64,000 bases of DNA from Bacteroides caecimuris (GTDB lineage Bacteria; Bacteroidota; Bacteroidia; Bacteroidales; Bacteroidaceae), in contig NZ_CP015401.2 in NCBI RefSeq assembly GCF_001688725.2, positions 1,054,001-1,118,000 on the forward strand, given 5' to 3'. The notes under the pieces were generated by a model that made no database searches, had not been told where the DNA came from, and saw only the letters and a program-made list of their open reading frames with translations. Below are positions 1-64,000 of the stretch, piece after piece. The translations under genes were made by a program, and so were the position numbers. Position 1 is the stretch's first letter. Every line of letters starts with the position of its first letter.

Positions 1-71
1 ACACCAATGATTGCGATTGTACCAAAAACAATCAGATGCAATGTTATATGTTCTATCTTTCTCTGTTCCAT
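1..71 (-). CDS. Partial small membrane protein (N-terminus only)
   Basis: An ATG at 71 opens a frame that runs off the left edge and encodes 23 residues, starting MEQRKIEHIT and continuing into a hydrophobic stretch (LIVFGTIAIIG). This suggests an N-terminal membrane segment. Too little is present to name a family. It lies beyond the RhuM-like gene and may belong to the same integrated element. Confidence 0.35.
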   Translation of the reverse strand, partial: MEQRKIEHITLHLIVFGTIAIIG

Positions 72-273
72 AGTGAGATGTATTAATCGTTTGTGTGCAA
101 ATATATAGGATTAATTTTTGAGAAAATCCATAGTTTTGCTTGTTAATGGGCTTTTGACGATATATTTCATCACTTTTCACCACGTTACACTCCTAATAAT
201 AAGCGTATTGCAAATTTCTTGTTTTTGAATGAAAATAGCTGGGTAAATAGACTTGTGTATCTTAAAAACAGAA

Positions 274-311
274 ATTATCTGCATCATTTGGGGTGAAACA
301 ATGCAGATAAT
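274..311. repeat. 11-bp perfect inverted repeat
   Basis: ATTATCTGCAT (274-284) and ATGCAGATAAT (301-311) are perfect inverted copies separated by 16 bases, just past the stop of the RhuM-like gene. It could be a terminator hairpin for that gene or an operator. The rest of the 72-336 spacer shows no gene. Confidence 0.55.
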
Positions 312-336
312 CAATAGGGTATAGAGATATAGCTTA

Positions 337-702
337 TTAGCAATACAATGTATGGTTTGTACCCTTGTTGAGATATAAAAGGATGTTGTAATCTTGATTA
401 TGAGCGACTTTGTTTATTAGCCATTCTCTGAATACTATGGAATGTCCGGTGTCTATTTGATAAGATAAGGCTACAACCATATCGAGATTATACACATCGG
501 CATTGTTCCCATTCTCCAATTTGATGTACTTACAAACTTCGTGGCTCTTCAAAATATTGGTTTTCAAGATTCTCTTGATTGCTGCATGGATAGCTCCAGC
601 CGTTGTATAAAACAAGTCTGCAAGTTCCCAAGTGGTCATCCATAATTCGCCATCAGAAATATGGATGCCTAGCCCTTTGTTGGTTATGATTCCTCGTTTC
701 AT
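337..702 (-). CDS. RhuM-like (KilA-N/antirepressor-type) small protein
   Basis: A 121-residue protein resembling the N-terminal part of the RhuM family: a recognition segment (MTTWELADLF, then AAIKRILK), a VCKYIKLENG segment and the hallmark YNLDMVVALSYQIDTGHSIVFREWL. Full RhuM proteins are about 300 residues, so this is a short form or a truncated one. RhuM-like proteins are common on mobile elements and their biochemical role is not established. It sits 9 bp downstream of the integrase gene on the same strand, so the two are probably co-transcribed. A degraded second RhuM copy lies at 10465-10711 and conserves the same motif. The family call is fairly secure; no function is assigned. Confidence 0.6.
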   Translation of the reverse strand: MKRGIITNKGLGIHISDGELWMTTWELADLFYTTAGAIHAAIKRILKTNILKSHEVCKYIKLENGNNADVYNLDMVVALSYQIDTGHSIVFREWLINKVAHNQDYNILLYLNKGTNHTLYC

Positions 703-711
703 AGTTACAAT

Positions 712-1818
712 TTACTTGAGTGATATTTTATTGGCTGTTTCTCGCTTCTTGGAATTGACCAAATCGGCATATATTTGAGTTGTGGACACGTTCTTATGCG
801 TTAGCATCTTTGATACTGTGTAAATATCTGTACCTAAGGATATTTGTATGACGGCATACGAGTGACGAAATCCGTGGAAGGTTATCGGTTTCGTTATTCC
901 TGCCTTTTTGAGCCAGCTTTTCAGTGGGTAATTAATCATACTTCGCTTCAAATCCTTGAAAACCTTGCCTGTTCCGGGTGTGCCGCATAGTTCGTAGGCT
1001 TCGTAACTGATGGGGAGTGTCGCTTCCGTCTGGGTTTTCTGTGTTCTGATACGTAAACAATAGCCTTGGTCGGGGGCGATAGTGAAGTCTTCCCATTGCA
1101 GGTTTAGAATATCACTGATGCGTAAACCTGTCAGACAAGCAAACAAAGAGGCTGCTTTCAATACGGGGATGTCGCAAGGAGTGGCTGCGAGTTGCTTCAC
1201 TTCGTTCAGAGTCAGATACTCTTTCTTCACATCTTGTGGCTCAATCTTATCAAGATAGTCATTGATGTTCTCACGAAACCATTTGTCCCGATAGGCAATC
1301 TTCAATAATCCTCTGAAAGTAGAGTAGTAGCCGGATGCCGAATTGAGGGATATGGGTCGGTTGCTATGTTTGAGTTGCTTGGCATTCAGCAAGTATTCAC
1401 GGAATTTTTTGCATAAGTCTACATTTACATCGCCAAAGGTACATTGTCCCTTGACGAAGTTGTAGAAATGCTGATAGACGAATTGCCATTTCTGGTCTTT
1501 GTTCCGACACATCTTCTTGAAATAGGCGAGGAAATCGGCTTTTTGCTTGGTCTTATCCAAGAAACCAAATTCTTCATTGATGAGTGATTGTACCCGGATG
1601 CAACGGATTGCTTCTGCTTTGTTCAACATATCGTTGTTGAGCTCCCGTTCCATTTCGTTTTTGGGGTGGGCATAGATGTAGATACCGAGGTATTCCCTGC
1701 GGCTCATCTGCATCGTTTCGGGGTTACGGACTGCCGGATAATAATCCAGATACAAGGAAATACGATTATTCCTAATCGCTCTTTGTCGAACTGTTACTTT
1801 TGTACACGTGTGTGACAT
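712..1818 (-). CDS. Tyrosine recombinase / integrase
   Basis: A 368-residue site-specific recombinase. An N-terminal SAM-like core-binding region (about 100-190) precedes the catalytic domain (about 200-365). The catalytic residues are visible: the first Arg in TGLRISDIL, His-x-x-Arg in HGFRHSYA, the later His in LTHKNVSTTQ and the nucleophilic Tyr in TQIYADLV. The domain therefore looks intact. It would catalyse integration and excision of the element whose end lies in this window. It is followed by the RhuM-like gene and preceded, 84 bp upstream, by the multi-HTH gene, the usual place for an excisionase or regulator. The N-terminus (SHTCTKVTVRQRAIRNNRISLYLDY region) is typical of Bacteroides element integrases. 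Confidence 0.92.
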   Translation of the reverse strand: MSHTCTKVTVRQRAIRNNRISLYLDYYPAVRNPETMQMSRREYLGIYIYAHPKNEMERELNNDMLNKAEAIRCIRVQSLINEEFGFLDKTKQKADFLAYFKKMCRNKDQKWQFVYQHFYNFVKGQCTFGDVNVDLCKKFREYLLNAKQLKHSNRPISLNSASGYYSTFRGLLKIAYRDKWFRENINDYLDKIEPQDVKKEYLTLNEVKQLAATPCDIPVLKAASLFACLTGLRISDILNLQWEDFTIAPDQGYCLRIRTQKTQTEATLPISYEAYELCGTPGTGKVFKDLKRSMINYPLKSWLKKAGITKPITFHGFRHSYAVIQISLGTDIYTVSKMLTHKNVSTTQIYADLVNSKKRETANKISLK

Positions 1819-1902
1819 ACTGTTTAATATTTAGAGTTTTACATTTGTTTGGTGCAAAGGAATAGAGTGATTTAATGGTGGTAACATTCACCGATAAATA
1901 AC

Positions 1903-2802
1903 TTATTCAATCTTGGGTGCTTCAAGTAATTTATCTAGTTCGGGTTTGGAGATAAGCGTGTATTTGCCCTTCTTGACCTTTGGGATATTATGATACTTCG
2001 CATAATGATAGAGTTGGTCACGAGTGAGGTTGAACTTCTCCATCGCTTCGGCTACCGTATAATATTGCGGTTCTTCTGGTATGGCAATTCCCTTGGCTAT
2101 ATCTACGTGCTTCTTGGAATAGTACACCATGATGCCCTCTTTCTTCTTGGGGATGGCATTCTTGGAAACGAAACAATAGATGGCAGATAGGGTCATGCCG
2201 AACTTCTCCTGCATTTCTTGGGAGCTGTACCATTCGGTAATGTCTGGATTCGGGGCTTTCTTGGCAAAGAAAGCGTCAATATGTTTCTTGCTCCAGTAGG
2301 TCTTACCACGATTGAAAGTTCGGGGGATGTTGTTCTTCTTGGCTACCACAAATATCCATGACTCGTTTACATGATATTTCTCTTTGACTTCTGCGGTGGT
2401 GTAGAAGTCGGTGATAGGGGCTTTCTCAATGGGTACTCTCTTTTTGTATTCCGCTGCATTTTCAAACAGAAGCTCTATATCTTTTCTTCTGACTAATGTC
2501 TTACCTTTGAATTGAACTACTTTTATGATGTTATCTGCCATATAGCGATAAATACTGGCTCGACTAATCCTTAAGAGTTTTGCTGCTTCAGGTGGGGTAT
2601 AGAATTCCTTGTCCTCAATAGATGGTTTTTCCGTCTTTATTGAGAACTCTTTTTGATAAGTCGCTATACGCTCTTGCCTAATCCGTTCTTTATAGGCTGC
2701 ATTGTTGCACCTATGAGAACAATAGTTCGTAGTCGTTTTGCGAGCTATGAAAATTTGCCCACACCATTTGCATTTCTTCTTGATTTCGATGTTGCTGCTC
2801 AT
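1903..2802 (-). CDS. DNA-binding protein with four tandem excisionase/MerR-type HTH modules
   Basis: A 299-residue protein. Residues 11-32 carry a CxxC...CxxxC zinc-binding motif (CKWC ... CSHRC). Four copies of a ~47-residue HTH_17/excisionase-like module follow at about 67-113, 133-179, 191-236 and 247-293. Each starts with an aromatic pair and Thr/Ser (EFYTPPEAAKLL, DFYTTAEVKEKY, EWYSSQEMQEKF, QYYTVAEAMEKF) and ends in a wing (KGK/RGK, then a K/R-rich helix). A single such module is typical of excisionases; four in tandem are unusual. The gene is the outermost of the element before mnmE, and four 10-bp-phased repeats lie directly upstream of its start. A role in excision or autoregulation is inferred from position. 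Confidence 0.75.
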   Translation of the reverse strand: MSSNIEIKKKCKWCGQIFIARKTTTNYCSHRCNNAAYKERIRQERIATYQKEFSIKTEKPSIEDKEFYTPPEAAKLLRISRASIYRYMADNIIKVVQFKGKTLVRRKDIELLFENAAEYKKRVPIEKAPITDFYTTAEVKEKYHVNESWIFVVAKKNNIPRTFNRGKTYWSKKHIDAFFAKKAPNPDITEWYSSQEMQEKFGMTLSAIYCFVSKNAIPKKKEGIMVYYSKKHVDIAKGIAIPEEPQYYTVAEAMEKFNLTRDQLYHYAKYHNIPKVKKGKYTLISKPELDKLLEAPKIE

Positions 2803-2830
2803 TCTTTTCTCCGTTTATTTCTCCAATTTT

Positions 2831-2866
2831 GTTTCAGTGCGTCTCACCACGTCTCACTGTGTCTCA
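2831..2866. promoter_or_regulatory. Four GTCTCA-type direct repeats at exact 10-bp spacing
   Basis: GTTTCA at 2831 and GTCTCA at 2841, 2851 and 2861 are spaced exactly 10 bp apart, about one helical turn. They lie 29-64 bp upstream of the start codon of the four-HTH protein. This suggests an operator or recombination-accessory array bound on one DNA face, possibly by that protein. The spacing is directly visible; the binder is inferred. Confidence 0.6.
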
Positions 2867-2943
2867 AATCTCTACTACCTTGCTGGTGAGAAACAAGGCT
2901 TTAACAAGCGAGCAACAAATGCGGTACAAAAATGAGCTGAATA

Positions 2944-3048
2944 AGCCCTATAAACGATAACTATCGCTTATAAGGCTAAAAAGAAAGGCGTTCAAAATGA
3001 ACGCCTTAATAATCGTTGATGATATATGCTAATCGTTGGTAATTACCA
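2944..3048. other. Element-mnmE junction with palindromes and direct repeats
   Basis: Between the element genes and the mnmE stop lie: a 34-bp imperfect palindrome (2944-2977, core CGATAACTATCG); a hairpin (2985-3007); a direct repeat AATCGTTGRT at 3011 and 3031 (20-bp spacing); and a perfect palindrome TGGTAATTACCA (3037-3048) touching the mnmE stop. This is the kind of sequence expected at a tyrosine-recombinase attachment site, but the second att copy would lie outside the window. Confidence 0.4.
2985..3007 (-). terminator. Intrinsic terminator downstream of mnmE
   Basis: AAGGCGTTC (2985-2993) and GAACGCCTT (2999-3007) form a perfect 9-bp stem. On the minus strand it is followed by TTTCTTTTT-like sequence, so it would terminate mnmE transcription. 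Confidence 0.7.
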
Positions 3049-3049
3049 C

Positions 3050-4447
3050 CTATTTCCCGATACAAAAATGTTGAAAGATATTCTGAAGTACCATATCATT
3101 CGTAACCTCACCAGCAATGTCCGAAATAAAGAAGATGCACTCTCGTATGTCTTGTGAAAGAAAATCTCCGGAAATCTGCGAATCAAGTCCGCTTTGTACT
3201 CTATGAATAGCTTCCAAAGCTTTATTTAAAGCTTCGTAATGTCTTACGTTTGTCACAATAATATCATTCTGTGTCACTGTAGGCAAGTGTGCGGCATCAA
3301 TAAGCATTTTTTGTAGTTCACTTGTGTTCTCTCGTTGTTTGGCCGAGATGAAAATAGATTCCGTAGATTCTTTGGGGAAGTCTTTTAATAAAGACTGTAA
3401 ATTCTCTTTTTGCTTGTCTTCGATCAAATCAGCCTTATTAAATACAACAATTAAATGTTTTCCTTCACAACGCGGAATAATCTTCTCTGATAACTGTTCG
3501 GTTTGAGAAGTGGCATTTACAGCATCTACCATCCAAAGAACAATCTCTGCTTGATCTAACTTTTGGAAAGTACGTTCGATACCGAGGCTTTCGATCGCAT
3601 CATTGGTTTCCCGGATTCCGGCCGTATCAATGAAACGGAAAGTGATTCCTCCGATGTTGATAGTATCTTCAATCACATCACGCGTTGTTCCATGTATATC
3701 ACTGACAATCGCCTTATCCTCATTCAATAATACATTCAGTAAAGTCGATTTTCCGGCATTCGTTTCACCGATAATAGCCACAGGAACACCGTTCTTAATA
3801 GCATTACCAACACTAAAAGAATGAGCCAACCGGGAAATGACCTGTTCGATTTCATCTGCCAGCTTTCTCAATGCCGAACGATCGGCAAATTCCACATCCT
3901 CTTCGCTGAAATCCAACTCTAGTTCAATCATAGAGGTGAAATTCAACAATTTGTTGCGTAACTCCGTCAGCTCTTTGTTGAAACCACCTCGCATCTGGCT
4001 CATAGCCAAACGATGGGTGGCAGCAGATGAAGAAGCGATCAAGTCCGCCACAGCCTCTGCCTGACTTAAATCCATCTTTCCATTGAGAAAGGCACGTTGC
4101 GTATACTCTCCTGGTTGGGCGATGCGGCAACCATTCTTGATAAGCAGTTGCATCACTTGCTGGAGAATATAAGAAGAACCGTGGCACGTGATTTCCGTAC
4201 TATCTTCTCCCGTGTATGAATGAGGAGCACGGAAAAGACTGACGATCACTTCGTCAATAATCTCGTCCCCGTCATAAATACGTCCGAATGTCAAAGTATA
4301 TGGTTTTTGCTCACTCAATAATTTACCAGTCTTGGCGGGCTTGAATATGCTGCCCGTGATAGAAATAGCTTCCGGACCGGAAACGCGGATGCTTCCGATA
4401 GCACCGCCCTGGGCGGTAGCGATAGCGCAGATCGTATCTTGATTCAT
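3050..4447 (-). CDS. mnmE: tRNA modification GTPase MnmE
   Basis: MnmE with MnmG installs the carboxymethylaminomethyl group on U34 of certain tRNAs. The protein is 465 residues from the ATG at 4447; an upstream TTG would add eight residues, but MNQDTICAIATA matches the usual MnmE start. It has an N-terminal folate-binding domain (about 1-120), a helical domain split by a G domain with G1 GETNAGKST (about 227-235), G3 DTAG and G4 NKAD, and the family's C-terminal CIGK with its conserved Cys. Family length is typical (about 450-470). The 3' end abuts an integrated element. The 3' end of mnmE (thdF/trmE) is a known integration target of Salmonella genomic island 1, so a similar targeting is plausible here. 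Confidence 0.97.
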   Translation of the reverse strand: MNQDTICAIATAQGGAIGSIRVSGPEAISITGSIFKPAKTGKLLSEQKPYTLTFGRIYDGDEIIDEVIVSLFRAPHSYTGEDSTEITCHGSSYILQQVMQLLIKNGCRIAQPGEYTQRAFLNGKMDLSQAEAVADLIASSSAATHRLAMSQMRGGFNKELTELRNKLLNFTSMIELELDFSEEDVEFADRSALRKLADEIEQVISRLAHSFSVGNAIKNGVPVAIIGETNAGKSTLLNVLLNEDKAIVSDIHGTTRDVIEDTINIGGITFRFIDTAGIRETNDAIESLGIERTFQKLDQAEIVLWMVDAVNATSQTEQLSEKIIPRCEGKHLIVVFNKADLIEDKQKENLQSLLKDFPKESTESIFISAKQRENTSELQKMLIDAAHLPTVTQNDIIVTNVRHYEALNKALEAIHRVQSGLDSQISGDFLSQDIRECIFFISDIAGEVTNDMVLQNIFQHFCIGK

Positions 4448-4915
4448 TGTTTTTTCTTTTTGGATGAGCAAAGATAATTGTTTCTAAGTAAAAAATAGAA
4501 AATTGAGCACAACTTGTGCTTTATTTGTTTATGTTTACTGTCGTACAGTGGTATACCAAACAAAATAGAACAATAATGCTTATGGCACCAGCGATCAATT
4601 TATATTTTCCGAATGAGAAAAGCGGACTCATACGAGAAAACTACTAGGAAATACTTTCTGTGCTTGTAGCTCATTAAATAGCTTTGTGGGAGTATGATAT
4701 CATTACGGGCAAAGGCTTCTTTTCAGAATTGGGGTAGGGGAGTACGTACAGGATGTTGTCGGTTAGGAAAAGATGATATGGTTGTAGGCATCGTAGGAAA
4801 CAGGCATATCTCTGTCGAAGATTACGCTTTCGCAACGATTGATGAATTAGAATATCCGAAACATCATCAGGAGAGATTTACGATTGGTTATTGATAAAAA
4901 TCAAATTAAAAATAA

Positions 4916-5003
4916 CTGTGTGATATAGTGACACTATCCTCCTTGGATAACGTCACTATAATCGTATCATAGCGTTACTATCACGGCTTCATAGTGACAC
5001 TAT
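4916..5003. repeat. Four degenerate 22-bp tandem repeats, consensus half ATAGYGNYACTAT
   Basis: Units start at 4916, 4938, 4960 and 4982. Their 3' halves read ATAGTGACACTAT, ATAACGTCACTAT, ATAGCGTTACTAT and ATAGTGACACTAT; the 5' halves have diverged. The first and last copies of the 13-mer are themselves perfect dyads (ATAGTG-A-CACTAT). The period is about two helical turns, the same as in the arrays near 12.2 kb and 49.5 kb, although the sequence differs. Confidence 0.65.
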
Positions 5004-5031
5004 GTTGAATATAGACTAAATGATAAAAAAT

Positions 5032-5127
5032 AGAGCAGCCTAACAAGTCCCTTATTAAGAATTTCCCCCCACGCTACAAGATATAGCGTGGGGGAATTTC
5101 AATATTTGGAACTCGTTAGGCAGCTCT
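5032..5127. terminator. Long stem-loop, probable bidirectional terminator
   Basis: An inner stem TTCCCCCCACGCTA / TAGCGTGGGGGAA (about 5063-5076 and 5084-5096) is enclosed by outer arms 5032-5051 and 5108-5127 that match at 17 of 20 positions (AGAGCAGCCTAAC... / ...GTTAGGCAGCTCT). It lies just downstream of the minus-strand phosphorylase gene. Its size and nested arms go beyond a simple terminator. Confidence 0.6.
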
Positions 5128-5177
5128 ATAATTCTATTCTAACGATTACAATTTTATTCTTTCAGAAGAGCGTACCT

Positions 5178-6056
5178 CTATATTCTGTCAAGTACAGTCT
5201 TAATCAGTGCATCAATTGTATTCTTATATCCTGTATTGGCCTCTTTAATAAGTCGGTTGGCTATCACCATACAGACAGTCATCGCCTTGTGTCCCATTAA
5301 CCGGCTAAGTCCTGCCAAAGCCGAACTTTCCATTTCGAAGTTGGTAATCTTATAGCCTTTATATTCGAAAGATTCAATTTTGTCATTCTGTTTCGGATCT
5401 GCCAATGGAACACGAAGTTCACGTCCCTGCGGACCAAAGAAACCTCCAGCAGCTATTGTTACTCCACGTACCATGTCCTCTTTGGCAATCCGGTCAATCA
5501 GTTCTTCGCTAGCATCAATGACATAAGGGGCAGGCGCGCACATATTTCCCGACCAACCCATGTGATTGAGGAACGCACGTTCAAAAGGTAAGTCGCATAC
5601 AGCATTTCGTCCGGCATAGAAATTCAGCAATCCGTCAAAGCCGATAGACTTTTGCGAGCACACAAATGTTCCGACAGGAGTGTTGGGTTGTAATCCGCCA
5701 CATGTGCCGATACGTACTAATTCCAGCTGGCGAAACTGATCCTTTTCTTCGCGGGTATTAAAATCTATATTGGCGAGTGCATCTAGTTCATTCATCACGA
5801 TGTCAATGTTATCGCAGCCGATTCCTGTAGAAACCACTGTAATCCGTTTACCTTTATAAGTACCCGTGATGGTTTTGAATTCGCGGCTTTCCACTTCACA
5901 TTCTTTGTTTTCGAAATGAGAAGCTACGAGTGCTACACGTCCGGGGTCACCTACCAGAATTACTTTGTCTGCCAACCATTCGGGCTTTACGTGAAGATGG
6001 AATACTGAACCGTCTTCATTGATAATCAATTCAGAGGATGGAAAGTACTTTTTCAT
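5178..6056 (-). CDS. udp: Uridine phosphorylase-like nucleoside phosphorylase
   Basis: A 292-residue member of the PNP/UDP phosphorylase family 1, which cleaves nucleosides with phosphate to base and ribose-1-phosphate. Visible motifs are the phosphate-loop GDPGRVALVASHF (about 36-48), STGIGCDNIDIV, the glycine-rich GTCGGLQ and the ribose-binding FEMESSALAGLSRLMG near the C-terminus. B. thetaiotaomicron has a well-known uridine phosphorylase of this type (BT4554) close to its mnmE, so the context supports uridine over other substrates, but specificity is not proven from sequence. It is transcribed alone; its leader contains the long inverted repeat 6105-6206. Confidence 0.85.
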   Translation of the reverse strand: MKKYFPSSELIINEDGSVFHLHVKPEWLADKVILVGDPGRVALVASHFENKECEVESREFKTITGTYKGKRITVVSTGIGCDNIDIVMNELDALANIDFNTREEKDQFRQLELVRIGTCGGLQPNTPVGTFVCSQKSIGFDGLLNFYAGRNAVCDLPFERAFLNHMGWSGNMCAPAPYVIDASEELIDRIAKEDMVRGVTIAAGGFFGPQGRELRVPLADPKQNDKIESFEYKGYKITNFEMESSALAGLSRLMGHKAMTVCMVIANRLIKEANTGYKNTIDALIKTVLDRI

Positions 6057-6104
6057 GTTATTGAAAGGTTTTAGTTTTATAATAGAATTTGTATCTATAA
6101 ATAG

Positions 6105-6206
6105 AAACGCCGGAACCGGATTTAAGTTCAGAAGAAGCCTCTATCTTTTTCCTTTAGCAAGGGGGAGTGCATCTTACAACTGAAATGAAATCAGATTCCG
6201 GCGTTT
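6105..6206. repeat. 11-bp perfect inverted repeat enclosing an 80-nt segment
   Basis: AAACGCCGGAA (6105-6115) and TTCCGGCGTTT (6196-6206) are perfect inverted copies. The segment lies between the end of floA and the start of the phosphorylase gene, both on the minus strand. It could be the floA terminator or a structured leader of the phosphorylase mRNA. No known riboswitch consensus is recognised. Confidence 0.5.
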
Positions 6207-6215
6207 GTGTGACGA

Positions 6216-7217
6216 TTATTTGCTCAATGGCTGACTGCCTGCATTGCCTGTTGCCGGCTTGGCGATATTCTCGCGCATAGAGGTGTCAGCTTCAATATTC
6301 TTCATGCGATAATAATCCATGATACCTAAGTTACCGCTGCGGAAAGCTTCCGCCATTGCTTTAGGAACTTCAGCTTCTGCTTCGATCACTTTGGCACGGG
6401 CTTCCTGTGCTTTTGCTTTCATTTCCTGTTCGGAAGCAACTGCCATGGCACGGCGCTCTTCGGCTTTTGCCTGTGCGATGTTCTTATCTGCGTTAGCCTG
6501 ATCGATTTGCAGAGCCGCACCGATGTTCTTACCTATATCGATGTCCGCAATATCAATAGACAAGATCTCGAAAGCCGTTCCTGCGTCCAAACCTTTACGA
6601 AGTACAAGTTTAGAGATCGAATCCGGATTCTCAAGGACCGATTTATGGTTTTCAGAAGAACCGATAGATGAAACGATACCTTCGCCTACACGGGCAAGGA
6701 TCGTATCTTCACCTGCACCACCGACCAACTGACGAATGTTGGCACGTACCGTAACACGTGCTTTGGCTATCAGCTGAATACCGTCTTTTGCAACAGCCGT
6801 AACAGGAGGCGTGTCGATCACTTTCGGGTTTACAGACATCTGTACAGCTTCGAATACATCACGTCCTGCAAGGTCGATAGCAGTAGCCATTTGGAAAGGT
6901 AATTCGATATTCGCTTTCGATGCGGATACCAAGGCGTGAACTACCTTTTCTACATGTCCGCCAGCCAAATAATGGGCTTCCAGTTCATCACGGGTAATGT
7001 TTTTCAGACCGGCTTTGTGAGCCTCGATCATTCCCGGCACGATGATGTATGGCGGAACGTTACGTATACGCATTAAAAATAGTTGTATCAGCGAGATGTT
7101 AACTCCCGACACTTTTGCCGACAACCAAAGGAAGAACGGCACGTAATGGAAAAATATTATCAAGAAGATAATACCTCCAGCTATCAGAAAGATAGGTAAG
7201 TAGAAAGATGATTCCAT
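6216..7217 (-). CDS. floA: Flotillin-like protein FloA
   Basis: A 333-residue FloA (UPF0365) family protein, a membrane-associated scaffold that forms functional membrane microdomains. An N-terminal hydrophobic hairpin or TM segment (about 5-30) precedes an SPFH-type region (about 60-230). A C-terminal coiled coil rich in Ala/Glu/Lys follows ([34 protein letters not shown]). Length matches the family (about 330). It lies 22 bp downstream of nfeD, the classic FloA partner, on the same strand, so an operon nfeD-floA is likely. Confidence 0.93.
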
Positions 7218-7239
7218 TGATGTTATTATTAAGTGAATA

Positions 7240-7710
7240 TTATTCTTTGTGTTTTTTAACCATGATTGTACCGTTCGTGATGCGGCTTACAATAATCGGA
7301 GTCTTTTCATTGAGGAATCCGTCTATTGATTTTACTTCCACAATTTTTCCGTTTATTTCGGCAGATCCGATTTGTGCCAGACGTGTGGTACTGATTCCTG
7401 TATCACCAACTTTGATGCTTTCTTCTGCGCTACGGTCTACTTTCGAATCAATATCCTTTTTTAATGCTAGTTTGTCCAGCATTTTCGATCGCATAAACCA
7501 AATCAATGATCCGATACAGGCAAATGCCGATATACTAAGAGTGATAAATCCTCCTGCCATACCTAAATTGGCAAATGCATAGTAGTTGGCATAAAGAATA
7601 CAAACCAGTGCAGAAATTCCCGCCAGGCTAATGCCCGGGATGACGAACAGTTCTACTAGAAACAGTATGACTGCGGCAATAATGAGAATGGCGATAATGA
7701 GTATATCCAT
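7240..7710 (-). CDS. NfeD family membrane protein
   Basis: A 156-residue short NfeD-type protein. Hydrophobic segments occupy about 1-75 ([18 protein letters not shown], then [16 protein letters not shown] and [17 protein letters not shown]), followed by a soluble OB-fold domain ([20 protein letters not shown], then [16 protein letters not shown]). NfeD proteins act with flotillins or stomatins in membrane domain organisation. The pairing with floA immediately downstream supports the call. It is preceded by the TPR/WD40-like gene with only 17 bp between them. Confidence 0.9.
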
Positions 7711-7727
7711 AGTTCAGAGTTATTAAT

Positions 7728-9149
7728 TTATTTTGTTTTTTCCGCATTGCGTACATTCACTTCAAGAGTATCCAGCTCTTTGGACATTTGCAATACCCGC
7801 TTTTCGAGGTCGAGGATGGCAGGAGCCATATTCTCTTTCCCCTGTTGGTTGGCACCGGCATATTGTTGACGCAGGCTATTCAGTTTTTCTTCTTGTTGAT
7901 AATAGTCTTTCTCCATCTGCTGGTAACGTTGGTAAAGTGACTTTGCTTTTGCGGATTTAAAGTCGCTCATCAGATAGTAAGTCGTATGATCGTCAATGAC
8001 AAATTCAAAGTCCATCGCACGGCGTTCTTTAGGCTTATGACTGATGGCAGCTTCCAGACGTTGCAATGCTTCGGTTACAGTTTGTTTGTCTTTCCAGGTT
8101 TCTTTCAGTGAATGAATCTGTGCCAGACGAATGATCTGTTGCTGTTCCATTGCTTCATAATTATAAGTCTGTTTGGAAGTGTTAGGAATGAACACATAAA
8201 TACATACCTTTCCTTCGGGCTGGAAACGGTCGGAAGCAAACCATCCGAGATTGTTGTATTCGTCAATGACGTACATATAATCATTGTACGGTGAATTGAA
8301 CGGCATACCTACATTGTCCGGAACAAGATAAGTGTCGGTATTCGTGTTGTAGCGGGTGACAAAGATGTCGTAGCCCCCCAGTCCTTCGCCATCACTGGCA
8401 TAGTAAACGGTGACTCCGTCCGATAGAACGAACGGATAATTTGCGTTTCCGGAAGCGTTGATGCTGCCCGGCAACGGGCGTCCGTCACTCCATTCATTCA
8501 GCAATTTGTTTTTTGAGAAGATGTCAAGATTACCGTTCTCGCCCTTTTCGCTATAATAGATTTTATTTCCAATTTCTGTTTCATAGACAGTTCCCGGATG
8601 TTCTCCTTCTGTCTTGAAGAAATCATTGAAGGTGAACAATTTACCCGATTCTTCACTAATCTTGTATGCATGGAGGAAAGTCGCCTTGTCTACAACGAAA
8701 CTGTCAATGATACATACATCTTCCACTCCTTTCAACATCCGAAGGTCAGCTTTGCTTTTTTCCAAAAGTTTCTCCGCTTCTTCCGTCGATTTCTTCCGTT
8801 TGCTTAAGTCTGCGATATATTCTTCAAAACAGTTTACTGCATCTTCGAAACGATACGTTTCATTATATGCTTGTCCCAGATAGAGTTGTCCGCTGGTAAC
8901 ACGTTTTTTCACTGCTATCTCAAGAGGTTTCACTGCTTCTTCCGCTTCTCCGGTTTTCAGGCAACATACGCCATACCAATAGTTATAATTCCCGTTCGAC
9001 GGTTGTGATTTAGCATACTTTTCGAAGACGGGTTTGGCTTTTTCATAGTCACCTTTATTAAATAAGGTGCGTGCCTGTTCCATCGTTTGTGCAGATACTT
9101 CGCAAAGGAAGAGGCTGCAAATTAAAAATAGAATATATTTTCTTTTCAT
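7728..9149 (-). CDS. Secreted TPR and WD40-like (PD40) protein
   Basis: 473 residues. The N-terminal signal peptide (MKRKYILFLICSLFLCEVSAQ) is followed by tetratricopeptide repeats (about 25-140: ARTLFNKGDYEKAKPVFEKYA, YWYGVCCLKTGEAEEAVKPL). A PD40 beta-propeller-like region (about 170-330) has repeats such as KIYYSEKGENGNLDIFSK and VYYASDGEGLGGYDIFVT. The C-terminus is a coiled coil (about 395-470). This architecture is common in Bacteroidota envelope proteins related to OmpA/PorE-type scaffolds, but no OmpA domain is present. It heads the TPR-nfeD-floA cluster; the exact role is unknown. Confidence 0.8.
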   Translation of the reverse strand: MKRKYILFLICSLFLCEVSAQTMEQARTLFNKGDYEKAKPVFEKYAKSQPSNGNYNYWYGVCCLKTGEAEEAVKPLEIAVKKRVTSGQLYLGQAYNETYRFEDAVNCFEEYIADLSKRKKSTEEAEKLLEKSKADLRMLKGVEDVCIIDSFVVDKATFLHAYKISEESGKLFTFNDFFKTEGEHPGTVYETEIGNKIYYSEKGENGNLDIFSKNKLLNEWSDGRPLPGSINASGNANYPFVLSDGVTVYYASDGEGLGGYDIFVTRYNTNTDTYLVPDNVGMPFNSPYNDYMYVIDEYNNLGWFASDRFQPEGKVCIYVFIPNTSKQTYNYEAMEQQQIIRLAQIHSLKETWKDKQTVTEALQRLEAAISHKPKERRAMDFEFVIDDHTTYYLMSDFKSAKAKSLYQRYQQMEKDYYQQEEKLNSLRQQYAGANQQGKENMAPAILDLEKRVLQMSKELDTLEVNVRNAEKTK

Positions 9150-9306
9150 CGTTTTGAGCGTTTATGAGTGGCGGGTAGATTGAAAACATTACTGCTTTCG
9201 GGCACCCGTCCTTTTATCAATTGTTCAAAAGTACAAATTTATTAGAAATAAACCCTTTTTCAGTGATTCTATTATGTTAATTCTTCTTTAAATCATTCTT
9301 TTCGCT

Positions 9307-9314
9307 TACTTTTG
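9307..9314 (+). promoter_or_regulatory. Bacteroides -7 box TACTTTTG
   Basis: A perfect TAnnTTTG match sits 19 bases before the ATG at 9333. It also argues that the upstream TTG at 9312, which overlaps the box, is not the start codon. Confidence 0.65.
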
Positions 9315-9332
9315 CAGCCGATTTTCAAAGAT

Positions 9333-10079
9333 ATGACACAATTTACGGAAGAAGAGAAAGCCATTCGCCGCATTGAACGGCGGTTTAGTAAAGGAGTGGT
9401 GCAATACGGATTGATAGAAGAAGGAGACAAAATCCTTATCGGACTGTCAGGAGGAAAAGATTCGCTGGCGCTTGTTGAGCTGTTGGGTAAACGCGCGCGT
9501 ATCCATAAGCCTCGTTTTTCTGTCGTTGCCGTTCATGTAGTGATGAAGAATATTCCTTATCAGAGCGATACGGAATATTTGAAAGCACACTGCGAGGCGT
9601 ATGGAGTTCCTTTTGTACAGTATGAGACTGCCTTTGATCCTGCTACCGATACACGTAAATCTCCCTGTTTCCTCTGTTCATGGAATCGTCGGAAAGCTTT
9701 GTTTACTGTTGCCAAGGAGCACGGATGCAATAAAATCGCTCTCGGTCACCACATGGATGATATTTTGGAAACTTTATTGATGAATATCACTTATCAGGGA
9801 GCGTTCGGTACCATGCCGCCCCGGTTGGTGATGAAGAAGTTTGATATGACAATTATTCGTCCGATGTGCCTGGTTCACGAAGCTGACTTGGTAGAATTGG
9901 CGACTTTGCATGGTTATCGGAAGCAAGTGAAAAACTGCCCTTATGAATCGCAATCCAGCCGAAGTGATATGAAAGGTGTTTTACGACAGCTGGAAGCGAT
10001 GAATCCGGAGGCACGTTACAGCCTTTGGGGGAGCATGACCAATGTACAGGAAGAATTATTACCGGATAAAATAGATTGA
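9333..10079 (+). CDS. TtcA-like tRNA thiolation family ATPase
   Basis: A 248-residue PP-loop protein of the TtcA/TtuA family (tRNA 2-thiocytidine biosynthesis). It has an N-terminal PP-loop SGGKDSLALVELLG (about 39-52), CxxC-type cysteines (SPCFLCSWNRRKAL), GHHMDDILETLLMN and a C-terminal CPYE motif. Family members use ATP to adenylate tRNA and an Fe-S cluster to deliver sulfur; the conserved cysteines fit this. The start is set at the ATG at 9333 because the TTG 21 bp upstream lies in the promoter box. The DMT-family gene follows after 24 bp and may be co-transcribed. Confidence 0.85.
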   Translation: MTQFTEEEKAIRRIERRFSKGVVQYGLIEEGDKILIGLSGGKDSLALVELLGKRARIHKPRFSVVAVHVVMKNIPYQSDTEYLKAHCEAYGVPFVQYETAFDPATDTRKSPCFLCSWNRRKALFTVAKEHGCNKIALGHHMDDILETLLMNITYQGAFGTMPPRLVMKKFDMTIIRPMCLVHEADLVELATLHGYRKQVKNCPYESQSSRSDMKGVLRQLEAMNPEARYSLWGSMTNVQEELLPDKID

Positions 10080-10103
10080 ACAGATAAATTTGAATAGATT
10101 GTT

Positions 10104-10475
10104 ATGAAAGGATTCTATACCATTTTGTTGTTGATTGTATCCAATGTCTTTATGACATTCGCCTGGTACGGACATTTAAAGATGAAACAGGAGTACAGCT
10201 GGTTCGCTGCTCTTCCGCTGATCGGTGTGATTGCGTTTAGTTGGGCAATCGCTTTTTTTGAATATTCCTGTCAGATACCGGCGAACCGCATCGGCTTTAT
10301 AGGCAATGGAGGTCCGTTTTCGTTGATGCAACTGAAAGTCATCCAGGAGGTGATAACACTTGTTATTTTTACAGTGTTCACTACTATCTTCTTTAAAGGT
10401 GAAGCGTTACATTGGAATCATTTGGCAGCGTTCGTTTGTTTGATTGCGGCGGTGTATTTTGTGTTTATGAAGTGA
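10104..10475 (+). CDS. DMT family protein (DUF486)
   Basis: A 123-residue, four-TM integral membrane protein. The sequence (MKGFYTILLLIVSNVFMTFAWYGHL start, FFEYSCQIPANRIG, GGPFSLMQLKVIQE) is typical of DUF486, a small group in the drug/metabolite transporter clan. No substrate is known. It lies just after the TtcA-like gene. Its 3' end overlaps the tail of the antisense RhuM remnant. Confidence 0.8.
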   Translation: MKGFYTILLLIVSNVFMTFAWYGHLKMKQEYSWFAALPLIGVIAFSWAIAFFEYSCQIPANRIGFIGNGGPFSLMQLKVIQEVITLVIFTVFTTIFFKGEALHWNHLAAFVCLIAAVYFVFMK

Positions 10476-10711
10476 AATTGTGACTTGATTCATTTTCCAT
10501 CTGTTTCTTATCAATAACATAGCCACGTATAGAAAATTGTCGCAATATATAGGTTGCCTATTGGCGAAATTGAGTAGCACGGATTGAGTTTACACGGTAG
10601 CCAACGGAGATTATCGCATCTAAATTATAAAATAAAGTGTTGTGACTTTTCTTGTATTCGGCAGTATGTGCAAATTTCGCACATACTTGATCTTGCTGTA
10701 ATTCTGCAGAT
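10465..10711 (-). pseudogene. RhuM family pseudogene fragment with in-frame stop
   Basis: On the minus strand one frame reads ELQQDQVCAKFAHTAEY, then YNLDAIISVGYRVNS and RATQFRQ-stop-ATYILRQF, ending GYVIDKKQMENE before a TAA at 10465-10467. This is the conserved core of RhuM proteins. The internal TAG falls where the family has Trp (RQWAT), a TGG to TAG change. The fragment begins exactly at the stop of the VapE-like gene, so the 5' part has been deleted. It is not translated as a whole. Confidence 0.8.
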
Positions 10712-11995
10712 TCAAATCTTCACTCTCTTCACCAAATACACATTTCCCAATCTCGTATGTTGTCGGCTGATACCTGCTGCGGTCAGCACTTGCGCCAATT
10801 GGATAGGGGTACAGTTACGCAGTACAGCCGGAAACCTCTTTTTCAGTTCCTGATGAATGATGGCGGCGGAGAGTGACAGACAATCCGGCTCATCCAACGT
10901 GGCAGGTACGTATGTATTGCGTACAATGTCTTCTATGGGATTGACGTGATAGTATGCGCTGTTATGACGTTGCAAAGCATGTTCTTCCTCTTTACTGAAC
11001 CAGTGTCGGGCACCCGCAAGCAGTTCCGCTTTCAATTGGGCATAGATTTGCGAATGTTCTACTCCAGTACAGTCAATATCATGCTCCACCTCAATACAGA
11101 TGAATCTGCGACTGCCCGACGGATCGCACAGTAAGTCAGTTCGATTACTGGTTCCGATAAAAGAGGCGATGCGGGGAAGCGGTCGGAAGTTTTTCTGATA
11201 GGCTTTGCAAATGTTGAGACTTGACATTTGCATCAGATTTTTCAGTAATGGCATCTTTTGTGCTCCGAATTTGTCAAATTCGTCCATGTTTAGTAATCCC
11301 ATCTCGGCAAGGAGACGTTCGGGATTGCCTTGTGCGGTTAGTTTCAGATTATCCGAATAATATCGGGCTAGTTGTGGCGGCATTAGTGTTCGGCAAAAAG
11401 TGGATTTATGACGTCCTTGCTCTTCGCTGATAAGTATTGGGGCTACGCTGTTTGCTTGGGCTTGACTTTCTCCTATCCACTGGGCGGCAAGTCCGAGCAT
11501 CCAGGTATGGAAACTTTCTATCCATAGAGGGTGATCCGATACCCGTCTTGCCAGATTATTCAGTCGTTCTATTCCATCCCAGTCGGGTAGCTCATTCATG
11601 TAAAGCTGGAAAGGGTGGTAACTTTCTATTTGGGTGGAGTAGATGTATCTTTGAAGGTCTTTATCCCAACAGTTGATACCTTCTTTGTGAGCTTCCAGGC
11701 AGAAAGTGTTCAGTTCTCGTCTGTCTATACGACAGAAGGATACATTCTGTTGACCGGATGGACGGAATTCTGTTTCTTCGGTCAACAGGTTATAGCGAAA
11801 ATCATATCGCGTTTTCAAAAAGTCAATCACTTGTTGTGTCAGAGGAACGGGCTGTCGATGCGTTTCTTGCATTGTTTGTTCGTTCTCTTGTTTGTTCTTT
11901 TGTTCGTGTGGGTAAATGACGGTATTGGGTGATTCTTTCATCAATACCCGTATTCTTTTTGCCAAACGCTTCGAATTATATTCTAATGTCTTCAT
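10712..11995 (-). CDS. Virulence-associated E (VapE) family P-loop protein with DUF3874-like C-terminus
   Basis: 427 residues. The central VapE domain (about 110-330) includes a lead-in WDGIERLNNLA, a P-loop-like EEQGRHKSTFCRTL (the usual G-x-Q-x-x-G-K-S/T is altered to QGRHKST), LLNMDEFDKF as Walker B and IGTSNRTDLLCDPSGSRRFI. The C-terminal ~90 residues (NPIEDIVRNTYVPA to VYLVKRVKI) resemble DUF3874. VapE-type proteins are phage- or element-encoded helicase/primase-like ATPases. In Bacteroides they often neighbour HU-related genes, as here, where the divergent HU-related gene starts 308 bp away. The block looks like a remnant mobile element; the function is unknown. Confidence 0.75.
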   Translation of the reverse strand: MKTLEYNSKRLAKRIRVLMKESPNTVIYPHEQKNKQENEQTMQETHRQPVPLTQQVIDFLKTRYDFRYNLLTEETEFRPSGQQNVSFCRIDRRELNTFCLEAHKEGINCWDKDLQRYIYSTQIESYHPFQLYMNELPDWDGIERLNNLARRVSDHPLWIESFHTWMLGLAAQWIGESQAQANSVAPILISEEQGRHKSTFCRTLMPPQLARYYSDNLKLTAQGNPERLLAEMGLLNMDEFDKFGAQKMPLLKNLMQMSSLNICKAYQKNFRPLPRIASFIGTSNRTDLLCDPSGSRRFICIEVEHDIDCTGVEHSQIYAQLKAELLAGARHWFSKEEEHALQRHNSAYYHVNPIEDIVRNTYVPATLDEPDCLSLSAAIIHQELKKRFPAVLRNCTPIQLAQVLTAAGISRQHTRLGNVYLVKRVKI

Positions 11996-12303
11996 ATTTT
12001 TCTTCTTATTAAATGAATAAATGTTGTTTTCTCGACCGGTTGATGCTGCTAAGGTATAACATGAGATATGGGGTTTGCAAGTATTTAACTAAGAAAAAGT
12101 TTATTTTCTCCTGAAATGAAAAACAAGCTTTTTTATGCGGATATGTCGTTACTTTGTCGTATCTTTAGTGCTTGTTTAGGAAAAGCCGACTAGAGTTGTC
12201 CGGTTGGCTGACAATAGTTGACTGAACAGCCGATTCCAGTCGTCCGAATAGCCGATTAAAGTTGTCCTATAATGAAGTTACACATTTAAATTAATAAGAA
12301 GTA
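11996..12303. other. Divergent intergenic region between VapE-like and HU-related genes
   Basis: It holds promoter-like sequence near 12156-12173 (TTACTTTG, TATCTTTAG, imperfect matches to TAnnTTTG on the plus strand) followed by four 22-bp tandem repeats (12185-12272). If the promoter is real, the repeats would lie in the 5' leader of the HU-related mRNA. No ORF is seen. Confidence 0.45.
12185..12272. repeat. Four 22-bp tandem repeats, consensus GCCGAYTNNAGTTGTCCGAATA
   Basis: Units start at 12185, 12207, 12229 and 12251, exactly 22 bp apart: GCCGACTAGAGTTGTCC, GCTGACAATAGTTGACT, GCCGATTCCAGTCGTCC and GCCGATTAAAGTTGTCC, each with a 5-base variable tail. The array ends 31 bp before the ATG of the HU-related gene. 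It is not CRISPR: there are no spacers and the units are too short. Confidence 0.8.
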
Positions 12304-12942
12304 ATGGCTATTGTGTTTGATTGGTATGAAAATCCGAATGCTTCTTCGGAAGAAGAAGCAACGTTGCATCCACGTATCTTTATGAATGGAAAGGTAGATA
12401 CGGATGCTCTTTGTTACAAGATTCATGACTACAGTTCGTTGACTGTGGGCGATGTAAAGAATGTGCTTGATAACTTATCGAACATTCTTGGCGAGTCGTT
12501 GCGTGAGGGGAAAGAAGTGCATATCGAGGGGATCGGTTATTTTTATCCCACTTTGGAGGCTACAGGGAAAGTGACTCGCAACACTCCGCATAAGACTAAT
12601 AAGGTGGCTTTCAAAACTGTCCGGTTTCGTCCTGACAGTAATCTGAAAGGGCATTTTGTGGGTGTCCGCGCCAGTCAGTCCAAGTATGTCCGCCATTCGG
12701 AGAAGGTGTCAGAGGTAGAGATTGATATGCGGTTGAAAGAATATTTTGCCGAACATCAGATGATGACCCGCCGTGATTTTCAGGAAGTGTGTGGTTTGGC
12801 ACGTACTACAGCCAAAACGCATTTGGTACGTTTGCGTGGAGAAGGAAAACTGGTGAATATCGGTTTGCGCAATCAGCCGATGTATGTGCCTGCTCCGGGT
12901 TATTATGGCGTATCCAGAGATGCGGCACATCCTTCACGCTAA
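12304..12942 (+). CDS. HU-related DNA-binding protein (TIGR01201-like) with C-terminal winged-helix region
   Basis: 212 residues. The first ~125 resemble the 'HU-related' group, which is longer than HU: DYSSLTVGDVKNVLDNLSNI, EGKEVHIEGIGYFYPTLE, then VAFKTVRFRPDSNLKGHF. A C-terminal ~70-residue region (LKEYFAEHQMMTRRDFQEVC, TTAKTHLVRLRGEGKLVN) looks like a winged helix. Such proteins are multiplied in Bacteroides and Porphyromonas. Four 22-bp repeats lie directly upstream and may be its own binding sites. A second paralogue is at 48718-49398. The role (regulator or nucleoid protein) is unproven. Confidence 0.75.
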   Translation: MAIVFDWYENPNASSEEEATLHPRIFMNGKVDTDALCYKIHDYSSLTVGDVKNVLDNLSNILGESLREGKEVHIEGIGYFYPTLEATGKVTRNTPHKTNKVAFKTVRFRPDSNLKGHFVGVRASQSKYVRHSEKVSEVEIDMRLKEYFAEHQMMTRRDFQEVCGLARTTAKTHLVRLRGEGKLVNIGLRNQPMYVPAPGYYGVSRDAAHPSR

Positions 12943-13051
12943 TGACTGTGAAGGATGTGAAGAAGCATATTTCTTTGAGTAATCACACGAAACAGTTGAT
13001 AGCTTGAGACTTATCCTCATGTGAAGAGAGTGAAAGAAAAGAAGCGGAGCT

Positions 13052-14062
13052 CTATTTCGCTATGTATTTTTTCATTCCTTCCGTGTAGAAAGTATGGAAC
13101 TCGCCGTTTTCTCCGCTATAAATAAAGTAGGCGTCAATCTCCGGATTCGCTTGGCAGAAGGCTTCCGCTTCTTCCAGTCCCATCACCATGAAGGCGGTAG
13201 CCAGGGCGTCGGCAGTCATGCAGTCTTTAGCGATTACGGTGGACGACAAGATGCTGTGCTGTACTGGATAACCCGTTCTCGGGTCGATGGTATGAGCATA
13301 TTTCTTTCCGTCCTTGTAATAATAGTTGCGGTAGTTTCCGGAAGTAGCCAAACCTACATCCGAAAGTTCAAGTATGGTTTGTAAGTCTTGGTTTACGGAC
13401 AGCGAATCGTCGACGGGCTTATTGATTCCGATGCGCCATAAGCCTTTGGAGGGGTTTTTGCCTTTCACAACCACCTCTCCGCCGATGTCTACCATATAGT
13501 TTTTTATGCCTTTCCGGTCGAGCAGTTGCGCTATTACATCTACCGAATACCCTTTGGCGACTGCACTGCAACTCAACATGATGCGCGGATCTTGTTTGAT
13601 TACTTTGTCACTCTCCATTTTCACCTTTTCATATCCGGTGATTTGCAACAGGCTATCTATCAGGATTGAATCAGGGAAAGCGCCTTTTTTGAAACCGAAT
13701 CCCCAAGCGTTGGCAAGAGGAGCTACTGTGATATCGAAAGCACCGTTTGTCTCGCGGGAAATTTCCATCGATCGGTTGAAGCATTTCCGGAAGAAGCTAT
13801 CGGCAACTAATTCCTCGTTGCGGTTGACGCGACTGATAACTGAACTGTCGTTAAATGGAGACAGAGATTGGTCGAAGCGTTTCAGTTCGGCTTCTATTTC
13901 CGGTTTTAAATTACCGTCATGCTGGTAAGTAATCTTGTATACCGTCCCAAATACCAAACCTTTGACGCTATAATAGCCGGCTTGTTGATTATGCCTGACT
14001 AATATCCAGGTGGTTGCTGAAATCAGGAAAGCTAGCCAAAGGAAATTTTTCTTTGTTTTCAT
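13052..14062 (-). CDS. apbE: FAD:protein FMN transferase ApbE
   Basis: A 336-residue ApbE family flavin transferase, which covalently attaches FMN to Thr/Ser of exported redox subunits such as those of Nqr or Rnf complexes. An N-terminal membrane anchor/signal (FLWLAFLISATTWILV, about 6-21) precedes the catalytic domain. Motifs are FDQSLSPFNDSSVISRVN, NGAFDITVAPLANAWGFG, YMVDIGGEVVVKGKNP and TIDPRTGYPV, with the metal-binding Asp/Thr in DCMTADALATAFMVMG. Length is typical. It is the last gene of a minus-strand run from the DUF4199 gene. Confidence 0.93.
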   Translation of the reverse strand: MKTKKNFLWLAFLISATTWILVRHNQQAGYYSVKGLVFGTVYKITYQHDGNLKPEIEAELKRFDQSLSPFNDSSVISRVNRNEELVADSFFRKCFNRSMEISRETNGAFDITVAPLANAWGFGFKKGAFPDSILIDSLLQITGYEKVKMESDKVIKQDPRIMLSCSAVAKGYSVDVIAQLLDRKGIKNYMVDIGGEVVVKGKNPSKGLWRIGINKPVDDSLSVNQDLQTILELSDVGLATSGNYRNYYYKDGKKYAHTIDPRTGYPVQHSILSSTVIAKDCMTADALATAFMVMGLEEAEAFCQANPEIDAYFIYSGENGEFHTFYTEGMKKYIAK

Positions 14063-14092
14063 ACGCTCTTCTTGTGGATGAGAAAACTCATT

Positions 14093-14674
14093 TTATTGGA
14101 GAAATAAATGTTCAATTAATATCTTTAGTCCGATGAGGACCAGAATGATGCCTCCCCATAACTCTGCTTTCAGTTTTCGGGCGATGCCACAGCCGCATTG
14201 GATACCAAAGAGCAGACCGATGAGTGACATGACGAAGGAAACAAGTCCGATGATAAGGATAGGGGACAGGATTGCATGATAACTTTGCACACCTAAAAAG
14301 GCAAACGAAATACCGATTGCCAGTGCGTCGATACTCGTTGCAACGGCCATCGTGAATACTACTTTCAGGCTGGTCGGGTTGAATAGCTGGCAGCACTCTT
14401 CTTCTTTGAAAGATTCCCAAATCATTCTGCCGCCAAGAAAGGCAAGAATGGCAAAAGCAATCCAATGGTCTATGCTTTCTATGAAATGGCTGAAGCTTTT
14501 GGCGAACATCCATCCGATAAAAGGCATGATTGCTTGAAAAAGTCCGAATGTAAAAGCCATGATTAGCATGGGTTTCCATCGGGTACGCTTCAAAATGATA
14601 CCGCTTGCAATGGAGACAGCGAAACAATCCATCGCCAGACCTATTGCAAGCAACCAAATCTCTAGTCCTGTCAT
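14093..14674 (-). CDS. mntP: Manganese efflux pump MntP
   Basis: A 193-residue, six-TM protein. The two-fold repeat characteristic of MntP carries conserved acidic residues in LAMDCFAVSIASG (about 13-25) and ATSIDALAIGIS (about 112-123), plus the glycine-rich IGLLFGIQCGCGIARK. MntP exports Mn2+ from the cytoplasm. No yybP-ykoY-like Mn riboswitch is seen; the gene follows the DUF6048 gene after only 6 bp, so it is probably transcribed from upstream. Confidence 0.93.
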   Translation of the reverse strand: MTGLEIWLLAIGLAMDCFAVSIASGIILKRTRWKPMLIMAFTFGLFQAIMPFIGWMFAKSFSHFIESIDHWIAFAILAFLGGRMIWESFKEEECCQLFNPTSLKVVFTMAVATSIDALAIGISFAFLGVQSYHAILSPILIIGLVSFVMSLIGLLFGIQCGCGIARKLKAELWGGIILVLIGLKILIEHLFLQ

Positions 14675-14680
14675 TATATT

Positions 14681-15478
14681 CTAAAGAGGCAATTGGTAAA
14701 TAAGGGAATAAGTGATTCCCATATTGTTTGATTTAAACTTTCCGTAGCCAGGCACGTACCATGGATTTCCGTATTCTCCGGTAGATGCTTTGGTTTTGTA
14801 TTTCATACGTACCGACCACCCCATGTTGAAGTTTTTGTAGATACGTACTTTAACGCCTAAAACAATTTCCAGCCATTGTACGGAACCTTTCATTCCCAAG
14901 TGGCTGAAAGGGATGCTTCCGCCCCAGTAATCATCTCCTAAACTAGGGTTGCCTACCGCATCTCCCCAGATAGAATCGTCTGCCGGCATTGTGGATACAT
15001 CATATTTGAATGAACTGAATGCATAGCGAAGCCCCGCATATAAATAGCTGTTCTTCTCTTTCTTCTTTGCCATGGTGTTGTAATCCACACCGATGCGGAA
15101 GAAGGGAGCCATTTTGCTCTTATAGTGTATGCCTGTTTCGCTCCAAGTGTCTGTTCCTCCCATACCAAACTCAAAGGTAGGGATGAATTTGTTTTTAAGA
15201 TTGACGCCCACACTGACTTCTGAACTCATAAAGTCGCCTCCCAGAAGCTTGTTTCCGATGCCGTATAAATCCACACCGATATACGTACCATTGTAAAGCG
15301 GAATGGTATCTATCTCGGCAACCTCTTTCTTTTTCTGGTCTCTTTTGGGGGTATGGGTGGGGCGCTGCTGTTGTGCCAGCAACGGAAGCCCGATACAGAA
15401 GAGCAGAAGCAGGCTAATCAGTCGTTTCCGGGGTGCGGTCGCGATATTTAAAGAATATCTGTAGATTCTCGATTTCAT
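14681..15478 (-). CDS. DUF6048 family outer-membrane protein
   Basis: 265 residues. A signal peptide (RKRLISLLLLFCIGLPLLAQQ, within about 17-37) precedes a beta-rich region with alternating aromatic residues (YIGVDLYGIGNKLLGG, FEFGMGGTDTWSETGIHY, YLYAGLRYAFSSF) ending in a hydrophobic strand (MGITYSLIYQLPL). This predicts an outer-membrane beta-barrel. The pairing with the DUF6452 gene is typical for Bacteroides. It overlaps that gene by 65 bp in another frame; no better in-frame start is seen that keeps the signal peptide. Confidence 0.7.
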   Translation of the reverse strand: MKSRIYRYSLNIATAPRKRLISLLLLFCIGLPLLAQQQRPTHTPKRDQKKKEVAEIDTIPLYNGTYIGVDLYGIGNKLLGGDFMSSEVSVGVNLKNKFIPTFEFGMGGTDTWSETGIHYKSKMAPFFRIGVDYNTMAKKKEKNSYLYAGLRYAFSSFKYDVSTMPADDSIWGDAVGNPSLGDDYWGGSIPFSHLGMKGSVQWLEIVLGVKVRIYKNFNMGWSVRMKYKTKASTGEYGNPWYVPGYGKFKSNNMGITYSLIYQLPL

Positions 15479-15962
15479 TTGTATTGGCTTCTTTATTTCG
15501 TAAATAGATAGAATCTATCGTCTCCGAACTGTTTGCTTTATTCCCGAATCTGGCACTGATGATGTTTTGTTTCATCATATATCCGCATTCCATTGATTGA
15601 AAGTAAGGCGTGTTCTGTTGTACGATGTATAATGTATCTACATTCTCCGGTTTACGTTTGGGGTCGAATTGGAGAATAAATACAGTGGTATCACTCGTAT
15701 AGCGTAATGGTAGCATTAATGTATGTACCTTCTTTTCGTTGTTAAGAATGATGGAGTCGGTTCCTATGGCTTTGATAGTCAGCGAATCGAGCGTATCATT
15801 AAGTACGATGGTCTTATCGTCCGGGTTAATGGTCTTGAACGTGCAATACATCATCGGACGTCCTGCCAACGAGCAATCGTTCTCGTCCGAGCACGAGGTG
15901 TGAAGGTTGACTGCACCGCCAACGATTGTCAAAAGGAGAAAGATACGAATTAAATTCTTCAT
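15414..15962 (-). CDS. DUF6452 family lipoprotein-like protein
   Basis: 182 residues. The N-terminal signal (MKNLIRIFLLLTIVGGAVN) is followed by a Cys at about 24 (HTSCSDENDCSLAGRPMMYC), consistent with a lipoprotein. The body is beta-rich (DDKTIVLNDTLDSLTIKA, ISARFGNKANSSETIDSIYL). It is the usual upstream partner of DUF6048; the pair probably acts together at the outer membrane. Function is unknown. It is preceded by the glycosyltransferase gene on the same strand. Confidence 0.7.
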   Translation of the reverse strand: MKNLIRIFLLLTIVGGAVNLHTSCSDENDCSLAGRPMMYCTFKTINPDDKTIVLNDTLDSLTIKAIGTDSIILNNEKKVHTLMLPLRYTSDTTVFILQFDPKRKPENVDTLYIVQQNTPYFQSMECGYMMKQNIISARFGNKANSSETIDSIYLRNKEANTNEIENLQIFFKYRDRTPETTD

Positions 15963-15982
15963 AGTCAGTTATTGAATGTGAA

Positions 15983-16933
15983 TCAAATTTTCTTTTCTAT
16001 CTGATAGTTATTCCGTTCCGGTGCATTGCGGGAGATTAATTCGCCAAGGAAGCCGGCTAAGAATAATTGGGTACCTATAATCATTGCCGTCAGTGACAAA
16101 TAGAAATAGGGAGAGTCGGTCACCAGTCGGTAGGGAAGACCGTTGGACATGGCATATAATTTACTGGCACCTACGATGATGACGGAAATCATTCCGACGA
16201 GAAACATCAATGAGCCCAACAGTCCGAAGAAATGCATCGGTTTGATGCCGAATCGGGAAAGAAACCAAAGAGACAATAAATCCAGATATCCGTTCACGAA
16301 ACGGTTTAGCCCGAATTTCGTCGTGCCATATTTGCGCGCCTGGTGGCGTACCACCTTTTCACCGATTTTCTTGAATCCGGCGTTCTTTGCCAGGTAAGGG
16401 ATATAACGGTGCATTTCGCCATAGACTTCGATGTGCTTTATTACCTCTTTTCGATATGCTTTCAGACCGCAGTTGAAGTCGTGCAGGTTTTTGATGCCCG
16501 ACACTTTGCGGGCGGTTGCGTTAAACAACTTGGTCGGCAGGGTTTTCGAAATAGGGTCATATCTCTTCTGTTTCCAGCCGGAAACCAGGTCGTAACCGTC
16601 CTCGGTAATCATCCGATAGAGTTCGGGGATTTCATCCGGGCTATCTTGCAGGTCGGCATCCATCGTTATGACTACGTCTCCTTCGGCTTCTGCGAATCCA
16701 CAGTAGAGCGCGGGTGATTTGCCATAGTTACGGCGGAATTTGATACCTTTTACATGTTCCGATTGAGCTTTCAGCTTTTCGATCACTTCCCATGAATGGT
16801 CGGTACTTCCGTCATTAACGAAAATCACTTCGAATGAGAATCCGTTGGCTTGCATGACCCGTTCTATCCAAGCATAGAGTTCGGGCAGTGACTCTTCTTC
16901 ATTGAATAATGGGACTACAACTGATATATCCAT
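15983..16933 (-). CDS. Family 2 glycosyltransferase (DPM1/GtrB-like) with C-terminal TM segments
   Basis: 316 residues. The N-terminal GT-A domain shows VVPLFNEEESLPELYAW (about 6-22), VNDGSTDHSWEVIEKL and the DxD motif in ITMDADLQDSPDEIPEL (about 90-106). Two C-terminal TM helices (about 230-255 and 270-300) match the GtrB/ArnC-like group, which transfers a sugar to undecaprenyl phosphate. It is probably co-transcribed with the upstream DUF4199 gene (29 bp). The sugar and acceptor cannot be told from sequence. Confidence 0.87.
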   Translation of the reverse strand: MDISVVVPLFNEEESLPELYAWIERVMQANGFSFEVIFVNDGSTDHSWEVIEKLKAQSEHVKGIKFRRNYGKSPALYCGFAEAEGDVVITMDADLQDSPDEIPELYRMITEDGYDLVSGWKQKRYDPISKTLPTKLFNATARKVSGIKNLHDFNCGLKAYRKEVIKHIEVYGEMHRYIPYLAKNAGFKKIGEKVVRHQARKYGTTKFGLNRFVNGYLDLLSLWFLSRFGIKPMHFFGLLGSLMFLVGMISVIIVGASKLYAMSNGLPYRLVTDSPYFYLSLTAMIIGTQLFLAGFLGELISRNAPERNNYQIEKKI

Positions 16934-16962
16934 TGTACGAATGATGATTTATGATTTATAAC

Positions 16963-17520
16963 TTATGATTGAACGGGTCCGTCATATTCCGGTTTGGCCT
17001 TTTTCATTACCATCAATGCAGTAGGGATGGCCAGGATACTTCCCCAGAGTACATCCCATGACAATAACTGCATGGTGATATTGATGGAAGTAAGCGAACG
17101 GGCGGCATCTATCGTTTCTTTTATCACTTCTTTGTTTTCTATCAGAGCCGGGGTGTTGACCATCAACTCGTCCCACAGTTGGATATAAGAGTTGACGATA
17201 AATCCGTGATCAATGAATTGGAAATAGGCATAGTGGGCCACGGCTACCAATAGGGAAGCAAACATATACATAAATATGGTGAAGAGCATGGCATGTGAAA
17301 ATTGGATACTTCCCCCACAAATTTTATCCCGGTACATTCTCACATAATAATATCCGATAAATGGTACGGATAATGTCAGGATTAGAAATAAAAACGAAAG
17401 GAAAGGTATGTGGAATCCCAGCGGAAATAATATGAACTTCAATATCCAATAGATTCCCATGTACGTGCCAAAATGCATGGCATATTTTTGTAAATAGTTT
17501 CTGTTCTCTGTCATCTTCAT
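16963..17520 (-). CDS. DUF4199 family membrane protein
   Basis: 185 residues with four hydrophobic segments (about 20-55, 75-110, 150-175). A conserved region between them has QLWDELMVNTPALIENKEV and RSLTSINITMQLLSWDVLWG. DUF4199 proteins are Bacteroidota inner-membrane proteins usually next to a GT2 gene, as here. It is the first gene of the cluster. Function is unknown. Confidence 0.8.
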   Translation of the reverse strand: MKMTENRNYLQKYAMHFGTYMGIYWILKFILFPLGFHIPFLSFLFLILTLSVPFIGYYYVRMYRDKICGGSIQFSHAMLFTIFMYMFASLLVAVAHYAYFQFIDHGFIVNSYIQLWDELMVNTPALIENKEVIKETIDAARSLTSINITMQLLSWDVLWGSILAIPTALMVMKKAKPEYDGPVQS

Positions 17521-17708
17521 TTATAAATTGCGCACAAAGGTACAAATAATATCGGTTGGTAGGGAAAATCTGGTTGTTAAAGTTAATAAAGCAGGGGAAG
17601 TTGCTGCACGAATATTTTTTTGCGATTTTAATTGCTTGAAACGTAGCTTGTTAGTGTTTTGTTGGTAAAAAAGTTGTCTGTAGCTATTGCAGAATACATA
17701 AAAATGTC

Positions 17709-17716
17709 TACCTTTG
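17709..17716 (+). promoter_or_regulatory. -7 box TACCTTTG for SRP RNA / tRNA-Thr
   Basis: A perfect TAnnTTTG match 12 bases before the start of the SRP RNA stem. An ATTGC at about 17686-17690 could be the weak upstream element. No other promoter box is seen before the tRNA. Confidence 0.7.
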
Positions 17717-17727
17717 CAACCGCAAAA

Positions 17728-17825
17728 CGGGTAAGTCCTATACGGCCAGCTCCCTTCGAATCCTCCAGGGCTTGATCGCAGCAAAGGTAGTTGGTTGTAG
17801 CGGCGCGATATAGATAGCTTACCCA
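17728..17825 (+). ncRNA. ffs: Signal recognition particle RNA (4.5S)
   Basis: A ~98-nt element closed by GGGTAAG (17729-17735) and CTTACCC (17818-17824). The distal part carries the SRP-type asymmetric-loop motif: CAGGGCTTGATCGCAGCAAAGG is the counterpart of E. coli CAGG-loop-AGCAGCCAAGG. The opposing strands GTCCTATACGGCCAGC and TAGCGGCGCGATATAG extend the rod-like helix. The promoter box is directly upstream. It binds Ffh for co-translational membrane targeting. The call rests on closing stem, length and loop motif, not on a covariance search. Confidence 0.8.
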
Positions 17826-17828
17826 CCC

Positions 17829-17902
17829 GCCTCTTTAGCTCAGTTGGCCAGAGCACGTGATTTGTAATCTCGGGGTCGTTGGTTCGAATCCGACAAGAGG
17901 CT
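17829..17902 (+). tRNA. tRNA-Thr (anticodon TGT)
   Basis: Acceptor arms GCCTCTT (17829-17835) and AAGAGGC (17895-17901) pair perfectly, with discriminator T. The D arm is AGCTCAGTTGGCCAGAGCA and the T arm GTTGGTTCGAATCCGAC. The anticodon loop TTTGTAA gives TGT, decoding ACA. The anticodon stem CGTGA/TCTCG has one U-U mismatch at the middle pair. CCA is not encoded. It starts three bases after the SRP RNA. Confidence 0.97.
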
Positions 17903-17931
17903 CAAAATTGATATACAACCAATTCACGAAG

Positions 17932-17974
17932 GAAAAAAGCATTCAGGTATTTGCTTGGATGCTTTTCTTTTTTT
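17932..17974 (+). terminator. Intrinsic terminator after tRNA-Thr
   Basis: AAAAAGCAT / ATGCTTTTC stem around 17933-17942 and 17959-17967, followed by a run of T (TTTCTTTTTTT). It would end the SRP RNA-tRNA transcript. Confidence 0.75.
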
Positions 17975-17981
17975 ATATTTG
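17974..17981 (+). promoter_or_regulatory. -7 box TATATTTG for the MNT/HEPN pair
   Basis: A perfect TAnnTTTG match directly after the terminator T-run. Transcription would begin a few bases later, placing the 16-bp inverted repeat (17992-18031) in the 5' leader or at the start point. Confidence 0.6.
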
Positions 17982-17991
17982 CACATTAGCG

Positions 17992-18031
17992 AATGTATAG
18001 TTCCGAAATGACTTGTTCGGAACTATACATT
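17992..18031. promoter_or_regulatory. 16-bp perfect inverted repeat ahead of MNT/HEPN genes
   Basis: AATGTATAGTTCCGAA (17992-18007) and TTCGGAACTATACATT (18016-18031) are perfect inverted copies with an 8-base spacer. A third half-copy TTCGGAA occurs at 18031-18037. Its position between promoter box and start codon fits an operator for autoregulation or an mRNA hairpin masking translation. Confidence 0.7.
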
Positions 18032-18066
18032 TCGGAAGTATGTAAATCGTTGCTAAATTGAGGAAT

Positions 18067-18384
18067 ATGAAAAGAATAGAACTGATTGAGGCATTGAAGA
18101 ATCTATTGAAGTGTGTTGTGCCTAATGCACAGGCTATTCTTTATGGTTCTGAGGCTAGGGGGGAAGCGCGACCGGATAGTGATGTTGATCTGCTGATTCT
18201 GCTTGATAAGAATGAGATAACTCCCGAAGAGGAGGAAGAGATTACCGCGCCATTATACGATATGGAATTTGAACAAGGGATTATTATTAGTCCGATTGTA
18301 ATGACCCGTAAACGTTGGGAAGAAGCTAAAAAACAAACTTTGTTTTATTATGATGTTTTGAAAGACGGGATTCTTTTGCAATGA
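18067..18384 (+). CDS. MNT-type nucleotidyltransferase (MntA-like antitoxin)
   Basis: 105 residues from the ATG at 18067; a TTG nine bases upstream overlaps the likely ribosome site TTGAGGAAT. The minimal nucleotidyltransferase motif G-S-x10-D-x-D is complete: LYGSEARGEARPDSDVDLLI. In MntA/HepT systems this protein AMPylates or otherwise inactivates the HEPN partner. The stop overlaps the start of the HEPN gene (ATGA), so the two are translationally coupled. Function as an antitoxin is inferred from the pairing. Confidence 0.85.
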   Translation: MKRIELIEALKNLLKCVVPNAQAILYGSEARGEARPDSDVDLLILLDKNEITPEEEEEITAPLYDMEFEQGIIISPIVMTRKRWEEAKKQTLFYYDVLKDGILLQ

Positions 18385-18773
18385 ACGAAGACGTACGCCA
18401 GAATATAGTAATGTATAGGATGGGGAAGGCCCGTCAGTTATTACATGATGTGGATGTTCTTATAGAGAATGAACTGTGGAATTCTACTATCAATAGAATG
18501 TATTATGCTTGTTTTCATGCAGTATCTGCATTGCTGATAAAGAACGGAATAGAAGTTAAATCTCATATGGGGATACGTCAAGCGTTTGGACTTCATTTTG
18601 TCAAGGCAGGAAAAGTTTCGCTAGAATATGGGCGAATCTTCTCGAGGATATATGATAAACGTCAGTCGAGTGATTATGATGATTTTATTGATTTTACGAA
18701 AGAAGAGGTTGAAAAGTTGTATCCTCAAATTAAATCATTTATAATGGTTATTGGCAATTTAGTTGAAGATTAG
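18381..18773 (+). CDS. HEPN domain protein (HepT-like toxin candidate)
   Basis: 130 residues, HEPN family (PF05168-like). Typical features are KARQLLHDVDVLIENELWNS, the NRMYYACFHAVSALL helix and YDKRQSSDYDDFIDFTKEEV. HEPN toxins of this class are RNases that use an R-x4-6-H motif. Here the C-terminal Arg-containing motif reads RQSSDYDD without the His, so catalysis is uncertain. Together with the coupled MNT gene it forms a two-gene module often called a type VII-like toxin-antitoxin. Confidence 0.8.
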   Translation: MNEDVRQNIVMYRMGKARQLLHDVDVLIENELWNSTINRMYYACFHAVSALLIKNGIEVKSHMGIRQAFGLHFVKAGKVSLEYGRIFSRIYDKRQSSDYDDFIDFTKEEVEKLYPQIKSFIMVIGNLVED

Positions 18774-18841
18774 TCGAGAATTTTTGAAGGTTATGTAATA
18801 AAGAGGACAGCAATGTATCCTCTTTATACAATGATTGAAGT

Positions 18842-19285
18842 CTATCGGGTACGCCTGTGCAATTTTACAAAGACTCCTAAAATTATCAGAATGATTAGTA
18901 GTGTAACTCCAAATGCCCAATAATTGATAACCCGTGATTCTGCGTTGAGGATATAATTGCCTGCCAAGAGCCGGAAACCATCTATTCCCCAAATAGCTGA
19001 ATTGTTGTTTTCTTCACTCGTTCCGTGGGTATGGCTAAGGGATACATATATTCTTTTCCTTTTGCGACGGAAAAATATTCTCCATCTACAACCGATAGTT
19101 TTCTGCAAACTTTTACATTCAGGTTTTCTTCCTCTCCCCAAAAGTTGAACTTGACGGCAGAATCTAGTTTTACTATTTGCTAGTCTGTGTCTATTTGAAA
19201 CAGAAATGGATTGTGAGTCTTGTCTCCTGCGATGAAAGCGGAATCACCTCGGGCATAGACTTCCCAGTATATGTTTCCGTCACTT
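18842..19285 (-). pseudogene. Decayed gene for a protein with C-terminal membrane anchor
   Basis: A minus-strand frame reads GSDGNIYWEVYARGDSAF, then a TAG, then VKLDSAVKFNFWGEEEN and EYMYPLAIPTERVKKTTI, then another TAG. After a frameshift it continues FRLLAGNYILNAESRV and a TM-like INYWAFGVTLLIILIILG. The coherent protein-like sequence across two stops and a shift marks a pseudogene. The family is not recognised. Confidence 0.5.
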
Positions 19286-19560
19286 CCAGTTCTTCGACAT
19301 CCCGAAGCATAAAAACTATTTTCTGTTGTGAGGGAAGTTCCTTGGTATAGCACAATATCAATTCTTTCAACTGTTTGTTGGCGAGCGATATTTCAATATT
19401 ATCATTTGAAGGAATATTTGCTGAATCAGAGAAAGAAGATTCTTTATCCAAAGGTGAATGGCTTAATGAACGCAAACGGTCGTAACAGGCATTGCAGGTA
19501 ATATCATCATTTATCCTTGTTTATAATATGATACGTAATAAAATACTTTCGGTCGTTTCC
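19280..19560 (-). pseudogene. ECF sigma factor remnant
   Basis: One frame contains NACYDRLRSLSHSPLD, NIEISLANKQLKELIL, CYTKELPSQQKIVFML and RDVEELEV, which match sigma-70 regions 2.4-4 (the usual LPxxQRxVFxLRDxEGLEV). The 5' part has a stop (TAA near 19530). The 3' part runs directly, out of frame, into the neighbouring decayed gene, so the C-terminal DNA-binding helix is missing. It looks like the product of a deletion joining two genes. Confidence 0.6.
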
Positions 19561-19828
19561 GGACTATTAAATATATTACTCTACATTATTATGAATCTAC
19601 TGATATTGATTTTAGTAAATACACTCCGTAGAGGAGTTCACATGTGGATATAAAAGTGTCTGCCATGAAAATAGGCAGGTTGTTCTCCCTTGTAGTATCG
19701 TGTTTGACGTTACAAACGTAGTTATTATTTTTTCAAATCTATCAAATAAGTAGAGAAATAATTATGCAAAAAGAGAGAATGGACTACCAATGAATCCATC
19801 CTCTCTCATCTTTATTATAGGAATCTAT
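19561..19828. other. Spacer downstream of eno
   Basis: No gene is recognised. It holds the eno terminator (19772-19808) and otherwise AT-rich sequence that may be the lost 5' part of the sigma factor gene. Confidence 0.4.
19772..19808 (-). terminator. Intrinsic terminator of eno
   Basis: On the minus strand GAGAGAGGATGGA pairs with TCCATTCTCTC across an ~11-nt loop and is followed by TTTTTGC. It lies 21 bp after the eno stop codon. Confidence 0.75.
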
Positions 19829-21166
<1,338 letters not shown>

Positions 21167-21413
21167 TTAGTCCGTCCTTATATTATAACGACGGGACGAT
21201 GCTTTTTGTTTGAATGTAATGAAGGAAATGTGGAGTGACAGGGAGTTTCCTGTTTGAAATTTGTTCGGCATTATGAGGATTCTTTTGGTGGATGTTTTCC
21301 CGAAGGAGGTTCGGTGACAGTGATAGGAGTAGAATACATCGAAGAGGATTGTAATAGACCATGATTGAGGGATAAATTTCAGCAGCCATGGCTGATAATT
21401 CATCGAACTTCGT

Positions 21414-21421
21414 TATATTTG
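21414..21421 (+). promoter_or_regulatory. -7 box TATATTTG for the Crp/Fnr gene
   Basis: A perfect TAnnTTTG match 29 bases before the ATG at 21451. Upstream in-frame starts (21388, 21424) lie at or before the transcription start and are therefore unlikely. Confidence 0.65.
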
Positions 21422-21450
21422 CAATGTATACTCGTTGGTTAAATCGGAAT

Positions 21451-22026
21451 ATGGCAAACTTCAATTCATATATAGACAATTTGGATATGACTTTCTGGCA
21501 TGGAATCTGTCTGCAAAACGGAATGGTAAAGCATTACCGGAAAGGAGAGGTCTTTGTTTGGCAGGGGGATGTCATCAAGTATTTTGGGATTATCAGGAAG
21601 GGATATTTCAAATATACGATAACGGACACTGAAGGCCACGAACATATTACAGGGTTTGTATTCAGCAATGGCCTGGTGGGTGATTTTCTAAGTACCGTAA
21701 ATAAGGAATCTGTTAAGACCAATATCATTGCAGCGACAGATGCGGAGGTGATGCAATGCCCCGCCAGCGTACTGAAACGCCAGCTTGAGCATTCGCCGGC
21801 ACTGCATCGGGCTCTGACAGAAGGCTTGTTTCGTCAAGCTTATATGCAGTACTTGGATTTGTGTAGCTCGTCGCCCAAAGCGCGTTATCTTGCTCTGCTG
21901 AAGCGATGTCCGGATATATTGCAAAACATTACTCTCAAAGAAATGGCCTCTTATCTGCAAATAACGCCTACACATCTGAGCCGTATCCGGAAAGAACTGA
22001 CATTCACCAATAATACATTGGAATAA
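21451..22026 (+). CDS. Crp/Fnr family transcriptional regulator
   Basis: 191 residues from the ATG at 21451. The N-terminal cyclic-nucleotide-binding-like barrel (about 10-120: KHYRKGEVFVWQGDVIKYFG, GEVFVWQGD to ITGFVFSNGLVGDFLS) lacks a clear cAMP-binding arginine. The C-terminal HTH (about 155-185: ITLKEMASYLQITPTHLSRIRKE) is typical. Many Bacteroides Crp/Fnr proteins regulate stress or nutrient genes; the effector is unknown. Next downstream are two small envelope-protein genes on the same strand, possibly its targets. Confidence 0.82.
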   Translation: MANFNSYIDNLDMTFWHGICLQNGMVKHYRKGEVFVWQGDVIKYFGIIRKGYFKYTITDTEGHEHITGFVFSNGLVGDFLSTVNKESVKTNIIAATDAEVMQCPASVLKRQLEHSPALHRALTEGLFRQAYMQYLDLCSSSPKARYLALLKRCPDILQNITLKEMASYLQITPTHLSRIRKELTFTNNTLE

Positions 22027-22167
22027 AATTCTCCGCTCCTATCTTCAGCTAATATATTTTTTCCTTTTTCTGAATTTTATGTTATGCTTGTAGTTCTCAA
22101 CCTATGTTGAGAATCATTTGTCTGCTATGCCTTAATTTTGTGTTCATCAATTTAAATATAGACTCGT

Positions 22168-22854
22168 ATGAAACCTTTAAGAATCACCCGCTTTCTACTA
22201 CTGATTCCTATGACGACATTCTGTGTATGGATGCTCAATTCTTGCCAAGTTGTAGAATTAGTAATCAGTGGTACAACTTATTATGAAACGGAAATTACTA
22301 CGAAAGACAATCAACTGATTGCCGGACAAATAGGCGGCCAACGTTCCTCTAACCTGCCTTCCGGAACCAAGACCATCAGCATCAAGACAGAAGAAGGACG
22401 AAAAAAAATCAAGAGTGAGGAAATCAAATACATGACGCTGGCGCGTAAGAATCATCCGGAGAAACGACAGACATTAGTGTATGCGGAATTCAAGATGCCA
22501 TATACAAAGAAGGGTGAACAGAAATTTCGCACATTCAAGAATTGGCAGGTGTTGAACAGTGCAGGCGACCATCTTCTCCTAACTGCATACGGACACACTT
22601 ACAGCCTCGCTAAAGATGGAGCTTTAATTATCACTTACAGCAGAGACGAGGGAATACAATATTGTATTCAGCGTCAGAGTGATGATTGTCCGATATTTAT
22701 CGGAAGAAGCATCTCCAGCCGATCGTATATGCGCAAACAGTGGCAGGCATATCTTGCTGATGATCCTGTATTGTGTGAGAAAATAGCGAAGAAGGAGATT
22801 GACGCATTTGATTTTACCGCTATCACCGAACAATATAATCCTGTAAGTAAATGA
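22168..22854 (+). CDS. Putative lipoprotein of unknown function
   Basis: 228 residues. A signal sequence (RFLLLIPMTTFCVWMLNSC) ends in a lipobox-like LNSC, so a lipidated Cys at about 26 is likely. The mature part has beta-rich segments (ETEITTKDNQLIAGQIGG, EEIKYMTLARKNHPEKRQ, AYGHTYSLAKDGALIITYS). No family is recognised. Its stop overlaps the start of the next gene (ATGA), so the two are translationally coupled. Confidence 0.6.
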   Translation: MKPLRITRFLLLIPMTTFCVWMLNSCQVVELVISGTTYYETEITTKDNQLIAGQIGGQRSSNLPSGTKTISIKTEEGRKKIKSEEIKYMTLARKNHPEKRQTLVYAEFKMPYTKKGEQKFRTFKNWQVLNSAGDHLLLTAYGHTYSLAKDGALIITYSRDEGIQYCIQRQSDDCPIFIGRSISSRSYMRKQWQAYLADDPVLCEKIAKKEIDAFDFTAITEQYNPVSK

Positions 22855-23537
22855 CTTTCTTTTTGAACCGTAGAAAGAATAGGGAGTTTGTCGTGCCGTT
22901 TTGTATTAAACATGAATGTAAGAGGCAATCCCATTTCGGGTGTTTCTTCTTGATTGTTGCAACACTTTTCTCACCATGCTTATGCCATAATATTTCGGCT
23001 CAGGAAAGTAATCTCAAAGACGGGGCAGCACTTTACAGTATAGGGTTTGGTTATGAATGGATGTCGGATGCCTATTCTTCCAATGGATTTGCGCTTGATG
23101 TACGTGCCCGTTTCTATATGTCAGGGCAGCTTTTTTGTGAACTTATGGGACATTGGGGGACGCATGAGGGAAGTAAGAGTGTACTGCAAAAAGGAAATCC
23201 GTTCGACATTGATGATGAGCGAAACACACTATTGGGAGTTGTTGGTCTTGGTTATGAGATATTTCAGAATGAGAATCAGACATTTGATATATACATCAAA
23301 GGGCTTGTCGGCTATGGTGTCAGGTCTTCTCGTTTTGATGATTACCAGATAACCGGCAGTGAAGACGGGCATGTCACGCTTGGATGCGATATAAAGAAAA
23401 AGGGGATAGCTGCTGCTATCGGATTAGGAATGGACACGCGTTTCAAACGGTGGACACTTACTCCCTCTGTTGATGTGTTTTATATCGGGAATGAATGGAA
23501 TGTGGCTACTATGATATCTTTTGGCTTTTTTCTTTGA
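22851..23537 (+). CDS. Putative outer-membrane beta-barrel protein
   Basis: 228 residues. The hydrophobic segment CFFLIVATLFSPCLCHNISAQ (about 31-51) looks like a signal peptide preceded by an unusually long, basic N-region, so the true start may be internal. The mature part has amphipathic strands (YSIGFGYEWMSDAYSS, ALDVRARFYMSGQLFCEL, VGLGYEIFQNENQTFDIY) and ends with a Phe-rich strand (MISFGFFL), as barrels do. It is coupled to the upstream lipoprotein gene. Confidence 0.6.
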   Translation: MTFFLNRRKNREFVVPFCIKHECKRQSHFGCFFLIVATLFSPCLCHNISAQESNLKDGAALYSIGFGYEWMSDAYSSNGFALDVRARFYMSGQLFCELMGHWGTHEGSKSVLQKGNPFDIDDERNTLLGVVGLGYEIFQNENQTFDIYIKGLVGYGVRSSRFDDYQITGSEDGHVTLGCDIKKKGIAAAIGLGMDTRFKRWTLTPSVDVFYIGNEWNVATMISFGFFL

Positions 23538-23585
23538 GACGCACTTGTGAATCATGGCAAAGTGCGGACTCTCTTGAACGGCTTT

Positions 23586-24248
23586 TTAATCTTCGATAAC
23601 AACGCCTAACAGAGGAAGTAAATCCATCGCTTGCAGGGAGGTGATGACAGCTCCTTTCAGGTCGCTGATATTAAGCGTGATTCCGCTGATTCGTGAAGTG
23701 CGCAAGTCTATTCCGCGAAGCGAAGCATGAGAAAAATCGGCTTCCACCAAATCGCAACTGTCAAAAGCGATGGAAGAGAAACGGCAGTCGTTCAAACTTC
23801 CGTTACGAAGCTGGCTATGCGCAAAACGTACCTGGTTCATCTTGCTCATGGCCAGATTGATGTAACCGGCATTGCAATCGTGCAACAAGACATGGTTCAT
23901 AGTTGTCTCGGATAGATTGGTTCCTAATAACTTACAAGAGATAAATTCTACTCGATAGAGAGAACTTTCGGCAAAAGAAATGTTAGATAAATCGCAATTC
24001 TCAAACCGGACATCGGTCAGTTGGGAAGAACGGAACTTACACTCGCTAAAGGTCTGATGCCGGAAGGTGCAGTTCTTGAAACTTTTATAAGATTTGTCGA
24101 TACCTTCTTCTTTTCCTTTACAGAATAAAAGATGAGAAACGGTTTCTTCTTTGTCGAGCCATTCTTGTAGGGTGGTGGTACTGACTTCCTGTTCCTCCAT
24201 CATGGGAGGAACAACGCGGACGGGTTTGATTGGGTTTCTTTTCATCAT
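23586..24248 (-). CDS. Pentapeptide repeat protein
   Basis: 220 residues. From about residue 55 it is a run of A(D/N)LxF-type pentapeptides (RFENCDLSNISFAESSLYRV, KLLGTNLSETTMNHVLLHDC, IDLRTSRISGITLNISDLKG), forming a right-handed quadrilateral beta-helix. Such proteins include DNA mimics (Qnr/MfpA), but many have unknown roles. The start overlaps the end of the fluoride channel gene by 4 bp, so the two are co-translated. Confidence 0.85.
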   Translation of the reverse strand: MMKRNPIKPVRVVPPMMEEQEVSTTTLQEWLDKEETVSHLLFCKGKEEGIDKSYKSFKNCTFRHQTFSECKFRSSQLTDVRFENCDLSNISFAESSLYRVEFISCKLLGTNLSETTMNHVLLHDCNAGYINLAMSKMNQVRFAHSQLRNGSLNDCRFSSIAFDSCDLVEADFSHASLRGIDLRTSRISGITLNISDLKGAVITSLQAMDLLPLLGVVIED

Positions 24249-24619
24249 GCCTTTCCCACATATCCGCCGGCTACCACAGCGGCCAATCCTATACCTATAC
24301 TTATTAATGTATATAAAATAAATGCTCCATAGAATTCTCCTTTCAGTAGACCTACACCGTCACTGGAGAAAGTAGAGAACGTTGTGAAACCTCCACATAA
24401 GCCCGTTGTCAGAAACAAACGGACTTCGAACGGAAGGTGAAACCGTTCTGAAAGGGCATAAAATAGGCCGATAAGAAAACTACCGAGGAGATTGACAGTG
24501 AAAGTAGCCCATGGAAAATGGTAGGGGACAATTCGTTCGTGCATTAATAACTGAATGAGATAACGCAATGCACTACCCGTGCCTCCGCCGATAAAGATAT
24601 AGATAACTTCTTTGCTCAT
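24245..24619 (-). CDS. crcB: Fluoride ion channel CrcB/FluC
   Basis: 124 residues, four TM helices. The family signatures GGGTGSALRYLIQ (about 12-24), FPWATFTVNLLGSFLIG (about 35-51, with the conserved Asn) and TTGLCGGFTTFSTFSSD (Na+-site GGFTTFSTF) are intact. It exports fluoride. No crcB riboswitch consensus is seen upstream. Co-transcribed with the pentapeptide gene. Confidence 0.95.
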   Translation of the reverse strand: MSKEVIYIFIGGGTGSALRYLIQLLMHERIVPYHFPWATFTVNLLGSFLIGLFYALSERFHLPFEVRLFLTTGLCGGFTTFSTFSSDGVGLLKGEFYGAFILYTLISIGIGLAAVVAGGYVGKA

Positions 24620-27132
<2,513 letters not shown>

Positions 27133-27186
27133 GATTCAGGTAAAAAGATTGTTTACGGATTCCTCGTTTTTTAATAAATATTAGTT

Positions 27187-27229
27187 GTGCTTCGCAAAGA
27201 AAACTAAAACTTTGCGGAGCACTTTTTTT
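27187..27229 (+). terminator. Intrinsic terminator after GH97
   Basis: GTGCTTCGCAAAG (27187-27199) pairs with CTTTGCGGAGCAC (27210-27222) with one G-T pair, followed by seven T. Confidence 0.9.
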
Positions 27230-27249
27230 ATGGGACGGATTCTTTTTTG

Positions 27250-27257
27250 TACTTTTG
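27250..27257 (+). promoter_or_regulatory. -7 box TACTTTTG for the PurF-like gene
   Basis: A perfect TAnnTTTG match 39 bases before the ATG at 27297. Confidence 0.65.
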
Positions 27258-27296
27258 CGCCATCTTTTTTAAAACATTATCAATAAAGAGAACAAC

Positions 27297-28706
27297 ATGG
27301 GAGGTTTTTTCGGAACAGTCTCGAAAACTAGTTGCGTGACTGATTTATTCTATGGCACAGATTATAACTCACATCTGGGTACCAAGCGAGGAGGACTCGC
27401 AACATACAGTGAGGAAAAAGGGTTTATCCGCTCCATTCACAATTTGGAAAGTACTTATTTCCGAACCAAATTTGAAGGAGAACTAGACAAATTTAAAGGA
27501 AACGCCGGCATCGGCATCATTAGCGACACAGACGCACAACCTATCATCATCAATTCTCATCTCGGGCGCTTCGCCATTGTCACAGTCGCTAAAGTAGCCA
27601 ATATCCAGGAATTGGAAGAAGAACTTCTCAGTCAAAACATGCACTTCGCCGAACTTAGTTCGAGCAGCACCAACCAGACGGAACTTATCGCATTACTTAT
27701 TATACAAGGTAGAACCTTTGTTGAAGGTATCGAAAATGTGTTTAAGCACATTAAAGGTTCTTGCTCTATGCTGCTCCTGACAGAAGATGGTAGTATTATC
27801 GCTGCCCGCGACCATTGGGGACGTACTCCGGTAGTGATTGGAAAGAAAGACGGTGCTTATGCTGCAACGAGCGAATCATCCAGTTTCCCGAATTTGGATT
27901 ATGAGATTGAGAGATATTTAGGTCCCGGCGAGATTGTTCGCATGTATGACGATCACATCGACCAGCTTCGTAAACCCAATGAAGATATGCAAATTTGCTC
28001 ATTCCTGTGGGTGTACTATGGTTTCCCGACTTCTTGCTATGAAGGAAAGAATGTGGAAGAAGTGCGTTTCACCAGCGGATTGAAAATGGGGCAGACGGAT
28101 GAATCGGAGGTAGACTGCGCTTGTGGTATTCCTGATTCGGGAGTGGGTATGGCTTTAGGATATGCCGAAGGAAAGGGAGTTCCCTATCATCGTGCTATCT
28201 CGAAATATACACCGACGTGGCCGCGCAGCTTTACTCCCAGCAATCAGGAGATGCGTTCGCTGGTAGCCAAGATGAAGCTGATTCCAAACCGTGCGATGTT
28301 ACAAAATAAACGTTTGTTGTTCTGTGACGATTCGATTGTACGGGGAACTCAACTGCGTGATAACGTGAAGATTCTGTATGATTATGGAGCAAAAGAGGTA
28401 CACATGCGTATCGCTTGTCCGCCATTGATTTACGCTTGTCCGTTTGTCGGTTTCTCGGCTTCCAAAAATGCATTGGAGTTGATAACCCGCCGCATTATCA
28501 AGGAATTGGAAGGTGATGAAAATAAGAATTTGGAGAAATATGCCACTACCGGTTCGCCGGAATACGAAAAGATGGTTAGCATTATTGCCGAGCGTTTCGG
28601 GCTAAGTTCATTGAAGTTTAACACGTTGGAAACGTTGATTGAGGCTATCGGATTACCTAAATGCAAAGTATGTACACATTGCTTTGATGGTAGTAGCCAC
28701 TTTTAA
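27297..28706 (+). CDS. PurF-like amidophosphoribosyltransferase homologue with degenerate glutaminase site
   Basis: 469 residues aligned with PurF over its full length. The phosphoribosyltransferase half is intact: the PRPP loop LLFCDDSIVRGTQL (about 341-354), CGIPDSGVGMALGYAEG, and a C-terminal CKVCTHCFDG like the Fe-S ligand region of PurF. The N-terminal Ntn-glutaminase half has lost key residues. The protein starts MGGFFG instead of MCGI, so the nucleophilic Cys1 is absent. The usual GHxRYST is GIISDTD, and the HNGN oxyanion motif is TVAKVAN. It may use free ammonia or a partner, or have another role. There is no upstream in-frame start that could supply a Cys. It has its own promoter box and terminator. 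Confidence 0.8.
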   Translation: MGGFFGTVSKTSCVTDLFYGTDYNSHLGTKRGGLATYSEEKGFIRSIHNLESTYFRTKFEGELDKFKGNAGIGIISDTDAQPIIINSHLGRFAIVTVAKVANIQELEEELLSQNMHFAELSSSSTNQTELIALLIIQGRTFVEGIENVFKHIKGSCSMLLLTEDGSIIAARDHWGRTPVVIGKKDGAYAATSESSSFPNLDYEIERYLGPGEIVRMYDDHIDQLRKPNEDMQICSFLWVYYGFPTSCYEGKNVEEVRFTSGLKMGQTDESEVDCACGIPDSGVGMALGYAEGKGVPYHRAISKYTPTWPRSFTPSNQEMRSLVAKMKLIPNRAMLQNKRLLFCDDSIVRGTQLRDNVKILYDYGAKEVHMRIACPPLIYACPFVGFSASKNALELITRRIIKELEGDENKNLEKYATTGSPEYEKMVSIIAERFGLSSLKFNTLETLIEAIGLPKCKVCTHCFDGSSHF

Positions 28707-28751
28707 AGCAGTAAAATAGGATATTTAACTATCCGGATAAAAGTATACAAT

Positions 28752-28796
28752 AAAAAAGAGCCGTGAATTGCTTTGTAATTCACGGCTCTTTTTTTA
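28752..28796 (+). terminator. Intrinsic terminator after the PurF-like gene
   Basis: AAAAAGAGCCGTGAATT and AATTCACGGCTCTTTTT form a perfect stem of about 17 bp with a 7-nt loop, ending in a T-run. It may act in both directions. Confidence 0.93.
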
Positions 28797-28849
28797 CCTT
28801 TACGGCACTATAAACTATCAAATTGTAAATCGTTAAATCGTAAATAGAA

Positions 28850-30073
28850 ATGACTTTAGTAGACAGATTTTTAAAGTATGTAAGCTTCGATACACAATCT
28901 GATGAATCGACTGGGCTTACTCCAAGTACTCCGAAGCAGATGATTTTTGCTGAATACTTGAAGAAAGAGTTGGAATCTTTGGGATTGGAAGATATTACTT
29001 TGGATGAGCATGGCTATCTTTTTGCTACACTTCCTGCTAATATAGATAAAGAAGTACCCACTATCGGATTTATTGCCCACATGGATACAAGTCCTGATAT
29101 GACAGGTAAAGATGTCACTCCGCGGATTGTGGAAAAATATGATGGCTCGGATATTGTGCTTTGTGCTGAAGAGAATGTGATTCTTTCTCCGTCGCAATTC
29201 CCGGAATTGCTGGATCATAAGGGAGAAGACTTGATTGTAACCAACGGAAAAACGTTGCTCGGTGCCGACGACAAAGCGGGGATTGCGGAAATTGTATCTG
29301 CGGTGGTTTATCTGAAGGAACATCCTGAAATCAAGCACGGTAAAATCCGTATCGGTTTCAATCCTGACGAAGAAATCGGTGAAGGTGCTCATAAATTCGA
29401 TGTAGAGAAATTCGGTTGCGAATGGGGATATACGATGGATGGAGGTGAAGTAGGAGAGTTGGAGTTTGAGAACTTTAATGCCGCTGCCGCAAAAATAACC
29501 TTTAAAGGGCGTAATGTGCATCCGGGATATGCCAAGGATAAGATGATTAACTCTATCTACCTTGCCAATCAGTTTATCATGATGCTTCCCTCACAGGAAA
29601 GACCGGAACATACGACCGGCTATGAAGGATTTTATCACTTGATCGGTATTCAGGGAGATGTGGAGCAAAGCACTGTATCTTATATCATCCGCGATCATGA
29701 CCGTGCAAAATTTGAGGACCGTAAAAAAGAGATGGAACGTCTGGTAGCTCAAATGAATGCTGAATATGGAGCTGGTACAGTGACGCTCGAACTGCGTGAC
29801 CAGTATTATAATATGCGTGAGAAAATAGAACCGGTAATGCACATCATCGATACTGCTTTTGCAGCTATGGAATCCGTTGGCGTGAAACCGAACGTAAAAC
29901 CGATTCGTGGAGGTACGGATGGTGCGCAACTCTCTTTCAAAGGATTGCCTTGTCCGAATATCTTTGCCGGTGGTCTGAATTTCCACGGACGTTACGAATT
30001 CGTACCTATTCAGAATATGGAAAAAGCGATGAAAGTGATCGTGAAAATAGCTGAACTGGTAGCCTCCAAATAA
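28850..30073 (+). CDS. pepT: Peptidase T (tripeptide aminopeptidase)
   Basis: A 407-residue M20B metallopeptidase that removes N-terminal residues from tripeptides in the cytoplasm. Zinc-ligand motifs are [12 protein letters not shown] (His and Asp), [11 protein letters not shown], the catalytic/ligand glutamates in [14 protein letters not shown] and [15 protein letters not shown]; the last ligand His is in [13 protein letters not shown]. The family [16 protein letters not shown] is present. Length matches PepT. The gcvT gene follows on the same strand after 64 bp. Confidence 0.95.
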
Positions 30074-30137
30074 AAAGGTGGAAACACAGGTAATACTTAA
30101 AACTTAATACTTGATTAATTCTTAATACTTTAAAATA

Positions 30138-31223
30138 ATGAAAACCACTCCGTTTACAGAGAAACATATCATGCTCGGTGCTAAAATGCACGAGTTTGCA
30201 GGTTATAATATGCCTATTGAGTACTCCGGTATCATTGACGAACATTTGACTGTTTGTCAAAGTGTCGGTGTATTTGATGTGTCGCACATGGGGGAATTTT
30301 GGGTGAAAGGTCCGCAAGCATTAGCCTTTCTGCAGAAAATAACTTCCAATAATGTGGCGGCATTGGCTCCGGGTAAAATACAATATACCTGTTTTCCCAA
30401 TGAAGAAGGAGGTATTGTAGATGATTTGCTGGTATATCAGTACGAACCGGAAAAATACATGCTGGTAGTCAACGCTGCCAATATAGAAAAAGACTGGAAC
30501 TGGTGTGTTTCTCACAATACGGAGGGGGCCGAATTGGAAAACTCTTCGGACAACATAGCTCAACTCGCTGTACAGGGTCCGAAGGCTGTTCTGGCTCTGC
30601 AAAAGTTGACAGACATTGATCTTGCTTCTATTCCATATTATACATTTAAGGTTGGAACGTTTGCAGGCGAAGAGAATGTGATAATCTCCAATACGGGTTA
30701 TACCGGTGCGGGAGGTTTCGAACTTTATTTCTATCCGTCTGTTGCAGATCGTATATGGAAAGCGGTTTTTGAAGCTGGTGAGGAATACGGCATTAAACCT
30801 ATCGGTTTGGGAGCTCGTGATACACTTCGGTTGGAAATGGGCTTCTGTCTGTATGGTAATGACTTGGATGATACAACTTCGCCGATAGAAGCCGGACTGG
30901 GCTGGATTACTAAGTTTGTGGAAGGTAAGGATTTTATCAACCGTCCTATGCTGGAAAAACAGAAAACGGAAGGGATTACTCGCAAACTGGTTGGTTTTGA
31001 GATGGTTGACCGTGGGATTCCCCGCCACGGCTATGAATTGGTAAATGCTGAAGGCGAGCAAGTGGGAGTGGTTACTTCCGGTACGATGTCGCCTACCCGT
31101 AAGATTGGTATCGGCATGGGATATGTAAAGCCGGAATATAGTAAGGTGGGTACGGAAATCTGTATTGATATGCGTGGACGAAAATTGAAAGCAGTGGTAG
31201 TGAAGCCTCCTTTTAGAAAATAA
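30138..31223 (+). CDS. gcvT: Aminomethyltransferase (glycine cleavage T protein)
   Basis: A 361-residue T protein of the glycine cleavage system, which transfers the methylene group from H-protein-bound aminomethyl to tetrahydrofolate, releasing ammonia. Motifs are [16 protein letters not shown] (N-term), [50 protein letters not shown] with the catalytic Asp region, and [19 protein letters not shown]. Length is standard. The other gcv genes are not in the window. A strong terminator follows. Confidence 0.97.
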
Positions 31224-31245
31224 GAAATAAGTTTGCAGTTGTGCC

Positions 31246-31280
31246 TAGCCCCGGATAAATCTCGACTCTATCCGGGGCTA
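31246..31280 (+). terminator. Stem-loop terminator after gcvT
   Basis: TAGCCCCGGATA (31246-31257) and TATCCGGGGCTA (31269-31280) form a perfect 12-bp stem with an 11-nt loop. The following sequence is only moderately T-rich (ACTTATTTTA). Confidence 0.8.
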
Positions 31281-31374
31281 ACTTATTTTATGGTGGTTAT
31301 TGTAAAACATATCCGTAGATATGTTGTTTATCCCATAGAAATAATATAATTTTGTCATCAAATACGATGAAATA

Positions 31375-33648
31375 ATGTCTCATTTACCTACTCTTATAGC
31401 TGACCTCGCACTGATATTGATCTGTGCAGGTGTGATGACTTTGTTGTTTAAGAAGTTGAAACAACCTCTGGTCCTGGGATATGTAGTTGCCGGATTCCTG
31501 GCAAGTCCGCATATGCCGTATACTCCTTCAGTGATGGATACTGCCAATATTAAGACATGGGCAGATATTGGTGTCATTTTCTTGCTGTTTGCTCTCGGTT
31601 TGGAATTTAGTTTTAAGAAGATTGTCAAGGTGGGTGGTTCTGCCATCATAGCTGCCTGTACCATCATCTTTTGTATGATTTTGTTGGGTATAGGAGTCGG
31701 TATGGGCTTTGGTTGGCACCGGATGGACAGTCTGTTTCTGGGTGGTATGATTGCGATGTCATCTACCACTATTATTTATAAAGCTTTTGACGATTTAGGA
31801 TTAAGGAAGAAACAGTTTACCGGACTGGTGTTGAGCATCTTGATTTTGGAAGATATTTTAGCCATTGTATTAATGGTGATGCTTTCCACTATGGCGGTCA
31901 GCCATAATTTTGAAGGGACCGAAATGTTGGAGAGTATCGGCAAATTATTGTTTTTCCTTATCCTGTGGTTTGTTGTCGGCATTTATCTGATTCCTGAATT
32001 CTTAAAGCGTTGCCGGAAATTGATGGGAGAGGAGACTTTGCTTATTGTGTCGTTGGCACTTTGCTTTGGTATGGTAGTGATGGCAGCTCATACAGGTTTC
32101 TCTGCTGCATTTGGTGCATTTATTATGGGCTCTATTTTGGCGGAAACGATTGAAGCGGAATCCATAGACCGGCTGGTGAAGCCTGTCAAGGACCTTTTCG
32201 GAGCTATCTTTTTCGTATCGGTCGGTATGATGGTAGATCCGGCAATGATTGTAGAATATGCTGTTCCTATTATAGTGATCACTTTGGCTGTTATTTTGGG
32301 ACAGTCTGTCTTTGGTACTTTCGGTGTCATACTCTCCGGAAAACCGTTAAAGACGGCTATGCAATGCGGCTTTAGTTTAACGCAGATTGGTGAATTTGCA
32401 TTTATTATTGCCTCTTTGGGAGTCTCCTTGCATGTAACGAGTGATTTTCTGTATCCGATCGTAGTAGCAGTCTCTGTCATTACTACTTTCCTGACTCCTT
32501 ACATGATTCGTTTAGCCGAGCCAGCTTTTACTTTTGTGGATGCGCATCTTCCGGAATCATGGAAAAAAGTGATGATGCGTTACTCCTCCGGTTCGCAAAC
32601 TGCGCTCAATCATGAGAATTTGTGGAAGAAGCTAATCTTGTCAATGGTACGTATTACCGTCGTATATTCAATTGTCAGCATATCGATTATTGCACTCTCT
32701 TTTCGTTTTGTTGTGCCATTCTTTAAAGAGAATCTGCCTCATTTCTGGGCGTCGTTATTAGGATCAGTATTTATCATTCTGTGTATTGCCCCTTTCTTGC
32801 GTGCCATCATGGTGAAAAAGAACCATTCGGTCGAATTTATGACTTTATGGCATGATAATCGTGCTAACCGTGCACCATTGTTATCAACAGTCGTGATTCG
32901 TATTATGATAGCGGTGCTTTTTGTTATCTTTATTATTTCCGGATTATTTAAAGCGTCTATCGGTTTGATTATTGGCGTGGCCGTACTTGTCGTTTTACTG
33001 ATGGTATGGTCTCGCCGTCTGAAGAAGCAATCGATATTGATTGAACGTCGCTTTTTTCAGAATCTTCGTTCTAGAGATGTACGTGCAGAGTATTTGGGAG
33101 AGAAAAAACCGGAATATGCCGGGCGTTTGTTGTCACACGATTTACATCTTGCTGATATGGAAATTCCAGGTGAATCTTGTTGGGCAGGAAAGACATTGAT
33201 GGAGCTGAATTTGGGAAAGAAGTTTGGAGTTCATGTGGCTTCTATCCTTCGTGGAAAGAGGCGTATTAATATTCCGGGCGGTTCTGTCCGATTGTTTCCA
33301 ATGGATAAGATACAGGTGATAGGAACAGATGAACAATTGAGTGTCTTTAATGAAGCGATGCAAAATGGAGCGAAGATAGACTGGGAGATTTATGAAAAGA
33401 GTGAAATGGCTTTGAAGCAATTTATCATTGACAGTGATTCTGTTTTTCTGGGTAAAACGATTCGTGAATCGGGTATTCGCGATAAATATCATTGCATGAT
33501 AGCGGGCGTTGAGAGTGAAGACGGTACATTGATGGTTCCCGATGTAAATGCTCCACTCGAAGAAGGTGATGTTGTTTGGGTAGTAGGTGAAAAAGAGGAT
33601 GTGTACCAATTAGTCGATCAAAAAAACGAAAAAGTACAAGCCGGATAA
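31375..33648 (+). CDS. Cation:proton antiporter (CPA2, KefB-like) with C-terminal RCK_C domains
   Basis: 757 residues. A CPA2 transporter domain with about 12 TM helices (about 5-400; FLLFALGLEFSFKKIVKVGG, HTGFSAAFGAFIMGSILAE, FSLTQIGEFAFIIAS) is followed by a second hydrophobic block (about 420-545). Two regulatory TrkA_C/RCK_C-like segments complete it (LHLADMEIPGESCWAGKTLM..., and FIIDSDSVFLGKTIRESGI...). It lacks a TrkA_N nucleotide-binding domain. It probably exchanges K+ or Na+ for H+ in the inner membrane. A promoter box is not obvious. Confidence 0.9.
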   Translation: MSHLPTLIADLALILICAGVMTLLFKKLKQPLVLGYVVAGFLASPHMPYTPSVMDTANIKTWADIGVIFLLFALGLEFSFKKIVKVGGSAIIAACTIIFCMILLGIGVGMGFGWHRMDSLFLGGMIAMSSTTIIYKAFDDLGLRKKQFTGLVLSILILEDILAIVLMVMLSTMAVSHNFEGTEMLESIGKLLFFLILWFVVGIYLIPEFLKRCRKLMGEETLLIVSLALCFGMVVMAAHTGFSAAFGAFIMGSILAETIEAESIDRLVKPVKDLFGAIFFVSVGMMVDPAMIVEYAVPIIVITLAVILGQSVFGTFGVILSGKPLKTAMQCGFSLTQIGEFAFIIASLGVSLHVTSDFLYPIVVAVSVITTFLTPYMIRLAEPAFTFVDAHLPESWKKVMMRYSSGSQTALNHENLWKKLILSMVRITVVYSIVSISIIALSFRFVVPFFKENLPHFWASLLGSVFIILCIAPFLRAIMVKKNHSVEFMTLWHDNRANRAPLLSTVVIRIMIAVLFVIFIISGLFKASIGLIIGVAVLVVLLMVWSRRLKKQSILIERRFFQNLRSRDVRAEYLGEKKPEYAGRLLSHDLHLADMEIPGESCWAGKTLMELNLGKKFGVHVASILRGKRRINIPGGSVRLFPMDKIQVIGTDEQLSVFNEAMQNGAKIDWEIYEKSEMALKQFIIDSDSVFLGKTIRESGIRDKYHCMIAGVESEDGTLMVPDVNAPLEEGDVVWVVGEKEDVYQLVDQKNEKVQAG

Positions 33649-33697
33649 GAGTGGAATACTTATTTTTGTTGTATTAAAAACTTAAAATAATAATATC

Positions 33698-34123
33698 ATG
33701 AAGAGTGATCCGAAAGAATGTCTGTATTGCCAGAACAATGAAACGCTGCATAATCTGATGATTGAGATAGCGCAATTGAGTGTGTCACGTGTGTTTCTGT
33801 TTAAAGAACAAACCTATCGTGGACGTTGTCTTGTTGCTTACAAAGACCATGTGAACGATTTAAATGAATTGAGTGATGAAGACCGTAATGCTTTTATGGC
33901 AGATGTAGCGCGTGTTACTCGTGCCATGCAAAAAGCTTTCCAACCGGAAAAGATTAATTATGGTGCATACTCGGATAAATTGTCTCATCTGCATTTTCAT
34001 TTAGCGCCTAAGTATGTGGATGGTCCTGATTATGGAGGTGTATTCCAAATGAACCCAGGGAAGGTTTATCTGACTGATGTGGAATATCAGGAATTGATTG
34101 ATGCTGTTAAAGCAAATCTATAA
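33698..34123 (+). CDS. HIT family nucleotide-binding protein
   Basis: 141 residues. The histidine-triad active site is visible as LSHLHFHLAPKY (H-x-H-x-H). The N-terminus has a CxxC pair (CLYCQNNETLHNLM) often seen in Bacteroidota HIT proteins. HIT proteins hydrolyse nucleoside phosphoramidates or dinucleoside polyphosphates; the substrate is not defined. It follows the antiporter gene by 49 bp. Confidence 0.88.
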   Translation: MKSDPKECLYCQNNETLHNLMIEIAQLSVSRVFLFKEQTYRGRCLVAYKDHVNDLNELSDEDRNAFMADVARVTRAMQKAFQPEKINYGAYSDKLSHLHFHLAPKYVDGPDYGGVFQMNPGKVYLTDVEYQELIDAVKANL

Positions 34124-34189
34124 ACAGCAATTTACCGGCGTAGCACCGGAGCAAGGTTTCCCTGCGGGATGTTGTCATTTTTAGGAGCT

Positions 34190-34296
34190 CACCACGGATT
34201 ACACAGATTCACACAGATTAAATAAATATGTAATCAGTACCCTAATTCACTATGGGGATTCAACGAAAATGAAAATAATCTGTGTAATCCGTGGTG
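34190..34296. repeat. 20-bp perfect inverted repeat (Bacteroides REP-like)
   Basis: CACCACGGATTACACAGATT (34190-34209) and its exact reverse complement (34277-34296) are separated by 67 bases, in the convergent spacer between the HIT and S4-domain genes. The left arm is followed by a partial direct repeat (CACACAGATT). Sequences of this CACGGATTACACAG type recur in Bacteroides genomes. It may act as a bidirectional terminator. Confidence 0.8.
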
Positions 34297-34315
34297 CCTC
34301 TTAAATTCCTATTTA

Positions 34316-34738
34316 TTATTCTTCACTGTCGAAATCGAAATCAAGGTCGAAATCATCCATGAATTCCGGAGTTGTAAATTCTTCCAGTTCCCGGCGGTCT
34401 TTCTTGGTCGGTCGTCCGGTTCCACGTGCACGATCTATGAATCCGCTGATTTTACTCATTTCAAGCAGTTCGTATTGATCGGGAGTAGTTACGTTTTCCA
34501 TCATTTCCGATACAAGTTTGGCACCCACACGCTTTTCTATAGTTTGCAATACCTTGAATGAATAAGTGATGGGTGGTTTCTTCACCTGAATAACATCTCC
34601 CGGTTTTATCATACGGGCAGCTTTGGCTAGAGAACCGTTGATGGTAATACGTCCTTTTTTGCAGGCTTCTGCTGCAATTGTACGTGTCTTGAAGATGCGG
34701 ACAGCCCACATCCATTTATCTATTCTTGCTTCGGCCAT
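34316..34738 (-). CDS. S4 domain RNA-binding protein (Hsp15-like)
   Basis: 140 residues. The S4 RNA-binding domain occupies about 3-65 (ARIDKWMWAVRIFKTRTIAA, CKKGRITINGSLAKAARMI), as in HslR/Hsp15, which rescues stalled 50S subunits carrying peptidyl-tRNA. The C-terminus has a basic stretch (RGTGRPTKKDRRELEEF) and a very acidic tail (DDFDLDFDFDSEE). It lies upstream of no other coding gene on its strand; pth is the next gene upstream. The neighbouring pth also acts on peptidyl-tRNA. Confidence 0.87.
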   Translation of the reverse strand: MAEARIDKWMWAVRIFKTRTIAAEACKKGRITINGSLAKAARMIKPGDVIQVKKPPITYSFKVLQTIEKRVGAKLVSEMMENVTTPDQYELLEMSKISGFIDRARGTGRPTKKDRRELEEFTTPEFMDDFDLDFDFDSEE

Positions 34739-34846
34739 TTTAGTTAGTTATTTAGTGATAAATAATTCTTTGGTTAGTATTAGTTGACCTTGTCATTTAT
34801 TGCTAACCATTTATTGTCATCTTTATTTTTTAGGGGGACTAGTCCA

Positions 34847-35416
34847 TTATTTCTTATTAAACTGGTTCATTGTGATGTTAATGCCAGCGAGGCAGAAACT
34901 TTTTATAATTTCTCCTGCTGTCTCTAATCTTTCATCCATTGTTTTCCAGTCTTCGTCAGTAAAATGCCCGAGTACATAATCAACCTGTCCGCCACGTGGA
35001 AAATCATTTCCGATACCAAATCGCAGGCGGGCATAGTTTTGAGTGCCCAAAGTAGCAGCAATATGTTTCAATCCATTATGTCCTGCGTCGCTTCCTTTGC
35101 CTTTCAGGCGTAATGTGCCGAAGGGGAGAGCCAGGTCGTCCACTACAATCAATACATTTTCCAAAGGAATATTTTCTTTCTGCATCCAATAGCGAACAGC
35201 CAGTCCGCTCAGGTTCATAAAAGTCGATGGCTTAAGCAAAACCAACTGGCGTCCTTTGATAGAAAAACTGGTAGTGAATCCATATCGTCCATCCATAAAA
35301 GGAGGAGCGTTATTGATTCTGGCCAATGTTTCTACTGCCATGAATCCGATATTATGTCGGGTTTCGTGATATTCGGGACCAATGTTTCCCAGTCCGACAA
35401 CTAAGTATTTTATCAT
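34847..35416 (-). CDS. pth: Peptidyl-tRNA hydrolase
   Basis: 189 residues, full-length Pth, which releases peptides from tRNA after premature dissociation. Catalytic residues are visible: the His in [12 protein letters not shown] (about 20), the Asp in [14 protein letters not shown] (about 93), the Asn in PSTFMNLSG and the HNGLKHI motif. The rplY gene lies upstream on the same strand, the common rplY-pth order, separated by a 29-bp-arm inverted repeat. Confidence 0.96.
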
Positions 35417-35452
35417 TGTTTTTCCGTAAACTGTTCATTAATATAGAAAGCG

Positions 35453-35517
35453 AAACGCAGATTAATACAAATTAATGCAGACTGAACATCTGCTTTAATC
35501 TGCATTAATCTGCGTTT
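35453..35517. repeat. 29-bp imperfect inverted repeat between rplY and pth
   Basis: Arms 35453-35481 and 35489-35517 match with about three mismatches across a 7-base loop (ends AAACGCAGATTAAT and ATTAATCTGCGTTT). Each arm contains repeated GCAGATTAAT units. This is a common style of Bacteroides intergenic repeat; it could terminate rplY or stabilise its mRNA. Confidence 0.75.
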
Positions 35518-35548
35518 GAAGTATATCTCTTTACAGGGATAATCTCAA

Positions 35549-36139
35549 TTACTTACCAGCGGCTGCTGCTGCACCTCTTGCTGCACGAGTCAACTTAACA
35601 GCACATACAACGGCTTCTTTAGCACTGATCAGTTCAAGACCTTCGTAGCTCAGTTCGCCAACTTTAACAGTCTTACCCAATCCCAGGTGAGAAACGTTAA
35701 CTATCAGTCTTTCAGGAATTACATTGAACAAAGCTTTCACTTTGATCTTACGCATCTGTAATGCCAATTTACCACCGGCTTTAACACCTTCTGCAAGGCC
35801 TTCCAACTGTACTGGAACTTCCATTACGATAGGTTTAGCTTCATCAATCTGATAGAAGTCAACGTGCAGGATAGTATCTTTTACTGGGTGGAACTGAATG
35901 TCTTTCAAGATAGCGTTTACTTTTTTGCCATCGATATCCAGGTCTACTACGTAGATGTGCGGAGTATAAACCAGGTTGCGAAGTCCTTCGTTTGTTACAG
36001 TGAAGTGAACAACTTCATTACCACCATACAATACGCACGGTACACCACCGTTCTTACGGATTACTTTCAAAGCTCTTGCTTGTTCTGAAGAGCGTTCTGC
36101 AATAGTTCTTGCAGTTCCTTTTACTTCAATTGATTTCAT
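35549..36139 (-). CDS. rplY: Ribosomal protein L25 (CTC family)
   Basis: 196 residues. The N-terminal L25 5S-rRNA-binding domain (about 1-95: MKSIEVKGTARTIAERSSEQ, RKNGGVPCVLYGGNE) is followed by the C-terminal TL5/CTC beta domain (about 96-180: PVQLEGLAEGVKAGGKLALQ). The tail is Ala-rich. The protein binds 5S rRNA in the large subunit. Length is typical of the long CTC form. Confidence 0.96.
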   Translation of the reverse strand: MKSIEVKGTARTIAERSSEQARALKVIRKNGGVPCVLYGGNEVVHFTVTNEGLRNLVYTPHIYVVDLDIDGKKVNAILKDIQFHPVKDTILHVDFYQIDEAKPIVMEVPVQLEGLAEGVKAGGKLALQMRKIKVKALFNVIPERLIVNVSHLGLGKTVKVGELSYEGLELISAKEAVVCAVKLTRAARGAAAAAGK

Positions 36140-36274
36140 TTCTTAAAAAAATGTGTTACTCTAAATTAAGTTAGTTTGCTTAATTCACCATCACACGATG
36201 TGGATTATCACACGATGTTGCAAAAAGCGGTGCAAAAGTACGTCTTTTTTTTGAATAATCAAAGAGTTACTTTC

Positions 36275-36676
36275 TTAAAAGTCGATGTCAATCTTAATTT
36301 CACTTTCTAATTTGTCCTCTTGTACTTCTTCGGCAACTTTCCGTTCGTTATTTTCATCAGCTTCTGCAGTGATACGGTTGATATGCTCGTTCATGTCGTT
36401 GCGTTCTATGAAGTTGACAGCTTCTTCAAGTCCTGCCATAAACTTCTGAAAGTCTTCCCTGTATAAGAAGATTTTGTGCTTCTCGAAACTAACTTGAGAA
36501 TCATCACCTTCTCCCGTTATCACTTTTTTACTCTCTGTAATAGCCAGAAACATTTCATCTTTACGATTCTTTTTTACGTCGAGGTAATAGATGCGTTTAC
36601 CTGCTTTAATGGACTTGGAGAATACGATCTCCTTATCATTCATGTCTGCGCTCATTTTCTTTTTTAAATCTTCCAT
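36275..36676 (-). CDS. DUF3276 (PUR-alpha-like) nucleic-acid-binding protein
   Basis: 133 residues from the ATG at 36676 (MEDLKKKMSADMNDKEIVFS); a TTG 30 bases upstream would add ten residues but is less likely. DUF3276 proteins have a PUR-like fold (EIVFSKSIKAGKRIYYLDVK, KVITGEGDD, HKIFLYREDFQKFMAGLEEA) and bind single-stranded DNA or RNA; the Borrelia homologue is known to bind DNA and RNA. The acidic C-terminus is variable. Divergent from nusB. Confidence 0.83.
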   Translation of the reverse strand: MEDLKKKMSADMNDKEIVFSKSIKAGKRIYYLDVKKNRKDEMFLAITESKKVITGEGDDSQVSFEKHKIFLYREDFQKFMAGLEEAVNFIERNDMNEHINRITAEADENNERKVAEEVQEDKLESEIKIDIDF

Positions 36677-36805
36677 ATCTTTCGGTCCGTTTATAATCGG
36701 CTTCAAAATTGGATATTTTTTTTAAACTGTCAAAAGAAAAAGCGCAGAGAATCAAATACTGCATTAAAAAATGTGATTTATTAGTGGAAAGTCATTAAAA
36801 ATATC

Positions 36806-36813
36806 TACTTTTG
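36806..36813 (+). promoter_or_regulatory. -7 box TACTTTTG for the nusB operon
   Basis: A perfect TAnnTTTG match 31 bases before the nusB ATG. The downstream genes nusB, yajC, YbbR-like, coaE and DUF5606 are closely spaced, so this is likely the operon promoter. Confidence 0.65.
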
Positions 36814-36844
36814 CAATTCGATAACAACAGTATTAATTTGAATT

Positions 36845-37771
36845 ATGATCAACAGAGTTCTTATTCGTCTTAAGATTATACAGATAGTATATGCCTATTA
36901 TCAGAATGGCAGTAAAAATCTAGACTCAGCGGAGAAAGAGTTATTCTTTAGTCTTTCAAAGGCGTATGACCTTTACAACTATTTGTTAATGCTGATGATT
37001 GCATTGACAGAGTATGCACAAAAACGTATTGATACGGCAAAAGCTAAATTGGCACCTACGAAAGAGGATTTATATCCTAACAGGAAGTTCGTAGATAACA
37101 AGTTTATTGCTCAATTGGAAGTCAATAAACAATTAACCGAGTTTATAGCCAATCAGAAAAGAACCTGGACAAACGACCAAGACTTTATCAAAGAGCTTTA
37201 TGAGAAAATTGTAGAAACCGATATCTATAAAGATTATATGGCTTCTGACGACAACTCATACGAAGCTGACCGTGAATTGTGGAGAAAACTTTATAAGACA
37301 TATATTTTTAATAATGATTCTCTCGATCAGGTATTGGAAGACCAAAGCTTGTATTGGAATGATGATAAAGAAATTGTAGACACATTCGTCTTGAAAACAA
37401 TCAAACGCTTTGATGAAAAGAATGGTGCCAGCCAGGAACTGCTTCCGGAATTTAAGGATGACGAAGATCAGGAGTTTGCACGTCGTCTGTTCCGTCGTAC
37501 TATTTTGAATTCTGACTATTACCGTCATTTGGTGAGTGAGAATACAAAAAACTGGGATTTGGACCGCATCGCATTTATGGATGTAATCATTATGCAGACT
37601 GCATTGGCAGAAATTCTTAGTTTCCCGAACATTCCGGTCAGTGTTTCGTTAAATGAATATGTAGAGATTGCGAAGTTGTATAGCACAGCTAAAAGCGGTA
37701 GCTTTATCAACGGTACGCTGGATGGAATAGTTAATCAATTAAAAAAAGAAGGTAAGTTGACTAAAAACTGA
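36845..37771 (+). CDS. nusB: NusB transcription antitermination factor (long form)
   Basis: 308 residues, about twice the usual NusB (about 140), as in other Bacteroidota. The NusB fold is in the C-terminal half (about 160-300: FARRLFRRTILNSDYYRHLV, DRIAFMDVIIMQTALAEIL, VSVSLNEYVEIAKLYSTAKS, FINGTLDGI). The N-terminal extension begins with the recognisable MINRVLIRLKIIQIVYAYYQ helix. It acts with NusE in rRNA antitermination. First gene of a five-gene operon. Confidence 0.9.
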   Translation: MINRVLIRLKIIQIVYAYYQNGSKNLDSAEKELFFSLSKAYDLYNYLLMLMIALTEYAQKRIDTAKAKLAPTKEDLYPNRKFVDNKFIAQLEVNKQLTEFIANQKRTWTNDQDFIKELYEKIVETDIYKDYMASDDNSYEADRELWRKLYKTYIFNNDSLDQVLEDQSLYWNDDKEIVDTFVLKTIKRFDEKNGASQELLPEFKDDEDQEFARRLFRRTILNSDYYRHLVSENTKNWDLDRIAFMDVIIMQTALAEILSFPNIPVSVSLNEYVEIAKLYSTAKSGSFINGTLDGIVNQLKKEGKLTKN

Positions 37772-37810
37772 TACCTTTGTCCATATAGTAGAAACTAAAA
37801 CAGATTATTT

Positions 37811-38134
37811 ATGAACGTATTGACTGTATTATTGCAAGCTCCTGCCGGTGCTGCCGCAGACGGAGGTATGATGTGGATCATGCTGATAGCTATGTTTGTT
37901 ATCATGTATTTCTTTATGATCCGTCCTCAAAATAAGAAGCAGAAAGAAATAGCTAATTTCCGTAAATCTCTTCAGGTAAATCAGAATGTGATTACTGCAG
38001 GAGGTATCCATGGAACAATCAAGGAAATTAATGACGACTATATAGTACTTGAGATCGCTTCTAATGTAAGGATTAAAATAGACAAGAATTCTATATTCGC
38101 TGATGCTTCAGCGGCTAGCAATCAGTCTAAATAA
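37811..38134 (+). CDS. yajC: Preprotein translocase subunit YajC
   Basis: 107 residues, a single TM helix (about 19-38: GGMMWIMLIAMFVIMYFFMI) followed by the conserved RPQNKKQKEIANFRKSLQVN and TAGGIHGTIKEINDDYIVLE. YajC associates with SecDF-YidC at the inner membrane. It lies 39 bp after nusB. Confidence 0.95.
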   Translation: MNVLTVLLQAPAGAAADGGMMWIMLIAMFVIMYFFMIRPQNKKQKEIANFRKSLQVNQNVITAGGIHGTIKEINDDYIVLEIASNVRIKIDKNSIFADASAASNQSK

Positions 38135-38149
38135 ATAGTCGGTAAAGAA

Positions 38150-39169
38150 ATGCCTATGTTTGATCGTAGGAAAATAAGATATACATATTTAAAACTATCT
38201 AAGAGAATTAAGGATTTTCTGCTCAGTGATAAGAGCAGAGAGTTCTTAATTTTTTTGTTTTTCTTCCTGATAGCTGGTGGATTTTGGTTGCTTCAGACGC
38301 TCAATAATGACTATGAAGCAGAGTTTTCTATCCCGGTGCGAATGAAAGATATTCCTAATAATGTAGTACTGACTTCGGAACCTCCTTCCGAACTTCGTAT
38401 TCGAGTGAAAGATAAAGGAACAGTGCTTCTCAATTATATGTTGGGGAAAAGCTTCTTTCCGATCAATCTAGGTTTTCTTGAATATAAAGGAAAAGATAAT
38501 CATGTGAAGATTTATGCCTCTGATTTTGAGAAAAAGATATTGAGTCAATTGAATGTGTCCTCCAAAATCCTATCGATCAAGCCGGATACGTTAGAGTATA
38601 TCTATTCCGAAGGAAAGTCCAAGCTGGTTCCTGTTCGTTTTCAGGGGAAAGTGACAGCCGGTCTTCAATATTATGTATCAGATACAATTTGTAATCCGGA
38701 CTCTGTATTGGTTTATGCTCCGGAAGGAATTTTGGATACTATAAAAACTGCATATACTCAAAATATAATCCTCGAAAATATTTCCGATACAACCCGGCGA
38801 CGAATTCCGCTGATTTCTGAAAGAGGAGTGAAGTTTGTTCCGTCTTCGGTAGAAATGACTTTTCCGGTGGATATTTATACGGAGAAAACGGTTGAAGTAC
38901 CATTGCATGGAGTTAATTTTCCGGCAGATAAGGCGTTACGTACTTTTCCTTCCAAAGTTCAGATTACTTTTCAAGTGGGCTTAAAGCGGTTTCGCAGTAT
39001 AAAAGCAAGCGATTTTATCATCCATATCTCTTATGAAGAATTGCTGAAGCTTGGCTCTGATAAATATACGGTTAAATTGAAGTCGTTTCCAAGTGGGATA
39101 AATCAAATACGTATTGTACCTGAGCAAGTGGACTTCCTGATAGAACAAATTACTTCTAATGGCGATTAA
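38150..39169 (+). CDS. YbbR-like domain membrane protein
   Basis: 339 residues. One TM helix (about 32-49: [18 protein letters not shown]) follows a basic N-terminus. The extracytoplasmic part has YbbR-like repeats ([59 protein letters not shown]). In Firmicutes, YbbR (CdaR) regulates the c-di-AMP cyclase; whether that holds here is unknown. The end overlaps coaE by 11 bp. Confidence 0.82.
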
Positions 39170-39785
39170 GATTGGCATAACTGGTGGCATTGGTAGTGGA
39201 AAAAGCGTTGTTTCCAGACTACTCGGAATAATGGGAATACCTGTCTATATATCAGATATAGAAGCAAAACGAATCACACAGACAGATCAGGTGATTCGCC
39301 GGGGGCTTTGTGACCTGGTCAGTCAGGATGTGTTTCAGGGAGGAGAGTTGAATCGTCCTTTGTTGGCATCCTATATGTTTGGTCATCCGGATCGCGTGCA
39401 GAAAGTGAATGAGCTTATTCATCCGCAAGTGAAAGAAGATTTTCGTCAATGGGCTGCTCGGTTAGAAAGCGAACAATTGGTGGGTATGGAGTCTGCTATA
39501 CTTGTGGAAGCTGGTTTTAAGAATGAAGTTGATTTTCTAGTTATGGTATATGCGCCGCTGGAAGTAAGAGTGGAGCGTGCTGTAAAACGGGATTGTTCGT
39601 CAATGGAACTGGTAATGAAGCGTATCGAAGCTCAAATGAGTGATGAAGTTAAGAGAAATCATGCTGATTTTGTGATAGTGAATGATGATGAAACACCGTT
39701 AATTCCACAGGTTTTGGAGCTTATTTCTTTGCTATCTAAAAATAATCACTACCTTTGCTCCGCAAAAAAAATAATTAATAAATAA
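39159..39785 (+). CDS. coaE: Dephospho-CoA kinase
   Basis: 208 residues. Last step of coenzyme A synthesis, phosphorylating the ribose 3'-hydroxyl of dephospho-CoA. The P-loop [17 protein letters not shown] (about 6-22), the lid/CoA-domain motif [16 protein letters not shown] and [16 protein letters not shown] are typical. Start overlaps the YbbR-like gene, indicating coupling. The 3' end has a TACCTTTGC sequence (about 39750) that could be a secondary promoter for the next gene. Confidence 0.95.
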
Positions 39786-39798
39786 AAGGATATATACT

Positions 39799-40233
39799 AT
39801 GTTGAAGACTATCTTGTCTATCTCAGGTAAACCGGGATTATACAAACTTATTTCGCAAGGAAAAAATATGTTGATTGTTGAATCAGTCAATGCTGAAAAG
39901 AAACGTTTTCCCGCTTATGGTAATGAAAAAATTATCTCTTTGGCAGATATAGCAATGTACACGGACGATGCGGAAGTTCCTTTGTATGATGTGTTGGAGT
40001 CAATAAAAGAGAAAGAAAAATCAGCGCAGGCTTCTATCGATCCGAAAAAAGCGACTCCCGAACAATTGCGTGAATACTTGGCTGAAGTATTACCTAATTT
40101 TGATCGTGAACGCGTATATGTAGCCGATATTAAGAAATTGATTACTTGGTATAACATCTTAACTTCTAATGGAATTACAGAATTCAAACCGGAAGAAGTT
40201 AAAGAAGAAAAGGAAGAGGCAGCTGCAGAATAG
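39799..40233 (+). CDS. DUF5606 family protein
   Basis: 144 residues, cytosolic, starting MLKTILSISGKPGLYKLISQ and including NEKIISLADIAMYTDD and LLxEYLAEVLPNFDRERVY-like helices, then a Glu/Lys-rich tail. DUF5606 is a Bacteroidota family without known function. It ends the nusB operon and is followed by a terminator. Confidence 0.8.
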   Translation: MLKTILSISGKPGLYKLISQGKNMLIVESVNAEKKRFPAYGNEKIISLADIAMYTDDAEVPLYDVLESIKEKEKSAQASIDPKKATPEQLREYLAEVLPNFDRERVYVADIKKLITWYNILTSNGITEFKPEEVKEEKEEAAAE

Positions 40234-40262
40234 CCAGTGCCACTTGTTTTGAAAGACTAAGG

Positions 40263-40305
40263 AACATGATAATCAACTTTTAAATGATTATCATGTTTTT
40301 CTTTT
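40263..40305 (+). terminator. Intrinsic terminator of the nusB operon
   Basis: AACATGATAATCA (40263-40275) pairs with TGATTATCATGTT (40285-40297), followed by TTTCTTTT. Confidence 0.88.
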
Positions 40306-40476
40306 ATATGGGTGCTTGTGAATTCAAGAAAATCTAGTATATATCGGGTAGTCTTTTCTTTAAATAAATGTCTTCTACTTATACTGTAAACAATGATGCT
40401 TTTTTATGTATCTATGCACCGTTCATTAATCCGAACTGTCAACCTGAAGTTCGGAGAGGGGCATATACGGAAATGT

Positions 40477-40515
40477 AAAAGTCGGTAGGTCTTTATCAGA
40501 CCTGCCGACTTTTTC
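40477..40515 (-). terminator. Intrinsic terminator of clpB
   Basis: AAAAGTCGGTAGGTC and GACCTGCCGACTTTT form a stem of about 15 bp with one G-T pair. On the minus strand it lies just after the clpB stop and ends with T-rich sequence; it may be bidirectional. The 40306-40476 stretch before it shows no gene. Confidence 0.88.
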
Positions 40516-40532
40516 ATTTTGCATGCTGCTGT

Positions 40533-43121
40533 TTAATTTCGGAATACCAGTCCGTCTCCACCAGCATCAACGATAATTGCTTTGCTTCGGTCTACCTCCT
40601 GAGATAGTAGCTTTTTGGATAGATCATTCAGCAGATAGCGTTGGATAGCCCTTTTTACCGGACGCGCTCCAAATTCAGGATCATAACCCACTTGCGATAA
40701 GAAGTTCAATGCTTCTTCTGTCAATTGCAGTTCCACTCCATTCTCTGCAAGCATCTTCTGTACTCCCTTAATTTGTAAGAGCACGATTTGCCTGATTTCT
40801 TTTTCGTTCAATGGTAAGAACATAATCGTTTCATCAATACGGTTCAGGAATTCCGGACGAATCGTCTTTTTCAACATATTCATCACTTCCTTCTTCGTTT
40901 CTTCGATTACTTCTTCCTTATTGGAACCATGCAACTTCTCCATCTGACTTTGTATATATGAACTGCCCATATTGGAAGTCATAATGATGATGGTATTCTT
41001 GAAGTTGACCACCCTTCCTTTATTGTCAGTCAGTCGTCCGTCATCCAATACTTGCAACAGAATATTGAAGACATCCGGATGGGCTTTCTCTATTTCGTCA
41101 AATAAAACAACAGAGTAAGGTTTCCGTCGGATTGCTTCTGTCAACTGGCCACCTTCATCGTATCCAACGTATCCCGGAGGCGCTCCGACCAAACGGGAGA
41201 CACTATGTTTTTCCTGATACTCACTCATATCGATACGAGTCATCATCGTTTCGTCATCAAACAGAAACTCTGCCAATGCCTTTGCTAATTCGGTCTTACC
41301 TACGCCGGTGGTTCCCAAGAAGATAAATGACCCGATCGGACGTTTCGGATCTTGCAATCCGGCACGACTACGGCGCACAGCATCTGCCACCGCTTCAATC
41401 GCTTCGTCCTGACCGATAACCCGTTGATGCAGTTCTTCTTCCAAGTGCAACAGTTTATCTTTTTCACTTTGCAGCATCTTGCTGACAGGGATACCAGTCC
41501 AGCGGGAAACAACATCAGCAATGTCTTCAGCGTCTACCTCCTCCTTAATCATGGCTTTATCGCCTTGCATATCACGCAGTTTCTTTTGAGTATCTTCTAT
41601 TTCTTTATCCAAAGCCTGAAGTTTGCCATAACGGATTTCGGCTACTTTGCCATAATCGCCTTCACGTTCGGCTTTTTCTGCCTCGAATTTCAAGTTCTCT
41701 ATTTCTACTTTATTCTGCTGAATCTTATCCATCAACGTCTTTTCACTCTGCCATTTGGCTTTGAAAGACTTTTCCTGTTCTTTGAGCTCGGCAAGTTCCT
41801 TGCCTATGATTTCCAATTTCGGTTTATCGTTTTCACGTTTGATAGCCTCGCGCTCAATTTCCAGCTGCTTGATTTTACGGGAAATCTCATCCAGTTCTTC
41901 AGGAACGGAATCTACCTCCATACGCAGTTTGGCTGCGGCTTCATCCATCAGGTCGATGGCTTTATCCGGCAGGAAACGGTCGGTGATGTAACGGCTACTC
42001 AATTCGACGGCTGCAATGATTGCGTCGTCTTTGATACGTACGTGATGATGGTTCTCGTAACGTTCTTTCAATCCGCGAAGGATGGAAATGGTACTCAAGT
42101 TATCCGGTTCGTCCACTTGCACGATTTGGAAACGACGCTCCAATGCTTTATCCTTTTCGAAGTATTTTTGATACTCGTCGAGGGTGGTTGCACCGATGGA
42201 ACGTAGTTCTCCACGAGCTAAGGCGGGCTTTAGAATGTTGGCGGCATCCATGGCACCTTCACCTTTTCCGGCACCTACCAGCGTATGAATCTCATCAATG
42301 AACAGAATAATATCACCTTCTGATTTCTTCACCTCATTGACAACTGCTTTCAATCGTTCTTCAAATTCACCTTTATACTTTGCGCCGGCAACCAATGCTC
42401 CCATATCCAGTGAATAAACCTGTTTGTTCTTCAGGTTTTCGGGCACGTCTCCGCGAAGGATACGATGTGCCAACCCTTCTACAATGGCCGTTTTACCGGT
42501 ACCCGGTTCACCAATCAGAATTGGGTTGTTCTTTGTACGGCGGCTCAATATCTGTAATACCCGGCGGATTTCTTCATCACGTCCGATTACAGGATCCAGC
42601 TTGCCGCTACGGGCAGCCTCGTTCAGGTTGATGGCATACTTTTCCAATGATTGATAAGTATCTTCACTGGATTGTGATGTTACCTTTTCTCCTTTTCTCA
42701 ATTCGCTGATAGCGTTGCGCAATTCTTTTTCCGTCATACCAGCATCTTTCAAAATCGTGGAGACGGTACTCTTAACAGTCAGCAATGCCAGTATGATAGG
42801 CTCCAACGAAACAAACTCGTCGCCCATTTCTTTAGAATACTGTGTTGCTTTTTGCAGTACTTCGTTGGATTCACGACTTAGATACGGTTCTCCGCCGGAT
42901 ACTTTCGGCAGTGAATCGATTTGCTTGTCGGTCACAACAGCTACTTGCTGTCCATTCATGCCAAGTTTTTGGAAGAGGAAATTGGTGACATTCTCGCCTA
43001 CTTTCATCACTCCCTGCATGATGTGGACAGGTTCAATGGCTTGTTGTCCCCGGCTTTGTACCAGGTTTACGGCCTCCTGTATCGCTTCTTGAGATTTGAT
43101 GGTAAAATTGTTAAAGTTCAT
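40533..43121 (-). CDS. clpB: ATP-dependent chaperone ClpB
   Basis: 862 residues, complete ClpB disaggregase working with DnaK. In order: N-domain (about 1-145), AAA-1 with Walker [15 protein letters not shown] (about 204-217) and Walker [13 protein letters not shown], the coiled-coil M domain (about 405-530), AAA-2 with Walker [15 protein letters not shown] (about 605-618) and Walker [16 protein letters not shown], and the C-terminal domain ([14 protein letters not shown]). No ClpP loop motif is needed or seen. Single-gene unit; no heat-shock operator is recognised. Confidence 0.98.
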
Positions 43122-43279
43122 ATCTTTTCTCTCCTTTCTTATTTCACGTTTTTAATAACACCTCAAAAGGCGCAAAAGATTTGCCAAGTATAAAAATATG
43201 ACAAAATAGCATGAATATTAAGGAGTTAAAAGACAAAATGACCTTTTTACCTGGATATGACTGACGGATTTACCATATA

Positions 43280-43344
43280 CTCCACAGAATAGGATGGACT
43301 TCAGAATAAGATGGGTTTTCAATGAAGTTTACTATTCTGTGGAG
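43280..43344 (-). terminator. 13-bp inverted repeat downstream of the pRiA4b-like gene
   Basis: CTCCACAGAATAG (43280-43292) and CTATTCTGTGGAG (43332-43344) are perfect inverted copies with a 39-nt loop, ten bases after the stop codon. The loop contains another TATTCTG-like copy. Possibly a terminator, although no T-run follows. Confidence 0.55.
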
Positions 43345-43353
43345 AAACAATTG

Positions 43354-44988
43354 TTAGAAGATTCTTATCGGGAAGAAGTCTCTAAGCTCTCTTTCTACTT
43401 TTTTTGCATTAAATTTGTGTGCGTTGAAATTCTTTCCCAGCCATTCCCGATATTCTTTTGCGGCTTTTGAGTGTGGTTGTTTTAATGCCTCCAACATCTC
43501 TTGGTAACCATATATTCCTCCGCAATCTTCGGGCGGGCATGCATTTGCTCCGTCTATGAGAAAGACGCCTTGTGTTTCGTTCTTCTTATATGCTTGTTGT
43601 GATTCCAGGGTAATCCGATGCATCCAGCTATCTCCGAAATCATATTCATATTTAATATGTGAACCTTTTCGGGTAAGGAGCTCTCCTAAAGAGAGAGAGT
43701 AGGAATTGACTGTATTATCGAGATTAAACCAAAAATCGTCATCGGATTCTTCGGTTGTATATATTGTTTTCCCTTTTTGAAACAGATGCAAGTGATAGCC
43801 TTCCCATCCCATTGCGGTATTTATGACTTCCGCAAAACTTTCCAGACGGATGTTGGAAGGAACTTCCACTATACGATATATTTCCGGGTCGGAATCAATC
43901 AAGGAAATTTTTATATTGAGTTTTTTAGAAGTTTGTTCTTCCATGTAGAAAGATTTGTCGTATTCTTCATCATCAAACTCGTCATCGTATTCATCATTAA
44001 ACTTGTCATCGTCAAATTTATGATTCTCATAGAAGGCAGTGAGCTCATTCAACAAGCTCATTAGTTCTTCCATACTGTCCACTTCCAATCCCTTCAGTTC
44101 TGCACGTGGCATTTCTTTTTTTATCTCTTTGATTCCTTTTCTCGTTAATGTATTGGGTATTTTGAATCGTTTATAGATTTTTTCCAATATAGGCAACGTT
44201 TCTATGCCACGAATATTCATCAACGTATCTGTGATATAATCAATGATCGCGAGATTATTATCTTCCCCACGCTCAAACCGATCATAATAAGAATTCAATA
44301 ATTGGCAGAACCAGTTAATAATTTCCAATCTTCGTTCAGGGTTGCTTATGGCAATTTGTGCGACAGCACTACAAATATCTTCTTTTCCGAAAGGAGCGAT
44401 TCCGTTTTCATTCATGAAACCAAGTAGCAAAGGCAATTGGTTCTGCCCAAGTTGGTAAATGATGGCAATGGTAGCTTCATCCTGCATGAGGTGACAATAG
44501 GAAGAGAGAAAAGTCGGACTTTGCCGCATTATTTCCAAGATGATATTTAAAGAAGATTCCATTCGGTAATGTTCCATCGCCCAGTAGATATACCATAACT
44601 TAAACTTTCTTTCCTCTTCTTCTATTTCGTTTTCGATAGGTCCTTGATACTGGATAAATAGTTGTAGGATAAAGTTGCGCAAATCTTTTTCTAATTCGGC
44701 GGCGGGTACTGTCGTGCAATCTTTTTTAAACTCGTCCAATGGGTAGTCTTTGCGTGTCTTCATATCCCAAAGCCTTTGCAGGTAAGTTGCAATAGGGGTT
44801 GCTTCCGAGCTATAGTCTGGTTGCTGATAGTCATAGAAAGCTTCTTCCATTTGTTGGTAGAGTTTCTCTAATCCGTTATTGCTTAATATATTTATCAATT
44901 CCTGTTGTTCTTCAGGTGTAAACAAGTTTAATACTTCAGTGATAATCGCATCGAGGCCAATCGAAGTTTGGTTCTTTTTTTTGTTCAT
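43354..44988 (-). CDS. Plasmid pRiA4b ORF-3-like (PF07929) protein with helical N-terminal region
   Basis: 544 residues from the ATG at 44988 (MNKKKNQTSIGLD); an upstream TTG is unlikely. The C-terminal ~180 residues form the pRiA4b ORF-3-like domain (ISLIDSDPEIYRIVEVPSNI, GWEGYHLHLFQKGKTIYTTE, YEYDFGDSWMHRITLE). The N-terminal ~330 residues are helical, HEAT-like and unassigned. An acidic linker (DDDKFNDEYDDEFDDEEYD) separates them. The domain occurs in plasmid and transposon passenger proteins; its function is unknown. Confidence 0.75.
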   Translation of the reverse strand: MNKKKNQTSIGLDAIITEVLNLFTPEEQQELINILSNNGLEKLYQQMEEAFYDYQQPDYSSEATPIATYLQRLWDMKTRKDYPLDEFKKDCTTVPAAELEKDLRNFILQLFIQYQGPIENEIEEEERKFKLWYIYWAMEHYRMESSLNIILEIMRQSPTFLSSYCHLMQDEATIAIIYQLGQNQLPLLLGFMNENGIAPFGKEDICSAVAQIAISNPERRLEIINWFCQLLNSYYDRFERGEDNNLAIIDYITDTLMNIRGIETLPILEKIYKRFKIPNTLTRKGIKEIKKEMPRAELKGLEVDSMEELMSLLNELTAFYENHKFDDDKFNDEYDDEFDDEEYDKSFYMEEQTSKKLNIKISLIDSDPEIYRIVEVPSNIRLESFAEVINTAMGWEGYHLHLFQKGKTIYTTEESDDDFWFNLDNTVNSYSLSLGELLTRKGSHIKYEYDFGDSWMHRITLESQQAYKKNETQGVFLIDGANACPPEDCGGIYGYQEMLEALKQPHSKAAKEYREWLGKNFNAHKFNAKKVERELRDFFPIRIF

Positions 44989-45105
44989 TATAGTGTTATT
45001 TAGTAAAATTACCAATTTTCTCCAAAGGTACGCTTCTTTATTGAGTAATAGCCTGATAATTTCTCTTTTTTTTAAATATTCTTTCCGGAGAAGATAAGAA
45101 AGTTT

Positions 45106-45113
45106 ATCTTTGC
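45106..45113 (+). promoter_or_regulatory. -7 box TATCTTTG
   Basis: A perfect TAnnTTTG match 33 bases before the ATG at 45147 of the DUF6621-like gene. Confidence 0.6.
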
Positions 45114-45146
45114 CCTATAGTAGAGAGTAAATCTGTTTTCTAATTG

Positions 45147-45743
45147 ATGACTAATGATATGAATGATAAGCCACAAATAAAATTATCGGAGACAGTGGTG
45201 CTGATTGATGCCGCTTTCCTGAATTTTGTAATTACGGATATGAAGAAATACTTCGAAGCGACTTTGCAACGTACTTTGCAAGAGATAGATCTTTCGATGT
45301 TGACTACCTATCTGACTTTGGATGCCGGGATTGCGGAAGGAAAAAATGAAGTGCAGTTTCTTTTTGTTTATGATAAAGAGTCGGGTAATCTTGTGCATTG
45401 CCAGCCTTCTGACTTGGAGAAGGAGTTGAATGGAGTTGCTTTTCAAAGCCCTTATGGAGAGTATTCGTTTGCCAGTGTTCCGTCGGAAGGGATGGTGTCG
45501 AGAGAGGACTTGTTTTTAGACTTATTATCCATTGTAGCCGATTCGGCCGATGTAAAAAAAATGATTCTGGTATCTTTCAATGAAGAATATGGAAAGAAAG
45601 TGACTGATGCTTTGAATAAAGTGCAGGGCAAGGAAATTGTCCAATTCCGCATGAACGAACCGGATGCTCCGGTAGCTTATCAATGGGATATGTTGGCTTT
45701 TCCTGTCATGCAGGCATTGGGAATCAGAGCCGATGAATTATAA
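45147..45743 (+). CDS. DUF6621-like protein
   Basis: 198 residues from the ATG at 45147 (a further ATG at 45159 is possible). Cytosolic; motifs include SETVVLIDAAFLNFVITDMK near the N-terminus and DVKKMILVSFNEEYGKKV. It resembles a small Bacteroides-specific family (DUF6621, recalled not searched). The adjacent LysR gene 69 bp downstream on the same strand is a usual neighbour. Function is unknown. Confidence 0.65.
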   Translation: MTNDMNDKPQIKLSETVVLIDAAFLNFVITDMKKYFEATLQRTLQEIDLSMLTTYLTLDAGIAEGKNEVQFLFVYDKESGNLVHCQPSDLEKELNGVAFQSPYGEYSFASVPSEGMVSREDLFLDLLSIVADSADVKKMILVSFNEEYGKKVTDALNKVQGKEIVQFRMNEPDAPVAYQWDMLAFPVMQALGIRADEL

Positions 45744-45812
45744 CCATAACTACCCGTTTCAGTCACTAATCGCTAATCACTAATCACTAAATAAGTTAAT
45801 CACTATTTTTCC

Positions 45813-46709
45813 ATGTCCGATTTTCGTTTAAAAGTATTTCAGAGCGTGGCGAAGAACTTAAGTTTCACGAAAGCTTCGCAAGAATTGTTTGTCAGCCAGC
45901 CTGCCATCACTAAGCACATTCAGGAACTGGAAGCTTATTATCAGACCCGTTTGTTCGATCGTCAGGGCAGCAAGATTTCGTTGACTAAGTCCGGACAATT
46001 ATTGTTGAAACATAGCGAAAAGATTTTGGACGATTATAAACAGTTGGAATATGAGATGCATCTGTTGCATAATGAGTATATCGGCGAACTGAAGCTGGGT
46101 GCCAGTACTACGATTGCGCAATATGTACTTCCTCCTTTGTTGGCGGAGTTTATAGCCAAGTTTCCACAGGTCAATCTTTCTTTGATTAATGGAAATTCGC
46201 GGGGAGTGGAAGCTGCTCTGCAAGAACATCGGATTGACTTGGGATTGGTTGAAGGAATCTTCCGTTTGCCTAATCTGAAGTATACTCCATTTTTGCAAGA
46301 CGAACTGGTTGCCGTGGTTCATACCCATAGTAAATTGGCTGTTTCGGATGAGATCACTCCGGAAGATTTGCCCAATATCCCCTTGGTTTTGCGGGAGAGG
46401 GGTTCGGGAACGTTGGATGTGTTTGAGCGTTCCCTGTTACACCATAATTTGAAACTTTCTTCTTTGAATGTATTGATGTATCTCGGTAGTACGGAGAGCA
46501 TCAAACTTTTTTTGGAACATGCAGATTGTATGGGAATTGTTTCTATCCGTTCGGTTTATAAGGAACTGGTTGCCGGTAATTTTCGTGTGGTTGAGATAAA
46601 AGGAATGCCCATGCAGCGCGAGTTTAATTTTGTGCAACTGCAAGGGCAGGAGGGAGGTTTATCCCAAGTTTTCATGCGATTTGCCGGACATCACCGTAAG
46701 AATTTGTAA
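45813..46709 (+). CDS. LysR family transcriptional regulator
   Basis: 298 residues. The N-terminal winged HTH (about 1-60: FRLKVFQSVAKNLSFTKASQ, ELFVSQPAITKHIQELE) and the C-terminal periplasmic-binding-like effector domain (about 88-290: GELKLGASTTIAQYVLPPLL, LGLVEGIFRLPNLKYTPF) are complete. It resembles CysB/CysL-type regulators. Its stop abuts the convergent ATPase gene (no spacer), so no terminator separates them. Confidence 0.9.
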   Translation: MSDFRLKVFQSVAKNLSFTKASQELFVSQPAITKHIQELEAYYQTRLFDRQGSKISLTKSGQLLLKHSEKILDDYKQLEYEMHLLHNEYIGELKLGASTTIAQYVLPPLLAEFIAKFPQVNLSLINGNSRGVEAALQEHRIDLGLVEGIFRLPNLKYTPFLQDELVAVVHTHSKLAVSDEITPEDLPNIPLVLRERGSGTLDVFERSLLHHNLKLSSLNVLMYLGSTESIKLFLEHADCMGIVSIRSVYKELVAGNFRVVEIKGMPMQREFNFVQLQGQEGGLSQVFMRFAGHHRKNL

Positions 46710-48431
46710 TCAAACCTCTTCCATACGGACTAATTCCCAACCACAGAATTGCATGACAATGCAGTGAAGTTGAGTTCCCTGACATAGTTGGCGAACTTTC
46801 GGACCGGCGGCATAACCATGAATTTGTTCTACGGCTTCCTGCCATTGTACGGTGCCTTGGGTGTCGTATTTCTCTTTCGGCAGATATTTTAATTCCAAGA
46901 TATAGCTATGCGCTACTTCTGCGTAGCGTTGCAGATCGGGCATCAGAAACATATCGCAAAAGCCATGATTCAGTTCTACTTCAGGCATCGTGAAGTAGTA
47001 GGCATTCACGCTGAGGTAAGCGGTGAAGAATCCCTGAATGTTACGTTCGCCCTCGATGCTGCTGCGTACGGAAGTATTCTCCTTATAAGCTTTGGCTATG
47101 AATTCCAATGCCGGTCGCCATTGTCCGTCAAAAGCCATATCATTGAATAAAATCTCTATATCTATCAGGTTGATATAATGGTGATTCTGATATTCTTCCA
47201 GGATATATTCATAATATTGTTTACGGACATTCGTGTTGGGAATTCCCAGGATAGTCAGATTTCCACGTGTTCCGATGATAGTTAGCATGCCATAATAAAA
47301 TAATAGGCTGGGGAATATTTCCGGATTCGTAATTTGATCGGCAGAAAAAGACTGGTATAGGTTAGTCATGATTTTCCCTTCTTCGGCAATTCGTTTGATA
47401 ACACCTTTGCGGTTACCGTCAAGACGGTCAAGCTGAATCAGTTTTTTCATCTTATTGTAGTCCGTACGGGTATTAGGATCAATCATCTGTTTAGGCGATT
47501 TGTTTAGTTGGATGCGATTGCGTAGATAATAAAGCACCATATCACAATTGAACATCTTTGGATCTTTATCTAAGCTTTCTTCTGCAAAACAGTAATTGTC
47601 ATACCATGGTTTCATTTCCAGAATCATTTCTTCAATGTCTCCTTGTAACTGCCCTGCTTCCTGATAATATCGGAACATCGTACGTACGTCTTCTTCAGAG
47701 AATCCCAGCATCTGATTAAACAGTGGGTTAGTGCTGATGTTCCAACCTATGTTATATCCGCTTGACAAGTCGTCCAAAGTGACGGGGCTGACCCCAATCA
47801 TGAATATACGGTCGAACATTCCTTTATAATTCTTGAAGGCATCTCTGTAGAATCCGCTGGCATGGGTGATGGCGTGGTATATCTCATTTCCTTTCTCGTT
47901 GAGTACGACATTGGTGAAATTGTCATACTCATCTATAATAAGGTATAGGGGATACCCTTGACGGCGTGCCTCATCGTCTAGTATATGCAGTTTGTCAATC
48001 CCTTTTTTCGCTGTGCTGAAACGCTCAATAAACTCATCCGTGTAGTATTCACGATAACGGTTCAGAAAGCCATCCAGTTGCACTGCGCTATACGAATCAA
48101 ATCTTTGCGGCAGTTCATCAATGTTGCCGCCAATCTTGGAAAAGTCAAGATAAAGCATCTGATATTTGCCTTGAAGCGGAGTTGCATTCTGCCCGATCCA
48201 GAGATTCCCGAAAAGTTGCCGGAACTTATCTTTCTGTGAAAGGTCATAATATGAACGAAGCATGCTTAGTAGCAGGCTCTTGCCAAAGCGTCTCGGACGG
48301 ATGAATATCAGATAGTTGGCTTGATCTTCCAACATGGGGAGATACATTGTTTTATCCACATAATAGCGGTTTTGTGTGATTACATCCTCAAAATTGGACA
48401 TACCATAAGGAATTCCTTTTATTGTTCCCAT
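46710..48431 (-). CDS. AAA-ATPase-like protein with C-terminal PD-(D/E)XK nuclease-like domain (PF09820/DUF1703)
   Basis: 573 residues from the ATG at 48431 (MGTIKGIPYGMSNFEDVITQ); an upstream TTG would add 16 residues. The AAA-ATPase-like domain has a variant P-loop RPRRFGKSLLLSML (about 44-57) and Walker B-like YPLYLIIDEYDNF. The C-terminal DUF1703 region carries LNHGFCDMFLMPD and YILELKYLPKEKYD, the D...ExK of a PD-(D/E)XK fold. This family is greatly expanded in Bacteroides and Prevotella genomes; its role is unknown. The next gene upstream is HU-related. Confidence 0.85.
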   Translation of the reverse strand: MGTIKGIPYGMSNFEDVITQNRYYVDKTMYLPMLEDQANYLIFIRPRRFGKSLLLSMLRSYYDLSQKDKFRQLFGNLWIGQNATPLQGKYQMLYLDFSKIGGNIDELPQRFDSYSAVQLDGFLNRYREYYTDEFIERFSTAKKGIDKLHILDDEARRQGYPLYLIIDEYDNFTNVVLNEKGNEIYHAITHASGFYRDAFKNYKGMFDRIFMIGVSPVTLDDLSSGYNIGWNISTNPLFNQMLGFSEEDVRTMFRYYQEAGQLQGDIEEMILEMKPWYDNYCFAEESLDKDPKMFNCDMVLYYLRNRIQLNKSPKQMIDPNTRTDYNKMKKLIQLDRLDGNRKGVIKRIAEEGKIMTNLYQSFSADQITNPEIFPSLLFYYGMLTIIGTRGNLTILGIPNTNVRKQYYEYILEEYQNHHYINLIDIEILFNDMAFDGQWRPALEFIAKAYKENTSVRSSIEGERNIQGFFTAYLSVNAYYFTMPEVELNHGFCDMFLMPDLQRYAEVAHSYILELKYLPKEKYDTQGTVQWQEAVEQIHGYAAGPKVRQLCQGTQLHCIVMQFCGWELVRMEEV

Positions 48432-48597
48432 AACTTTTTCAGATTGTTTCTTCTTGTTTTCCAAACAAATAATTACCAAAGATAGTTCTTTTGAAATGGA
48501 TATTCCATTCTTTTGCGCTTATTTTTTTATCTGTGTTATAAACGCAGTTTTTTTAACGTCAGGGATTGTCTTCTACCAGAAGAGAAAAAACGTTTTT

Positions 48598-48750
48598 ATT
48601 TCTCATATTCTCATGATTTTATATTAATCTGCATATAATCAGAATGTTATAGTATGAGAAATGTTTTCGATAAATCGCATTTCTCATCATTTCCTGGTGA
48701 AATAAGCCTTAAAACAGTTATTTCTCATAGTTTTTTAAGTCATTTCTCAT
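48598..48750. repeat. Scattered ATTTCTCAT repeats at the 3' end of the second HU-related gene
   Basis: ATTTCTCAT occurs at 48598, 48679, 48720 and 48742 (the last two 22 bp apart, within the end of the gene), and an inverted copy ATGAGAAATG at 48654-48663. The copies at 48654-48663 and 48678-48687 can form a 10-bp hairpin. The rest of the 48432-48717 spacer is AT-rich with no gene. Confidence 0.6.
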
Positions 48751-49398
48751 ACTATTTTGATCCTGTTCAGCTATTTCTTTCTTTATATATACCCTATGTG
48801 CTCCTCTTCCGGCGATTCCTATGCCCGAATCGGGTTGATGTCCCCATTTTCTCAATTCATTGGTAGCAGCAGTTTGAAGCAATCCGGTCAGTTTGCGGTA
48901 TTCCCATACGGTGAGGAACGGATTCTCGTCAAGGTACTTTATTGCTAACGCCAGTCGTTGTTCCGGTGTGAATTTCTCCGAAGAACGTTGCCGCTTCCAG
49001 GGTGCTCTTTCCAGCCGGCATCTTTCACTGATGTTGCTAATCATCGTCCTGTCTACCCGGAAATTAACACCACCTATAAAGATGCTCTGTGCATTACGAT
49101 GCTTTCCACCCTCTTCCGGGTCTTCGCGTTCCTTGTCTCTGCCCAAGGTAAGCGACGGGGTAAATGTACCTATTCCGTCTATCTTCACGGAACGTCCTTC
49201 CGCCATCAGATGTGCCATTTCAATAGCCGTCTGAAGCAGTACGCCTTCTATGTCTCCGACATTGAAACCGCTTACATCGCTCACCCGTTGCGCCAATTCT
49301 TTTAGACTTGCATTGTCTATCCGTGCAAATCTGGGATAAGTAATTCTTTTGCCTGTTTTTTGGAGATCGGGCATCTCTTCCATGATGTAACGTGCCAT
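48718..49398 (-). CDS. HU-related DNA-binding protein (TIGR01201-like), second copy
   Basis: 226 residues. The N-terminal HU-related domain (FARIDNASLKELAQRVSDVS, VGDIEGVLLQTAIEMAHLMA, EGRSVKIDGIGTFTPSLTLG, GVNFRVDRTMISNISERC) is followed by a basic linker and a C-terminal helical/HTH region (LALAIKYLDENPFLTVWEYR, KLTGLLQTAATNELRKWG). It is a paralogue of the gene at 12304 but diverged. A large phased repeat array lies directly upstream, as for the other copy. Function is unproven; a DNA-bending or regulatory role is inferred. Confidence 0.72.
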   Translation of the reverse strand: MARYIMEEMPDLQKTGKRITYPRFARIDNASLKELAQRVSDVSGFNVGDIEGVLLQTAIEMAHLMAEGRSVKIDGIGTFTPSLTLGRDKEREDPEEGGKHRNAQSIFIGGVNFRVDRTMISNISERCRLERAPWKRQRSSEKFTPEQRLALAIKYLDENPFLTVWEYRKLTGLLQTAATNELRKWGHQPDSGIGIAGRGAHRVYIKKEIAEQDQNSMRNDLKNYEK

Positions 49399-49427
49399 AC
49401 ATTCTTTGTTTTAAAGCGTTAGTAGAT

Positions 49428-49734
49428 GGGTTCTTGTCTATTAAGAGAAAACTTCCTTTGCATTAAGTGCAAACTTCTTTTCTCCTAATCCTAAAGTTCC
49501 TTTTGATTAATCATAAACTATAAATGCAAGTTCTGTTTTTATAAATGAAGCTTGCAATTATAAAAATGAAGCTTGCGTTTTTATAATCAAAGCTTGCATT
49601 TATAGTTTATAATTAGACAAAGATAAGTTTTCTATTTGATAAAAGGAAGTTTATAATTAATAAAATGGAAGTTATTTGTTAATAGGCTGGAGGTGAAGTA
49701 CTGCTTCTTATGAAGTTGTCGGTAGGTTGGTACG
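49428..49734. repeat. Phased ~22-bp AAGTT/AACTT repeat array with overall dyad symmetry
   Basis: AACTTCC-type units start at 49450, 49472 and 49494 (exactly 22 bp apart). AAGCTTG units lie at 49548, 49569 and 49590 (21 bp). AAGTT-type units lie at 49603, 49625, 49647, 49669 and 49713 (multiples of 22 bp). The 16-mers AAACTATAAATGCAAG (49515-49530) and CTTGCATTTATAGTTT (49593-49608) are perfect inverted copies. About the same centre (about 49561.5) AACTTCC at 49450 mirrors GGAAGTT at 49667-49673, and 49472 mirrors 49645-49651. The array starts 30 bp upstream of the HU-related start. Confidence 0.75.
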
Positions 49735-49888
49735 GAAGAATGTAAGAAGGAACTCGATATGATGGCGAAGGTAGTAGTGAATTTTATTAATGGCACCATC
49801 ATGAATGAAGTGGGGATAAGTGTGGGATAAAAAAATGGATGTGAAGTAGGATATTTAATTTTATTTTCTGCTTATCCATAAAATATGT
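49735..49888. other. Spacer with upstream element shared with 51.6 kb
   Basis: No gene. It contains the 25-nt segment 49844-49868 (starting AAGTAGGATATTTAATTTT) that recurs exactly at 51598-51622, in both cases ahead of a TAnnTTTG box and a structured RNA region. Confidence 0.5.
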
Positions 49889-49896
49889 TACCTTTG
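49889..49896 (+). promoter_or_regulatory. -7 box TACCTTTG ahead of the structured RNA region
   Basis: A perfect TAnnTTTG match. The transcript would begin near 49903, include small hairpins (TACCT/AGGTA 49915-49930 and ACATCGC/GCGATGT 49973-49988) and run into RNA copy A at 50011. Confidence 0.6.
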
Positions 49897-50010
49897 CGGA
49901 CAATAAAATTCAAGTACCTGTTTATAGGTATCAGTGCAAATTAAAAATAATTGCTTATGGCATAAAAGTACAACATCGCTTGCGATGTCATATTTTCGAG
50001 TATAAATAAA

Positions 50011-50183
50011 GAAACGTTGTGTCTGTGTCTTGCTGTAATAAAGCGTAGGAAACTTTAACCTGATAACAAGATTGGCATGATGGTTCTCCACGTATATGCG
50101 TGGGGCTGCCGTCACCATTCCGTTATCAAGGGCTTTCCTACCGCCTTTTACAGAGGAGTGAACGATGTGTGGTTCCACGTTTC
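50011..50183 (+). ncRNA. Structured RNA element, copy A (173 nt)
   Basis: Closed by GAAACGTTG (50011-50019) with CCACGTTTC (50175-50183). Inner stems: GTCTTG (50027-50032) with CAAGAT (50067-50072), enclosing AAAG/CTTT; and CCACG (50088-50092) with CGTGG (50099-50103). TTCTCC (50084-50089) could also pair with the GAGGAG near 50153-50158. The same architecture, with compensatory changes, is found 291 bp downstream in copy B. No known riboswitch or Rfam family is recognised by eye. Orientation is inferred from the promoter box and the downstream gene. Confidence 0.65.
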
Positions 50184-50189
50184 TGTTTC

Positions 50190-50264
50190 TTTGCATCTGA
50201 CTTTAAAGTATTTGACCTCAAAGAATGTAGCTCCAAAGTGTTTGACCTCAAAATTGCGTGTGAA
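50190..50264. repeat. 15-bp tandem repeats, consensus AAAGTRTTTGACCTC
   Basis: Units at 50205 (AAAGTATTTGACCTC), 50220 (AAAGAATGTAGCTCC), 50235 (AAAGTGTTTGACCTC) and 50250 (AAAATTGCG...), with a diverged unit at 50190. The period is exactly 15 bp. In one plus frame it encodes repeats of K-V-F-D-L, but no convincing start exists. The array separates RNA copies A and B. Confidence 0.65.
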
Positions 50265-50301
50265 AATGTAAATTAAGAATATCATATAATCATTGTTCAA
50301 A

Positions 50302-50474
50302 GAAACGTTGTGTCTTCATCTTGCTGTAATAAAGCGTAGGAAACTTTAAAACTGATAACAGGATTTTGGCATGATAGTTCTCCGTGTTGTTTGCATGGTG
50401 GTGCTGTCTCCATTTTCGAGTTAAGACATACAGTAGTCTAATCAAGGAGATGTAAGCATATAGTTCCACGTTTC
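50302..50474 (+). ncRNA. Structured RNA element, copy B (173 nt)
   Basis: Same length and plan as copy A: closing stem GAAACGTTG (50302-50310) with CCACGTTTC (50466-50474); ATCTTG (50318-50323) with CAGGAT (50359-50364); AAAG/CTTT; CCGTG (50382-50386) with CATGG (50394-50398). Relative to copy A the stems change on both sides or via G-T pairs, which supports a conserved RNA fold. It ends 53 nt before the ATG of the PAP2 gene, so it may be a leader element of that mRNA or a separate small RNA. Confidence 0.65.
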
Positions 50475-50527
50475 AATATCAATCTAAAATTCAGCCGAAC
50501 GGGAACTGGTGAGGCTAAGCAAACTAC

Positions 50528-51349
50528 ATGGATGTTAAAAATTTAATTTTAGCAGTTGCCCTGACAGTAACTCTGCCAATGAAAACGCATGGGCAACAGA
50601 TGGGGCGGGATTCTTTATCCGTAAGCGACAGTGTTCTATCCGTAAATAACAGGATTCTATCCGTAAGCGATGGAACTCCGGAAAATTACCGGTTCGAGTG
50701 GCGGCAAACGATTCTGCCTGCGTCTTTAATTGGTGTTGGTGCGGTTGCGCTTGCTCCGGGTTTCATTCGGAACGGCAGTCGTAGCGTCACGAACAGCGTG
50801 ATTGACATACGGGGAAAGAACAATCGGCTTGAATGGGACGATTATATCCAATATCTACCCGTTGCCAGTTCTTTAATGCTGGGCTGTACGGGTGTCAAGG
50901 CGAAACATTCATTCCGGGATAGGGCTTTTATTGTCGCTACTTCTTATGCGACATTAGCTGTTCTTACGAACGTTCCAAAATTCTGCATTGATGAGAAAAG
51001 ACCGGAATTTGCAGGACACAATTCTTTTCCTTCGGGGCATACGGCAACCGTTTTCATGGGTGCGGAATTGATTCGGATAGAATACGGTAGCTGGTATGGC
51101 ATCGGTGCTTATACCATCGCGACCGGAGTAGGGTTCATGCGGATGTACAACGGAAGACACTGGCTTCATGATGTAGTGGCAGGTGCAGGTGTAGGGATAT
51201 TGAGTGCGCGGGTTGGCGAATGGAGTTGTCAGTTGTGGCAAAAAATCTTCCAGAAGAAGGGAAGAAAGGAAAACAACCTTGTTTTCACTCCGGTAGCCTC
51301 CCCGGTGAATGGTGGGTATTACGGTTTCACTATGGGGTGTTGCTTTTAG
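50528..51349 (+). CDS. PAP2 family phosphatase (lipid A 1-phosphatase-like)
   Basis: 273 residues. The N-terminal signal peptide (LILAVALTVTLPMKTHGQQ) is followed by a 3-copy 7-residue repeat (LSVSDSV, LSVNNRI, LSVSDGT), then membrane segments and the PAP2 active site: DEKRPEFAGHNSFPSGHTAT (about 152-171) and YNGRHWLHDVVAGAGVG (about 202-218), i.e. the KxxxxxxRP, PSGH and SRxxxxxHxxxD-type motifs. It would dephosphorylate a lipid phosphate such as lipid A or undecaprenyl pyrophosphate at the outer face of the inner membrane. It lies downstream of two structured RNA elements. Confidence 0.88.
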   Translation: MDVKNLILAVALTVTLPMKTHGQQMGRDSLSVSDSVLSVNNRILSVSDGTPENYRFEWRQTILPASLIGVGAVALAPGFIRNGSRSVTNSVIDIRGKNNRLEWDDYIQYLPVASSLMLGCTGVKAKHSFRDRAFIVATSYATLAVLTNVPKFCIDEKRPEFAGHNSFPSGHTATVFMGAELIRIEYGSWYGIGAYTIATGVGFMRMYNGRHWLHDVVAGAGVGILSARVGEWSCQLWQKIFQKKGRKENNLVFTPVASPVNGGYYGFTMGCCF

Positions 51350-51383
51350 ATTGCGGCATTGTTGAGGAAGGCTGAGATTGTTT

Positions 51384-51425
51384 ATGGTATAGTGGGGCTG
51401 GTAGGTTCAACTATGCCATTTATTT
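51384..51425 (+). terminator. Weak stem-loop after the PAP2 gene
   Basis: ATGGTATAGT (51384-51393) pairs with ACTATGCCAT (51410-51419) with one G-T pair, then TTTATTTAACC. A plausible but weak terminator. Confidence 0.5.
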
Positions 51426-51434
51426 AACCTTTCC

Positions 51435-51458
51435 TCTATCTATCATCAAGGATAAGAA
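51435..51458. repeat. 24-bp direct repeat, left copy
   Basis: TCTATCTATCATCAAGGATA then AGAA; it matches 59669-59692 at 22 of 24 positions. The right copy is the 5' leader of the DUF1810 gene. The two copies bracket the low-GC, IS-containing region. Confidence 0.55.
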
Positions 51459-51597
51459 CTCAACAGTAAAAATTACAACTTACTGGTAAGTATTCGGAAG
51501 AGGTAATTGTTGTAATTGTATTGAACATATTATGCAAATAGAACAACAAATTGAACACAAAGTTTACTATAAGCATCTGAGCAAAAATATTGATATA

Positions 51598-51631
51598 AAG
51601 TAGGATATTTAATTTTATTTTCATAGTTTTG
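51598..51631 (+). promoter_or_regulatory. Shared 25-nt element and -7 box TAGTTTTG
   Basis: 51598-51622 is identical to 49844-49868. The -7 box TAGTTTTG lies at 51624-51631. A transcript would start near 51637 with a hairpin CCTCA/TGAGG (about 51652-51666) and AAAGGCGTTTA/TAAACGCTTT (about 51700-51722). Confidence 0.55.
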
Positions 51632-51849
51632 CAATGTTTCTCACGCCGATACCTCAATTCGTGAGGTTAGGGTGGTGCGGGAGATGTATTATATAAAGAA
51701 AGGCGTTTACTAAACGCTTTGTCTTTGACACTTCGAAACTTCGCAACTTTTGAAAACTTCGTCAAAAAGCAAAGCAGCAGTAGATGTTTACGGGATATGT
51801 TTTAATCTTTTGCAAATTTGTATGTTTACACGTTTGTAAAAATGCTATA

Positions 51850-51953
51850 CATATCGGCGTGGGTTTCTGCGTTGCTTGTTCTGACGAAGTTGGGCAATGC
51901 GAAGGCCTTGATGCGTGGGACAAGTAACAGGTACAGATCCCCGCGCTTTTTTG
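51850..51953 (+). ncRNA. Structured non-coding RNA candidate with terminator-like end
   Basis: GCGTGGG (51857-51863) pairs with CCCCGCG (51939-51945) and encloses two hairpins: GCGTTGC/GCAATGC (51869-51875 and 51894-51900) and CTTG/CAAG (51907-51910 and 51921-51924). Six T follow at 51947-51952, as in an intrinsic terminator. A 41-codon frame covers the same DNA (51842-51967), but the base-paired layout suggests RNA. The transcript may start near 51637. No known family is recognised by eye. Confidence 0.5.
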
Positions 51954-51978
51954 GGGAGTATCGATAAATGGGGGGATT

Positions 51979-52167
51979 ATGCACTGGGAAGATGATTTTG
52001 AGAATTTGTCACTAAAGGATCAAAAGGCTATGGGGATAGGAATTTTTACTGGTAGTTTGATTGGGGTACGATATGTTACTCACGTTGAAGTAGATGGAGG
52101 AGCGTTAGTGTATGATGAAATAGAAGATTTTTCAGGTAACTATGAATATATTGATGTGGACATGTAG
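51979..52167 (+). CDS. Small hypothetical protein
   Basis: 62 residues, acidic (MHWEDDFENLSLKDQKAMGI, ending YIDVDM). The start follows TGGGGGGATT, a possible ribosome site. No family is recognised. It is in AT-rich DNA with the next orphan gene 52 bp downstream on the same strand, possibly a unit. Confidence 0.45.
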   Translation: MHWEDDFENLSLKDQKAMGIGIFTGSLIGVRYVTHVEVDGGALVYDEIEDFSGNYEYIDVDM

Positions 52168-52219
52168 TTGAATAATAGAGACATAATAGATATAGGAACT
52201 TTTATTTTATGGATAAATT

Positions 52220-53344
52220 ATGGAGAATACGATATTGATGTATAATAATTCTTTAAATTTTAGTTTGAAGCAAACAATTAATAATATTAATGATTTGATT
52301 TTTAATATTCAAAGTTTGAAACAACTACAGATAAATATTGATGAAATTCAGAACCTAAAAGATGGAGCGCAATTGCAAGTTAATATGGCGTGTTTGGCTC
52401 TGTTGAGACATTATATCTTGGATGAATATGGTGTTGGGGTAATTTTATTTCGAAATCTTATTCGAAAATATTATCCACTGAGTGACGAACAAATTCTCAA
52501 ATATGAAAATGTAATTTATAAGGAAATACATAGAACTGTTGACAATGGAAAAGTGACGATTGATCCGCATGAATGGTATTATATAACCAATTATAACGTG
52601 TTTAGAAGAAAAGGCAAGGAATTTTCGGTTGAAAACAAATTATATAAATTGCGACATAAATGTTTTAGCACTACAGGAAAAACGTATCGATCAACCTATT
52701 CCTCTTTGGTGTCAGAGATGCTTCATCTAAATGAACTTTTTTCTGTTTTTGAAACTAGAGAATGTTGTAGAGATGCACATTCTTTTTTTACTTCGAACTA
52801 TAATGTGGATTTTCACAGTGTTCCCCAAATTTGCTGTGCATCATTAGCTAAAAACGAATTTACGAAATGGGATTGGGACTTGGTAAGAAACATCAAAAAT
52901 GTGGAAAGTTCTTTTTGTTGGTTGGAGAATCTATTAGATAATAATGGATTTTTTGCTCAGTTGGCTATTGAAAATATAACAAAAACATTGACCCAATTAC
53001 AAAATGTAGTGGGGACAGAATATTTGATAACACAAGATGTTTGGAATAGTGTTGTAGAAAAATATGAGAAAATGGGAATTGGATTGTATGCATATAGTAA
53101 TTCTATATCTAAAGAATTTATTATTGAACATCAAAATGAGCTTGATTGGTTGGTTCTTCAAAGAAATCCTTATGTTCAATGGGATTTAGAGTTAATTAAT
53201 TTATTTCTTAAAAAATACGTAAAAAGTATTCCAGGGTCTGAATGGGATAAACATTTAGATGGTTCACGTGCGATATATTCAGCTGTCAAGGATTTATTAA
53301 ATGATTCAATTTTAAGAGATATAGAGAAGCTGTATGAATTATAA
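52220..53344 (+). CDS. Orphan protein with Trp-rich motifs, low-GC gene
   Basis: 374 residues, no recognised family. The first ~250 residues are helical (LNFSLKQTINNINDLIFN...). Two related motifs stand out: LAKNEFTKWDWDLVRNIKNV (about 213-232) and LDWLVLQRNPYVQWDLELIN (about 317-336), resembling Trp-containing repeats of the pattern W-x-L-x-x-N-x-x-(I/V)-x-W seen in some bacterial repeat proteins. The DNA is markedly AT-richer than neighbouring core genes, which suggests transfer. Function is unknown; a defence-island role is only a guess from location. Confidence 0.55.
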   Translation: MENTILMYNNSLNFSLKQTINNINDLIFNIQSLKQLQINIDEIQNLKDGAQLQVNMACLALLRHYILDEYGVGVILFRNLIRKYYPLSDEQILKYENVIYKEIHRTVDNGKVTIDPHEWYYITNYNVFRRKGKEFSVENKLYKLRHKCFSTTGKTYRSTYSSLVSEMLHLNELFSVFETRECCRDAHSFFTSNYNVDFHSVPQICCASLAKNEFTKWDWDLVRNIKNVESSFCWLENLLDNNGFFAQLAIENITKTLTQLQNVVGTEYLITQDVWNSVVEKYEKMGIGLYAYSNSISKEFIIEHQNELDWLVLQRNPYVQWDLELINLFLKKYVKSIPGSEWDKHLDGSRAIYSAVKDLLNDSILRDIEKLYEL

Positions 53345-53372
53345 TTAAATGAGCTAGTGAATAGAATGATTA

Positions 53373-53684
53373 CTGATTGGCGGTGATGATAAATATAACG
53401 AGTTATATCATTCATTGTGTAAAACGATGAGTCGTAGAATAAAAGCAAGTGATATTTTGAATTGTCCGACATATCCGGGAGAATACATATATGTTTCGGA
53501 TCTGCTTGTTGCGATAGTGGCATTGTCAGAATATTCGAAGTATTATAATGGGAAATATTCAGCAATAGTGAATCAGTGGATTCATAAAGCTCAAACGGAA
53601 TGGCTTGATAAAAATACCGGATTGAGTTTTATCGTAATATTCATTACCGTAACAACGGTTACGATAATGCAAAAGTACAAATAG
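53373..53684 (+). pseudogene. Gene fragment cut by IS copy 1
   Basis: An open frame without a convincing start (preceded by TGA) reads LLIGGDDKYNELYHSL, KASDILNCPTYPGEYIYVSD, LLVAIVALSEYSKYYNGKYS and WIHKAQTEWLDKNTGLSF. After this the sequence turns low-complexity and stops at the IS. It looks like an internal piece of a larger protein; the pattern resembles proteins with repeated (P/Y)xDxxVAxxAL and LDxxTGL motifs, but the family is not certain. Confidence 0.45.
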
Positions 53685-53688
53685 ATTT

Positions 53689-54616
53689 AGAAACTGTTTA
53701 AAAATTACACAATAATTTTGTTAAGCATGATTTTGCAGAAAGCAAGTTGAACCATAGCCTCTGCAGTATCAGCATGGAACTCGTAGTCTATCGTCATCCT
53801 TCTGAAGTTTTTCAGCCATGCGAATGCTCTTTGAACAATCCATCGTTTCGGAATGACCTTGAACTTTGACGGTCATTCATCAGGTCTGAGAACGACTTCA
53901 AGTTCCCATTTAAATTTGTCAAATACCCAATCTTCTGCCCTTAATCTTCTTGTTGCCGTCAAGTCCTCGAACAGAATCTACATGATGTGAAGTCTTGACA
54001 CTTCGTGAGTCTATAATGCCCATGCTGGGGCTTTCGTTGCGACCGGACTAGATGCGTACCATAGAGCGAAGTTTATCAAGGAGCTCCTCAATGATGCCTT
54101 CGTTTTTCCACTTATTGAAATAGTAGTATACGCTCTCCCACGGAGCAAAATTCCTGGGAATCATGCGCCACTGACAGCCTGTTTTGAGAAGATATAGAAT
54201 CGCATTCATGATGTTTCTGAGACACGGCTCTTTCATTTAACTTTGATACAACTACTCAAATATTTGATTGTATGATAGTTATATTATTACTAACATCAGA
54301 TTTCAATATCTGTGTTGTTTCGGATGAAGGAACAAATAACTGCTAACGGGCTATTAGTCATGCCATTTGAGATTTCTGCGCATTTTTAAATGAAAGAGCC
54401 GTGTTTCTGAGAGAATGTTTTCGCTTCCTTTCTTGTGGATTTATAATTTTTTCTATAACTTGCCACTGTTTATCAGTAAGGTTAGTTGAGTATTATTCCA
54501 TAACTCTAATTGATTGACACTCATGAAGTTACAAATAAGCTACCAATTAACCTACTGATTTACAATATATTATTCATTGCAATAACGTTTATTTTCAATA
54601 AATTTTAAACAGCTTC
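53689..54616 (-). mobile_element. IS5-like element, copy 1 (decayed, with MITE insertion)
   Basis: Ends GAAACTGTTTAAAA and (reverse complement) GAAGCTGTTTAAAA are terminal inverted repeats, with a 3-bp TTA on both sides (53686-53688 and 54617-54619), as for TNA-targeting IS5/IS427-type elements. The transposase on the minus strand is broken by a deletion of about 167 bp relative to copy 2 (junction near 53932), by a stop at codon 3 (ATGGAATAA) and by the MITE at 54223-54403. Residual protein: NAILYLLKTGCQWRMIPRNF. Confidence 0.85.
54223..54403. mobile_element. 181-bp MITE with 18-bp inverted repeats and 9-bp target duplication
   Basis: Starts CACGGCTCTTTCATTTAA and ends with its reverse complement. 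It is flanked by direct repeats TTTCTGAGA (54214-54222 and 54404-54412). IS copy 2 has the uninterrupted target, which proves the insertion. It has no ORF, so it must have been mobilised by a transposase elsewhere. The 9-bp duplication differs from the 3 bp of the host IS, so the donor family is different. Confidence 0.88.
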
Positions 54617-54640
54617 TTAATCTACTATAACATATAGAGC

Positions 54641-57600
54641 ATGAATCAGAATTTAGGAGATAAGTATACTACAGTTCTTGATAAAATCATTCAAAAACAA
54701 GTAGAAGTAAAGGAAAATACGATATTTGTGCTTACCGGTATCACCCCATATATCGGAATAGAGAATTATACTGAATATATCACTGACCTATCCACTTTTG
54801 ATAAGGATGGGAATGACACACTATTCAGCAGAGAGTGGTTTGGAACTGTATTCTCTAAATTGATGATTGCTCAAAACCATCAAATTGTTTCTCATCAACA
54901 ATTTGCATATATCAATGAATACCTGTCTGAGGATTTCTTCAAAGAACGTGTTCTCATTGTTTACGACAATCTTCGTTCGCTGTTCCCACTTTCAAAAGAG
55001 AACTACATTGAGAGCACAAATGAACATGCAAACGAAGAAAGACCTGAGGGGTTGCCTATATACCAAGCAGAACAACTCAAGATCAACGATAACTACTTCT
55101 ATACCCTGAAAAGTTTTGGTGACATCCTTGAGAAAAGACCGTTTTTCGCCCTACAGAAAGAATTGACATCAGCAAATACTCAAGAAAACGCAGAGGTTCT
55201 TGATGTCATTTCCAATCCTTATGCTGTAGATGCGTTTGTTAATCAGTGCATCTTGGATAACAACTTTTGTAAACAAGTATTTGTCAAGGTTTCGGGTAAA
55301 AATGTACTCAACAAGACAACACATAAGACGCTTCAAGAACTAAATCACCTTTTGGCCAAGTTCAAAGGCGGTGTTCACATCCTGCAAGAAGAATCAATTC
55401 AGCAGGATTATATCCCTCAAGCAGAAACGGTATCATTACTTAAACAATACTGGGGACCATCAGCAGAGTTCAGAAACATACTCATCTATGAGAATCCAGA
55501 AATCAGCAGCAATATTGTACCTGTTTCACAAGGACTGATTGTTGATACAATCATCAATGAATATAAGAAAGGATGTGACGGAGTTCTGCCACGTGATATC
55601 TTTATTACAGCACCAACAGGAGCTGGTAAGTCTTTGATTTTCCAGTTACCTGCATTTTATGCTGCTAATAATGGTGATGTAACAATTGTAGTGTCACCTC
55701 TAAAGGCACTTATGACTGACCAGGTAGAAATACTTCATAAAGATAGACAGTATACCAAGGTTGAGTTCCTAAACAGTGATTTAACGCTTATTGATAGAGA
55801 TAAGATTATTGAAAGCTGTAAAAAAGGTGATATAGATATACTTTATCTATCTCCAGAGTTGCTACTATCATATGACATACACTATTTCCTCGGAGAACGA
55901 AAGCTCGGTCTGTTAATTGTAGATGAAGCTCATCTTATTACGACATGGGGACGAGATTTCCGTGTTGACTACTGGTTCTTGGGTAATCACATCAATAAGA
56001 TTAGGAAGTTCAACAACTACATGTTCCCATTGGTTGCACTTACAGCTACAGCTGTATATGGTGGAATCAATGATATGGTTTTTGATAGTATCAATAGCCT
56101 TAACATGCACGATCCTCATAAGTTTATCGGTAATGTACGTCGTAAGAACATTGAGTTTGTAATTGACACACATGATGATTACACTTCGGGTAAATATGAC
56201 CAGAACAAAGAAACGGAGACCATTGAATTTGTCAAAGGCATTCAGGAATTGGGAATGAAAGGTATTGTCTATGCACCGTATACTAGACATATAAACAAAC
56301 TTAAGGATAAAGCTGATGAGATTGATACCAATATGGTTGTCGCTTACCATGGTGGAATGCTAAGAGACCAACAACAATTCTCATATCAGGCATTCAAGAG
56401 CAACCAATGCAAGATAATGATATCAACGAAAGCATTCGGTATGGGTGTAGATATACCCGACATCCAAGTTGTATATCATCATGCACCATCAGGCTTGCTC
56501 CCCGACTATATACAGGAAATTGGACGTGCTGCCCGTAAAGAGAATATACAGGGTTATGCTGCATTGACATTTTCAAAATCAGATTTGAGATATAGCAAGC
56601 AGTTGTTCGGTATCTCCTCACTCAAGACTTTCCAGTTACAAGAAGTATTACGAAAGATAATACGCTACTTCAACAGTAATGGAAAGAAACGTAATATGCT
56701 TGTGGCTGCTAATGACTTTGCGTACATCTTTGATACCACTGAAGAGGTAGATCAGAAAGTAGCTACAGCTTTAATGATGATTGAAAAGGATTATCTTATA
56801 AAGACACGATTCAATGTTCTTATCGCACGTCCTAAGAAATTGTTTACTAAAGTATACGCACGTACCAACGATGTAGGTATAGAAAGGTTGAAGAAATTAT
56901 TCGGGAACTGCTTCACTGAGATTAATAAATCAAAGTATAGCTATCATATCATTGAGCTTAACTTGGATAGCATTTGGTCAAAACATTTTTCAGACAAAAG
57001 CTTTCCTCAGTTGAAAAGCGAGTTCTACAAACAAAGATTCCTGTGGGAACACAATATTGAATTGGTACCACAAATAAAGGTATCAATAAACATAGAACAG
57101 CCTTACCGTACAGTGCTAAGTGAACTCAGTTCTATACTCAAGGCAGTAAGTGAAACGTTTGCAGAATTTAGATACCGAAATCAATTCTTTACCCAAAACG
57201 AATATGTCGAGAAACTTAAATGTAATCTAAGTCCTAAATACAATGCAGAGAAGATTGCATCTTTTATTCTTGGCACATATTCCGGTTATATGGCATCAGC
57301 AAGTGCACTTGAAGGAGATTCGTTCTTACAGCAACGCCATCAAGGTACAGCAATGCAGTATCAAGTATTCAGCACTAATTATGGAGCAAAAACGACTCAG
57401 TTGATTTCTATTTTCTCAAAATTATATGAGAACCATGATAAGCAAAGTGTAAATCGTTTCCTTTCTATCAATGACATCCCTTTGAAGAATCATATCAGAT
57501 TGGGGTCATTATTGGAAATTATGAATTTAGGAACATTTGAAACAACTGGTGGTGACGATCCTAAACTGTTCTTGCGTTTAAATGACCCTCGAAGAATTGA

Positions 57601-58321
57601 AAAGGATTCTAATAGGCAAACATACAAGAATTATATCCTTGAGTCTGTAAAGAACAGGCATAAGGTTAGTTGCCAATTGTTCGAACATTTCTTCATCAAC
57701 TATTTCAGCAATGAAAAGAGATGGGATATGATTGAAGACTTCTTCCTTGGTATGTCAAATGATGAGATTTTTGAAAAGTACCCAGGAAACATGGTTAACC
57801 ATGTGAACATTATAGATTACCTAAAAAGAAACGCAGAAGTCGCAGAAAGTAATACTACAGAAATTCTAAGTGGCTCAAATATTCATTCCGACTTATTCAA
57901 GCCAAAAGAAGAACAGCATTACTTCAGTGACAACATGCTTACCATAGGTTCACTAACTATGCCAATCAAGAAATGGTTAGTTGAAGACCCAGTATCATTA
58001 CATAGAACAATTGTAGAGTATAACATCTGGATTGAGAAAGAAGATTTTAAGATTTTAACCAATAAGTTGCGACTTCAACATTTCAACTATTATAGAGATT
58101 ACATGAGGTTGAAACTTCTTATAGAATTCCCAGGCTATCAGGGATTGGTTACAGCAAGTGTACCTTATAAAGACTGCCCTGTGAAATTCTATAAATGGTG
58201 GAAACAAAATCAAGATAAAATCAAATTGAGCAAGAAAGAGACTATCGAATTGTTTTTAGCCGTTGATGCCGAAAATCCGAAAGCCTTATTGAAAGCTCAT
58301 AGAACTATAATTGGAAAATAA
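54641..58321 (+). CDS. RecQ-like superfamily 2 DNA helicase with large N- and C-terminal extensions
   Basis: 1226 residues. The first ~310 residues are of unknown type. A RecQ-like helicase core follows: Walker A ITAPTGAGKSLIFQLP (about 324-331 for the P-loop), VVSPLKALMTDQ, DEAH box LIVDEAHLITTWGRDF (about 428) with the RecQ-style W-G-x-D-F, ALTATA, FGMGVDIPDIQVVYHHAPSG and motif VI QEIGRAARKE (about 628). The last ~550 residues are unassigned. The start is 24 bp from the end of IS copy 1, so its native promoter is probably lost or supplied by the IS. An HsdR-like start follows 15 bp downstream. A defence-linked helicase is a reasonable inference, not a demonstrated function. Confidence 0.82.
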   Translation: MNQNLGDKYTTVLDKIIQKQVEVKENTIFVLTGITPYIGIENYTEYITDLSTFDKDGNDTLFSREWFGTVFSKLMIAQNHQIVSHQQFAYINEYLSEDFFKERVLIVYDNLRSLFPLSKENYIESTNEHANEERPEGLPIYQAEQLKINDNYFYTLKSFGDILEKRPFFALQKELTSANTQENAEVLDVISNPYAVDAFVNQCILDNNFCKQVFVKVSGKNVLNKTTHKTLQELNHLLAKFKGGVHILQEESIQQDYIPQAETVSLLKQYWGPSAEFRNILIYENPEISSNIVPVSQGLIVDTIINEYKKGCDGVLPRDIFITAPTGAGKSLIFQLPAFYAANNGDVTIVVSPLKALMTDQVEILHKDRQYTKVEFLNSDLTLIDRDKIIESCKKGDIDILYLSPELLLSYDIHYFLGERKLGLLIVDEAHLITTWGRDFRVDYWFLGNHINKIRKFNNYMFPLVALTATAVYGGINDMVFDSINSLNMHDPHKFIGNVRRKNIEFVIDTHDDYTSGKYDQNKETETIEFVKGIQELGMKGIVYAPYTRHINKLKDKADEIDTNMVVAYHGGMLRDQQQFSYQAFKSNQCKIMISTKAFGMGVDIPDIQVVYHHAPSGLLPDYIQEIGRAARKENIQGYAALTFSKSDLRYSKQLFGISSLKTFQLQEVLRKIIRYFNSNGKKRNMLVAANDFAYIFDTTEEVDQKVATALMMIEKDYLIKTRFNVLIARPKKLFTKVYARTNDVGIERLKKLFGNCFTEINKSKYSYHIIELNLDSIWSKHFSDKSFPQLKSEFYKQRFLWEHNIELVPQIKVSINIEQPYRTVLSELSSILKAVSETFAEFRYRNQFFTQNEYVEKLKCNLSPKYNAEKIASFILGTYSGYMASASALEGDSFLQQRHQGTAMQYQVFSTNYGAKTTQLISIFSKLYENHDKQSVNRFLSINDIPLKNHIRLGSLLEIMNLGTFETTGGDDPKLFLRLNDPRRIEKDSNRQTYKNYILESVKNRHKVSCQLFEHFFINYFSNEKRWDMIEDFFLGMSNDEIFEKYPGNMVNHVNIIDYLKRNAEVAESNTTEILSGSNIHSDLFKPKEEQHYFSDNMLTIGSLTMPIKKWLVEDPVSLHRTIVEYNIWIEKEDFKILTNKLRLQHFNYYRDYMRLKLLIEFPGYQGLVTASVPYKDCPVKFYKWWKQNQDKIKLSKKETIELFLAVDAENPKALLKAHRTIIGK

Positions 58322-58336
58322 TTAAAAGATAAACAT

Positions 58337-58437
58337 ATGAATCCGCTGAATGAAACTAAGTTTGAAGAGCATATTACAGAATATTTAGCTGCAAGTGCCT
58401 TGTACAACCAACGAACTAGTGCACAGTTTGATATTGA
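58337..58437 (+). pseudogene. Truncated type I restriction HsdR-like gene (5' end only)
   Basis: The frame starts MNPLNETKFEEHITEYLAAS, continues ALYNQRTSAQFDIE and is interrupted by IS copy 2; read-through adds 16 IS-encoded residues before a stop. The segment resembles the start of type I restriction R subunits (xFExHIxxYLxxxxLYxxRxxxDFD). The remainder of the gene is not found after the IS, so it has been deleted, not merely split. Confidence 0.55.
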
Positions 58438-59337
58438 GAAACTGTTTAAAAATTACACAATAATTTTGTTAAGCATGATTTTGCAGAAAGCAAGTTGAAC
58501 CATAGCCTCTGCAGTATCAGCATGGAACTCGTAGTCTATCGCCATCCTTCTGAAGTTTTCCAGCCATGCGAATGCTCTTTGAACAATCCATCGTTTTGGA
58601 ATGACCTTGAACTTTGACGGTCATTCATCAGGTCTGAGAACGACTTCAAGTTCCCATTTAAATTTGTCAAATACCCAATCTGCAAGGCTTCCTTTATAGC
58701 CACCATCCGCAAGGATTTTGGCAAGACGAGGAAATTTGTAGGATAGCCTCTCAATGACCTTCGGAGCCCCCTTGCTGTCATGAACATTGGCTTCATGCAC
58801 GGCTACAGACATCAGATAACCTTGGCTGTCAACGATTATATGCTGTTTTCTGCCCTTAATCTTCTTGTTGCCGTCAAGTCCTCGAACAGAATCTACATGA
58901 TGTGAAGTCTTGACACTTCGTGAGTCTATAATGCCCATGCTGGGGCTTTCGTTGCGACCGGACTGGATGCGTACCATAGAGCGAAGTTTATCAAGGAGCT
59001 CCTCAATGATGCCTTCGTTTTTCCACTTATTGAAATAGTAGTATACGCTCTCCCACGGAGCAAAATTCCTGGGAATCATGCGCCACTGACAGCCTGTTTT
59101 GAGAAGATATAGAATCGCATTCATGATGTTTCTGAGAGAATGTTTTCTCTTCCTTTCTTGTGGATTTATAATTTTTTCTATAACTTGTCACTGTTTATCA
59201 GTAAGGTTAGTTGAGTATTGTTTCATAACTCTAATTGATACTCATAAAGTTATAAATAAACACCTAATTAACCTGCTGATTTACAATATATTATTCATTG
59301 TAATAACGTTTATTTTTAATAAATTTTAAACAGCTTC
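58438..59337 (-). mobile_element. IS5-like element, copy 2 (900 bp)
   Basis: Same terminal repeats as copy 1 (GAAACTGTTTAAAA and GAAGCTGTTTAAAA). The flanking triplets differ, TGA on the left (58435-58437) and TTA on the right (59338-59340). So there is no target duplication, consistent with a deletion adjacent to the IS or recombination between copies. Apart from indels it is nearly identical to copy 1. Confidence 0.88.
58453..59226 (-). pseudogene. IS5-family transposase with two in-frame TGA codons
   Basis: Reconstructed frame of about 257 codons: MKQYSTNLTDKQ-stop-QVIEKIIN..., then an open stretch with MGIIDSRSVKTSHH (first Asp) and ILADGGYKGSLADW (second Asp), then VVLRPDE-stop-PSKFKVIPKRWIVQRAFAW to the end. 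The third catalytic Glu, usual in WxVERxFAW, reads Gln here (WIVQRAF). The second TGA and the Gln are shared with copy 1. The transposase is therefore inactive. Confidence 0.8.
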
Positions 59338-59660
59338 TTATCATTCGTACAATAAATCCATAGTTTTTATAGGTTTTTCGGCAAATAAATATAATATTGG
59401 TTATTATCAAAGTAATATGGGTGCGTCATTTTGATAGGCGGTTATGTTAGCTATGAGGACTACAGTTAATTTCTTAATGACTGTTAGTAAGTAATTTCCC
59501 GTATTCATATTGTTATGTTTTCGCTTTTAACTTCCTCCGTTGTCTCAAGCGTGATTTCATTAGGCTCATTATAGGCGGCATCAAGTAATAGTGTCACAAT
59601 ATTAACGTATGCCCACAGTGAATATTGTTTAAAAGTCTTTGGTTCTCATATTTCTTTCTG
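59338..59660. other. Spacer after IS copy 2
   Basis: No intact gene. On the minus strand a 45-codon open stretch (about 59515-59655; LWAYVNIVTLLLDAAYNEPN then EITLETTEEVKSENITI and a stop) has protein-like composition and may be a gene remnant. No continuation of the HsdR-like gene is seen. Confidence 0.3.
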
Positions 59661-59668
59661 TATATTTG
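59661..59668 (+). promoter_or_regulatory. -7 box TATATTTG for the DUF1810 gene
   Basis: A perfect TAnnTTTG match, 28 bases before the ATG at 59697. The 24-bp repeat right copy (59669-59692) starts immediately after and forms the leader. Confidence 0.65.
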
Positions 59669-59692
59669 TCTATCTATCATCAAAGACAAGAA
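59669..59692. repeat. 24-bp direct repeat, right copy
   Basis: TCTATCTATCATCAAAGACA then AGAA; pairs with 51435-51458 (two mismatches). Confidence 0.55.
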
Positions 59693-59696
59693 TTTA

Positions 59697-60122
59697 ATGG
59701 ATATGGGAGACTATAATTTACAACGATTTCTTGACGCCCAACAAGGCGACTATGAACATGCCCTCACAGAAATCAGAAACGGGCGGAAGTATTCTCATTG
59801 GATTTGGTATATATTTCCTCAACTGAAAGGGTTGGGTATGAGTTATAATTCACAATATTATGGAATCAGTGGCAAGGAAGAGGCTGAAGCATATCTGGCT
59901 CATCCGGTTTTGGGTGAAAGGCTGCGTGAAATTACATCTGCTTTCTTGCAATTGAAAAGTAAGACAGCCGAGGAGGTTTTCGGTTCGTTGGATGCGATGA
60001 AGGTGCTTTCGTGTATGACACTATTCAATGAGGTTGCTGCGGGTGACTTGTTCCGGCAAGTGATAGACCGGTATTATCAGGGCGAAACGGATGAGATGAC
60101 AAAAAGAATGTTGGATAAATAA
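59697..60122 (+). CDS. DUF1810 family protein
   Basis: 141 residues from ATG 59697 (MDMGDYNLQRFLDAQQ); the frame extends upstream but the promoter box lies at 59661. DUF1810 proteins are small cytosolic proteins with the conserved NGRKYSHWIWYIFPQLKGLG, then YGISGKEEAEAYLAHPVLG and SLDAMKVLSCMTLF, all present. Some relatives are linked to ADP-ribose-type metabolism; function here is unknown. The YccF gene follows after 15 bp. Confidence 0.87.
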   Translation: MDMGDYNLQRFLDAQQGDYEHALTEIRNGRKYSHWIWYIFPQLKGLGMSYNSQYYGISGKEEAEAYLAHPVLGERLREITSAFLQLKSKTAEEVFGSLDAMKVLSCMTLFNEVAAGDLFRQVIDRYYQGETDEMTKRMLDK

Positions 60123-60137
60123 TTAAATATTACTGTT

Positions 60138-60512
60138 ATGGGCTGTTTGATGAATTTATTATGGCTGTTGCTTGGTGGTATTTTTACGGCAGTAGAATAC
60201 CTTGTCTCAAGTATATTGATGATGATTACTATCATCGGCATTCCTTTTGGGATGCAAACATTGAAGTTGGCAGGACTTGCTTTGTGGCCTTTCGGCAAGG
60301 AGGTGAGAAGCGGAAGTCGTTCCAGTGGTTGTCTTTATATATTAATGAACGTGATATGGATATTCGTGGGTGGCATTTGGATTTGTTTGTCACATTTGGT
60401 CTTTGGGGCGATTTTGTGTATAACTGTTATTGGGATTCCATTTGGTTTACAGCACTTTAAACTGGCTTCATTGGCGTTGACTCCTTTCGGAAAGGATATT
60501 GTAACTGTATGA
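60138..60512 (+). CDS. YccF domain membrane protein
   Basis: 124 residues with two YccF repeats, each a TM-rich unit ending in IGIPFGMQTLKLAGLALWPF (about 35-54) and IGIPFGLQHFKLASLALTPF (about 98-117). It is an inner-membrane protein of unknown role. Probably co-transcribed with the DUF1810 gene. Confidence 0.9.
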   Translation: MGCLMNLLWLLLGGIFTAVEYLVSSILMMITIIGIPFGMQTLKLAGLALWPFGKEVRSGSRSSGCLYILMNVIWIFVGGIWICLSHLVFGAILCITVIGIPFGLQHFKLASLALTPFGKDIVTV

Positions 60513-60593
60513 AAATAGTCTGAAGCAGATTATCTATAACTAAAAGTTATAATACATAATTAGAAACTATTAGTGTGTCTTGATTGTTTCCCG

Positions 60594-60601
60594 TACCTTT
60601 G
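60594..60601 (+). promoter_or_regulatory. -7 box TACCTTTG for the YeiH-like gene
   Basis: A perfect TAnnTTTG match 30 bases before the ATG at 60632. Confidence 0.65.
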
Positions 60602-60631
60602 CATCCCGAAAACAATTAAAGATAAAACTAT

Positions 60632-61624
60632 ATGATTTCAACAGCTACAAAAACGTTGCGGACGAATAACAAGACAATTTACGTCGCGTTACTTTCTACT
60701 TTGACTTTTTTTCTCTTTTTAGATTATATTCCGGGATTGGAAGCATGGTCGGCATGGGTGACTCCACCGGTTGCTTTATTTCTCGGACTAATTTTTGCAT
60801 TGACCTGCGGACAGGCACATCCGAAATTTAATAAGAAAACCTCTAAGTATTTATTACAATATTCAGTTGTCGGGCTGGGATTTGGAATGAATCTTCATTC
60901 GGCTTTGGCTTCCGGTAAGGAAGGCATGGAGTTTACTGTAATATCTGTTATTGGTACGTTGGTGATTGGTTGGTTTATCGGTCGTAAGTTGTTCAAAATA
61001 GACCGTAATACTTCTTATCTTATCAGTTCGGGGACTGCTATCTGCGGGGGGAGTGCCATTGCGGCAGTAGGACCGGTGCTGAGGGCGAAAGATAGTGAAA
61101 TGTCTGTTGCATTGGGTACTATCTTTATCCTGAACGCAATCGCACTCTTTATATTCCCGATGATTGGGCATGCTTTGGATATGGATCAACAGCAGTTCGG
61201 AACATGGGCGGCGATTGCCATTCACGATACAAGTTCGGTTGTCGGTGCAGGTGCTGCGTATGGTGAAGAAGCCTTGAAAGTAGCTACCACTATCAAGCTG
61301 ACCCGTGCGCTTTGGATAATCCCTATGGCTTTTGCCACCTCATTTATCTTTAAGAGCAAAGGACAGAAAATCAGTATTCCCTGGTTTATTTTCTTCTTTG
61401 TATTGGCAATGGTAGTGAATACTTATTTGCTTGACGGAGTACCACAGTTGGGGGATGCAATCAACGGGATAGCCCGTAAGACCTTGACGATTACTATGTT
61501 CTTTATTGGTGCTTCTCTTTCTATGGATGTGTTAAGGGCAGTTGGGATTAAACCATTGGTGCAGGGAGTCTTGCTTTGGATAGTGATTAGCTTGAGTACG
61601 TTGGCTTATATTTATTTTGTATAG
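60632..61624 (+). CDS. YeiH family (UPF0324) putative sulfate exporter
   Basis: 330 residues with about ten TM helices. Family motifs are FALTCGQAHPKFNKKTSKYL, SVVGLGFGMNLHSAL, SSGTAICGGSAIAAVGPVL (about 133-151) and IHDTSSVVGAGAAYGEEAL (about 196-214). The sulfate export role is an annotation convention for this family and not established by this sequence. Single gene; convergent with recA. Confidence 0.88.
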   Translation: MISTATKTLRTNNKTIYVALLSTLTFFLFLDYIPGLEAWSAWVTPPVALFLGLIFALTCGQAHPKFNKKTSKYLLQYSVVGLGFGMNLHSALASGKEGMEFTVISVIGTLVIGWFIGRKLFKIDRNTSYLISSGTAICGGSAIAAVGPVLRAKDSEMSVALGTIFILNAIALFIFPMIGHALDMDQQQFGTWAAIAIHDTSSVVGAGAAYGEEALKVATTIKLTRALWIIPMAFATSFIFKSKGQKISIPWFIFFFVLAMVVNTYLLDGVPQLGDAINGIARKTLTITMFFIGASLSMDVLRAVGIKPLVQGVLLWIVISLSTLAYIYFV

Positions 61625-61670
61625 AGAGAGAATATTGTATAAAGAGAAAATACAAATAGTAGATATAGAA

Positions 61671-61710
61671 AAGTGGGAGAATATCGCATTACACGAATAT
61701 TCTCCCACTT
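61671..61710. terminator. Bidirectional terminator between YeiH and recA
   Basis: AAGTGGGAGAATAT (61671-61684) and ATATTCTCCCACTT (61697-61710) form a perfect 14-bp stem with a 12-nt loop, between convergent genes. Confidence 0.88.
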
Positions 61711-61749
61711 CTTTATGGATATGGTTCTGTCTTATAAAGCCGGAGACTG

Positions 61750-62787
61750 TTATTCTTTTTTCTTCAATGCTTCGAAAATCAGACCTTCCAGTTCATCGGC
61801 AAGTTCAGGATTGTCAGCGATACATTGTTTTGCAGCATCACGTCCTTGTCCTAATTTTGTGTCATTGTAGCTATACCATGAACCACTCTTCTTGATGATT
61901 CCCAAGTCGGCGCCCAAGTCGATGATTTCTCCGGAGTGGGAGATACCTTCGCCAAACATGATGTCGAATTCTGCTCTACGGAAAGGAGGAGCTACTTTAT
62001 TCTTCACAACTTTTACTTTAGTCAGTTTACCCAGGATTTCTTCACCGTCTTTGATTGGTTGGCTGCCACGAATATCCAAACGTACGGAAGCGTAGAACTT
62101 CAGTGCATTACCACCGGTAGTTGTTTCGGGATTACCGAACATTACACCGATCTTTTCACGCAACTGGTTGATAAAGATACAGGTCGTACGTGTCTTGCTG
62201 ACAGCCGAGGTCAATTTGCGCAATGCTTGAGACATCAGACGTGCCTGAAGACCTACTTTGTTGTCACCCATGTCACCTTCGATTTCTGCTTTGGGAGTCA
62301 ATGCGGCCACAGAGTCGATAACGATGATGTCGATAGCAGAAGAACGGATCAACTGTTCTGCGATTTCCAACGCCTGCTCACCGTTATCAGGTTGGGAGAT
62401 ATACAAATCGTCAATGTTTACTCCCAGTTTGGAAGCATAGAAACGGTCGAAAGCATGTTCGGCATCAATGAAAGCAGCGATACCTCCGGCTTTTTGTGCT
62501 TCAGCAATGGCGTGGATGGCCAATGTCGTTTTACCGGAAGACTCCGGACCATAGATTTCAATGATTCTACCTCTAGGGTAACCTCCAACGCCAAGTGCCA
62601 CGTTCAGGGCAATAGAGCCTGTCGGGATCACTTCTACTTGTTCAACACTATCATCACCCATTTTCATGATAGAACCTTTACCGAAGCTCTTTTCTATCTT
62701 TTCCATGGCAGCCTGTAAGGCTTTTAGTTTTTCGCTTGATGCCATTTTATTATCTGTTTCAAAATTAAGTTCGTCTTTCTTTGCCAT
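61750..62787 (-). CDS. recA: Recombinase RecA
   Basis: 345 residues, full-length RecA: strand exchange in homologous repair and co-protease for LexA-like repressors. Walker [20 protein letters not shown] (about 80-87), Walker [21 protein letters not shown], loop L1/L2 region ([54 protein letters not shown]) are intact. The gene is followed upstream by bcp on the same strand (26 bp apart). No SOS-box consensus is recognised. Confidence 0.99.
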
Positions 62788-62813
62788 ACCTTATTCTTAT
62801 ATAATTAATGGAG

Positions 62814-63269
62814 TTATTGATTTAAAATCTGTGAGGCATGTTCTTTGGTCTTCACTTCTTTGGGAGTGATAATCCGTTCTACGATTCCTTCTTCATTAAT
62901 CAGGAAAGTAGTGCGGAGAGTACCCATATATGCACGTCCGTACAGTTTCTTTTCTCCCCACACCCCAAACTCTTCTACCAACTTCTTCTCAGTATCGGCA
63001 ATCAGAGTGAAAGGAAGGTTGTTTTTCTCTATGAATTTCTGATGCGACTTTTCATTGTCTACGCTGACACCGATTACTTCATAGCCGGCCTTGCGCAGTT
63101 CGGAGTAGTTGTCGCGCAGATTGCACGCTTGTGCGGTGCAACCCGATGTGCTGTCTTTCGGATAGAAATACAACACAATCTTTTTTCCTTTGTAAGCACT
63201 CAGACGGATTTCTTCACCTTTCTCATTGATGCCTAAAACTTCCGGTGCTTTATCTCCAACGTTAATCAT
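62814..63269 (-). CDS. bcp: Thioredoxin-dependent thiol peroxidase (Bcp/PrxQ)
   Basis: 151 residues, peroxiredoxin of the Bcp/PrxQ group. Catalytic motif DSTSGCTAQACNLRDNY holds the peroxidatic Cys and the resolving Cys five residues later, as in E. coli Bcp. Also KIVLYFYPK before it and FGVWGEKKLYGRAYMGTLR near the end. Reduces hydroperoxides in the cytoplasm. Located between the saccharopine dehydrogenase-like gene and recA on the same strand. Confidence 0.95.
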   Translation of the reverse strand: MINVGDKAPEVLGINEKGEEIRLSAYKGKKIVLYFYPKDSTSGCTAQACNLRDNYSELRKAGYEVIGVSVDNEKSHQKFIEKNNLPFTLIADTEKKLVEEFGVWGEKKLYGRAYMGTLRTTFLINEEGIVERIITPKEVKTKEHASQILNQ

Positions 63270-63291
63270 AACTTTCTTTTTAATGAATGTC

Positions 63292-64000
63292 TTACAATTC
63301 TAAATCCTGATCGATTACTTCATGCCAAGGCAGACCTTGCTTGTTCAGTTGCTCCATAAACGGATCCGGATTGAATTCTTCCACATTATTTACCCCCGGA
63401 CGTTTCCATTCTCCTTTGAAGAACATCATGGCTCCGATCATTGCCGGAACTCCGGTGGTGTAGCTTACTCCCTGCATACCTGTTTCCTTGTATGCTTCTT
63501 GGTGGCTACAGTTATTGTAAACATAGTAAGTACGTTCTTTCCCATCTTTCAGACCACGGATACGGCAGCCGATGGATGTTTCACCTTCGTAATTTTCACC
63601 CAAATCCTGCGGATTAGGCAATACGGCTTTCAAGAATTGCAGAGGTACAATTTTCACTCCGTTGTAGTCTACTTCGTCAATGCGTGCCATACCGATGTTT
63701 TGGATAACGCGCAAGTGAGTCAGGTATTCCTGTCCGAACGTCATCCAGAAGCGTGCACGTTTGATAGTTGGGAAGTTCTTCACCAACGATTCCAGTTCTT
63801 CGTGATAAAGAAGATAGGAGTCGCGCGGTCCGATATTCGGATATGTCAGGTCTTTATGGATTTCCAGCGGTCCGGTGGTTACCCACTTGCCGTCCTCATA
63901 ATAACGACCGTTCTGCGTAATTTCACGGATATTGATTTCGGGATTGAAGTTGGTTGCGAATGCCTTGTGATGATTTCCTGCATTACAGTCTACAATATCC
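63292..64000 (-). CDS. Saccharopine dehydrogenase-like protein (partial, C-terminal part)
   Basis: The frame enters from the right edge (DIVDCNAGNHHKAFATNFNP ...) and runs to the stop at 63292, giving about 235 C-terminal residues. Features are GPLEIHKDLTYPNIGPRDSY, HEELESLVKNFPTIKRARFW, GQEYLTHLRVIQNIGMARID and SYTTGVPAMIGAMMFFKGEW, typical of saccharopine dehydrogenase/carboxynorspermidine dehydrogenase. In Bacteroides the homologue next to bcp-recA may serve polyamine (carboxynorspermidine) synthesis; which activity applies is not decidable here. The NAD(P)-binding N-terminus is outside the window. Confidence 0.85.
   Translation of the reverse strand, partial: DIVDCNAGNHHKAFATNFNPEINIREITQNGRYYEDGKWVTTGPLEIHKDLTYPNIGPRDSYLLYHEELESLVKNFPTIKRARFWMTFGQEYLTHLRVIQNIGMARIDEVDYNGVKIVPLQFLKAVLPNPQDLGENYEGETSIGCRIRGLKDGKERTYYVYNNCSHQEAYKETGMQGVSYTTGVPAMIGAMMFFKGEWKRPGVNNVEEFNPDPFMEQLNKQGLPWHEVIDQDLEL

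Follow-up and report, generated by a model that had tools for sequence, protein, structure and literature searches.

Second-messenger riboswitches, for example GEMM (c-di-GMP), occur in several copies per genome before unrelated genes, form tandems and adopt a complex fold in the 5′-UTR. The RNA leader described here resembles GEMM in its multiple copies before unrelated genes, its tandems and its complex 5′-UTR fold; unlike GEMM, it has a near-constant core-to-ATG distance, a platform made of a hairpin (P10) and a pseudoknot (PK3), and no Rfam 15 model at threshold. The available part of PMC11697453 describes FopS of B. thetaiotaomicron, a group of paralogous sRNAs of about 65–70 nt, in which the 5′ part is single-stranded and a hairpin serves as terminator. 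Like FopS, the leader is a multicopy RNA family in Bacteroidaceae. Assignment to FopS or to a short intergenic sRNA was rejected, as the core measures 163–176 nt and a T-run of at least 6 is present in just 4 of 98 leaders. The accessible portion of PMC2864571 reports Bacteroidales-1, Bacteroides-1, Flavo-1 and 6S-Flavo, Rfam-numbered structured RNAs found by comparative analysis in the same phylum, and none of these four was detected when members were scanned with cmscan. Bacteroides-2 and GUCCY-hairpin have no Rfam numbers in the table of that portion, and the cmscan comparison covered the four numbered motifs. Fremin and Bhatt (2021) gave 3161 unnamed models from the human microbiome, many of them from Bacteroidetes, and pieces of the leader family could be among them, as far as the available text of PMC8040213 allows a comparison.

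The window, that is, the whole 64,000-nt stretch of DNA analysed, carries two copies of this RNA, and no Rfam 15 family reached the gathering score on either copy in the scan that had been proposed for them. At E up to 10, the segment 49900–50600 gave three Rfam matches, all far below gathering; DdR6 overlaps copy A (16.6 of 90 bits, E 5.7) and STnc550 touches the last two bases of copy B (14.8 of 48 bits, E 0.38), and all three were taken as chance matches. When 34 member loci were compared with Rfam 15 at E up to 1, no match fell on a member itself. The leader is undescribed in Rfam 15 and in the open-access full texts covered; no description of it occurs in the available parts of PMC11697453, PMC7366714, PMC8040213 and PMC2864571. 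It belongs to a big and apparently unnamed RNA leader family of Bacteroidales. The absence of an Rfam match at threshold and the strong covariation described below fit the sequence-only reading, in which the copies were called an uncharacterised structured RNA.

Copies A and B in the window

Copy A (50011–50183) and copy B (50302–50474) lie on the plus strand, are 173 nt each, as had been noted, and are separated by a spacer of 118 nt. The closing stem GAAACGT/ACGTTTC is present in both. The pairing-preserving differences previously seen between them were also found as described: CCACG/CGTGG versus CCGTG/CATGG belongs to helix P6, and GTCTTG/CAAGAT versus ATCTTG/CAGGAT to the pseudoknot PK1. 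The 5′ thirds are nearly identical (94% over the first 51 nt, counted from 50008 and 50299). The earlier view that the inner stems are common to both copies holds for P5, most of P6 and PK1; the 3′ halves of P2–P4 have diverged in B. The two copies are thus not equivalent: A is a full core lacking P10, and B has P10 together with diverged P2–P4.

Copy A, with 3 nt added on each side, folded at −65.4 kcal/mol (z −4.9; 0 of 200 shuffles as low) and scored 165.5 bits with covariance model R1. Guided by the pair statistics of its homologues, its helices were placed on the plus strand at 50011–50017/50177–50183 (P1), 50033–50038/50148–50153 (P2), 50043–50052/50134–50144 (P3), 50062–50067/50122–50127 (P4), 50078–50084/50108–50114 (P5) and 50086–50093/50098–50105 (P6), with PK1 at 50027–50032/50067–50072. 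Neither P10 nor an ORF was found directly 3′ of copy A. Copy B folded at −44.7 kcal/mol (z −2.2; 3 of 200), a moderate signal weaker than that of A, and scored 81.2 bits with R1 and 98.9 bits with model R2. From the segment identities, B retains P1, P5, most of P6, PK1 and the 5′ strand of P2/P3. Over P3b and P2b, 8 of 21 columns are identical between the two window copies, and non-standard pairs occupy 3 of 7 positions in P3, 2 of 5 in P4 and one in P6 of window B. In a model-fitted alignment of six B-type rows, 27 of 33 cells in P3 and 18 of 29 in P4 are still paired.

The 3′ end of copy B lies 53 nt upstream of the ATG at 50528, as had been stated, and this ATG opens a 273-aa ORF for a PAP2-family phosphatase (50528–51349, plus strand; Pfam PF01569, E 1.1e-14). 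Between them, the predicted P10 hairpin of B (AGCC/GGCU; 50493–50516, plus strand), placed by the sequence and by the homologue tests of P10 and PK3, presents the loop GGGAACUG at 50501–50508, 20 nt before the ATG. This loop can pair with UAGUUCC at 50461–50467 (plus strand), the 5′ strand of PK3.

Upstream of core A, a Bacteroides-type −7 promoter motif of the form TAnnTTTG, TACCTTTG, was read from the sequence at 49889–49896 (plus strand). It sits 114 nt before the core, farther than in most homologues (40–66 nt). Flank comparison also revealed GCTTATGGCATAAA at 49953–49966 (plus strand), which the tandem loci conserve apart from minor changes. Its end is 44 nt from core A, a distance at which the promoter motif stands in other members, and it may possibly be an alternative promoter. 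A P0-like hairpin, ACATCGC-TT-GCGATGT, follows at 49973–49988 (plus strand). AT-rich direct and inverted repeats with a period of 21–22 nt occupy window positions 49502–49680, upstream of the leader.

Core covariation and leader layout

In total, 139 members were collected, 133 of them unique, with a core length of 143–193 nt (median 169, 5th–95th percentile 163–176; the shortest, 143 nt, is cut off by a contig end). Model R1 was built on 16 full-type cores (alignment A3), and alignment A5 brought together 66 matches, which give 63 distinct rows; their loci are not among these 16 training rows, but they were aligned to R1's own structure. The results showed that 98.5% of A5 cells are paired, compared with 86.7% in shuffles and 31–54% when the partners were slid. 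Both sides change in 14 of 32 pairs, located in P1, P3, P4 and P5; in P6, A5 has one-sided changes only, and two-sided ones appear in the smaller set A2. As R1 did not contain P2, this helix was tested by re-dealing partners between members, a procedure applied to P4 and P1 as well and in which control segments gave no excess. The members' own partners scored 8.54 versus 4.77 for re-dealt ones in P2 (sd 0.11, 0 of 2000, n = 133), 8.72 versus 5.76 in P4 (sd 0.10, 0 of 2000, n = 133) and 8.08 versus 7.74 in P1 (sd 0.05), values whose significance is overstated and whose effect sizes are inflated because the permutations ignore phylogeny. Taken together, the predicted helices P1–P6 are supported by covariation.

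The strands of PK1 (TCTTG/CAAGA) are nearly invariant across members, and permutation over all 133 rows did not secure the pairing statistically. Permutation of the 24 variants of these strands gave 3.23 versus 3.37, and that of 15 variants gave 5.07 versus 4.60, with 536 of 5000 permutations as high. Compensation is seen in single divergent members (TATCCC/GGGATA in L097, TTCCTG/CAGGAG in L067 and ACTCT/AGAGT in L090), and PK1 is probably an internal pseudoknot of the core. The contact between TTCTCC and a GGAG near the 3′ end, which had been suggested from copies A and B, came out weakly positive (4.07 versus 3.91, sd 0.06, 23 of 5000, 133 members; 4.85 versus 4.76, 61 of 2000 as high, in a wider version), so that this putative pairing is at best weakly supported. 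A proposed competing hairpin, P8, showed no covariation in a targeted test (6.72 versus 6.74) and was positive in a cruder self-test (7.10 versus 6.64). A local hairpin, P1a, makes use of a strand that P1 also uses (5.62 versus 5.31, sd 0.04). Outside the five modelled helices, 24 A5 columns are conserved at 95% or more, some of them within the PK1 strands.

The core is part of a larger unit. Typically, a TAnnTT[TC]G promoter motif is followed after about 45 nt by the core of about 170 nt and, after about 52 nt more, by the ATG, giving a leader of about 265 nt. The motif ends 40–66 nt before the core in 112 of the 132 members with enough upstream sequence, against 3.5 expected from shuffled flanks. 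Just after it lies the hairpin P0 (6.73 versus 5.78 re-dealt, sd 0.12, n = 112). An ORF, defined as the first frame that opens with ATG and has 60 codons or more (30 or more if it runs off the stretch), begins within 450 nt of the core in 126 of 133 members, and in 96 of these 126 the ATG lies 40–65 nt after the core (median 52).

P10 and PK3 were analysed in the 98 members with a core-to-ATG gap of 40–75 nt. The loop of P10, with the consensus GGAACUG, faces a CAGUUCC just before the 3′ strand of P1, and pairing of the two constitutes PK3. Among the 42 members that depart from this consensus, PK3 scored 5.20 versus 3.59 (sd 0.18, 0 of 20000), although 11 of them lack a good partner, scoring below 4. 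Where the score is 5 or more (69 of 98 members), the PK3 partner ends a median of 20 nt before the ATG. The P10 stem covaries (6.40 versus 4.56, sd 0.15, 0 of 2000) in the 76 members tested, the loop being too poor for the test in the other 22 of the 98. By eye, the PK3 of L179, a member from the source genome, spans 8 bp and differs strongly in sequence (GACTCCAC/GTGGAGTC). A U tract seldom comes after P10, and this scarcity of T-runs makes an intrinsic terminator unlikely and points to translational control. The leader is a conserved structured domain in what the positions of promoter motif and ATG indicate to be a 5′-UTR, and P10/PK3, conserved about 20 nt before the ATG, is a candidate expression platform. 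P0, lying upstream, and P10, lying downstream with PK3 reaching back into the core, fall outside the bounds first assigned to the copies.

Distribution and downstream genes

With copy A as the BLASTn query, matches were obtained in 14 of 148 related genomes, the source genome among them, and an exact 28-mer retrieved five stretches from records labelled Bacteroides, Leyella and Prevotella. The covariance-model search that had been proposed as a check extended this range to many Bacteroidales genomes. At E ≤ 0.001, with strict filters and few candidates scored per genome, R1 detected the RNA in 86 of the 149 genomes drawn from the genus (up to 11 matches in one genome), in 56 of the 89 genus genomes with at least 90% completeness and at most 5% contamination, and in 60 of the 295 drawn from the order. 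In a phylum-wide draw, R2 matched 8 of 296 genomes at E ≤ 1e-4, including the source genome; the other seven belong to the same class and carry divergent copies. At these seven places, an ATG follows at 44–56 nt in four and a 54-codon frame at 94 nt in one, with none within 300 nt in two. Within the source genome, R1 gave seven matches at E up to 10 and R2 nine at E up to 1, the two sets overlapping. Two divergent short members in it (G000:C1:1472033–1472182 and 946959–947109) are near-identical, and each lies 33 nt before one of two related ORFs (MGKVQILAVLTMDGC...).

A plasmid search with a consensus-like member gave 7 records, from Phocaeicola, Parabacteroides and Bacteroides together with a 1.77-Mb Prevotella record filed as a plasmid; copy A as the query matched none. 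The phage search gave one record with one member as the query and none with another. Two viral contigs carry a member; L099 and L100 were accepted as members, and L028–L033 and L101–L103, which had viral 16-mer matches, were rejected. L025 is a copy that has lost its 3′ half and L182 a truncated copy. L022 (positions 1500–1567; G024:C31:12149–12215) carries 67 nt of copy A's 3′ half as a stand-alone fragment with 94% identity; its contig also bears the tandem, some 20 kb away.

The 99 different downstream proteins fall into 48 Pfam families (E ≤ 1e-4), and among the 25 families shown in the tally none occurs in more than five members, the five PAP2 cases being the tandem loci. By a crude rule, a lipobox with a hydrophobic start is found in 36 of 101 proteins and a hydrophobic start alone in 35 more. 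Genes behind the leader include those for lipoprotein, zinc-ribbon, small regulator and DUF4433 proteins and an annotated beta-lactamase. On annotated plasmids, one member lies 52 nt before a hypothetical gene and another, lacking a visible P10, 19 nt before a DUF4433 gene. The member at 3001–3166 of L184 (Bacteroides uniformis plasmid pBUN1), in which P10 and PK3 are seen by eye, lies 50 nt upstream of a gene with the annotation MUN-1 class A beta-lactamase.

Nine of the 133 members (L064, L042, L044, L071, L007 on the minus strand, L119, L132, L142 and L147) form a type II, which lacks P10 and an ORF at about 52 nt. Their P1′ ends in CTTG, followed by AACC, AGCC or ACCC, and a TGATACC...AGTTCCC-like stretch stands about 70 nt on in the 3′ domain of eight of the nine (GTGACC in L064). 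In L071 and L007, the type II member lies upstream of what we take to be an AbiEi-like gene with its own TATCTTTG motif; in L147, it lies near a gene that is presumably AAA-ATPase-like.

Proposed function and the tandem before PAP2

The fixed promoter–core–ATG geometry, the pseudoknot near the start codon and the lack of a terminator argue for translational control in cis, and we regard it as fairly probable, at about 0.62, that the copies are cis-acting, riboswitch-like leaders gating translation through P10/PK3. In a typical member, the promoter motif stands just before P0, and the leader would then fold into the core, made up of the closing helix P1, a P2–P3–P4 rod, a P5–P6 hairpin and probably PK1, and afterwards into P10, the GGAACUG loop of which would reach back to pair with the CAGUUCC that adjoins the 3′ strand of P1. 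The core may act as a sensor for a single signal in wide use in the cell, a small molecule or second messenger being the likeliest kind, and the state of the core would decide whether PK3 and P10 form, which would change ribosome access to the start codon. By analogy with second-messenger riboswitches, the placement of numerous copies ahead of unrelated genes suggests a single general signal, although the genes point to no particular ligand. In most metabolite riboswitches, the downstream genes share a pathway. Here they share none (48 Pfam families for 99 proteins), which counts against the gating model, as does type II (9 of 133), with neither P10 nor a nearby ORF.

The unrelated downstream genes would suit a global regulator, and a leader that binds a regulatory protein, so that one translational repressor or activator controls the whole regulon, is also favoured by the 24 conserved A5 columns outside the five modelled helices; however, the sequences of P2, P4 and P10 vary widely while their pairing is kept, and we consider this reading unlikely, if credible. 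A module that senses nothing and supports constitutive expression by stabilising the mRNA or recruiting ribosomes is consistent with the fixed layout and with unrelated genes, some of them on plasmids. Such a module seems rather improbable, as its complexity would go beyond the needs of a simple stabiliser and the use of the same strand by P1 and P1a hints at switching.

The sequence-only reading had left open whether the two copies are a tandem cis-regulator or a pair of small RNAs. The near-constant ATG distance favours the cis-regulator, and the small-RNA pair finds no support for the window copies, since B shares with many other members its position some 52 nt upstream of an ATG. Trans-acting small RNAs as an explanation for the family are very improbable with 96 of the 126 ORF-bearing members, B included, placed 40–65 nt before an ATG, although the type II members, with their different 3′ domain and no ORF at about 52 nt, could be such RNAs. 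That the element acts as DNA, as a recombination site or cassette end, is suggested by a conserved upstream segment with unrelated cargo behind it and is barely credible in view of the covarying stems, the pseudoknot and the promoter motif upstream on the same strand. An integron-like cassette site was likewise rejected: the 78 three-prime flanks after the ORF (up to 200 nt, 9-mer counts) share no element, save AT-rich start contexts (TATGAAAAA in 11) and a few 9-mers in 4–5.

Under the preferred reading of riboswitch-like leaders, the earlier interpretation stands in part: it had seen the core alone, and the larger leader consists of promoter, P0, core and P10/PK3. With the leader in over half of the gut-genus genomes sampled (86/149) and as many as 11 copies found in a single one, a sizeable regulon would have gone unrecognised in a major human-microbiome group, and the fixed layout of the leader makes it testable by reporter fusions. 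According to the available part of PMC3155529, bacteria of this group mostly lack Shine–Dalgarno sites, and the leader would show structured control of translation where such sites are mostly absent.

The A–B pair before PAP2 was found in the window, in L023 (Leyella lascolaii), in L007/L024 (a Bacteroides MAG, counted as one contig on the basis of length and position) and in L026 and L027 (Prevotella MAGs). The features are divided between the copies, A contributing the P0-like hairpin and the full core, and B contributing P10, PK3 and the ATG, and the two may form one composite PAP2 leader, with A as the core lacking P10 and B as the bearer of P10 and the start codon. In each tandem locus, A and B agree at 19–20 of 20 columns in the 5′ strand of P2–P3 and at just 8–10 of 21 in the matching 3′ strand; identity in this 3′ strand is 53% among B copies and 100% among A copies. 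With an A-type 5′ strand retained in B, copy A's 3′ strand would have two equally good partners, its own 5′ strand and that of B; the predicted duplex with B reaches −17.6 to −19.3 kcal/mol in the five loci, compared with −17.7 for the pairing within A. One hypothesis is that strand exchange couples the two copies. In minimum-energy folds of the whole tandem, the 3′ strand of A paired with B in none of the five loci and within A in four (12–16 pairs), pairing with neither in L007, and these folds count against strand exchange as the ground state; possibly the 5′ strand of B is conserved for another reason. A broader and more tentative reading, in which the leaders are an undescribed riboswitch class of Bacteroidia answering one global signal, with a mostly exported and partly mobile regulon and tandem cores that share strands in two coupled states, appears to us possible, yet somewhat doubtful.

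A probable third, divergent member lies downstream at 51711–51949 (about 51700–51949; plus strand; R2 22.0 bits, fold z −4.4), with an E-value of 0.0032 over the window that is to be read as rough. It has long P3/P4-like stems (CTTCGCA/TGCGAAG and AACTTCGTCA/TGACGAAGTT), and P10/PK3 was not found there. Its promoter motif, TAGTTTTG, was read at 51624–51631 (plus strand). A 62-aa ORF from the ORF list (51979–52167, plus strand) begins 29 nt after this third leader and gave no Pfam match at E 0.001. Elsewhere in the window, positions 17722–17902 carry a Bacteroidales small SRP RNA with a tRNA immediately after it.
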